Source of the DNA: a virus
DNA length: 32,818 nucleotides
IMG/VR virus record: IMGVR_UViG_3300017989_000290
Coordinates: 1 to 32,818 of that record
Reading direction: 5' to 3' (one strand)
Part shown: in pieces, positions 1 through 32,818 of the stretch
How the letters are laid out: every line of letters begins with the position of its first letter
How positions within the stretch are numbered: the first letter of the stretch is position 1
The notes under the pieces: model-generated
Seen by the model: the letters and a program-made list of their open reading frames with translations, nothing else
What the model was told of the DNA's origin: nothing
The model's database searches: none
Program-made: the position numbers and the translations under genes

Positions 1-3000
1 AGCATAACCCTCTACCCCATGATCACCCCAGCCATAAGCAACTGCGGCCCAGTTAGTATATCCTTCCACGTCATCGACAAGGTTTGAAACGAGAGCCAAG
101 TCTGCCAAAGTAGAGTAGTCATTGGTGCCGTGGTCTCCCCAGTCATATGCCGTCTTCGCCCAGTTGGTATATCCCTCAACCGCAGCAACCTGGCTCGAGA
201 CAACGTTCAGAGAAGCGTTTGTAACATATCCATTGGTTCCATGATCTCCCCATCCATAGGCTGTGGCGGCATAGTTCGTGTATCCCTCAAGTGTGTCGAC
301 AAGGTTCGAGACGAGAGCCAATGCGGCAAGGGTCGCGTAATCGTTGGTGCTATGATCCCCCCACAGGTATGCTGCGGCCGCTCTATTTGTGTATCCCTGT
401 AATGCAGTGATATCTGTAGCGGATCCGTAGCCATTCGTACTGTGGTCTCCCCACCCGTAGGCTGTCGCCACCCTGGACGTGTAGCCCTGCAACGTCACCA
501 CGAGATTGGACACGACGTTAAGGGATGCATTTGTCGTATAGGTATTCGTTCCGTGATCCCCCCAACCATAGGCGGTTGCCACTCGAGTCGTGTATCCCTC
601 CAAGACTACGACCTGATTCGAGAGCACGTCGAGTCTTGTCACGGCAACGTAGTTGCTGATATCGGCCCAATGAAACGTTGTCCCGTCAGACGAAAGCAGG
701 AAGCGCAGTTGCGAATGCGTGTTCGTGACACGCAGTCCACTCGCAGGCAGGTTTGTGCCGTTGGCAAGGTTGCCGTAGTAGTCCCCGTAATGCGTCCCGT
801 GATAGGTGCCTCCCGTCGCTACAGCACTACCCTGGAACTCAAGATCACCGTAGACAAGCATGTGCTTGTACTGCATGCTCACGCCTGACTTGTACATGCT
901 AAGAAATGGCGTGTCGACGCCGAGCGAGACATACCCGGACCCGCCACCAGTCGCAGACCTCACCATCTGCGTGATGCTCCCGAAGCCAGAACTACCGAGC
1001 CCGACTTTGATGTTGATATTGCCTGTCTTTTCATCTGCCGGCACTGTCAGATTGATATCGCCTGATCGTCCGATAGCCCCACCGCTTCCGCTCTCAACGT
1101 TCATATCGCCGCCCCAGTCGCCGGACCCGGTATCGGTTGTATGCCCGCCACGTATCGTCGTTGCCTTACCATCTCCGCTTGATACGTCATGTCCATGGAT
1201 GGATACTGCGTCAGCGGCCTCGAATTCTGTGCCAAAGTTCGTCAGGGATCCGCCTACGGCATCGATTCCACCGGCAACAGTGAGCTTGTTCGTTATCGTG
1301 ACAGCCCCAACATTGACGGATTCTGCATTGGTCAAGGCCTGTCCGCCGAAGTTGGCGGTAGCGCCAAGCGCCCCGCTGAACTGAAACGATCCTTTCACGT
1401 CCAGCATAGAGGACGGCGTTTCTCCGGCCGCACCGTTGATTACAACGCCATTTGACGAAACGACAATCCAGTCATTCGTCCCGGCTCGCACGATGCTCTG
1501 TCCTGCCGTCTGTGCCGCCTTGAGCACTGCGTCACCCCTGGTCCCGCTGTTTGTGCCTGACACCCCGTACAGGCCGAAGAATGGCCCATTTGTGCCCGTT
1601 GACGGTCCGACGTGCATCAATAGCTCGTTTGTAGTGCTCTGGCCGTACCACTCGATGTCGCCAGACGCCACGATGTCGCCGGCGTATGTCATGCCGCCTG
1701 TGATGGCTGCGCCGCTCTGCACGGCCAGGCCCCCGGTCAGCAATACCGGCACCGCCGTCGTGGATCCCTCAGAGCATACGTCATTCAGCGAAAAGGCGTT
1801 TGTCTGCACATATGATGCGATGTTGGTCCCGTCAATGTAGATTTCGTCACTTACGTACAGCCGATGTACTGACGCGTCGCCGGACAGCACTTCCTTGACC
1901 GTGACATCATCGATATAGACACTATCAGACGACGGGGTAACGCGCATCATGAGTCCTGCGGTCGTTTTCACTGGAAAAACAGCCGAGAAATAGCCGGATG
2001 CACCGCTTGACCACGTATTGGTCACGCCGCCCATGGTAATGATGATCGTCTCGCTTGAGTCAGATGTCGTGCGCTTCGCCTCTACCTTGTACAGCTTGTT
2101 TCGGACCACGTCTACAGCGTTGCTAGGCGTTATGGTGGATAGCTGGCCAATAGGGCAATAGATCTGATTCGCGCTATACGTGGCGTTCGTCAGATTCCAT
2201 CCGGCCTCGGACCCTGTAAACGTCCCATTGACTGTCAGATTCGTGCTGACATTGCCGGAATTCCCAACAACGATCTCAGAGAAAGTGTTCGATCCTGTCG
2301 TTAGGTATCCAGCATCAGCATGGTCGCCCCATGCGTATGCGGTGTTTCCGTTGTCCGCCTTCGTGGTGATCGTGTTAGACACGGCCGCCCAGTACGGATC
2401 GGACTCACCGTCCCAGGCTACTGAGTCCATCAGGTTCGAGAACGTCATGAAGAACGAAATGTCCGCATTGGTAAAGATCGCCCCGCCGAGATTAAGCACC
2501 CCATTTGTCGATATTGACCACAACGTGGATCCTGTCTTCATGTTGGTCAGCTTCATCTTACCGCTGTCGCTGCCGTCGACATACCATCGCCAGTGTTCCC
2601 CGTGGACAACGAGGTCAAGACCGGCGTCATTTGCCGCATTATTGGTTGTCTGCACACGGACGTACGCGCTGCCGTTTGTGTCCGCAACATGGAGTTCCAC
2701 TACCGGCGCCATGCCAACACCAATATTGCTCTTTGCAAATAGCTTGTCGGCTACCACTTCCCCGTCATAGGCAACAGTGCCTGTGCTCGTATCTGTGACA
2801 AGCGTACAATCTCTCAAGCGCAGCGTTCCGGCACTATTTACCACATCGGAAGATCCACCCTCAAAAATGCAATTTTCCGCGTATAGATAGGCGTCACCGT
2901 TGCTTGCCAATGCGCCATCGGTTGTCCCGTAGACAGTGCAGTTATACATGTGCAGCGTGTTGTCATTCGACGCGCTGTTATCATAGGACCTAACGCCATA

Positions 3001-4449
3001 CGTGTTTGCCCCCGCCTGTGCGTCTATTCGCGTCCCAAAGCAGTACAAATGCGTCGCCGCTTCTGCCGTGCTCTGATTCTCATGAATCACACCGTACGCA
3101 GCCGTACTCCCAGTAACCTTCACCTTGCAGTCGCGAATCTCTCCGCTTGCGTCCAAAAAGCGCATGCCAGTTTGGGCGCCAAGATGCGTATTGTGCAGTA
3201 CATCAACGTTTTCAATTATTACGCCAGTCAGGACAGTGCCGGCCGACCCGTCAACAAGTATTCCGGTCCCACCGCTCGAGGTGATATCAAGCGTTATGTT
3301 CCTTACGGTGCATGTGCTAGCCGTGATGTGGATGTAGTTCTTGGAGTCAGTTATTGACATGATCTTGGTCAGGCCCTTGCCTGCGCCGATCAGAGAAATG
3401 CTCTCCGTGATGTCGATGTCGTCTGTGATCGTGTATGTCCCGGCCGCCAGCATGAGGCAATCACCGGCTTCAGCCGCAGCCACTACTGTTTCAATATCGT
3501 TCGTCAGCGCCACGTATACGACATTCGCCGGCGCGATTTCCAAAACGGAAAGCGGCCCGTTGGTGCCGATGCCAACGCTTCCGCCTGTGTCAATGTAGAT
3601 ACCCTCTGCGGCGTCCTGGTCGGCGTGTATGTGCAGCGTTGTGCCATCCCCGTAATACCCAGAAGCGTTTGTAGCCGGAAAGGTGCCGTGATTCAGGTTG
3701 CTTGTCATAGCCCGGGACCCATCGATCTTTAGAAACGTGAGATCTTCGGCCTCGTATGTCGATACGATGTTGTTGCTTTGGTTGTTGAGTAGCGTGTCAA
3801 TCTGATTCGTGCTGTAGCTGCTTCCGGCGTAGTTCGTCTTGAAACTGACGGCCAGATTGTTATTTGTCCAATGCACAAAGTTCGTCGTTCCTTCCGTGAA
3901 GGTTGCAAACTGTAGATCATTGGTCCCCCATGGCAGCGTTCCGGTCGATGTAATCGTGTCCCAGTTGACGGTTGAGGTCATGGCGTTCGTTGAATGTGTT
4001 CCGCCAAGCGGGTTCTTGTCGATGATCGTCCGCCCATCTTTCCACGTGTATTGTTTCCCTGTGCTACGGATGCATATGACCTGCGAAAACAGACTTCCGC
4101 GTATTGCCGTGTCACCTGCCGTTAGCGGGAAGTCAACGTAGTTCGTCGCCGTGGATACGGTCCCTGTCGCGACAAACAGACTGACGCTTTCCTCTTCATT
4201 CGTGCCGATGCCGAACTTCCAAGTGTCATTTGTTGACGGAAACCAATCATCACCGTCATTGAACAGGTACGCGCGAACGATAGGCGTATCGTACTGATGC
4301 GTCGGGACTTCAAACGGATCGTCTTGGGACTGGATATCCAGGCGAATGTTGATCGTCGGATCATCGGACGCGGTGGCTGCGTTGCATCGAATCGCGCACA
4401 GTCCAAGCAGTGCTGCAAGTAGTAGTGTCAGTCTGGCTGTCTTCATCAT
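1..4449 (-). CDS. Large secreted-type phage tail fibre / adhesin, 3' end outside window
   Basis: An open frame of 1483 codons with no stop before the left edge, so the C-terminus is missing. Two consecutive ATGs (4449 and 4446) begin it. The N-terminus (MMKTARLTLLLAALLGLCA, then IRCNA) is a signal peptide, which is odd for a virion protein. Around residue 286 comes a fibre motif (GSVGIGTNG). Residues about 300-560 look like a right-handed beta-helix (pectate-lyase-like LMLAAGTYTITDDIDI followed by many short strands). A YAWGDH repeat lies near residue 705, and six YxWGDH repeats fill the last ~200 visible residues. Such repeats are common in phage tail fibres and host adhesins. It is the last gene of the tail module, so host binding is likely. 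The target is unknown. Confidence 0.8.
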   Translation of the reverse strand, partial: MMKTARLTLLLAALLGLCAIRCNAATASDDPTINIRLDIQSQDDPFEVPTHQYDTPIVRAYLFNDGDDWFPSTNDTWKFGIGTNEEESVSLFVATGTVSTATNYVDFPLTAGDTAIRGSLFSQVICIRSTGKQYTWKDGRTIIDKNPLGGTHSTNAMTSTVNWDTITSTGTLPWGTNDLQFATFTEGTTNFVHWTNNNLAVSFKTNYAGSSYSTNQIDTLLNNQSNNIVSTYEAEDLTFLKIDGSRAMTSNLNHGTFPATNASGYYGDGTTLHIHADQDAAEGIYIDTGGSVGIGTNGPLSVLEIAPANVVYVALTNDIETVVAAAEAGDCLMLAAGTYTITDDIDITESISLIGAGKGLTKIMSITDSKNYIHITASTCTVRNITLDITSSGGTGILVDGSAGTVLTGVIIENVDVLHNTHLGAQTGMRFLDASGEIRDCKVKVTGSTAAYGVIHENQSTAEAATHLYCFGTRIDAQAGANTYGVRSYDNSASNDNTLHMYNCTVYGTTDGALASNGDAYLYAENCIFEGGSSDVVNSAGTLRLRDCTLVTDTSTGTVAYDGEVVADKLFAKSNIGVGMAPVVELHVADTNGSAYVRVQTTNNAANDAGLDLVVHGEHWRWYVDGSDSGKMKLTNMKTGSTLWSISTNGVLNLGGAIFTNADISFFMTFSNLMDSVAWDGESDPYWAAVSNTITTKADNGNTAYAWGDHADAGYLTTGSNTFSEIVVGNSGNVSTNLTVNGTFTGSEAGWNLTNATYSANQIYCPIGQLSTITPSNAVDVVRNKLYKVEAKRTTSDSSETIIITMGGVTNTWSSGASGYFSAVFPVKTTAGLMMRVTPSSDSVYIDDVTVKEVLSGDASVHRLYVSDEIYIDGTNIASYVQTNAFSLNDVCSEGSTTAVPVLLTGGLAVQSGAAITGGMTYAGDIVASGDIEWYGQSTTNELLMHVGPSTGTNGPFFGLYGVSGTNSGTRGDAVLKAAQTAGQSIVRAGTNDWIVVSSNGVVINGAAGETPSSMLDVKGSFQFSGALGATANFGGQALTNAESVNVGAVTITNKLTVAGGIDAVGGSLTNFGTEFEAADAVSIHGHDVSSGDGKATTIRGGHTTDTGSGDWGGDMNVESGSGGAIGRSGDINLTVPADEKTGNINIKVGLGSSGFGSITQMVRSATGGGSGYVSLGVDTPFLSMYKSGVSMQYKHMLVYGDLEFQGSAVATGGTYHGTHYGDYYGNLANGTNLPASGLRVTNTHSQLRFLLSSDGTTFHWADISNYVAVTRLDVLSNQVVVLEGYTTRVATAYGWGDHGTNTYTTNASLNVVSNLVVTLQGYTSRVATAYGWGDHSTNGYGSATDITALQGYTNRAAAAYLWGDHSTNDYATLAALALVSNLVDTLEGYTNYAATAYGWGDHGTNGYVTNASLNVVSSQVAAVEGYTNWAKTAYDWGDHGTNDYSTLADLALVSNLVDDVEGYTNWAAVAYGWGDHGVEGYA
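13..580 (-). repeat. Six tandem YxWGDH(G/S)TNxY protein repeats
   Basis: Within the fibre gene, six units encode variants of AYGWGDHGTNGY followed by a helix-like LxxVSNLVxTLEGYT segment. They sit near positions 20, 132, 241, 350, 440 and 554, mostly at 90-114 base spacing. The DNA copies diverge at third positions, so the repeat is maintained as protein rather than as a recent DNA duplication. A seventh, isolated copy lies near 2320. The series continues past the left edge. Confidence 0.85.
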
Positions 4450-4458
4450 ACCCCCGCT

Positions 4459-5928
4459 TTATACGTAGGCGAATACCCATTCAAATGTTGTCCAGAATTC
4501 CGCCTTGATCTGGTATCCATACCAGTCTATTTCAGAAAGTGCCGGTTCTGAACTCCCTTCCGGCACGCCCGAATCAAAGTACGGATCCACAGCCCCGCCG
4601 GCCTGGTCCCAAGTCACGCTGCGGCTTGCTGCCGTCTGCCATGATGTATCGGCCGCCACACGGGCGAGCAGTCCAGCAGCAGATACGCCAAGCTCCGAAT
4701 TCACGTCTCGATAGTTCATTGTCGCACCATCGATCGAGTCAGGCGTTTCTGATATAAAATAACACGCAGCCTTATGCAAGTAGCTGTTGTTTAATCCCTG
4801 AACGATTGCTTCTCCGTATGCAAGAGTCGATAGCGCAAAATACACATAATAATTCTCCGGCGATTGTCCGTGGAAGAATACCGCAGCCACATGCCGAGCC
4901 ACATAATCCTCAGTGATAGATGCCGAGACAGGGTTGTCGTCGACGCACTCAGCGTCATCATGGTCGTGAGAATCCCACAGCGTCGAACTCTTTGTCCCAG
5001 CCGATCCATTCCATTGCCTGCGGTACTCGGACGAATGATTGTATGTGTCCCACATTTCGAGCGAAGGCGTCTCATGCGTAGTTTCGGCGCTCCCCCCAAG
5101 TTGGCTGTCAACATGCTTTGCTGTGTACCGCAGAAAACTCATTGCGTCTTGTAGATCCTCTATGAGCCACGGACCTATAATGTCGCCTGCCTGGCAATAG
5201 CCATAACTCCAACCGCTCGCCGGGTATCCAGACATCGTCGTACGGCGACGCGGATAATTCTGCCCGTTCGTGACGTTCTGCCAAACATCTGACGCAGTCG
5301 CATAAGTCGGAATGCTACCATCCGATGAACCGTCATAGTTTGGCATACTCGTTGGAGGACTGCCGTAGCTGCCAAGGTCCATCCAATAATGCTTGCGAGA
5401 AACACTTTCTGATATGAGATCTTCGATTAGTTCCTGCTTTTCGCAGAAATAAGCAGCGGCCTGAATGTCATCTCCAGGGACAGTCGCCACAGCACTCAGC
5501 GTCGAGTAATTCTGTCCGTATGTTAAAAAGCCTTCGACTGCACCCGTACTCGTGTTCACCAGGTTTCCGTCTGCATCAGCTCGCCAGTATCGCCACGGAT
5601 AATAGCCATATGCGAATGTTCTAAATACGGGACGCCAACCATGCTCATTCCGAAGTGGGGCATGCGGGAATACTCCGCCCAAATGCACTTGATTCCCTGT
5701 AATCGTTCCAAATGGTGCATTTTGTATTGACAGCCATGAAGATCCATTCCACCAATAAGAATACGAACACGTCAAGGTCGTATTCTGCACCCACTGAGTT
5801 GAATCTATGCGCCACTCAGCTATGCCACCAATAATGTCAAAACGCTCCTCGAGAGCATTCTCAAGTTCTTGGTAATACGTTACGTCCTGCATGTCGCTCG
5901 CACTTGTTATTGGGGTAAAGCTTGCCAT
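4459..5928 (-). CDS. Distal tail / virion protein of unknown function
   Basis: 489 residues. The frame is open further upstream, but the ATG at 5928 overlaps the stop of the preceding gene by one base (TGATG), the usual junction here, so MASFTPITS is the preferred start. The protein is rich in Trp, Tyr, Ser and Asn, without a signal peptide or membrane segment. It has acidic His-rich stretches (DSHDHDDAE) and many aromatic pairs. I recognise no family. Its place between tail-fibre-type genes, 9 bases before the large fibre, suggests a tail-tip, baseplate or fibre-connecting role. That is inference from position. Confidence 0.7.
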   Translation of the reverse strand: MASFTPITSASDMQDVTYYQELENALEERFDIIGGIAEWRIDSTQWVQNTTLTCSYSYWWNGSSWLSIQNAPFGTITGNQVHLGGVFPHAPLRNEHGWRPVFRTFAYGYYPWRYWRADADGNLVNTSTGAVEGFLTYGQNYSTLSAVATVPGDDIQAAAYFCEKQELIEDLISESVSRKHYWMDLGSYGSPPTSMPNYDGSSDGSIPTYATASDVWQNVTNGQNYPRRRTTMSGYPASGWSYGYCQAGDIIGPWLIEDLQDAMSFLRYTAKHVDSQLGGSAETTHETPSLEMWDTYNHSSEYRRQWNGSAGTKSSTLWDSHDHDDAECVDDNPVSASITEDYVARHVAAVFFHGQSPENYYVYFALSTLAYGEAIVQGLNNSYLHKAACYFISETPDSIDGATMNYRDVNSELGVSAAGLLARVAADTSWQTAASRSVTWDQAGGAVDPYFDSGVPEGSSEPALSEIDWYGYQIKAEFWTTFEWVFAYV

Positions 5929-6536
5929 CAGTGAGCCCTCACCCAGTCCCATGTCGCGCTGCCAGAATCTGCATCGAGTTGCAGCACCATGTATTGACTC
6001 TTGCCGCTTGAACTCGGCAATCCGCCAATAGCCGTCGCCGCGACCCATGTCGGCGCACTTGCGGCCCCATTCGATTGTAGTATCTGCCCGGAACTTCCGG
6101 CGCCGATCGTTGTCCATGCCGTGTCATACCAAAGCATGTCCCCCTGGGTCCCGGACGGAAGCCCGGTCCCAAGCTCGAAAGACGTTTCTGCCGCGTTTAC
6201 CACAATTGCCTTTGTCGCATCCCCGGCGCCAACACCAAGCGCGTCAAACAGCACTTTTGTCAATAGATGCTCCCAGGACGCATCATCCGTCCCGTTCGAC
6301 ATGAGCACGTATCCGTCAGTACCTGCGCCGTGTGGTGGCAGAAAATCATTGCCTTCCTCGTCGGTGTTCAGTTCGATAGTCCACGGATCGGACAAGCTGG
6401 GATCCGCACTCTTGGAAATGGAAATGTTTCGGCCAGTGATGGTGTTGAATATCTTCGCGACGGTATTGTACCATTCGGCAGGGACGTTGCATACAACCCC
6501 ACCGTCAGGAAAATCATCTTTAAGCGGCCACGTCAT
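5928..6536 (-). CDS. Tail fibre / tip protein with GxVLxSNGxxxxxW repeats
   Basis: 202 residues starting at MTWPLKDDF. The ATG overlaps the previous stop as ATGA. Repeated motifs of the kind GTDGYVLMSNGTDDASWEH, GTQGDMLWYDTAWTTIG and GQILQSNGAASAPTWVAA are typical of phage fibre or tip proteins that build small beta domains. Length and position suggest a short fibre or a fibre-attachment protein in the distal tail. The next gene is coupled to it by a one-base overlap. Confidence 0.7.
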   Translation of the reverse strand: MTWPLKDDFPDGGVVCNVPAEWYNTVAKIFNTITGRNISISKSADPSLSDPWTIELNTDEEGNDFLPPHGAGTDGYVLMSNGTDDASWEHLLTKVLFDALGVGAGDATKAIVVNAAETSFELGTGLPSGTQGDMLWYDTAWTTIGAGSSGQILQSNGAASAPTWVAATAIGGLPSSSGKSQYMVLQLDADSGSATWDWVRAH

Positions 6537-6826
6537 GACCAAGTGCCTTTCACGTCGCATGTGACGAACACAGCGTATCCATCCGCCTTATTTTGCCGCA
6601 CAGATTTCGATGCAACAACATTTGTCTGCCCGTTGAATGTGGACGCCGCAGCATCCGCCGTCGTTTGATCCATGGCAGGATACTTGTTGGTGTAGATCGT
6701 TCTGGTCCTGGATTCTTGACCGGTCACATAGAACACTCCGTTAAGGAAATACCCTTTCCACTGGTATTCGGTCAGGTATTCCGTGCTCATCCGGATCGGA
6801 TCCGGCAACGATGTCAACCAACTCAT
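6533..6826 (-). CDS. Small tail-module protein, hypothetical
   Basis: 97 residues beginning MSWLTSLPDPIRMSTEY. It starts one base after the tape-measure stop and ends in an ATGA overlap with the next gene. It is soluble and Tyr/Thr-rich, with no motif I recognise. Directly after the tape measure, phages often encode distal tail or tip components, so a small tail-completion or tip role is possible. This is placement only. Confidence 0.65.
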   Translation of the reverse strand: MSWLTSLPDPIRMSTEYLTEYQWKGYFLNGVFYVTGQESRTRTIYTNKYPAMDQTTADAAASTFNGQTNVVASKSVRQNKADGYAVFVTCDVKGTWS

Positions 6827-6827
6827 A

Positions 6828-8468
6828 TCAAGCCTCTTTCATGGTCAGGAGTTCTTGCAGCATCTCCTTGAGGCCGGCCGTGTTTTTGGCGATGTCAGTC
6901 AGGGCCTTCTGCGCCTCTTCTTCTTTTGCCCTGGCCTGGTACACGCGCCATGCCGCCCGTTCTTTGTCGGTCTGGAAAATCGCTTTGTCTAGGAATTCGG
7001 TCTCATATCCGGCCGCAGCATAGGCGGAAAAGCGGTCTTTGTACTGCTCGTACTCCGCTCTGGCCTTTTTCTCCTTTTCCTCTTCCTGTGCCCGTATCCG
7101 GAAAAGCGATGGGTCCTTGAATTCTTCCCACGCTTGAGCAGATGCAGACCGCGCGCGCTCGAATATGGCCTCCGCCGTCCCCTTTTCGGCCTGTGATTCC
7201 TTCAGAGCCTCGCGCCTGAGCCTTATCTCCGCGCGGATAGCCTTCTCTGCCAGCCGTTCTTGCTCCTTGGCCAACTTCTCAAGGGCTTTCGCCTGTTCCT
7301 TCTCTAGCTTCTCTGCCGCTTCCTTGGCACGCTTCTCGTCAATGACCTTTTGCTTTTCGGCAAGGTCGGCCATGATGGCCAATTGCTCTTGCTTCTTCGC
7401 TTCCTCGGCAGCAAGTTCCTTTTCGTGCTGGGCGCGGTCGAAGCGCTCGCGTGCAAGCATGCGTTCAAATTCTTTGTCTTCCGCTTCCTTTGCCCGGACA
7501 CCCTTCTGGCGTTCACGATATTCAGCAAAAGTGCCCGGGCCTATGTCCCCGTAATAACCAGCTATATCCTGTATTCCACGCTTCAGAGAGCCGAAAAACT
7601 CGGTCGTTGTCTTTATGACTCCGCCGACCTTCTTTAGCACATCAATGATGCCTTGCGCCCATTCGGTAAGAGTGCCATCCGCACGCAGATCTTTGAGCGC
7701 ATCAATTATCGCTTTTATATCATCTTTGGCAAGGTCCATGAATTCAGCACCCAAATCAGCCACGGCTAGCTTCCAATTGTCTTTGAGTGTCGAAGTGAGA
7801 CCTTCGCCAGTCTCGGAAAGCTCATCCATGCCGCCCTTTGCTTTCTCCATTTCTCTGGAGAGAACGGCCCAGATTTGCGCATTAGACGCGCCAGCCTTTG
7901 AGAGATCCTCAATCTCTCCGCGTGCTGAACCAGACAGGATTCCCATTTCCTGCAACCGCATGGCTGCTTCACCAAATGGGCGCCCGCTTGCTATGGCAGA
8001 ATAGGCCCTTCCAACCCAAAAGCTGACCTCTTGAATCTGTCGACCAGATACTGCCGCCGCGTCGCCCAACAACTCTAATGATGCCCGTCCCCCCATTACC
8101 CCGTCACTGAAGACAAGTAACTGTCGAGATGCCTGCGCAATATCCCCAAATTGGAATGGAGTGCGGGCAGAGAATTCCTGCAAATCCTTGATATGTGCCC
8201 GGGCGTCTTCAAGGTTCCCGAGCAGGATCTTGAATTGAGTCTCGTACCGCTCAAATTCAAAGGCCTGCTTTAGCGCATATCCGAGCGTCCCAGCTACAGC
8301 GGCCAGCCCTATAATCGCGCCTCTAACACTGAACAGCGACTTGACCATAGCCTTGGCCCGCTGGTCAATGTTCTGGCGCATCCCCTGGAATCTGGCATTG
8401 ATCCGAGCAATAGCCGCAGCGGTGGCGTCCTTGATCCGAATCCAAAAACTGAGTTCTTCTTGTGCCAT
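6828..8468 (-). CDS. Tail tape measure protein
   Basis: 546 residues. The N-terminal ~250 residues match the general pattern of tape-measure proteins: an amphipathic start, a hydrophobic Ala/Gly segment (AIIGLAAVAGTLGYALKQA, about residues 51-70), then a QFKILLGNLEDARAHIKDLQ / ARTPFQFGDI region found in many phage tail-length proteins. Residues about 320-470 are a long charged coiled coil rich in Glu, Lys and Ala. The protein sets tail length and lies in the tail lumen. At 546 residues it is short, which implies a modest tail. The ATG follows the preceding stop by two bases. Confidence 0.85.
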   Translation of the reverse strand: MAQEELSFWIRIKDATAAAIARINARFQGMRQNIDQRAKAMVKSLFSVRGAIIGLAAVAGTLGYALKQAFEFERYETQFKILLGNLEDARAHIKDLQEFSARTPFQFGDIAQASRQLLVFSDGVMGGRASLELLGDAAAVSGRQIQEVSFWVGRAYSAIASGRPFGEAAMRLQEMGILSGSARGEIEDLSKAGASNAQIWAVLSREMEKAKGGMDELSETGEGLTSTLKDNWKLAVADLGAEFMDLAKDDIKAIIDALKDLRADGTLTEWAQGIIDVLKKVGGVIKTTTEFFGSLKRGIQDIAGYYGDIGPGTFAEYRERQKGVRAKEAEDKEFERMLARERFDRAQHEKELAAEEAKKQEQLAIMADLAEKQKVIDEKRAKEAAEKLEKEQAKALEKLAKEQERLAEKAIRAEIRLRREALKESQAEKGTAEAIFERARSASAQAWEEFKDPSLFRIRAQEEEKEKKARAEYEQYKDRFSAYAAAGYETEFLDKAIFQTDKERAAWRVYQARAKEEEAQKALTDIAKNTAGLKEMLQELLTMKEA

Positions 8469-8470
8469 CG

Positions 8471-9313
8471 CTACGCCTTTTTGTCGGGCATCTGATTAGG
8501 GTTCCCGCCGTGATCCTTGATGATCTGAACGCGGGCTTTCGTCATATCCTTCACTGCTTCGCCGACTGGATCGCTCAGACGACTCGCACCGGGAGAACCG
8601 GCCATGGCGGCGTCGTGTGCAACTGCTTTCATGTACGATTGTGCGCATGCATCTTTTGACGTGCGCCACAGCCAGTATTCAGGGTCTGTTCCTGTGATCG
8701 ATGCGAGCTCATTGACGATTGTGTGCCAGTCAATGCCCTGGGGGAGTTCGGTCTCTTCCTCCGCGCGCTCTTCGGGCGTTTTCTTTTCTTCTTCTGGGAC
8801 AAAGACAGGCGGAAGCACTTCCTCGATCGCCGCATTGAGTTCTTTGTGCCCGCATGTCAGGCGTCGGGACCAGTGTTTGACTGCCGCCTTTGCTTCCTGG
8901 AAATCAATCAGGTCGGCCAGTGTCCGTCGTTCAGGAACGGAAAGCAGATCCGATATGACGTGCTTCACAAACCCCTTCGCTGTGACGATAGGGGTTTGGA
9001 GTCCGCGCCCGTGTGCCAGACAGAAGGCCAGCGCGTAATAGCGGATACTCCCACGAGTCTTGTCAAACCATGGGAGTCCGTATTCCTGCCACCAAGCGGA
9101 CGAGCCAGCCGTGAATGGCCACAGGTAGACGTTGCCCACCTTGACAGGCCGGTCCATCTGCGCGAGCCTTTCCCCGGCTGTGGGGTGTTCTACGGCGCGA
9201 CCGAGCTTGTCCAGCCACATGATTTCTTCGATTGTCGGTTCGATCAACCAATCCCGCCTAAGCTCTGCAATCTCTTGCGCCGCAGTCTTGCAGAGTTTAG
9301 GCTTGGCTATCAT
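8471..9313 (-). CDS. Tail assembly protein candidate before tape measure
   Basis: 280 residues from ATG 9313 (MIAKPKLCKT). A GTG at 9319 is an alternative start, but the CGAGGA sequence is better spaced for the ATG. Mid-protein there is an acidic Glu/Lys linker (EEEKKTPEERAEEETE). The C-terminus is charged. It lies directly before the tape measure and overlaps a 52-residue gene, the usual place of tail assembly chaperones. I see no clear homology, so the call rests on synteny. It could also be a structural tail protein. Confidence 0.6.
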   Translation of the reverse strand: MIAKPKLCKTAAQEIAELRRDWLIEPTIEEIMWLDKLGRAVEHPTAGERLAQMDRPVKVGNVYLWPFTAGSSAWWQEYGLPWFDKTRGSIRYYALAFCLAHGRGLQTPIVTAKGFVKHVISDLLSVPERRTLADLIDFQEAKAAVKHWSRRLTCGHKELNAAIEEVLPPVFVPEEEKKTPEERAEEETELPQGIDWHTIVNELASITGTDPEYWLWRTSKDACAQSYMKAVAHDAAMAGSPGASRLSDPVGEAVKDMTKARVQIIKDHGGNPNQMPDKKA

Positions 9314-9455
9314 CTCCACGAGTCCTCGGGCTAGGTTTGGCTATCAAGCTCTTGACTCTGGCGATAAGCTCGTTGCCTTCTTTCTCGTCAATGCTCTCAA
9401 CTCCGCGCAGATGGCCAAGCGCCTTTTTGACGTTATATCGATCAATATCCCTCAT
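9297..9455 (-). CDS. Small tail-chaperone-position protein (52 aa)
   Basis: A short frame starting MRDIDRYNVKKALGHLRG. It overlaps the tube-protein stop by 14 bases and the next gene start by 17-23 bases. It is charged and helical in character. Its position matches the first, short member of tail assembly chaperone pairs. The following frame would need a +1 or -2 shift, and no obvious slippery heptamer is present in the overlap, so separate translation by coupling is more likely. Confidence 0.55.
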   Translation of the reverse strand: MRDIDRYNVKKALGHLRGVESIDEKEGNELIARVKSLIAKPSPRTRGDDSQA

Positions 9456-10152
9456 CACTCAATCCTTCCCTGTTGCGCCAGCCTAGTTGCGCCAGCGGGT
9501 GATAGTATGTGTATCCGACAGTGTCAAAATCCTTGTTGTCCCCACCGTCAGGACTCGACAACAGATCCCAGTTCGATGGCACGCTCGCAAGACTAGGCAC
9601 GCCAGAGAAATCGAAGACGACTTGTTCGCGGCCGTTTGAGTTCTGACCAGCCAAATGCAGCCCTGCTCCATCCGGTTCGTCAACATGGTCACACTCAAGC
9701 GTGTACGTGAAACTGCGCTTGCCGCAATTTGCGTTTGCCTGACCGAACATCGTCGGGACCCCGAACTGCGCCGCGATGGTTATGGACGCCGTATACGTTG
9801 CAGGCGGCTGCGAAGACGCGTTATGCGCGTTGTCATCGTGGTTGTGCGCCGTGACACTCAGCCGAGGCCATGCGCCGGCGGCACACCGGATCTGAATTCT
9901 TGTTATACAATAACTATTGCTGACAAGGCCGAGCGTCGGAATGTACAGATTTCCGCTTTCTTCGGTACATTCATACTCCATCGCGATTTCATTTCGGGCG
10001 TTGTGCAGTTTTGCTGCCGCCTCGTCACCGTTGGCTTTCCAGCCTTGCGCCCGGTCGTTCAGATCGTTGTTGACATTGTTTTGGGCAATCCAGTTGTTGC
10101 CTATGCTCAGAAGGTCTACCGCTGTCGGTCCGCCAAGATTTTGATCAGCCAT
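9442..10152 (-). CDS. Major tail protein (tail tube) candidate
   Basis: 236 residues starting MADQNLGGPTAVDLLSIGNN. It is beta-rich in composition, with several Cys (CTEESG, CITRIQIRC, NCGKRSFTYTLECDHVD). Its place between a connector/terminator-type gene and the tape-measure cluster is that of the tail tube protein in long-tailed phages. The middle (HNHDDNAHNASSQPP) looks like an exposed loop. No family signature is strong enough to name it, so function is inferred from size and order. Confidence 0.55.
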   Translation of the reverse strand: MADQNLGGPTAVDLLSIGNNWIAQNNVNNDLNDRAQGWKANGDEAAAKLHNARNEIAMEYECTEESGNLYIPTLGLVSNSYCITRIQIRCAAGAWPRLSVTAHNHDDNAHNASSQPPATYTASITIAAQFGVPTMFGQANANCGKRSFTYTLECDHVDEPDGAGLHLAGQNSNGREQVVFDFSGVPSLASVPSNWDLLSSPDGGDNKDFDTVGYTYYHPLAQLGWRNREGLSDEGY

Positions 10153-10162
10153 TGATCATCTC

Positions 10163-10639
10163 CTATTTTGTGTTCTTGTTGTAAATCACGTCAAAGAGGA
10201 ATCTCACATAGTGGAGATGGACGTACTCTTCCTCGTTGACCAGAGCCACATACGCGTCGTCGTATTCAGGCTCACCCATGATCTGGAACGTCGTCACATT
10301 CGGCTGAAGGTGATTCTGGTCCGCCGCCGCCGGGAAATGTCGCTCAAGCTGATCAATGAATTCCGCAGCCCGTTCCTGTGTGTCAAACTGCCCGTTGAGT
10401 ATGCCAGCCTTACGCCACGGCCCTTGATTCTTGGCCAGAGGATAGTTTACACGCTCACGATCATTGCTGCCGCCGGGCCCCGACAGGCGAAACACGATGA
10501 AATTCAACTGAAACACATCGTCGCCAGGCATTGGAAGGGTCGCCCCTATTCGCGAAGACTCCGGCGGAAAGTTCATCTTACGCACGATATAGTTCAGACA
10601 CGTCTCATTCGCTGTCAGAAATGGTCCCTTTTTCGCCAT
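10163..10639 (-). CDS. Neck / tail terminator-like protein
   Basis: 158 residues from MAKKGPFLTANET. The ATG lies one base after the preceding stop. The frame extends seven codons upstream, but that would overlap the previous gene without a better ribosome site. It is a soluble alpha/beta protein with an acidic C-terminal part (EPEYDDAYVALVNEEEY). Located between the gp10-like connector and the tube candidate, it occupies the slot of tail completion or terminator proteins. Sequence homology is not evident to me. Confidence 0.55.
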   Translation of the reverse strand: MAKKGPFLTANETCLNYIVRKMNFPPESSRIGATLPMPGDDVFQLNFIVFRLSGPGGSNDRERVNYPLAKNQGPWRKAGILNGQFDTQERAAEFIDQLERHFPAAADQNHLQPNVTTFQIMGEPEYDDAYVALVNEEEYVHLHYVRFLFDVIYNKNTK

Positions 10640-10640
10640 A

Positions 10641-11039
10641 TCACACCCTATCAAATACACGTCCGATCATCCGAACGTATCGCTTCACGTTGTCATCCCT
10701 GGCACGCACAATGTACCTATTGCCTGCCCTGGCTCCTTTGGATCGAGTGATCTCCCCCCAGTTGCCTTCGTGCTTGTGCATTATTGGCGCATAGATCCCG
10801 GCCGGGGAGTTGATCGGTACAAAGCATTTCACGTAGTCGTTTCCGACTTGTGTCGTAAGATGCGCCACAATCCCGCCACGAATACCCTTCAACTCAGGGC
10901 TGTTTCGTTGCGCTTCTCGCTTCCAGTGCAATCCTACATCCCGAAGCCGCGCCGGGAGGTCAGCTTTGACCACTTTCGGCACGCGTTTGAGCCGGGATAT
11001 TGCCCTTGTGAAATTCGGCGATGTGATCGAGATCTGCAT
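10641..11039 (-). CDS. HK97 gp10-like head-tail connector protein
   Basis: 132 residues. It has a basic N-terminal helix (SRLKRVPKVVKADLPARLRDVG), a mid-segment with SPAGIYAPIMHKHEG and a basic C-terminus. This matches the general layout of the HK97-gp10-like family: helical start, then a Tyr-Ala-x-x-(x)-His/Glu segment in the middle. These proteins act at the head-tail joint. It begins in a one-base TAATG overlap with the gpF-like gene. Family assignment is by pattern and order. Confidence 0.6.
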   Translation of the reverse strand: MQISITSPNFTRAISRLKRVPKVVKADLPARLRDVGLHWKREAQRNSPELKGIRGGIVAHLTTQVGNDYVKCFVPINSPAGIYAPIMHKHEGNWGEITRSKGARAGNRYIVRARDDNVKRYVRMIGRVFDRV

Positions 11040-11962
11040 TACGCCGCCGCCTTCTTTTCTGCCCTGTATTCCGCTCGCCTTCTCTTGTATTCGCTCTCTC
11101 GTTTCCTGGATTCCGTCACCTCTCCCTTGAGAACAACGGCGAGGTAGTGTCGGCAGTTCGGATGAAACAACCCGCTTTCCCTGGCGTCTGCTTCAGTTGG
11201 GAATCCCGGTGTTGCACCGGTAAGGCTCAGCATTCTTCCAACCCAAGGCACACAGAAATCACAAATCGATCGCGTGAACCCACCTTCCACGGTAACTAGA
11301 TCATGTCCGGATTCCGTCAGGACATCCGCGTATGTTGCCCTGGCCGCGTTTGCAGAAACCGTTTTCGACAGCATGTTGAAGTATGAACGCGTGTTCCACG
11401 TCCTGCCGGCACGGTCAACAAACTGCCATCCAGGCCTGACCTCTGCCAAGCGCGCAATCAATTCCCGCGTCATCTGCTCCTGCGTCATACCGGTAGCCGA
11501 GCCGAGCCTCATAACGTCCCTGTGTGCGGCACGCAACGCCGTGATGTCATTTTTCAGCATGCCGCCCAGCGCTGCGTTGACTGCGGCCAGACGTTCCGGG
11601 TTGCTCGGCGAGAACTCGGCTACCATATCGCGCAAGAACTTCCGGTCAAACTGCGACCAAGTCTGATTGTAGCTGCCGGCCGGAAGATCGTCTATGGCAA
11701 GCCTTCGCCATTCCCTCGCCGTTTTCGTGACGGCACGCCGGCCCCAGACATCCACCTTGCCCTGCAAATCCTTGTACAGTTCGCCGATTTCTTTGTACAG
11801 GTTGTCCCGGACGTAAGCGGCGGCAACGAAATTTTCTTTCTTAGCGTAGCGTATGATGGTCAGTTCCGCGCGATCGCGAGCCTTCAAAAGCACTTGGCGC
11901 AAACGGGCAGAGTTCTCCTCTGTCATCGCGTCAATGATCTTCAGTCTCGCTTTCTTGCTCAT
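11039..11962 (-). CDS. Mu gpF-like minor head (morphogenesis) protein
   Basis: 307 residues. The helical N-terminal two thirds are followed by the hallmark C-terminal motif of the phage Mu gpF-like head morphogenesis family: CDFC at residues 234-237, then W-V-G-R, and HPNCRH at 267-272. These Cys and His residues probably bind a metal. The extreme C-terminus is very basic (KRRRAEYRAEKKAAA). Family members are minor capsid proteins found near portals. Here it lies after the coat gene and among connectors. Its ATG overlaps the previous stop by four bases. Confidence 0.85.
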   Translation of the reverse strand: MSKKARLKIIDAMTEENSARLRQVLLKARDRAELTIIRYAKKENFVAAAYVRDNLYKEIGELYKDLQGKVDVWGRRAVTKTAREWRRLAIDDLPAGSYNQTWSQFDRKFLRDMVAEFSPSNPERLAAVNAALGGMLKNDITALRAAHRDVMRLGSATGMTQEQMTRELIARLAEVRPGWQFVDRAGRTWNTRSYFNMLSKTVSANAARATYADVLTESGHDLVTVEGGFTRSICDFCVPWVGRMLSLTGATPGFPTEADARESGLFHPNCRHYLAVVLKGEVTESRKRESEYKRRRAEYRAEKKAAA

Positions 11963-12396
11963 CCTCGCGTCACCTTGATCATGTTGCGGCCCAACCAGCG
12001 TTGCACGTGCGCCGGAATCTGGATACCCCTCAAGTCCGCGCTTTCCGCAACCTTCTTTCCTTTCTTCGACACGCGTACCGGATTCGGTGACTTCCCCTTC
12101 TCTGGGTATATTTCAGTCAACAGATACAGCGCCATTTCGTACACGGCATAATCATCTCGAGGGCCAAGCTCGTCCGAATCTGTCGGCGTTGCCATTATTC
12201 GGCCTTGATTCAGCTCAAGGGTCCGTTGTGCTTCTCGCAGTCCGGCAAGACGACGAGTGTCGTTAATGTCACGCCACTTTTTGCCACGCAAATTCTGTTT
12301 CGGGTCAAAATAGGCATCAGCCTCTGCAACGGTGACGGTCAACCTGTTTGCGTTGTCGGCATCATATGTGTAACGACCGAAATCAGTATATGGCAT
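11959..12396 (-). CDS. DnaT-like / head-tail adaptor protein
   Basis: 145 residues. The N-terminal pattern VTVAEADAYFDPK followed by W, a run of helices and LNQGRI resembles the phage adaptor family often annotated as DnaT-like ssDNA-binding. In that family TVxEADAYF, a Trp and repeated helices precede a basic tail. In phages these sit after the coat gene and form the connector ring below the portal. The start follows a GGGAG site and lies just downstream of an intrinsic terminator, so it may have its own transcription or depend on read-through. Confidence 0.6.
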   Translation of the reverse strand: MPYTDFGRYTYDADNANRLTVTVAEADAYFDPKQNLRGKKWRDINDTRRLAGLREAQRTLELNQGRIMATPTDSDELGPRDDYAVYEMALYLLTEIYPEKGKSPNPVRVSKKGKKVAESADLRGIQIPAHVQRWLGRNMIKVTRG

Positions 12397-12409
12397 GCCT
12401 GCTCCCTAC

Positions 12410-12434
12410 AAAAACGCCCGGGCGTCCCGGGCGT
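12410..12434 (-). terminator. Intrinsic terminator between head and connector genes
   Basis: On the minus strand a perfect 9-bp stem (ACGCCCGGG pairing with CCCGGGCGT, loop ACG) is followed at once by a run of Ts (12410-12414 on the other strand are A). It stands after the 12462-12767 gene and before the adaptor gene. It should reduce connector and tail transcription relative to coat genes. Confidence 0.85.
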
Positions 12435-12461
12435 CGCATTCAACAATGAAAGCCCGGTCAA

Positions 12462-12767
12462 TCAGTCGTCATCGCCACCGACGGCCATTAACTCGCTGAC
12501 CTTATCGACAATCTCACGTTTCGTCAGACTCGAATCAATCTGGTCTCGGATTGCATCATACATCGGATGCTCAATGGCGTCCATGATGTCAGCCTTTGAC
12601 ATAGTGGCGTCAATCATCGGACCATCGTCAGGTTGCGCGACGGGTTCAGGCGCATTTTCCGCAGTCTCTTCCCATCCGTCCTTTTTCCAGTCATCCAAGT
12701 CAGACTGATTGATCTTGACTGGCCCCTCTTCGCCCCTCTTAACTAGCGCGATTGGTAGTGCTCCCAT
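12462..12767 (-). CDS. Small acidic head-module protein
   Basis: 101 residues from MGALPIALVKRGEEG. The upstream in-frame ATG at 12782 has no ribosome site, while this one has GGAGG eight bases before it. The N-terminal third (KINQSDLDDWKKDGWEE) matches small phage proteins that begin with a residue-sensing beta strand and a DLDxWxxxGW element. A helical segment follows (TKREIVDKVSELM). It is very acidic, ending GGDDD. Possible head completion or capsid-associated protein; exact role unknown. Confidence 0.65.
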   Translation of the reverse strand: MGALPIALVKRGEEGPVKINQSDLDDWKKDGWEETAENAPEPVAQPDDGPMIDATMSKADIMDAIEHPMYDAIRDQIDSSLTKREIVDKVSELMAVGGDDD

Positions 12768-12838
12768 CTCGTGTCCCTCCATGAATCATTACAGTTAAGG
12801 GGTCCGCCCCGTATCGAAGCGGACCCCGCGAGAACTAC

Positions 12839-13930
12839 TTACGGCCGGTTGCCGATGGCAATCCACCCCATATTGGTCATGTCAGCAACAGCAACGGCCG
12901 TTCTAGGAACTGCGCTTGTTGCCGTTATGTTGAATGACGAGATGGCAGCATTTGTGATGTTGACCAGCGTCGACACATCGGTGTTCTTCCAATAGAAGCT
13001 CACTTCAGGTGCCGCACCAAACGCATGCGCAAAGGTCACGAGAGGCTGGCCATTGGTAGCAACACCCTTCTGGATCATAAGCGCATTCGTCGCATTCGGG
13101 CCAACGGCCACATACTTGCTGTCGAGCGTTATCTCGTCGATTCCGGTCATGACACCAGCAGTGCTGATATCCCAGTCACTGGAATCAAGAGCAATGGTCT
13201 CGTATCCGCTGCCGATCGTGGTGGCCGCGGCCGCCCGGATCACTGTTCGGTTGGTCCCGTTCACGTAGGCTTTCAGATCCACAGCACCGTCAACGTTGTT
13301 GCTGGTTACGTCGGTAAACACGAAGTCTACGCCTGCGAACTGGATGCGTCCGACACTTGCTGTCGGGAAGGCACTTGCACCAATGACGAACTTGTCGTTG
13401 TCGGCCATGCTGTTGGTCGGGTTGTCGCTCTCAAGCAAGAGCGTTCCGAGCGTTGTGGCATCGTCGTCGAACGTGATCCGCCACTGCGCGTCTGTCGCGT
13501 TATCCTGAGTCTCTCCGTTCTCGCCTGCCATGCCGTTGGAATCAAGCACAAGAGCGGTTGTCATCGTCCCAGCTTGCTGGACCTTGAACGTGATCGATCC
13601 GTCTTCCGTGCCGTCGCTTGCATCAACAATTGCCGCCTCAATTAGCGCATTTGTGATCAGCTCTGGCGCGTCGTTGTAGGCCACGCAAAGCCCGATAACG
13701 ATCTTGTCATTATCGGCAATATTCGCGTACCCGTTCGTTGACAGCAGATTAAACGTCAACAGTGTCGCGGCATCATCGTCGGCTACGATCTGAATCAGCC
13801 CATCTGTGGCCGCGTCGATTTTCTCGTTGTTGGTCCCGAACGTGCAGCCACTGTCTCCCCACCCAGCAAAAAGCAGGTGCGGGACGGCTACCGCAAGGAT
13901 CAACGCTGCAATGGTGTATCTTTTCGTCAT
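12839..13930 (-). CDS. Head fibre / decoration-like protein with signal peptide
   Basis: 363 residues. The N-terminus (MTKRYTIAALILAVAVPHLLFA, then GWGDSGC) is a clear type I signal peptide. The rest is beta-rich and Asp/Thr/Asn-rich, with two internally similar blocks (ADDDAATLLTFNLLSTN...ADNDKIVIG and FDDDATTLGTLLLESDNPTN...ADNDKFVIG). The last ~65 residues (VTFAHAFGAAPEVSFYW...MGWIAIG) resemble C-terminal receptor-binding domains of phage fibres. It lies right after the coat gene, with a GAGGAG ribosome site. Possible head fibre, decoration or secreted adhesin. Why it needs export is unexplained. Confidence 0.7.
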   Translation of the reverse strand: MTKRYTIAALILAVAVPHLLFAGWGDSGCTFGTNNEKIDAATDGLIQIVADDDAATLLTFNLLSTNGYANIADNDKIVIGLCVAYNDAPELITNALIEAAIVDASDGTEDGSITFKVQQAGTMTTALVLDSNGMAGENGETQDNATDAQWRITFDDDATTLGTLLLESDNPTNSMADNDKFVIGASAFPTASVGRIQFAGVDFVFTDVTSNNVDGAVDLKAYVNGTNRTVIRAAAATTIGSGYETIALDSSDWDISTAGVMTGIDEITLDSKYVAVGPNATNALMIQKGVATNGQPLVTFAHAFGAAPEVSFYWKNTDVSTLVNITNAAISSFNITATSAVPRTAVAVADMTNMGWIAIGNRP

Positions 13931-14001
13931 TCTATCAGCTCCTCGTTTGAGTCTTTCACGTCAAGCTGCCAGCCCGCGCGGGCATCACAGCACACATCCA
14001 C

Positions 14002-15150
14002 TTATCCCTGAAGCAGGCAACCTCCCTCTGGCACAATCACGTTCCCACCAACAAACACGTCAAACAGGATGTATTCACCGTCACCGGTGTCATCGTTGTT
14101 GATCGTGGATTCTCGGGTCACCCGCAAAGAGATCCCCTCGAATTCTCCAACAGAACTCGGATTACCGGTCTGCGGTACAGGCGCAATCAGAGCCCGAGCA
14201 ACGGCGTCCGGGTGGAAAATGACATTCTCCTGGCATGCGGCTTTGAACGTCAAGGCAGCCCCGTCGCCAGCCGTTACAAGATCAGCGCTCACGGTGGGCG
14301 TGATGCTAAAATCGCACTCATTGCCCGAAATGGTCGCATCTGCCGTCAGCGTGTACACGGTAGTGTCACCAGCAACGGTGAACCGGCATCCCTTTTTCGT
14401 GGTGCCAGTTGCCGCCGTGAAGCCGTCGACGTGAAGCGTCGAAGACGCAAGCGTCGGCGTCCCATCTGTCAGTACGGTCCCGGTCACATATCCACGATCC
14501 TGCGTTGCCGCCTGGTTGGATGCGTACAGATTCATCTCGTAAATCTGCGAGAACATCGCGTACCGAAGCGCGCGCGGCTTTTCCTCGCCATAATCGCGGT
14601 TGATGAATTGCTGTAGCTGCAAGAAGTTTGCCGCAGCCGTCGAATTGAGGATTCCGCTTGACCCTGCCGGCGCCAGCTCGCTTTCAAACATGGTCTTCCA
14701 TGCCGCGGCGAGATGAGCCAATGTCGAAGGGCTATTGCCCTCTGTACCCGCAACATTTCTTGCAAAGCCAGGCACCAGGATGTTGTGGATCAGGTACAAA
14801 TCAACATCCTGCGCAAGCGCAATCATGGCCGGTCGCACAACCTGAAGAGTGAAATCATCGACGTTAAACGTCATTTCCTGCGCAGTCAGTTTGTGTTTCA
14901 CATAGGCCCGATGGGCGATGCTAACGTCAACGCTTTGTTCGCTGATGTCGCTCGTGGTGAACGGCCCAGAACCATCATGTCTGTTTGCCGTCATTATCGG
15001 TCGTTTCTTGACCGTCACGGTTTCGCCAACTCTCTGTGCGAACTTCTGTTCAATCCTATCCGGAATCATCCCGGCCGCCACTAGGGACCCATGAAATTCA
15101 ATTGCCGCGTCCCGGGCAACCAGGGTCGTGTTTTGAAATGTATTCGCCAT
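14002..15150 (-). CDS. Major capsid protein, P22 coat-like
   Basis: 382 residues. The start MANTFQNTTLVARDAAIEFHG, then IPDRIEQKFAQRVGETVTVKKRP, then FTTSDISEQSVDVSIAHRAYVKHKLTAQEMTFNVDDFTLQVVRPAMIALAQDVD follows the pattern of the P22 coat (gene 5) family: N-arm, GDTV-like beta strand, DF-helix. Residues about 220-295 form a Thr/Gly-rich beta insertion at the place of the P22 I-domain. It is somewhat shorter than P22 coat (430). It lies directly after the scaffold gene and has a strong AGGAGCGGAGG ribosome site. It forms the icosahedral shell. Confidence 0.88.
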   Translation of the reverse strand: MANTFQNTTLVARDAAIEFHGSLVAAGMIPDRIEQKFAQRVGETVTVKKRPIMTANRHDGSGPFTTSDISEQSVDVSIAHRAYVKHKLTAQEMTFNVDDFTLQVVRPAMIALAQDVDLYLIHNILVPGFARNVAGTEGNSPSTLAHLAAAWKTMFESELAPAGSSGILNSTAAANFLQLQQFINRDYGEEKPRALRYAMFSQIYEMNLYASNQAATQDRGYVTGTVLTDGTPTLASSTLHVDGFTAATGTTKKGCRFTVAGDTTVYTLTADATISGNECDFSITPTVSADLVTAGDGAALTFKAACQENVIFHPDAVARALIAPVPQTGNPSSVGEFEGISLRVTRESTINNDDTGDGEYILFDVFVGGNVIVPEGGCLLQG

Positions 15151-15182
15151 GTCCTCCGCTCCTGTTTGGCTCCGTTCCGCGA

Positions 15183-15851
15183 TTAGCGTGCCTGCTTATC
15201 CAACCACGCCTGTCGCTCCTTTGGAGACATTTTTGCCACTCTCTCTTCGTCATTCTTCGGATCTACCGTCCTGCCATCCTTAACAACAGGATCGCCAGAT
15301 CCGTCCGGCGCACCCTCTGCGACGAGCACGCTAGCATGTGTCTGTTCAAACAATACGCGGGTCGCTTCGATTGCGTTCTCATCATCTAGGTCAATCGCCC
15401 CAAAGACTTGATCCACAAACAAGCGCCCACCGCCCTGCGGCAGAGCTTCTGAAAATCGGTAGCTCGCCGCTATCTCATCCAGCTTGTGAGTACGCGCCGC
15501 GGTCGCAATTTGATCTTCGAGTTCCTTGATTCGGGCTTGGCTTTCGAGGACAGCTTTCTGCGCCTTCTTTAATTCTGCGCTCTGCTTTTCCACGTCAGAC
15601 ATCCCGGATTCCCGGATCTCTTCGAGCTGAGTCTGCATTTCGGCAACCTGCTCTTGTAGCTTCTTCTTGTCGTTAAAGAAGGCCGCCGCCTTCCCCTGTT
15701 CAGCCTTCAACTGCTCTTGCATTTTGGCAAGCGATTCCTCGCCTTCCTTCCGCGTTTCAGCAATCATGGCTTCTGCCTTGGCCCGCGCCGCGGCTTCATC
15801 AAGACTGTCGTCTTCCGACATCAACCACTTAATCAGTTGCTCTACGGTCAT
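15183..15851 (-). CDS. Capsid scaffolding protein
   Basis: 222 residues from MTVEQLIKWL. The ATG has GGAGAG six bases upstream, which decides it over earlier in-frame starts. Residues ~20-135 are a continuous Glu/Lys/Gln/Ala coiled coil (LKAEQGKAAAFFNDKKKLQEQ). A predicted soluble C-terminal region ends in a basic segment (MSPKERQAWLDKQAR) that could bind coat protein. Location between portal and coat, length and composition fit an internal scaffold. No protease motif is visible, so it is probably a pure scaffold. Confidence 0.8.
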   Translation of the reverse strand: MTVEQLIKWLMSEDDSLDEAAARAKAEAMIAETRKEGEESLAKMQEQLKAEQGKAAAFFNDKKKLQEQVAEMQTQLEEIRESGMSDVEKQSAELKKAQKAVLESQARIKELEDQIATAARTHKLDEIAASYRFSEALPQGGGRLFVDQVFGAIDLDDENAIEATRVLFEQTHASVLVAEGAPDGSGDPVVKDGRTVDPKNDEERVAKMSPKERQAWLDKQAR

Positions 15852-15972
15852 GCGTACTCTCCGCGCATTCAGGGCTGCGCAACCCGACACGATGTTGATT
15901 GGTCACCGTGAACCATAAGGGCTGTCCTGGCCGCCCTACGCCAACCCCGCGACGTGCGGTAAAAGATGAGAT

Positions 15973-16076
15973 CGAAACAGGTCAACAAAAAAACGCCGCT
16001 TGGAGGTATGGCCCCATACGGCGTCTCGAACTCGTCAGCTTTACTGATCAGGCAAAGCCTTCGTCAACCTGTTTCG
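15973..16076. repeat. 10-bp inverted repeat flanking a terminator
   Basis: CGAAACAGGT at 15973-15982 is repeated inverted as ACCTGTTTCG at 16067-16076, with the terminator hairpin between. The second arm lies in the loop of the larger hairpin at 16045-16094, so the two could pair in a longer read-through transcript. Confidence 0.6.
15987..16024 (-). terminator. Intrinsic terminator after portal / end of candidate RNA
   Basis: Minus strand: ACGCCG pairs with CGGCGT, an inner TATGG/CCATA hairpin sits within the loop, and seven Ts follow (A run 15987-15993 on the plus strand). This is a strong rho-independent signal between portal and scaffold. Confidence 0.85.
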
Positions 16077-16127
16077 CTCGGCTTTACATGATCAACCTCG
16101 CCATTTTGATAGTTCTCTCATGTCTCG
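15987..16127 (-). ncRNA. Candidate phage small RNA
   Basis: A promoter-like pair upstream and a T-run terminator downstream bracket about 140 bases without a gene. The body folds into a nested hairpin: TGATCA (16089-16094) pairs with TGATCA (16045-16050), and AAAGCC pairs with GGCTTT (16080-16085 with 16054-16059), around a 20-base loop. No known RNA family is recognised. It could instead be the structured leader of the scaffold/coat transcript. The end points are estimates. Confidence 0.45.
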
Positions 16128-16133
16128 GATATC

Positions 16134-16162
16134 ATTATTGCACGTTTGCGAATTCCGCGCAA
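16134..16162 (-). promoter_or_regulatory. Putative sigma70-like promoter
   Basis: On the minus strand TTGCGC (16157-16162) and AATAAT (16134-16139) are 17 bases apart. The -10 matches five of six consensus bases and the -35 three of six. It would start transcription near 16127, just ahead of the structured region. Confidence 0.4.
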
Positions 16163-16177
16163 GAAGTTTTTTCCGGC

Positions 16178-17665
16178 CTATTCTTCTTCCTCATCTTCAT
16201 CGAAAGGCGTCGTGTCTGGCGTCAGCATTTCGAGAGAGACGCTTGGCTCAAAGACTTCTATGGCAGCAAGGATAGCCTTTTCCTCGTCAGGGTCCACTTT
16301 GCCGGTCCCAATTTTCTTGAGACGCTCATAGAGCTTGTTGAGGATGAATCGCACCATTTCTGGCGGCATCTGAACGGATGATGCCGATGTGATAGCGTCA
16401 AGATCCTCTTTCAGCGAGCCGACCTCAAGTGCTCTGTTGTACTTCGGCGTCCACTCGGGGAAACGATCGTCCCATTCATGGCTGATCTGGACGGCCTTCT
16501 TTTCGGCCGCTTCAAGAATATCCGCGCGTTCTTTGACCACTTCTAAGATGTCCTGGAAGTCAAATTCCTTTGAAATCCCACTTTGCACCTGCTTAGACGG
16601 GTGTTGATGTATGAGACCGATGGTCCCATACATTTCCTCGACGAGTTCCTTGATCTCCTTTCGCATGGATTCGATCCCAGCCGAATCTGGCATTATATAC
16701 CCCGGGACCTGGTCTTCTGGCTCCAAAAATACCGGATAGTTGAATCCCATGAGCAATTCGGCAGCTCTAGCTTCCGTGACGTTCAACGCGCTTGCTGCAT
16801 TTTTCAGGATGCTGATTGGCAGGTAGATCTGCGGAAACACGCACCGGAAGAAATTGGCGTAATTTGCGCTCCCGAGGTTCATGATTGACCGGTTGACGCC
16901 CTCCGTATCGTCGAAAAAGTGCGGTTCGTCCGAAATCTCCCCAACTGGGAATATCGGGATTTTGCCGTAGTTGTATGCTTTCTCCTCGGAAGACACGATT
17001 TTCGACATGTCATCTTGATCGTACCAGTATTTTGTCACCTTCCCTGGCTCCCATAAGCTACGGCATTTGACTGTTGTCGCCTCGAATCGCGGATCATCGG
17101 CCCTGTAGTCTTCCCATTCGATCAGGACCCATTCAACTGTCCCGTCGCTCGCAATTTTCCAGTCCACTACGCTTCGAGGGGATAAAACGGACCAATATGG
17201 CCTGATTTTCTTTCGGTCCTTTTCCGCTTGCGTCAATTCCACTCCGGCTATATTCGGAGCGTCCACCCTGATCCAACACCAACGTGCCACTGTCAAATAG
17301 CTGTTGACCTCCATCATGATCTGTTGCAGAGAACGCCCTGTCCGGCTGATGTCCTCGGAGATCTCCGTATTGAGATCGTCGCGCATCACAGCTTCAGAGA
17401 AGGTGTATTGGTTAATCTTGTTTACAATGCGAGCGAGATACGGCAATGCGTGCGTTTGCTGTTTGCGTCCAGTGACATTCCGATTTTCATACGTCCCGCC
17501 CTCCCATTCAACAGCGGTTTCGCCTGCAAACCGAGACAGCCGTTCATCGATGTACGGTCGGCCGCCATGCCATCCAAGGATATTGATTGCAAGCTGTTCG
17601 TCCCGTGCGACAAGAATTTTGTGTTTCCGTTCCGCTATGATATCGAATTCTGTTTTTTCTGGCAT
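16178..17665 (-). CDS. Portal protein
   Basis: 495 residues from MPEKTEFDIIAERK. The GGAG six bases before this ATG, and the fact that earlier starts lie inside the terminase gene, decide the start. The middle has portal-type features: WSVLSPRSVVDW, a WEPGKVTKYWYDQDD beta region, IPIFPVGE, then a long helix region with YGTIGLIHQHPSKQ and SGISKEFDFQDILEVVKERADILEAAEKKAVQ. The C-terminus is acidic (PFDEDEEEE). It forms the DNA-entry ring. Position directly after the large terminase supports the call. Confidence 0.8.
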   Translation of the reverse strand: MPEKTEFDIIAERKHKILVARDEQLAINILGWHGGRPYIDERLSRFAGETAVEWEGGTYENRNVTGRKQQTHALPYLARIVNKINQYTFSEAVMRDDLNTEISEDISRTGRSLQQIMMEVNSYLTVARWCWIRVDAPNIAGVELTQAEKDRKKIRPYWSVLSPRSVVDWKIASDGTVEWVLIEWEDYRADDPRFEATTVKCRSLWEPGKVTKYWYDQDDMSKIVSSEEKAYNYGKIPIFPVGEISDEPHFFDDTEGVNRSIMNLGSANYANFFRCVFPQIYLPISILKNAASALNVTEARAAELLMGFNYPVFLEPEDQVPGYIMPDSAGIESMRKEIKELVEEMYGTIGLIHQHPSKQVQSGISKEFDFQDILEVVKERADILEAAEKKAVQISHEWDDRFPEWTPKYNRALEVGSLKEDLDAITSASSVQMPPEMVRFILNKLYERLKKIGTGKVDPDEEKAILAAIEVFEPSVSLEMLTPDTTPFDEDEEEE

Positions 17666-17676
17666 GACTATCTCCG

Positions 17677-19161
17677 TTACGGAACGGCCATGATGCCGCC
17701 CTTTGGTTTCGTCGACTCGTGATAGATGATAGCGGCCATGTCGCAAAAGTCATCGTGATTGCCTTCTGGATGTGCCGCGTGTTGGTCGATAAACATCTGG
17801 TTCCATTCCCCTTTCACCAAGTGTACGTGTCCAGCCTCAAAAATGGGTTCTTCGTCTGCGCATTTCGCCACCTTGTCACCAGGTAGCTTACTTTTTTTGA
17901 CGATGCGATGTCCATGCAAAATCTTCTTGAGCGTCGTGTACGCGTCCTTGTATGCCCCGAACGCCTCGACGTAGACGTGGACGCCTGGCCCGTCTTTCTT
18001 GGCCGTCTGGCGGATCTTGACATCTCGCAAAGGCGCTTCCCATTGCCCCCAAACGACATCCTTGATCCACAGGTGAAGGAATCCGAATTTGTCCATAGTC
18101 ACAGTCCCGAGCCCGCCCACGGTGTAATCCGGATCATCCTTGACGCGTTCTTTCTCGCTGCTAGCCAGATCCCAGCATCTGATATATGCCACGTTCGGGA
18201 ATTCCGAGTCATCGTCGTGGATCTGGATTCCGGTCACGTCGAATATGTTCCCGGATGCCGGCAGCGGGTTACAGTCCAGCAGCGCAGACGCCCAACTCTG
18301 ATTGATCGAGTACTCCATACGGTACCAGCTCGGAGGGTAGAATTCCTCGAACAGATAGCCGCCGGTCCATATGCCGTCCTCTCCGTACACCTTGGCCGGG
18401 AAGCTCAATCTGGTAAACTTCGGGAAGTCAGGATCCTCTTTTTCGCGTTTCCTGGCCCTCTGCCGCGGATCGTCGATGTGCCAGGACGTGGCGCAGAAAA
18501 TGACGATGTGCACGGGACCCAGGCGGGTCATAGCGTCTGTGATGGCTTCCCATACCTTGTCACGTTCTTTGTCAGACCGTGCCGATGCTTTGCTCTTCAG
18601 GAAATCGTCGATGATCAGCAGACGGGCGCCTTTACCCATGATCTGGCCGCCAAGAGGCACGCAGACGACCTTTCCCGTGCTGTCCTCAATCTTCCACTCT
18701 TCAACCTTGTCCTCTCCGACCTTGATTTTGACCTCTGGAAACAGTTCCTGGTATTCAGGGCTGCGGATGATGGCTTTCGTATCATGGGAGAATCCGTGTA
18801 TCAGGCTCTCGCCGTATCCAGTCATGATGATATCCGGATTCTCGGCCGCCATGACACCGAGGAAAAAGGCGGGAAGAGCGCGGGATACCAGGTCAGATTT
18901 GCCGTGCCGGTACGGAACCTCGATGTCAAGGTACGTGGATATGCCGTTCTTGTAGTCTTCTATGGCATCGTCGATCGAATAGCAAATTGCCCGGGTGTGG
19001 CGTCCAACCTTGAAATCCCACTTCTGCCACCATACAAATTGCACGAAATGGAGGAAACTGCGTTTTGCCCGGCGCCGAGCCTGCTCACGCCGGATCCTGT
19101 GTCTCTCCTGTTTCGCCCAGGATCTTACTAAATCGTCGTTCTTGCTCTGCGAGTTGTTCAT
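17677..19161 (-). CDS. Terminase large subunit
   Basis: 494 residues from ATG 19161. Another in-frame ATG at 19200 would give 507 residues; neither has a good ribosome site, and both overlap the small subunit. In the 507-residue numbering, Walker A is VPYRHGKS (95-102), Walker B is LLIIDD (194-199) and a coupling motif is CATSW (236-240). The RNase H-type nuclease has acidic residues in RCWDLAS (344), YVEAFG (412) and NHDDFCD (483-484). It packages DNA into the capsid as an ATP motor and cuts it. Confidence 0.93.
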   Translation of the reverse strand: MNNSQSKNDDLVRSWAKQERHRIRREQARRRAKRSFLHFVQFVWWQKWDFKVGRHTRAICYSIDDAIEDYKNGISTYLDIEVPYRHGKSDLVSRALPAFFLGVMAAENPDIIMTGYGESLIHGFSHDTKAIIRSPEYQELFPEVKIKVGEDKVEEWKIEDSTGKVVCVPLGGQIMGKGARLLIIDDFLKSKASARSDKERDKVWEAITDAMTRLGPVHIVIFCATSWHIDDPRQRARKREKEDPDFPKFTRLSFPAKVYGEDGIWTGGYLFEEFYPPSWYRMEYSINQSWASALLDCNPLPASGNIFDVTGIQIHDDDSEFPNVAYIRCWDLASSEKERVKDDPDYTVGGLGTVTMDKFGFLHLWIKDVVWGQWEAPLRDVKIRQTAKKDGPGVHVYVEAFGAYKDAYTTLKKILHGHRIVKKSKLPGDKVAKCADEEPIFEAGHVHLVKGEWNQMFIDQHAAHPEGNHDDFCDMAAIIYHESTKPKGGIMAVP

Positions 19162-19747
19162 CAGTAAGGTTTTCAAATTCTCCGCCACTTCGCGAGACAT
19201 TCACGTCATGTCGGTCCCGCCATTCGGACGGCTTCCGGTTCTTCAGCCAGAACTTCTGCGCTTCCACGCTCCCCCGCACAGTCCACTTTTTCCGCTCTAC
19301 CCTAAGCGGTTTAGCCTCTCCATTCCCCGTCTTGAGAGCTACAACCTTTTCTTCGGTAACGGTTTCCGTCCGGCAGTTTCGAAGCAATTCGTTTTCGACC
19401 TCCATGTCGACAGGATCTTTCCCGCGCATAGCGGCCTGCCTGAATTCAGGATATTGCTCGGCCCACTTGTAGTAAGTCCGCTCGTTGATCCCCAGGGCAA
19501 CGGCTATCTCTGTGTCAATTTTCCCTGCGTATGCCAGTGCCTGGACGAGAATGGGCATCCGGACGGGGTCGTACTTCGGCGGCCGGCCTACGGGGCGATT
19601 GGGCTTCTCAGCCTTTGGTTTCGTGGCTTTGGGCTTTTTCTTTGGTTTCGGCCCCGGCTTCTTCCGCACCTTTGGCTTCTTCCGCCGTTCCTCCGCTGTC
19701 CTGCGGGCTCGCTTCCCCCTGGTTTTCTTTTTCGGTTCCTCTGGCAT
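19085..19747 (-). CDS. Terminase small subunit
   Basis: 220 residues from MPEEPKKK. A long Lys/Arg/Pro tail (residues 1-55) precedes GRPPKYDP and a helix-turn-helix (KIDTEIAVALGINERTYYKW), the DNA-recognition pattern of many small terminases. SVEAQKFWLKNRKPSEWRDRHDV near the C-terminus is a conserved feature of this group. It recognises phage DNA and recruits the large subunit. The first 140 bases overlap the upstream gene in another frame, and the last 77 or more overlap the large subunit gene. Confidence 0.85.
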   Translation of the reverse strand: MPEEPKKKTRGKRARRTAEERRKKPKVRKKPGPKPKKKPKATKPKAEKPNRPVGRPPKYDPVRMPILVQALAYAGKIDTEIAVALGINERTYYKWAEQYPEFRQAAMRGKDPVDMEVENELLRNCRTETVTEEKVVALKTGNGEAKPLRVERKKWTVRGSVEAQKFWLKNRKPSEWRDRHDVNVSRSGGEFENLTDEQLAEQERRFSKILGETGETQDPA

Positions 19748-20681
19748 CTTGGCTGTTCCTTCCAATGTCCATATCCTTGCCCTCGGCCGGAAAAACATAC
19801 TTCAACGTATAGTCAGTCAGCCCAAGCGGATCAACACGCGCAGAAAGCGCCTCGATCGCTTCGGACAACCTGGTTATGTCCGCCCTCGTCGGCATCACTT
19901 GGCTATCCGTTTCGCGGGTTGGATTGTTGCTTTTCGTGTTCTCCCCATTTGGTTTCTGGCATCCACAGGCCCCAGGCCTCGCAATAGATAACGCCCATAG
20001 GTTCCATTTTCTGATGACACCGCGTATGGTCGCGTCTCTGCATTCTCTCAGTCCAGAACAGTCGGAATTTCCGCACGTTATAACCCACTGATACGGGCCG
20101 AAGTCAAAATCGATGGTCGGCCTTTCTCCGCACGGACAAGGAAGCAACGTTTCTTCTCTGCGTACAAACCCATCCCAGTCGCGCTGAATCCTCTTCCCGC
20201 AAGACATACAAAACACATCGCAATCGTTCATCCCATTGACGAACCAGCGAGTTTGTCCGCATTCGGTTTTCCACTTTTCGCCGTCTTCGCTCTTCCACTT
20301 GCAGGTCTGCTCCGCAGCATTCACGGCTCTGGAATCTGAGGCATCCGCTTTGGCTTTCGCGTATTTGCAAACAAGCGCATACCAGTTCTGCACAGCTTGG
20401 TCTACATCACCAAACGCCCTGAATCTCGTCATCTCATGGCACTCGCCATTCCGGCATTTCACACTCCACCAGCGTTTGACATGCTCCTGATGCGGAAGGT
20501 CATCGGTCTCGACCATTGTCGGGAATGCGCCACAATGCGGGCATCGGATCACATCCGAGTCATCCGCTTTCCATACAACAACTCTTTCCTTGTCCTTCAT
20601 GGCTCCTTTTCCCCTTTCGGATTCCGCCTCTCTTTTGATCGATTCTCCGAACGCCTTCACCATGTTCAATATCTTGATCAT
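19608..20681 (-). CDS. Triple zinc-module protein with two Lar-like domains
   Basis: 357 residues from MIKILNMVKAF (ATGA overlap). Three Cys modules are visible. Residues 45-105 have CPHCG, then WWSVKC, then C and a QNW end, matching the Lar restriction-alleviation pattern. Residues 127-163 are a separate phage zinc module ending CMSCGKRI. Residues 180-230 are a second Lar-like unit (PCPCGERP...WVITC...C...RKWN). Lar/Ral proteins alter host type I restriction-modification activity, so an anti-restriction role is possible. The last ~50 residues are Glu/Gly-rich and overlap the small terminase gene, so the true end is uncertain in function though not in frame. Confidence 0.7.
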   Translation of the reverse strand: MIKILNMVKAFGESIKREAESERGKGAMKDKERVVVWKADDSDVIRCPHCGAFPTMVETDDLPHQEHVKRWWSVKCRNGECHEMTRFRAFGDVDQAVQNWYALVCKYAKAKADASDSRAVNAAEQTCKWKSEDGEKWKTECGQTRWFVNGMNDCDVFCMSCGKRIQRDWDGFVRREETLLPCPCGERPTIDFDFGPYQWVITCGNSDCSGLRECRDATIRGVIRKWNLWALSIARPGACGCQKPNGENTKSNNPTRETDSQVMPTRADITRLSEAIEALSARVDPLGLTDYTLKYVFPAEGKDMDIGRNSQDARGTEKENQGEASPQDSGGTAEEAKGAEEAGAETKEKAQSHETKG

Positions 20682-21091
20682 TTGGCATCCATCACGAAAT
20701 GCTTCTTCAATAACCGCCATATCTCACTGGCCACGGACCCGCAAATGTCCGCAAGGTCTTCCTCTAACGGCTCGTTTTCATGCCAGCCTTCTAGAATGTT
20801 CATCCATTTTCGTTTCGTGAATCTCCGGCGATTAAGCTTCGTGTACCACGTTGCCGCATGAAACGCCTCGTGTACAATGATGAAGGTGCTAACACGATTC
20901 GCCGTAATGCATACCAAAATATCTCGGTTTCCCTTGTTCGCCAAGCAGCAAGCAGACCCCACATCAGCAGGTGTCGGAGTCTTACAGACGCGCTCAACAT
21001 ACGCATTCAGCTTTTTCTCGTTCTCAAAGACCATCAGCCAAAACTTGCAATTGGCGTTTTCGATCTGCATTTTGAATCGCTTGGTTCTCAT
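20678..21091 (-). CDS. HEXXH-containing putative metallopeptidase
   Basis: 137 residues from MRTKRFKMQ, with an ATGA overlap with the preceding gene. Residues 74-78 are HEAFH (HEXXH) in a helix after a beta strand (TFIIV). A third-ligand candidate lies in LEEDLADICGSVASEIW (Glu 110/111). This arrangement is typical of small zincin-like peptidases. It might process a phage or host protein, but the family can be inactive, and nothing shows its substrate. It is coupled to the genes on both sides. Confidence 0.65.
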   Translation of the reverse strand: MRTKRFKMQIENANCKFWLMVFENEKKLNAYVERVCKTPTPADVGSACCLANKGNRDILVCITANRVSTFIIVHEAFHAATWYTKLNRRRFTKRKWMNILEGWHENEPLEEDLADICGSVASEIWRLLKKHFVMDAK

Positions 21092-21441
21092 CCGAGGTTC
21101 TCGACTACTCTGCACGGCTCTGGATTTACCTCGAACCGGACAGCCTTGATTGTCTCCGCGCCTGTCAGTATTGCCTTCATGATCCGATGCCGGCCGTCCA
21201 TGAGTTCCCCGTCTTCGTCCAGGATGATGGGAAAGGACAAATCAGCATTCTGTATGGCCTTGACGTGCATCACCATCTCTCTAAGCCGGAGCTTGTCGTA
21301 CGAGTCTGATACATCCAAGTGGTCAAGAGGTATCTCCATCACCGGCAGCTCCCGCGCAAGTTCAATAAGCCTCGGCACCGACCATTGATGGCGACCGAGT
21401 ATTGCCATCTGCTGATTAACCGGAACTTCTGGAATTCTCAA
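21088..21441 (-). CDS. ParB-like nuclease / sulfiredoxin-fold protein
   Basis: 117 residues. TTG at 21441 is preferred: it has GGGAG seven bases upstream and forms a TTGA overlap with the preceding stop. The C-terminal half has the ParB N-domain pattern: PIILDEDGELMDGRHRIMKAILTGAETIKAVRF, with DGRHR at residues 82-86. Such stand-alone domains bind or hydrolyse nucleotides (CTP in ParB, other nucleotides in relatives). The role in phages is unclear. A second ParB-like gene lies at 24696-25259. Confidence 0.7.
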   Translation of the reverse strand: MRIPEVPVNQQMAILGRHQWSVPRLIELARELPVMEIPLDHLDVSDSYDKLRLREMVMHVKAIQNADLSFPIILDEDGELMDGRHRIMKAILTGAETIKAVRFEVNPEPCRVVENLG

Positions 21442-21674
21442 TCTCTGTCTCCCTTCCAATCTTCCGAATCATCGGAATCCGTGTTGATCTCGACAACCTT
21501 CGCCCTTTCTGTGGTGGCCTTGATGTCAAGAAACTGCGCACGTATCGCATCCCCCTGGAGTTGAGTTCCGATGTCCATGACCGTCACACGCCCGCCATCA
21601 AGGTCGTACCCGTGCAGGTAGAAGCACTGGAAATGCTCAGACAGAATAGCTTTCAGTTGTTCTGGTGTGATCAT
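21438..21674 (-). CDS. Hypothetical protein (78 aa)
   Basis: Starts MITPEQLKAILSEHFQCF, linked by four-base overlaps on both sides. It has an N-terminal helix, a central beta pattern (GGRVTVMDIGTQLQGD) and an acidic C-terminal tail (NTDSDDSEDWKGDRD). No family is recognised. The junctions make it a real operon member. Confidence 0.6.
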   Translation of the reverse strand: MITPEQLKAILSEHFQCFYLHGYDLDGGRVTVMDIGTQLQGDAIRAQFLDIKATTERAKVVEINTDSDDSEDWKGDRD

Positions 21675-22282
21675 TCGTTCCCATGCTCCTCCCCTGCTGC
21701 ATTGGCCCTTTCATTCCGCCATTTCTCGACATTGCGTGCGTGCTCTCCTGAACCTTTCCGTCTGCACAATCTAGAGCACACAGGGCAGATATGCCCATCA
21801 CCAGATTCCGAGTCAGCAAGGACAGCTTCTCGCACCGTTCCTACCCATTCGCAAGATCCGGCATCCTGTCCGCTGCATTCCAATAGGAAATCTGGAACAT
21901 CTTCCGGAGGAAACCGACGATCACCGGCAATCCAGTTTTTCGCTTGCTGTATCCATAGAATGATATCGTTGCTGTGGTGGCTGTCGCCGTAGAATCTCGC
22001 ATAACGCTCGTCTTCGCATATCTGTTCCATTTGAGCCATGATTCTCTGATAGTCGCGTTGCGGTTTGCGCAGCTCTTCCGTCAAGGATTTTACGGCAACG
22101 CGCAACCCGTCGCGTGCATCAGACTGGTTCAGTTGGTCTTCCATGATCCACAACAGACTGAGCCATATCCCTCTGAGCCCTTTCCAGATTACGGTCTGCG
22201 TCCCAGTGAAAAAACACCGGCTTTCCATCTCTGCGTACTCATGATATGCAGTCATGAGCGTTTCCATTGATTCCAGCTTCAT
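21671..22282 (-). CDS. Hypothetical protein with C-terminal zinc ribbon
   Basis: 203 residues from MKLESMETLMTAYHEYAEM. The GAGGAG site six bases before this ATG selects it among several in-frame starts, and it overlaps the preceding stop. Mostly helical. Near the C-terminus HICPVCSRLCRRKGSGEH has a CxxC pair with further Cys and His that could bind zinc. Several Trp residues occur in the middle. Function unknown. Confidence 0.65.
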   Translation of the reverse strand: MKLESMETLMTAYHEYAEMESRCFFTGTQTVIWKGLRGIWLSLLWIMEDQLNQSDARDGLRVAVKSLTEELRKPQRDYQRIMAQMEQICEDERYARFYGDSHHSNDIILWIQQAKNWIAGDRRFPPEDVPDFLLECSGQDAGSCEWVGTVREAVLADSESGDGHICPVCSRLCRRKGSGEHARNVEKWRNERANAAGEEHGNE

Positions 22283-22464
22283 GGCATTCTCCTCGGGTCC
22301 TGCGTGTACATCTCTGTCTGTCGCGCGTGCTTCAGCTTGTTGAAATGGGCGCATCCTGCGCTGGCATTCAGCTTCAGGCAGTGTTTCGTCGGCTTCTGGC
22401 ATACACCTGTTACCGGCTGTCCTACAGGGGTGAAACACCGCGGCTTTTCATTGTTGCTCGACAT
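22279..22464 (-). CDS. Small Cys-rich protein (61 aa)
   Basis: Starts MSSNNEKPRCFTPVGQPV with a GGGAG ribosome site. It ends in an ATGA overlap with the next gene. Four Cys residues (positions 10, 22, 29, 38) and a His suggest a small zinc-binding fold. No family is recognised. Confidence 0.55.
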   Translation of the reverse strand: MSSNNEKPRCFTPVGQPVTGVCQKPTKHCLKLNASAGCAHFNKLKHARQTEMYTQDPRRMP

Positions 22465-22699
22465 AGATGCTCCCTCTGTTCTTCTCGACTTCTCGTTGTG
22501 ATTCCCGGCACTTCAGAAGCAGTTCAACCGCGTCATTCAGATTGTCAGACGAGACGGCGAGCAACGGCTTGCGTTTGGACTTCTTCCCCCAGAGAGTGAC
22601 AATCACTTTTCCAGGAAATTCAGCGACGGCCGCATGGGCTACCGCCTCATCCGTGCCTTTCAGCTTCTCAAGCACCATATCAACCTCTTCACGCGTCAT
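22448..22699 (-). CDS. Hypothetical protein (83 aa)
   Basis: Starts MTREEVDMVLEKLKG in a four-base overlap with the protease gene. The pattern is helix, then beta strands KVIVTLWGKKSKRKPLLAV, then the helix NLNDAVELLLKCRESQ. The charged C-terminus overlaps the next gene by 17 bases. It resembles small single-domain phage proteins of unknown role. Confidence 0.6.
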   Translation of the reverse strand: MTREEVDMVLEKLKGTDEAVAHAAVAEFPGKVIVTLWGKKSKRKPLLAVSSDNLNDAVELLLKCRESQREVEKNRGSIYVEQQ

Positions 22700-23418
22700 C
22701 TGTCGGCCCTCTCTTCCATTGGATTCCGGCGGCGCCCACGGAAAAACACCGCATGGCCCCGCTCCTCAAGCAGTCGTTCCATACCCGAAAACGTGATGTA
22801 GCAGTCCCCATGATCGCCCCAATCGCGACCCCAGGAGTTCCGAATCAGGAACCACTTTTTCGACAGGGATACCCCGCGACACAAAAAGCAGTGCCGCCCC
22901 GTCACATCGCCCGTAACCTTCACAAACCCAGAACGATCCGGGCGATTCATGCCCGAATACCATTGCGTGGCCATGACCGCCGGTCCTTCGTAAGCTATTC
23001 CCATTATAAGGTCTTGCAACCCAAACGCCCAATGATATGACTCAAACCAGCCGAGGCGTTGCGCGAACTTCACCCCGGCAAGCATGCTTGTGCCTTCGTA
23101 CTGTGGGTCAGCGCCAGGGTATGATCCGCCGGGCCATTTGTCCGATGCTTGTGCACCCCAGTATATTACGGTCTTCGCGTACTGCCCGTTAATACCAGGA
23201 ACTTCAACGGGTTTAGCTATGAGTTCGTGGGCGATGGCGTATCCGACACAGGCCCCCTCTTTCCCTTGGTCAAGCCATCGCCGGCAGGGCCAGCGCCTGG
23301 ACTTCCGCGGCTTGTCTGAGAGCCAATCCCGGATTCCGAATTCGCGGCTTCGCCCGTCTTCCTCGAATATCAGGTCAAGGCGTGGGTCTGATGTCTCTGA
23401 ACCGTCGCGTAGTTTCAT
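22696..23418 (-). CDS. Papain-like (C1 family) cysteine peptidase
   Basis: 240 residues from MKLRDGSETS (ATGA overlap). The papain-fold signature is nearly complete: Gln 51 in WLDQG, catalytic Cys 57 in GACVGYA, His 176 in GRHCFLC, Asn 194 in RNSWGRDWGDHG. There is no signal peptide or propeptide, so it would act inside the host cell, as a phage-encoded protease against host or phage proteins or as a modifying enzyme with that fold. Papain-like proteins are uncommon in phage accessory regions. The substrate is unknown. Confidence 0.8.
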   Translation of the reverse strand: MKLRDGSETSDPRLDLIFEEDGRSREFGIRDWLSDKPRKSRRWPCRRWLDQGKEGACVGYAIAHELIAKPVEVPGINGQYAKTVIYWGAQASDKWPGGSYPGADPQYEGTSMLAGVKFAQRLGWFESYHWAFGLQDLIMGIAYEGPAVMATQWYSGMNRPDRSGFVKVTGDVTGRHCFLCRGVSLSKKWFLIRNSWGRDWGDHGDCYITFSGMERLLEERGHAVFFRGRRRNPMEERADR

Positions 23419-24143
23419 TTTGTGCCTTTCCCGAATTTGGCAAGATCCTTTTTGATGAGATGCGGACGGTCGCAAAGCAGACTTTCAACGTCTGATAGAA
23501 ACGCTTCCCAATCAACTCGGCTTTCAATGTTCGGATCGTGATTCATTTTGCCGACCTTCCAAAAATCAACAAATGGAAGAAGCTCTTCGATTACGCGGAG
23601 CGCTTGGTCTGGATAGATTACAGGCTCAACGCTAACCCATGTTTTGATGCCACGCTTATGAGCTTCCATTACAGCCGCTTTTCGGTCTGATAATGGTGCC
23701 GCGTTTGGCTCCCATTCATCAGCGTCTTTCTGGCTGGTTAGCAGTATCGTTGTCGCAAATTTCCACCCGTGAGCCGCTACAATGTCGAAATCCCGACACG
23801 CTAAAGTACCGCCTTTCGTTAGGATCTGCACGCGTAGGTCGTTGGCTGCGAGAATCTCTAGCGCCTCTCTCGTTAGATTATTTTCGAGCCCGAATTGATA
23901 TGGGTCGCACATGAAACAACAAAGGATTTCTCTTTCATCCCCTTGTAATTCGATCGCGTCCGCCCGAAGCTTTTTCAGAAGGTCCTTTCTCGGTTCGGCG
24001 TTGGCATGATACTGCTCTGGTGTCATCCTGCGTATGGGAGGGCAGTAACAATACTTGCAACCGTGTACGCAGCCCGTGTAAAGGTTCAATGCAAGTTCTG
24101 AGTATTCTCTTGCCTTTCCGCGGGGTTCGTATACGACTCTCAT
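23415..24143 (-). CDS. Radical SAM protein, spore-photoproduct-lyase-like group (copy 1)
   Basis: 242 residues. The [4Fe-4S] motif CxxxCxxC is at 25, 29 and 32 (YTGCVHGCKYCYCP). Later motifs fit the family: CCFMCDPYQ, VQILTKGGTLACRDFDI, KFATTILLTS, KTWVSVEPVI, VDFWKVGKMN. Such proteins cleave S-adenosylmethionine to make a radical, usually for nucleic acid or small-molecule modification. It is clearly paralogous to 27411-28208. The ATG overlaps the previous stop. The substrate cannot be read from the sequence; DNA repair or modification is the natural guess. Confidence 0.85.
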   Translation of the reverse strand: MRVVYEPRGKAREYSELALNLYTGCVHGCKYCYCPPIRRMTPEQYHANAEPRKDLLKKLRADAIELQGDEREILCCFMCDPYQFGLENNLTREALEILAANDLRVQILTKGGTLACRDFDIVAAHGWKFATTILLTSQKDADEWEPNAAPLSDRKAAVMEAHKRGIKTWVSVEPVIYPDQALRVIEELLPFVDFWKVGKMNHDPNIESRVDWEAFLSDVESLLCDRPHLIKKDLAKFGKGTK

Positions 24144-24715
24144 GATGTGACTCCTTTCGGTTCGAGACGGATTCCGAAGTACCTCGTCTTTGAAGTCCTG
24201 TTTTCGGCTTCCTTAATCTCTATAGGTATCATCGCATAATCATAACTCACTGTCAAACAATATCTTACATATTTCGCCAAGGCATGCGATTGGAGAATTC
24301 TAGCATTGCCAGATAACCCAGCCATTCCTATTAGACGGCACCCAGTTGCGTCTTTTCCGGGCATGTTCGTTTGACCAATTGTCAGAAAGACAGTCACCGC
24401 TGATTTCTTGTTTTGGAGGACGGCGATATAGTGATTCCATGGAAATCCGTACGTATCTATGTCAACAATGTCATATGGGAGAGGTCCGGAATTCAAGGCC
24501 CTAACGCTATCCATTTTGATTAAGCCTGGTCCGCCTTTCTTGTCAAAGCCTTGATACTGGATATCGAAGTCTTTTCTGAGAGTTCGCCATATGACGCCTT
24601 TTCCTGCGCATGCATCGCACACAATCGGATTAGTCCCGGCGTGGTATTTCAACAAAAAATACCTTCTGAGTTCAAGTTTTGCGCGAAGGTTCCCGTTATC
24701 CCGTTTGGTCGCCAT
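24140..24715 (-). CDS. SAM-dependent methyltransferase-like protein
   Basis: 191 residues from MATKRDNGNL; an upstream in-frame extension would overlap the ParB gene more. IVCDACAGKGVIW (residues 31-43) has the form of class I methyltransferase motif I. YDIVDIDTYGFPW (81-93) is like motif IV and recalls the DIDPYG element of tRNA guanosine methyltransferases. YQGFDKKG could hold the acidic ribose-binding residue. Coupled to a ParB-like gene upstream and radical SAM downstream, it may modify nucleic acid. The exact substrate is not inferable. Confidence 0.65.
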   Translation of the reverse strand: MATKRDNGNLRAKLELRRYFLLKYHAGTNPIVCDACAGKGVIWRTLRKDFDIQYQGFDKKGGPGLIKMDSVRALNSGPLPYDIVDIDTYGFPWNHYIAVLQNKKSAVTVFLTIGQTNMPGKDATGCRLIGMAGLSGNARILQSHALAKYVRYCLTVSYDYAMIPIEIKEAENRTSKTRYFGIRLEPKGVTS

Positions 24716-25259
24716 AGCTCGTCTCGAAGAAGTCTTCCTCTGTTTGTGATTGCCGGATAGCATTTAGAGCGTCTGCTATTTTGTGCATTTCGTGTATAGG
24801 CACTCCGATTAGAGTCCAGGCCATTTTCGGAGGCTGTTTTGTGCTATGATCAATGAGTTTCGCTTGCTCGCTGTCACGCCAGAATTGTTCTGTTAGTTCA
24901 TCATCCTTAAACCCCCAGTCCGTAAGATCTTCAATCTCGAAATCGTTCGACAGCGCATCCCAGTCCCATTGACCGACGTTCTTGTTGAGCCGGATGTTCA
25001 ACTCGCGTTCCAGCGCTAGGTCCAGATTGACGGTTACGGTCGGCACCTTTTTCTTGCCGAGTTCCCGCCAGACCTTTAGGCGTTGGTGTCCGCCCACGAC
25101 GATATCCTTTCGGTCAGGATGTGTGTTCACGATCACCGGATCGACAAAGCCAAAGCGCAAAAGCGAGGATTTCAGATGTTCATACTGATCAGCCGTCATC
25201 TCGCGCGGGTTGTACTCGGCGTGTATCAAGTCATCGATATTTCGCTGTATGACCTTCAT
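24696..25259 (-). CDS. ParB N-terminal domain protein
   Basis: 187 residues from MKVIQRNIDDLIHAEYNPRE; ATGA overlap with the HNH gene. The ParB/sulfiredoxin-like N-domain is clear: NPRE (17-20), FGFVDPVIVN, VVGGHQRLKVWRELG (GGHQR 56-60), then VPTVTVNLDLALERELNIRLNKN. In many phages such a domain is fused to or next to a DNA methyltransferase, and here a methyltransferase-like gene follows directly. The C-terminal third is unique. It may act with the next gene in DNA modification. Confidence 0.8.
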   Translation of the reverse strand: MKVIQRNIDDLIHAEYNPREMTADQYEHLKSSLLRFGFVDPVIVNTHPDRKDIVVGGHQRLKVWRELGKKKVPTVTVNLDLALERELNIRLNKNVGQWDWDALSNDFEIEDLTDWGFKDDELTEQFWRDSEQAKLIDHSTKQPPKMAWTLIGVPIHEMHKIADALNAIRQSQTEEDFFETSYGDQTG

Positions 25260-25651
25260 GTCACCACAACCCCCCTCATCAGTTCCGCAGCCGCCGCCTT
25301 GTAGTCTGGTCGGCCGATGTCGTGCTTGTGCTTCTGAACCCACTCCCAGCGGTCTGGATAGGCTTTTGATAGCCACTCGTTGAAGGCATCCGGCATTGCG
25401 TGGGCAAATCTGTGACACTCGCGGCAGAGTAGAAGTCCGTTTTGCCTCTTATGCCTGGTCGACTTATGGCTACGCGATATCAGATGGTGCGCCTCAAGCG
25501 GGAAAGGCGAACCCTTCAAACAGGCTTTGCACCGCTGACACCGTTTCTGCCGGTGGATCGCCTCGCGCCATAGTTGGTCGGCCATGGCAAGGTCCGTGTC
25601 CACCGGCTTTCTGCGGATCCACGCCCGTTTCAGAGGCGTCTTGCGTTGCAT
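25256..25651 (-). CDS. HNH endonuclease
   Basis: 131 residues. CQRCKAC (38-44), LEAHHLISRS with the His pair at 55-56, N71 in KRQNGLLLC, and CRECHRFAH (76-83) form an HNH nuclease with two CxxC zinc knuckles. The N-terminus is very basic (KTPLKRAWIRRK). HNH enzymes in phages nick DNA near cos/pac sites, act in recombination, or are homing enzymes. Here it is coupled to the ParB and methyltransferase genes rather than to terminase. Confidence 0.85.
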   Translation of the reverse strand: MQRKTPLKRAWIRRKPVDTDLAMADQLWREAIHRQKRCQRCKACLKGSPFPLEAHHLISRSHKSTRHKRQNGLLLCRECHRFAHAMPDAFNEWLSKAYPDRWEWVQKHKHDIGRPDYKAAAAELMRGVVVT

Positions 25652-25688
25652 TGAATTGCGCCTGCGAATCGCACACCCCTATTTCTTT

Positions 25689-25769
25689 TTACGTCTGGAT
25701 GGCTGTCGCTTTGTCCCAATATTCCCTTTGCCTCCGCCGCTCCCGTCTTTCTTTCTTACTCCTCCGCAT
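25689..25769 (-). CDS. Very small basic protein (26 aa), possible
   Basis: MRRSKKERRERRRQREYWDK and six more residues. The ATG overlaps the previous frame by 14 bases. It is extremely Arg/Lys-rich, so it could bind nucleic acid. Short length makes it uncertain, but it fills a gap in an otherwise gapless operon. Confidence 0.35.
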   Translation of the reverse strand: MRRSKKERRERRRQREYWDKATAIQT

Positions 25770-25866
25770 GCCCCACGACCGCCTCTTCCTGCGTTACCTC
25801 GATTTGTTGCCATTTTGTCACGCTTCCTTTCTTGTGTGGAGTTCTCTCACGCACATGCCAGTTCAT
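25756..25866 (-). CDS. Small hypothetical protein (36 aa)
   Basis: MNWHVRERTPHKKGSVTKWQ and 16 further residues. It overlaps the preceding gene by 20 bases and the next by 14. Ribosome site weak. Typical phage filler ORF; coding status uncertain. Confidence 0.4.
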   Translation of the reverse strand: MNWHVRERTPHKKGSVTKWQQIEVTQEEAVVGHAEE

Positions 25867-26134
25867 CGACACGCCTAGCCCAGCCGAGTTTGTGCCGCTC
25901 TTCAAGGGTCGGATCCGGGTAAGTATCTCCATCGCCATCGTTGTGCGGGTCGAGCATCACGTCGAGCAGTTCCCGGCGAGAGTTCGGGCGCCGCCCTTTC
26001 AGAAGCAAGAAAGCACGTTCTGCCGCCTCAACCATTTCAGGCGATGGCCCAGTGTAGTCCATCCTATCGCGTCCTTCGGGATTGTCGAATCCCCATAGCT
26101 TGTTTCTCTCGGTTGACTCGTACTTGTTCTTCAT
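25847..26134 (-). CDS. Hypothetical protein (95 aa)
   Basis: Starts MKNKYESTERNKLWGFDN in an ATGA overlap with the DUF488 gene. Helical, with a PSPEMVEAAERAFLLLKGRRPNSRRELLD segment and an acidic Gly/Asp region (HNDGDGDTYPDP) that could bind metal. No family recognised. Confidence 0.6.
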   Translation of the reverse strand: MKNKYESTERNKLWGFDNPEGRDRMDYTGPSPEMVEAAERAFLLLKGRRPNSRRELLDVMLDPHNDGDGDTYPDPTLEERHKLGWARRVDELACA

Positions 26135-26526
26135 CCCAACAGTTCACCTTGCACGTTCGCCGAGGGTTCCCACTCCGAAATACCGGCATGCTGCGCACAG
26201 TTCAACCACTTGGCAACAAGGCTTCTATGGCATGTGTTGTGATCCTTCTCCCAGCAAAGCAGGGCGCAGTCCTTGTCTTCGGCCGTGATCCGAATAGCCT
26301 TCAGCATCAGTTCGGCATCCAGCCTGGCCAGAATCGCCGCGTACTCCGGCTTGTATTCTTCCCATGGCAGATGCAACATATCCCTGCGCGGGGCCAGAGC
26401 AAAAATCGCATGTCGCTTTGGATCTATGCCGGCCCAGTGTGGAATACCGCGGCTGACAGCTATCGGAAGTATCCCGGCAGCCCGGATATCCCTCAATCTG
26501 CTGTAGTAACTTGTGTAGATACGCAT
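26131..26526 (-). CDS. DUF488 family protein
   Basis: 131 residues. It starts IYTSYYSRLRDIRAAGILPIAVSRG and has CWEKDHNTCHRS at 91-102, the conserved Cys-x7-Cys-His-Arg-Ser element of DUF488. These small alpha/beta proteins are widespread in bacteria and phages, with unproved function; the Cys and His pattern suggests a redox or nucleotide-related enzyme. It overlaps the RHH candidate by 34 bases. Confidence 0.8.
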   Translation of the reverse strand: MRIYTSYYSRLRDIRAAGILPIAVSRGIPHWAGIDPKRHAIFALAPRRDMLHLPWEEYKPEYAAILARLDAELMLKAIRITAEDKDCALLCWEKDHNTCHRSLVAKWLNCAQHAGISEWEPSANVQGELLG

Positions 26527-26690
26527 TTGCTCGCCTGCATTTCCTTCCGGATGATTCCCTTGACAACCGATCCCAATGACACCCTGACCCCGTTCTCGCT
26601 GAACATCGCCTTTGCCCTGCCCTCAATGTACTCCGTGATGTCCGTATCTTCGGCGCCAAGATGGAATGTGAAATTCGGTCGTCTTTTCAT
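26493..26690 (-). CDS. Ribbon-helix-helix-like putative repressor
   Basis: 65 residues. A short beta strand (NFTFHLG) is followed by helix A (EDTDITEYIEGRAKAMF), a turn (NGVRVSLG) and helix B (SVVKGIIRKEMQ), the order of an Arc/MetJ-type ribbon-helix-helix domain. It is the first gene after a terminator. Two direct repeats lie immediately before its ATG, as expected for an autoregulated repressor. RHH assignment is from pattern only. Confidence 0.5.
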   Translation of the reverse strand: MKRRPNFTFHLGAEDTDITEYIEGRAKAMFSENGVRVSLGSVVKGIIRKEMQASKCVSTQVTTAD

Positions 26691-26692
26691 TA

Positions 26693-26724
26693 TGCTATTA
26701 GGATATCATTGGTGCTACTAGGAT
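26693..26724 (-). promoter_or_regulatory. Direct-repeat operator candidate
   Basis: TGCTATTAGGAT (26693-26704) and TGCTACTAGGAT (26713-26724) match at 11 of 12 bases, 20 bases apart, about two helical turns. They sit between the upstream terminator and the ATG of the RHH candidate, where an operator or promoter would be. Confidence 0.5.
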
Positions 26725-26730
26725 GCAAGG

Positions 26731-26763
26731 AAAAAAAGAGACGGGGATTCAACCCGCCTCTTT
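26731..26763 (-). terminator. Intrinsic terminator after lipoprotein gene
   Basis: Minus strand: an 11-bp stem (AAAGAGGCGGG pairing with CCCGTCTCTTT, one G-T pair), a 7-base loop, then more Ts (A run at 26731-26737). It ends the transcript of 26795-27388 and separates it from the RHH-led operon. Confidence 0.85.
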
Positions 26764-26794
26764 CGCGCCATGGCCCGCATGTCCACCAGCCTGA

Positions 26795-27388
26795 TTATTG
26801 CTTAACCTTCTTTGATTCAATGAACAGATCCGCGGCCATGCTCCTCACGATCTTGATGTACCTGTTTGGCGTCAGTTGCGGCGCCAGCCTGTTCTGCGCG
26901 TCCCATACCTGCTCGCATGCCAGAAGGGCGCACGTCACACCGTCCCTGAACGCGCTTTCGGCTATCTGGATTTCCTTGTCTGACATTCCGTCAGGCTGAA
27001 GAATCTTCAGCAGATCCGCCTTGTCTTCGTCGGACAGCAATTCCGAGAACCGCTCAGCGTTGTCGAGCTCGATAGAATCGAACCCGATTATCTCGAACTC
27101 TGGTCCCGGAGCTTTGCTGGTGCACGTCAAGATGTCACCATCACGCTCGCGGACTGTCTGCGCGAACACATCGCCATCTTTTGCTGGCACAGGGTCCGGA
27201 GCCATGATCCTAACATTTCCACCGATGATTGGCTCTGCTTCCGCTTCTGGAGGCATCCCTCGCCTGCTCTTGCATGGCTGGAGACGATACTGTGTGTGTC
27301 CGGCCGTATCGTCTTCCCCCATGCAGCCAGAGGCCGCAATCACCGCGCACACGAACGCTATCAGCACCGTCGTTTTTCTGTCTTCCAT
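26795..27388 (-). CDS. Phage-encoded lipoprotein
   Basis: 197 residues. The N-terminus MEDRKTTVLIAFVCAVIA, then the lipobox ASGC, gives lipidation at Cys 22; the next residue is Met, so outer-membrane sorting would be expected. The mature protein is acidic and mostly soluble (FDSIELDNAERFSELLSDED). It is too large for a spanin subunit such as Rz1. Superinfection exclusion or receptor masking, as by other phage lipoproteins, is a plausible role. It stands alone between two radical SAM regions and has its own terminator. Confidence 0.7.
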   Translation of the reverse strand: MEDRKTTVLIAFVCAVIAASGCMGEDDTAGHTQYRLQPCKSRRGMPPEAEAEPIIGGNVRIMAPDPVPAKDGDVFAQTVRERDGDILTCTSKAPGPEFEIIGFDSIELDNAERFSELLSDEDKADLLKILQPDGMSDKEIQIAESAFRDGVTCALLACEQVWDAQNRLAPQLTPNRYIKIVRSMAADLFIESKKVKQ

Positions 27389-27410
27389 TTCTCTGTCCGT
27401 CCTTTCTGGT

Positions 27411-28208
27411 CTATGCGTTTATGAGATCCTGCTTGATAAGATGTGGGCGACCCGCAAGTGCTTCCGAAACCTCCTTTCTGAACTTCGGCCAGTCGATTTC
27501 CCTCTCGATATCCTTCGTCTCCGCGTCCCGGCCGTTCAGCTTCCCGACCTTCCAAAAATCAACATATCCGTCAAGGCATTCGATCAACGTCAACGCTTGG
27601 TCCGGCTCAACCACCGGTTCGAGGCTAACCCATGTGTAAATACCACGCATCCTGGCTGTCATGATTGCCTTGATTCTGTCTGTTATGCTGGCTGCAAACG
27701 GCTCCCAGTACTCCCGATGCCCGTCGTCGGAAAAGCAGAGAGTCGTTCCGAACTTCCATCCACGGTCCTGGTTCCTAGCCATTATATCGAAATCTCGCTC
27801 CGCGCGCGTGCCACCCTTTGTGAGTATGTGAATCGTAATCCCGCATTCCTCTGCCACGATAAGGGCGTCTCTGGTTAGATCGTCGATGTGGTCGCCATAC
27901 GCTTGGTATGGGTCACAAGTGAATGACATGGTTACCGGTCGCCGGTCGCCGGCTGACTGCATCTTCCGGCAGTCACGACGGAACATGTCGAGGGCGCCGT
28001 CTCTCGGCAATGCTATTCTGTGAAATCGCGTTCGCCTTTCCCTGTACGATCCACCAGAGGTACGCCAGAAGGTTGTTGCCGGCACGTAGCAATATCGACA
28101 TCCGTGTCCGCATCCAGAATAGACGTTGACGGCGAGTCCGTCCCCGATCCCTTGGTCTGTTTCGGCATATTCCATTGCACGTCCGCTGGGCGCATAGATA
28201 ATCTCCAT
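27411..28208 (-). CDS. Radical SAM protein, spore-photoproduct-lyase-like group (copy 2)
   Basis: 265 residues, with AGGAG eight bases before the ATG. CxxxCxxC lies at 33, 37 and 40 (YSGCGHGCRYCYVP). The same ordered motifs as the 23415-24143 protein occur: FTCDPYQ, IHILTKGGTRAERDFDI, KFGTTLCFS, YTWVSLEPVV, VDFWKVGKLN, then RPHLIKQDL. The two copies are paralogues with different inserts. The start lies 196 bases inside the upstream frame, but the conserved N-terminus (IIYAPSGRAMEY) shows that it is right. Confidence 0.87.
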   Translation of the reverse strand: MEIIYAPSGRAMEYAETDQGIGDGLAVNVYSGCGHGCRYCYVPATTFWRTSGGSYRERRTRFHRIALPRDGALDMFRRDCRKMQSAGDRRPVTMSFTCDPYQAYGDHIDDLTRDALIVAEECGITIHILTKGGTRAERDFDIMARNQDRGWKFGTTLCFSDDGHREYWEPFAASITDRIKAIMTARMRGIYTWVSLEPVVEPDQALTLIECLDGYVDFWKVGKLNGRDAETKDIEREIDWPKFRKEVSEALAGRPHLIKQDLINA

Positions 28209-28456
28209 GGTCTGACTCCTTTCTTAATGACACAGTCTTTGAAAATGGCTCTTTGCGCCAATACATGTACAGGATTGTGCTTCGACTGTCCAACGAAAGC
28301 GAATAGCCAGACTGGCGCGCCGAACAGGATGGCCAGTTTCTCACGCATAGATGGCCGCCATCGTGAAACGCATACGTTTCCCTTTGTCACAGCGATAGGG
28401 ATCTTGTCGCCAACAGATAAATAGCATGTCGCCTCTTTGAAATAAGTCGGTTTCAT
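28013..28456 (-). CDS. Small phage protein, probably with a read-through tail
   Basis: 147 residues. The first ~82 residues (RWRPSMREKLAILFGAPVWLF, HNPVHVLAQRAIF) resemble a short conserved phage protein with a W-x-PSMxEKLAxLFGAPVWL core. The remaining ~65 residues run 196 bases into the radical SAM gene in another frame and look like unselected sequence (SMRPADVQWNMPKQTKGSGT). The normal stop may have been lost. Function unknown. Confidence 0.6.
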   Translation of the reverse strand: MKPTYFKEATCYLSVGDKIPIAVTKGNVCVSRWRPSMREKLAILFGAPVWLFAFVGQSKHNPVHVLAQRAIFKDCVIKKGVRPWRLSMRPADVQWNMPKQTKGSGTDSPSTSILDADTDVDIATCRQQPSGVPLVDRTGKGERDFTE

Positions 28457-28461
28457 GTCGC

Positions 28462-29088
28462 CTACCTTCCTATTTTTCCCGCCCGGTTCGCAGCGTTGAT
28501 CATAGCCTCTTTGAGTTCGCCATTGATGAATGGGTGCCGCACAAGGATCTGACTACACACGGACATGAACACATCTTCCAGGTACATCGTCGTCTTTTCT
28601 GGGCAGTCATTGCAGATGTAAGGCATATCGAGCACGATCTTTACGCCTGTCTGCCGCTTCTGTCCGCGGTGTTGCGTTTCCGTGATGTTATCAGGCGGAA
28701 GTGATGATGTCCGCTTTTCGTAGTAGTCCGGCACTTTGAACCATTGCCGCTTCTTGCTCGGCGTTAGGTCGGCCATATGCTTGGCGCGTTCTTCGTCAGG
28801 CAGAGTTGCCACCCATCGCGCCCATCTGATTGTGGTATTCGGGCAGTTCCGCAACTTTGCTCTCTGTGCCTTGGTAAACGCCTGCCGGAATCTGTGCGAG
28901 ACTGCGATAAACGACTTCTCAAACACGCCTTTCTTCCGCAGTGCATCGTCCAGTTTTGCCAAACTGCCGTCTGGGTGACGCGTGAAATAGTTTCCGAGCC
29001 AATCACCCATGTCAAGATAGGCTTCAATCAGGCTCTTATTTTTCCGGTCGATGATAGCGATTGCTTGGTCTAGTCCGTCCTTTGGCAT
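28462..29088 (-). CDS. Hypothetical protein (208 aa)
   Basis: Starts MPKDGLDQAIAIIDRKNKSL, with AAAGGAG before the ATG. Helical and charged, with an aromatic patch (TTIRWARWVATLPDEERAKHMADLTPSKKRQWFKVP). A CNDCPEKTT motif near residue 160 may bind metal. No family is recognised with confidence. Its start lies right after the attI-like repeat at 29106, so it marks the left, backbone side of the first cassette region. Confidence 0.65.
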   Translation of the reverse strand: MPKDGLDQAIAIIDRKNKSLIEAYLDMGDWLGNYFTRHPDGSLAKLDDALRKKGVFEKSFIAVSHRFRQAFTKAQRAKLRNCPNTTIRWARWVATLPDEERAKHMADLTPSKKRQWFKVPDYYEKRTSSLPPDNITETQHRGQKRQTGVKIVLDMPYICNDCPEKTTMYLEDVFMSVCSQILVRHPFINGELKEAMINAANRAGKIGR

Positions 29089-29090
29089 GG

Positions 29091-29855
29091 TTACTCCTTT
29101 CTCCGTTGTCTACCTAGTAACAAGTTGGAAACACTCATAGCCTCACACATCGCCCCGCACTCCGGCACGATGATCTTACAGTCTCGCCCCGCTTCTGGGT
29201 CGAGTTCGTCTAGGTAGACTCCGTTGATGCAAGAGCCACCTACCTTGCGCTCTAGTCTCGCACGCGGCCAGAACACTTCATCCGGCCATATTTTCCGAAC
29301 CAAGTTCCAATAGCCCATGCCTCCCTTCAGGCACCCCCGGCAGTTGTTGTTAGGAAACCCAAGGTCATACATGCGCGGCCTGCGGATTCCCGCTTCTCGC
29401 AAGATGCCGTGTGCGTCCGACTTCGTCAGTCCACGATCTTGCAGAGGGAAAACATGCTCATCTTCGCGCATGTTCTCGCGTAGCCTTTCGGATCGCGCAG
29501 ATTCGCCCGCGTCCATTCCCCACACGTAGCGGAATGTGTTAAAGAAACGGTTTTCTGCTTCCCACTCCTTGCGGTCGCGGCGCTTGAGCAACATCGTACA
29601 TGACGCGCCTCGTGGCCCGTTCATGTAGTGCGGGAATTGCAGAACAGCATTTTCAACGCACTTGTACGGGCTTTGCCGAATCTCAATCGGCTTGCCGAAC
29701 CATGTTTCGCAGTCCCGCACAAATCGCATGGTGTCCTCTTCCATGTCGTCGATGTGCTGGTAGATGATCTTGTCAATCTGCTCAATCATCAGCTTGGTCG
29801 CCACGGCGGAAGACACTCCCGCGCTGAACCATGCAACTGTAATCTGTTCAATCAT
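29091..29855 (-). CDS. PAPS-reductase-type (ATP pyrophosphatase fold) protein, cassette-borne
   Basis: 254 residues. The PP-loop FSAGVSSAVAT lies at residues 10-20, with RQSPYKCVENAV and a Cys-rich end (NNNCRGCLKGGMGYW, PECGAMCEAM) that could hold an Fe-S cluster. Such phage proteins adenylate or reduce sulfur-type substrates; relatives include DndC of DNA phosphorothioation and tRNA thiolation enzymes. The gene fills a cassette from 29124 to the attC at 29876-29932, antisense to the attC. Its last ~10 codons read out through the attI-like motif. Confidence 0.75.
   Translation of the reverse strand: MIEQITVAWFSAGVSSAVATKLMIEQIDKIIYQHIDDMEEDTMRFVRDCETWFGKPIEIRQSPYKCVENAVLQFPHYMNGPRGASCTMLLKRRDRKEWEAENRFFNTFRYVWGMDAGESARSERLRENMREDEHVFPLQDRGLTKSDAHGILREAGIRRPRMYDLGFPNNNCRGCLKGGMGYWNLVRKIWPDEVFWPRARLERKVGGSCINGVYLDELDPEAGRDCKIIVPECGAMCEAMSVSNLLLGRQRRKE
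29106..29128 (+). repeat. attI-like 23-base motif, copy 1
   Basis: Contains CCTAGTAACAAGTTGG, ending at the crossover triplet GTT (29124-29126). Two other copies (30708 and 32614) differ at only 1-3 positions in their shared part. There is no palindromic left arm, so it is not an attC. Each copy stands in front of a cassette-like unit and just upstream of a minus-strand gene start. Confidence 0.6.
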
Positions 29856-30177
29856 GCGTCACCCCCGCATCCAGATTTCCAACAATGCCCTTCGAGCGTA
29901 CGGCTTCGCCGCCGCTCAAGGCAGCGTTGGCTGCAAGTACATCGTCGAGGTAATCTGCAAGCCGCTGCATCTCGCACCCGCCAGCGGACACGTCGTCTGT
30001 CGGTGACAGCACGTCGATCAGGTCAAGCGGGTTCCCGTCGTGATCGAGCGTGTATTGGCAACGGTACTTTCGGAGCGCAGCCAACAAAGCCTTGGAGCGC
30101 GACTGGCGAGAAGCCACGATTTTCAGTTTGGCGTTTTCAGCCTCCAATTCCTCGATCAGTTGTCCAACGTCTTTCAT
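29848..30177 (-). CDS. Hypothetical protein with coiled-coil start (109 aa)
   Basis: From MKDVGQLIEELEAENAKLKI; AAAGGAT lies six bases before the ATG. The N-terminus is a coiled coil. The middle is RKYRCQYTLDHDGNPLDLIDVLSPTDDVSAGG. The last ~20 residues (AALSGGEAVRSKGIVGN) come from the attC hairpin. Possibly truncated or extended by cassette insertion. It overlaps the PAPS-type gene start by eight bases. Confidence 0.6.
   Translation of the reverse strand: MKDVGQLIEELEAENAKLKIVASRQSRSKALLAALRKYRCQYTLDHDGNPLDLIDVLSPTDDVSAGGCEMQRLADYLDDVLAANAALSGGEAVRSKGIVGNLDAGVTHD
29876..29932 (+). repeat. attC-like recombination site 1
   Basis: R'' TTTCCAAC (29876-29883), spacer, L box GAGCG/CGCTC with unpaired bases TA in the left arm, terminal stem CGGC/GCCG, spacer, R' GTTGGCT (29926-29932). 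R'' is the exact complement of GTTGGAAA at 29124, the start of the same cassette. The site also encodes the C-terminus of the gene at 29848-30177. Confidence 0.75.
30077..30139 (+). repeat. Degenerate attC-like half site
   Basis: GCAGCCAAC (30077-30085) is the exact 9-base complement of GTTGGCTGC at 29926, the beginning of the next cassette. The following AACAAAGCCTTGGAGCG resembles the left arms of the good attCs. The right arm does not pair well; it could end at GTTTTCA (30133). It may be a decayed attC, or chance within coding sequence. Confidence 0.3.
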
Positions 30178-30332
30178 GTTGATCCTTTCTCCAATTCTTC
30201 GAGCCTGCGCTGGCATCTGTAAAGTCCTTGCTCTGCTATCATCTTGCAAAGGTCGACGACCCACAAATAACATCTGTAGTACGCACGGTTAAGCTTGCAT
30301 AATAGTATCATGACCGTCGTTTTGAGCTTCAA
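30174..30332 (-). CDS. Small Cys/aromatic-rich protein (52 aa)
   Basis: Start TTG 30332 with GGAGG eight bases upstream; ATG 30311 is an alternative. It begins MKLKTTVMILLCKLNRAYYR, with a short hydrophobic stretch, then a helical basic end (CQRRLEELEKGST). It ends in an ATGA overlap with the next gene, which argues that it is real. Confidence 0.5.
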   Translation of the reverse strand: MKLKTTVMILLCKLNRAYYRCYLWVVDLCKMIAEQGLYRCQRRLEELEKGST

Positions 30333-30370
30333 CCTGTATTCCTCCCCTGCTCTTCCAAATCTGCAATCTT

Positions 30371-30430
30371 CTCAACAACCCCCGGCAGGCGAGCCCCACG
30401 CGGGGCTATTCGCCTTAGTTCTGGTTGGAA
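30371..30430. repeat. Strong hairpin, possible old attC
   Basis: AGGCGA+GCCCC (30387-30397) pairs with GGGGC, then a 3-base bulge TAT, then TCGCCT (30402-30415). AAC (30374) and GTT (30424) lie 10 and 8 bases outside the stem. This has attC proportions, but R boxes do not match a cassette start, and the bulge is on the opposite arm. It directly follows the stop of 30415-30708. No T-run, so not a terminator. The only further open frame here lacks a start codon. Confidence 0.45.
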
Positions 30431-30708
30431 GCCTGTTCATCTCGTTTGTTTTCGTTTGCGCCGGGGGTAAATCTACTCTCGTACTCCTGCCTAAATAGTT
30501 TGTTTCTCCGCGCAGAGATTAGCCCGCGTATACCGTAAAACTTGTCCTTAACGCTTTCCCATAGATCCTCAGCCTCTCCCAGCGAATCCATGGTGTTAAT
30601 CATCAGGCACCGCTCGATCCGCTCGATAGTCACCCGGACATGCTTGACTGATCTGCGATCCCTGTGCTCGTCAATAAACCGGTCTATTCGCTCTGATGGT
30701 GTTGTCAT
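30415..30708 (-). CDS. Hypothetical protein (97 aa)
   Basis: Starts MTTPSERIDRFIDEHRDRR. Helical and highly charged, with LGEAEDLWESVKDKFYGIRGLISARRNKLF in the middle and a polar tail (GANENKRDEQASNQN). The ribosome site is weak. The second attI-like motif begins at its start codon, as for 28462-29088. Function unknown. Confidence 0.6.
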   Translation of the reverse strand: MTTPSERIDRFIDEHRDRRSVKHVRVTIERIERCLMINTMDSLGEAEDLWESVKDKFYGIRGLISARRNKLFRQEYESRFTPGANENKRDEQASNQN

Positions 30709-30730
30709 TGTCTATCTAGTGACGAGTTGG
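30708..30730 (+). repeat. attI-like 23-base motif, copy 2
   Basis: Contains TCTAGTGACGAGTTGG, with crossover GTT at 30726-30728. It is followed by the first cassette of the four-cassette array. The cassette's first bases GTTGGGGC are complemented exactly at 31011-31018. Confidence 0.6.
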
Positions 30731-30758
30731 GGCGACAGGGTGGTTAACCCTGCCGCCC
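30730..30758. other. Hairpin at cassette start
   Basis: GGGCG-A-CAGGGT pairs with ACCCTG-C-CGCCC, with a 5-base loop and one A-C mismatch. It follows the stop of the 64-residue gene. There is no T-run. It may stabilise the transcript 3' end. Confidence 0.45.
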
Positions 30759-30766
30759 GTGATTGT

Positions 30767-30961
30767 CTACGCAAACGCGGCGATACGCTCGCCCAGCACG
30801 GCTGAGTATTCGCGCATCAGCAACGCCTGATAGCTCAGTCGCGCCTGTTCGTCCTGCGGCAACCCGTTGAAGATGTCGCCGCCGATGAACTGGCCGAGCT
30901 TCTCGCGCTTCTCGTCCAGTGCCGCCTTCTCGTCCACCGCTCGCTGTTGGAACTCCTGCAT
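30767..30961 (-). CDS. Small conserved phage protein (64 aa), cassette 1 of array
   Basis: Starts MQEFQQRAVDEKAALDEKRE, with AAGGAG seven bases before the ATG. The pattern of Glu/Lys-rich helix, LGQFIGGDIFNGLPQDEQARL, then YSAVLGERIAAF, is one I recognise from short proteins in many phages; their function is unknown. It almost fills its cassette (30726-31065) and is antisense to the attC polarity. Confidence 0.8.
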   Translation of the reverse strand: MQEFQQRAVDEKAALDEKREKLGQFIGGDIFNGLPQDEQARLSYQALLMREYSAVLGERIAAFA

Positions 30962-31010
30962 CGTCTGTCTCCTTGGCCTTGTTGTTGTCCTGTCTCGGTC
31001 GGGGTGGCCC

Positions 31011-31071
31011 GCCCCAACCAAGACATTCAGCGTATGCGGACAAGCCGCAACGCTGATGTCAGTCGTTGGGC
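31011..31071 (+). repeat. attC site of cassette 1
   Basis: R'' GCCCCAAC (31011-31018), 9-base spacer, CAGCGT, extra A, TGCGG, loop ACAAG, CCGCA, ACGCTG, 9-base spacer, R' GTTGGGC (31065-31071). Stem complete; R'' exactly complements GTTGGGGC at 30726. Confidence 0.85.
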
Positions 31072-31244
31072 GCAACAATGCGCATCCAGTGAGTAACCGT
31101 GAACCCCTTGGCCGACCCCATCGCCCATCCGTCATCGTCGATCCACGACTCGCAGAACGTCTCATCGCCGGATGCGTAGCGAACCCACACCAACACTTCA
31201 TCGCCCTTCGGGGGCATCTTCTTGTTGCAATCAATCCACTTCAT
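31059..31244 (-). CDS. DUF551-like protein (61 aa), cassette 2
   Basis: Starts MKWIDCNKKMPPKGDEVLVW, then a Trp- and Asp-rich middle, and ends VTHWMRIVAPND. The W-I...P..G..VLVW...HWM layout is that of the widespread phage family DUF551, whose role is not known. AAAGGAC precedes the ATG. The last codons and stop run into the neighbouring attC (31059-31071). Confidence 0.8.
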   Translation of the reverse strand: MKWIDCNKKMPPKGDEVLVWVRYASGDETFCESWIDDDGWAMGSAKGFTVTHWMRIVAPND

Positions 31245-31261
31245 TGCTGTCCTTTCTGGAC

Positions 31262-31320
31262 GCCCAACAAGGCGTCCGACGGGACGGCTTACAGCCGCCC
31301 GTCAACTTGTTCGTTGAAAC
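31262..31320 (+). repeat. attC site of cassette 2
   Basis: R'' CGCCCAAC (31261-31268) complements GTTGGGCG at 31065. Left arm GACGGG, extra A, CGGCT; loop TAC; right arm AGCCG, CCCGTC. Both spacers are nine bases; R' GTTGAAAC ends at 31320. Confidence 0.87.
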
Positions 31321-31613
31321 TACTCATCTATGCGCTCGATAAACACGCCATCAGTCCAACGGCGCATGTCGTACCACTGCTCGTCCGAACGCTGGTCAAT
31401 GATGCGAAACAACGGGGTCTCGCCAGCGCCAATGGTTGTTACCACCTGCACCACGTTGGACGCTGTGCGCTCCCGGCTGTGCCAGAACATGCACGCCTCG
31501 TTAGTCGCGTTCGGGCATCCGGCCTCCGCGCATGTGATCACCTCGCTGTACGTAGCAGGGTAGTTGGTCTGTACTGACAACACGATCAGCGCCATTCCTA
31601 TGATGTTGGTCAT
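31320..31613 (-). CDS. Exported/membrane-anchored small protein, cassette 3
   Basis: 97 residues from MTNIIGMALIVLSVQTNYPA; GGAGG lies eight bases before this ATG, so the upstream in-frame start is rejected. The hydrophobic N-terminus may be a signal sequence or anchor. Three Cys follow (CAEAGCPNATNEAC), which would suit an oxidising periplasm. The rest is beta-like (NVVQVVTTIGAGETPLFRII). Cassette 31313-31680. No family recognised. Confidence 0.65.
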   Translation of the reverse strand: MTNIIGMALIVLSVQTNYPATYSEVITCAEAGCPNATNEACMFWHSRERTASNVVQVVTTIGAGETPLFRIIDQRSDEQWYDMRRWTDGVFIERIDE

Positions 31614-31627
31614 TTCCTGTACCTCCA

Positions 31628-31686
31628 GTTTCAACAAAACGTCCGAGCGTATGCGCTAAGGCGCAACGCTCAACTCATCGTTCGAC
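31628..31686 (+). repeat. attC site of cassette 3
   Basis: R'' GTTTCAAC (31628-31635) exactly complements GTTGAAAC at 31313. Left arm GAGCGT, extra A, TGCGC; loop TAAG; right arm GCGCA, ACGCTC. R' GTTCGAC (31680-31686). Confidence 0.87.
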
Positions 31687-31881
31687 TTACCAGATTCCAT
31701 CGGGGTGCTCCTGTGCCAGCGCGGTCTTGTTACGCCGGATGTAGTCTGCCACCGGGCAGAGCTTGTCATGCTCCTTGCCGTTGCTCCACAGCCAGTGGAG
31801 ATACGACGCAGGAACGTCTTGCATCAGTTTGCCCTTGTACTTGCCGAAGGGCATCTTGTCGGTGTCGCTCAGTTGTGTCAT
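31687..31881 (-). CDS. DUF3820-like protein (64 aa), cassette 4
   Basis: From MTQLSDTDKMPFGKYKGKLM; GGAGG six bases upstream fixes the start. MPFGKYKGKLMQDVPASYLHWLW is the hallmark of DUF3820 (sometimes annotated as a quorum-sensing-regulated virulence factor). The same GKYKG..xDVPxxYL element also occurs in many phage proteins and exonuclease C-termini. Cassette 31680-31944. Role unknown. Confidence 0.85.
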   Translation of the reverse strand: MTQLSDTDKMPFGKYKGKLMQDVPASYLHWLWSNGKEHDKLCPVADYIRRNKTALAQEHPDGIW

Positions 31882-31893
31882 TGTTGACCTCCA

Positions 31894-31950
31894 GTCGAAC
31901 AAGGCGTCCGAGGCGACGCTTGACAGCGCGCCTCAACTTGATCGTTAGTC
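31894..31950 (+). repeat. attC site of cassette 4
   Basis: R'' AGTCGAAC (31893-31900) exactly complements GTTCGACT at 31680. Left arm GAGGCG, extra A, CGCT; loop TGAC; right arm AGCG, CGCCTC. R' GTTAGTC (31944-31950). No matching GACTAAC is seen further right, so the array probably ends here. Confidence 0.85.
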
Positions 31951-32070
31951 GTCGTATCCAATCGGTACTGTCTCAATTTTGCACCCATTATCACACATCT
32001 GGAGCAATATGCTTTCGCAGTTCATTGGGCTGATGGCAGACGCCAGCACCGGGCTTGCCAATTCTGCCAT
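31945..32070 (-). CDS. Small hypothetical protein (41 aa)
   Basis: MAELASPVLASAISPMNCES plus 21 residues, with GGGGA eight bases before the ATG. Its TAA stop lies in the R' box of the last attC. Three Cys. No family recognised. Confidence 0.45.
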   Translation of the reverse strand: MAELASPVLASAISPMNCESILLQMCDNGCKIETVPIGYDD

Positions 32071-32127
32071 AGCTGTAATCCCCAGCTTGCGTTCTGCTCT
32101 GACCTCTTGTCACACTTCCTTATCTAC

Positions 32128-32295
32128 TCATTCGATCTCCTTGCTGTCCAACACCGCCTGGGCCAAGCTTCCGCCGACGAGAAACGAGAAACCAGAGCAA
32201 ACAAAGCACGCAAAGAATGCGCCTATGCCATACTGATAACCGATGCATGCGTTGACAGCCGAGCCAAGCAGGAAAAATACGAGTGCTGCTTTCAT
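32128..32295 (-). CDS. Small two-span membrane protein (55 aa)
   Basis: MKAALVFFLLGSAVNACIGY followed by IGAFFACFVCSGFSFLVGGS, then a polar end (DSKEIE). Two adjacent hydrophobic segments of 15-20 residues suggest a hairpin membrane protein. GAGG seven bases upstream, and an ATGA overlap with the preceding gene. Holin is one possibility, but no lysis gene lies beside it. About 57 bases downstream hold nothing clear. Confidence 0.65.
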   Translation of the reverse strand: MKAALVFFLLGSAVNACIGYQYGIGAFFACFVCSGFSFLVGGSLAQAVLDSKEIE

Positions 32296-32435
32296 TCTTG
32301 ATCCTCAATCAACTTTGCCGCCCGCATAATAATTTCGCGGTCGCGGCCGTCGAACTTCTCTGCGTACTTCGTGACGATCAGAACGTCTTTATGTTTCTGC
32401 CTGGACTGCGCGACTTTGACCTCGGTTTCGTCCAT
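32292..32435 (-). CDS. Small charged protein (47 aa)
   Basis: MDETEVKVAQSRQKHKDVLI, then YAEKFDGRDREIIMRAAKLI and the end EDQE. The start shares one base with the preceding stop and the end has an ATGA overlap. Helical and charged. Overlaps on both sides make it a likely real gene; function unknown. Confidence 0.6.
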   Translation of the reverse strand: MDETEVKVAQSRQKHKDVLIVTKYAEKFDGRDREIIMRAAKLIEDQE

Positions 32436-32602
32436 CACTCGGCTTCCTCAACAACTTCCCGGACAACACACTCGCAGTTTGGGCAGATCCCGGTGAACCA
32501 GTCAGGATCAAACCTGTTGACAAACTCACCTTCTATCGTCACGGCAGATCCGCAACGTGGGCATGTGGTGACGGCGTGGTGCAGCGTGTTTTCGCGTTTC
32601 AT
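32435..32602 (-). CDS. Small zinc-ribbon protein (55 aa)
   Basis: From MKRENTLHHAVTTCPRCGSA; ATGA overlap with the upstream gene. Two CxxC knuckles (CPRCG and CPNCE) about 25 residues apart form a simple zinc ribbon, with an acidic C-terminus (VVREVVEEAE). Such proteins are common in phages and may bind nucleic acid or host proteins. Confidence 0.7.
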   Translation of the reverse strand: MKRENTLHHAVTTCPRCGSAVTIEGEFVNRFDPDWFTGICPNCECVVREVVEEAE

Positions 32603-32818
32603 GGGTTGTCCTTTTGTATATCTAGTAACGAGTTGGACCTCGGGGCCACACTCCACAGGTGCGCCATGATCTGGTCGGCTATCTCATTCGCCTCGGCGTG
32701 CGTCAGTTTGCCGTCCGCGCCGTCGAAGATCGGCATGGCTATGTTCGCCTGCCATGCGTCAGCATACCCGCAGTCATTCTGCAAGGCGTCCTGCATCGTG
32801 CGGTACGCCCTCGCAACG
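32599..32818 (-). CDS. Small phage protein, 5' end outside window
   Basis: The frame is open to the right edge (ARAYRT before MQDALQNDCGYADAWQANIA), so the gene probably starts outside. The WQANIAMPIFDGADGKLTHAEANEIADQIM core matches a common short phage protein with a Trp-x-x-Asn-Ile-Ala helix pair. The last ten residues (SLLDIQKDNP) are encoded by the attI-like motif, as in the PAPS-type gene. Confidence 0.65.
   Translation of the reverse strand, partial: VARAYRTMQDALQNDCGYADAWQANIAMPIFDGADGKLTHAEANEIADQIMAHLWSVAPRSNSLLDIQKDNP
32614..32636 (+). repeat. attI-like 23-base motif, copy 3
   Basis: Contains ATCTAGTAACGAGTTGG, with GTT at 32632-32634. By the rule seen in the other arrays, the following unit should close with GGTCCAAC and an attC to the right, outside this window. 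Confidence 0.55.

Follow-up and report, generated by a model that had tools for sequence, protein, structure and literature searches.

A putative integron-type gene cassette carrying a PAPS-reductase-like gene in a phage genome fragment

Positions 29125 to 29926 of the viral DNA analyzed here (a stretch of 32,818 nucleotides, referred to below as the window) probably form a gene cassette of the integron type, which carries a phrog_424 PP-loop enzyme as its cargo and was inserted where a phage gene ends, at an attI-like docking site (motif A). Judging from the sequence, we assign this reading a probability of about 0.85. It builds on the geometry of an attC site, complementary borders, a left-end motif that is repeated in the window, the polarity of the sites, and the recurrence of the arrangement in other phages. 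If the attI-like sites are real, phages would offer fixed landing places for cassettes, and integrase-driven gene exchange between phages would become directly testable.

Borders and attC site of the candidate cassette

The sequence-only reading had described a separate unit that starts with GTTGGAAA at 29124 and closes with TTTCCAAC and a palindrome at 29876-29932, and each of these elements was found in its place (Table 1). The unit has R'' and R' boxes, paired arms, extrahelical bases in one arm, and a start complementary to its own R'' box. In the left arm of the attC site, termed attC B, the extrahelical c and a lie 6 bp apart, which is the canonical attC signature, and they are the same bases as those of aadA7 and of the attC sites in the main array of the window. 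DNA folding of attC B gave -16.3 kcal/mol (z = -3.0); because the site lies inside coding sequence, coding constraint may account for some of the palindrome. Beyond GTT/AAC, GTTGGAAA is complementary to its own attC over 5 nt and to the other four attC sites over at most 2 nt. The GC profile of the cassette is no different from that of its surroundings.

Table 1. Coordinates of the genes, attC sites, and motifs discussed in the text
Feature	Position	Strand	Description
PAPS-reductase-like gene (P0001)	29091..29855	-	254 aa; antiparallel to attC, with attC at its 5' end
Upstream ORF (P0002)	29848..30177	-	Start at 30177; 3' end supplied by attC B plus the edge of the cassette
Downstream gene (P0003)	28462..29088	-	Ribosome-binding site and start just past motif A
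Candidate PAPS-like gene cassette	29125..29926	+	802 bp; begins at the G/TT cut in the left border and runs through the G in the R' box of attC B
Left border, GTTGGAAA	29124..29131	+	5 nt past GTT complement R'' of its own attC only
attC B	29876..29932	+	R'' TTTCCAAC at 29876-29883; R' GTTGGCTGC at 29926
attC 1, main array	31011..31071	+	Score 13
attC 2, main array	31261..31319	+	Score 12
attC 3, main array	31628..31686	+	Score 12
attC 4, main array	31893..31950	+	Score 12; last of the array
Motif A, TCTACCTAGTAACAAGTTGG	29109..29128	+	20 bp; putative attI-like element at the left end of the PAPS cassette
Motif D, TCTATCTAGTGACGAGTTGG	30711..30730	+	Proposed attI-like start of the main array
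Motif E, TATATCTAGTAACGAGTTGG	32617..32636	+	Proposed third attI-like copy

Sites were scored with a purpose-written scanner that looks for AAC, a spacer, 3 bp, an unpaired base, 6 bp, a second unpaired base, and 4 bp, with the corresponding right arm preceding GTT. The sequence that served as a yardstick, which we take to be the aadA7 attC, scores 13/13, and two attC sites of phage TJE1 score 13 and 11. The scanner is strict: it detects few sites in M16-3 and H101 and none that convinces in P12002L, so its misses carry little meaning. Five sites of the window score at least 12/13, namely attC B (12/13) and the four sites of the main array, all of them on the plus strand and within 2.1 kb. Shuffled windows yielded 0.05 sites per window with a score of at least 11.5, and no site with a score of at least 12 occurred in 436 kb of other viral DNA. 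When an attC was required to pair with its own complementary left border, all five window sites passed, and 300 shuffles produced no such pair. Correct pairs are complementary over 5, 6, 5, 6, and 5 nt, all others over at most 3 nt. The same complement rule thus governs attC B and the main array, as the sequence-only reading had claimed, and its proposal of a separate cassette unit is supported by the attC geometry, this rule, and the left-end motif common to both arrays. An Rfam search for attC matched no such family, and attC-family pattern scans of viral and genome collections gave nothing useful.

These results bear on the simplest alternative, namely that a chance inverted repeat lies among ordinary operonic phage genes and that there is no cassette at all. 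The borders are indeed inside open reading frames, the genes are tightly packed, and 9-nt complements occur without a full attC, as with GCAGCCAAC at 30077-30085, which is complementary to GTTGGCTGC at 29926. Yet this explanation is extremely improbable given the shuffle tests of attC score and border complementarity, the viral background described above, and the same gene in the same layout in other phages.

Two other places in the window resemble parts of an attC. At 30077-30100, inside P0002, GCAGCCAAC is followed by a left attC-like arm, which may be a decayed site or a chance occurrence; we rejected 30077-30085 as a further cassette end because it is a left half-site with no right arm. 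A GC-rich hairpin between two genes (about 30375-30430) has AAC and GTT at its flanks; it was discarded as an attC because the scanner does not recognize it.

Left-end motif, gene frame, and polarity

The PAPS cassette and the main array each start at a copy of a 20-bp motif that is present three times in the window (motifs A, D, and E) against a chance expectation of 0. The end of the motif coincides with the cut point between G and TT (G/TT) in both arrays, and each of motifs A and D complements its own attC. Read directly from the sequence, the differences between the copies fall mostly at second codon positions; a coding explanation of the motif was therefore set aside, since conservation at the DNA level is more likely. 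Motifs A, D, and E may represent attI-like docking sites, and none was found beside an intI gene. Motif E lies 180 nt before the contig end and is followed by GTTGGACC; it could mark either an unoccupied site or the beginning of a third array, truncated by the contig end. A scan of IMG/VR for the left-end motif returned 27 stretches, but none of those fetched held an attC with a score of at least 12, and we take these matches as chance.

A minus-strand start codon (29088, 30708, and 32602, respectively) also follows each copy of the motif at a distance of no more than about 40 nt, as would be the case for a promoter or another regulatory element of the next minus-strand gene, with the cassettes inserted nearby by a different route. 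We consider this unlikely, given that the motif ends at the cut of both arrays and complements their attC sites, although a double role is possible.

A somewhat stronger competitor, though still an improbable one, holds that a cassette block from a bacterial array entered the phage by ordinary mosaicism and is now an inert relic, which no integrase moves within the phage. No match to the integrase family PF00589 was found in the window record, which is linear and possibly a fragment, and off-target or illegitimate recombination has been suggested for some phage arrays (Qi et al., PMC9892861). However, within 1.6 kb two arrays each begin at a copy of one motif, and a third copy exists, which suggests site-specific insertion at separate sites. 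Moreover, of the four cargoes in the main array, at least three can be assigned to phage-library families (crAss001_48, DUF551, and QSregVF_b), and all of the main-array cargo genes run with the phage operon. The other recognized phage genes in the window are likewise on the minus strand. Elsewhere in the window, we observed two phrog_13321 family proteins (23415-24143 and 27411-28208), the second of which is a radical SAM protein weakly similar to DNA repair photolyase, and a repeat of about 55-82 nt that occurs six times, mostly at intervals of 111 nt, in a tail-fibre-like or similar gene (9-624).

The cargo of the candidate cassette is larger than those of the main array (254 aa versus 61-97 aa in its four cassettes), in line with the initial description. 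Three features go beyond that description, namely the antiparallel polarity, the repeated attI-like motif, and a reading frame that overruns the left border. The frame reaches this border at about codon 242 of 254, and its stop codon (29091) lies about 30 nt outside the cassette; every invariant residue of the protein lies at or before position 238 and is therefore inside the cassette. When 29125-29926 is excised in silico, the upstream gene stays in frame and ends with AANLLLGRQRRKE and a stop codon, and the next start codon follows 2 nt on. The predicted empty site would give P0002 the C terminus AAN/LLLGRQRRKE, followed by a stop, and would have GCAGCCAACTTGTTACTAGG as its junction sequence. 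No relative with an empty site was found; P0002 and P0003 are without relatives in the collections searched, and the capsid relatives, looked for with the same aim, included none that is close. Conserved DNA continuing across 29124 and 29926, which would contradict the proposed borders, was not encountered, an outcome explained entirely by the lack of any DNA-level relative in the collections searched.

Cassette genes typically run toward their attC, but this polarity is not a defining feature, and reversed cassettes are known. In aadA7, TJE1, and M16-3, on the strand where gene and attC point in one direction, the unpaired bases lie in the left arm. The unpaired bases of the window sites are on the plus strand and the cassette genes all lie on the minus strand (5/5), so the cassettes are antiparallel to their attC sites. 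This assignment relies on a proteobacterial attC (aadA7) and two known phage records, with no cognate integrase at hand; the integrase of these phages might use the other strand, in which case the polarity would be canonical for it and the genes would only look antiparallel. We regard this as quite improbable, since the attI-like motif is on the side predicted by canonical polarity and the TJE1 and M16-3 sites, when run through this scanner, have the orientation of their genes. With an attI-like motif on the left, only antiparallel cassettes would be expressed as part of the phage operon; thus, selection for expression would be a simple explanation for the reversed polarity.

If the antiparallel cassette reading is correct, a host-supplied integron integrase could act in trans, fold the bottom strand of the attC, and recombine it into the G/TT of the docking site. 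As the gene is antiparallel to its attC, such an insertion would align it with the phage operon, where it would use its own leader and borrow its stop codon from phage sequence past the border. A more far-reaching version of this model is a cassette-exchange platform of the phages' own, evolved by some of them, in which several intercistronic attI-like docks, oriented such that the phage operon reads antiparallel cassettes only and served by a host integrase in trans, would allow anti-defence and DNA-modification genes, including that for the PAPS-like enzyme, to be traded between unrelated phages. We put this forward tentatively, as a possibility that is less probable than not.

The PAPS-reductase-like gene beside attC sites in other phages

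The suggestion that the borders of this gene in other genomes be compared with the proposed cut points was followed up in phages, where borders enclose the gene in P8625 and in an IMG/VR contig (L077). P8625 (NC_029047) is an isolated lytic Verrucomicrobia phage that infects Puniceicoccales strain IMCC8625. Its minus strand carries three attC sites with complementary boxes (27956, 28269, and 29276; cluster 27956-29335). The attC sites at 28269-28342 and 29276-29335 enclose gene 45 (the PAPS-like homologue) together with gene 46, both of which are on the plus strand and antiparallel to the sites. Gene 45 resembles the window gene in its sequence (42% identity), its location between attC sites, its antiparallel orientation, and the lack of an integrase. 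In contrast, the P8625 cassette also includes gene 46, its attC sequences differ, and its array starts without a recognized motif A, D, or E. The P8625 genome paper makes no mention of an integron, attC, or cassette, and P8625 is not named in the main text of the phage-integron survey (PMC9892861). As an isolated phage, it may serve as a bench model for testing such gene exchange.

An alignment-based scan of IMG/VR for the PAPS-like gene identified 80 loci. In L077, the homologue is enclosed by an attC (3868-3953) on one side and, at about 4756, by a complementary border of 12 nt on the other, as part of an antiparallel array (2351-4757) in which at least three scanner-positive attC sites precede the PAPS-like gene. 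The left end of this array has a hairpin and then a T run, which looks like an intrinsic terminator. In the nearest homologue (L067, also from an IMG/VR contig; 71% identity), an attC with a score of 13 ends beside the start codon, and a matching right border was not found. No integrase-family gene was found in P8625 or in the L067 and L077 contigs. Among 96 relatives, an attC with a score of at least 12 lies directly upstream of the gene in three, all of them antisense; the other sites in this upstream zone score 10.5-11, near the expected background, and most relatives have no attC. A further contig (L069) has, about 1.2 kb upstream of its PAPS-like gene, an antisense attC-like site with a score of 12 (2687-2813), whose complementary partner of 6 nt lies at 3154.

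Overall, the gene is flanked by attC in four phages, with both borders present in three (the window, P8625, and L077) and the same reversed polarity. In a first tree, the window gene is separated from that of P8625, which corresponds to two changes. A second tree gives four changes for the four attC-flanked genes, of which at least three are forced by well-supported branches. Repeated gain of attC flanking is the simplest reading of these trees, although repeated loss would also be possible. As the gene is attC-flanked in four phages and belongs to a gene family that is mostly without attC, its distribution suggests repeated capture, and phages seem to pick up useful genes, such as that for the PAPS-like enzyme, by an integron route.

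The cargo enzyme and known phage attC clusters

That the cargo has a PP-loop fold, as initially proposed, agrees with profile and structure searches. The protein matches phrog_424 over most of its length (residues 3-238; E value, 1.7e-33), PptA (PDB 21fy) over residues 8-239 (6.4e-41), and the PADLOC SspD profile (E value, 8.8e-9). Foldseek matches of the predicted model (pLDDT 72) are the PP-loop folds LarE, MnmA, and TtuA. The Pfam profile PF01507 is below its cut-off for the window protein and above it for the L077 and P8625 proteins. Cysteines 86, 172, 175, and 233 are invariant across 11 homologues, and those at 49 and 237 are nearly so. The cargo is therefore likely a PAPS-reductase-like sulfur-transfer enzyme of the PP-loop type acting on DNA or RNA. 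It would probably activate sulfur transfer onto these substrates, for example, protecting phage DNA.

PptA belongs to the same family by sequence, and the sequence of its PDB entry matches a protein of Vibrio phage VH-5 over the part compared by eye; the VH-5 protein is about 38% identical to the cargo. No attC with a score of at least 11 lies near the VH-5 gene, and a literature search on PptA found no relevant paper. SspD and DndC, the ATP-pyrophosphatase subunits of DNA phosphorothioation systems, have a PP-loop PAPS-reductase-like domain and conserved cysteines in common with the cargo. The cargo differs from them in its length of 254 aa and in its neighbors: no ssp or dnd partner gene (nickase, cysteine desulfurase, or others) was recognized beside it among the subset of open reading frames scanned against PHROGs and Pfam. 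Plasmid relatives of the cargo gene exist; according to a 2024 paper, PAPS-reductase homologues occur in many mobile elements, and those of phages deserve further study (PMC11437467).

With at least two attC sites close together and no integron integrase found in the record, the window corresponds to a CALIN. It differs from a complete integron (intI, attI, and Pc) in having no integrase and an attI-like motif that is putative. Phage CALINs are already known but rare, with 17 in 10,705 genomes (Qi et al. 2023, PMC9892861), and the activity of phage-borne attC sites with IntI1, including those of TJE1, has been demonstrated experimentally (PMC9892861). These known clusters share with the window attC-bounded cassettes, the lack of an integrase, the complement rule, the G/TT cut, and a probable DNA-modification cargo. 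The cargoes reported for them include methyltransferases; that of the window is a PAPS-reductase-like enzyme. Unlike them, the window has its attC sites opposite to all of its cassette genes, and a repeated attI-like motif starts two of its arrays. Relative to the known phage attC clusters, the new elements are these attI-like repeats and the array-wide inverted polarity.
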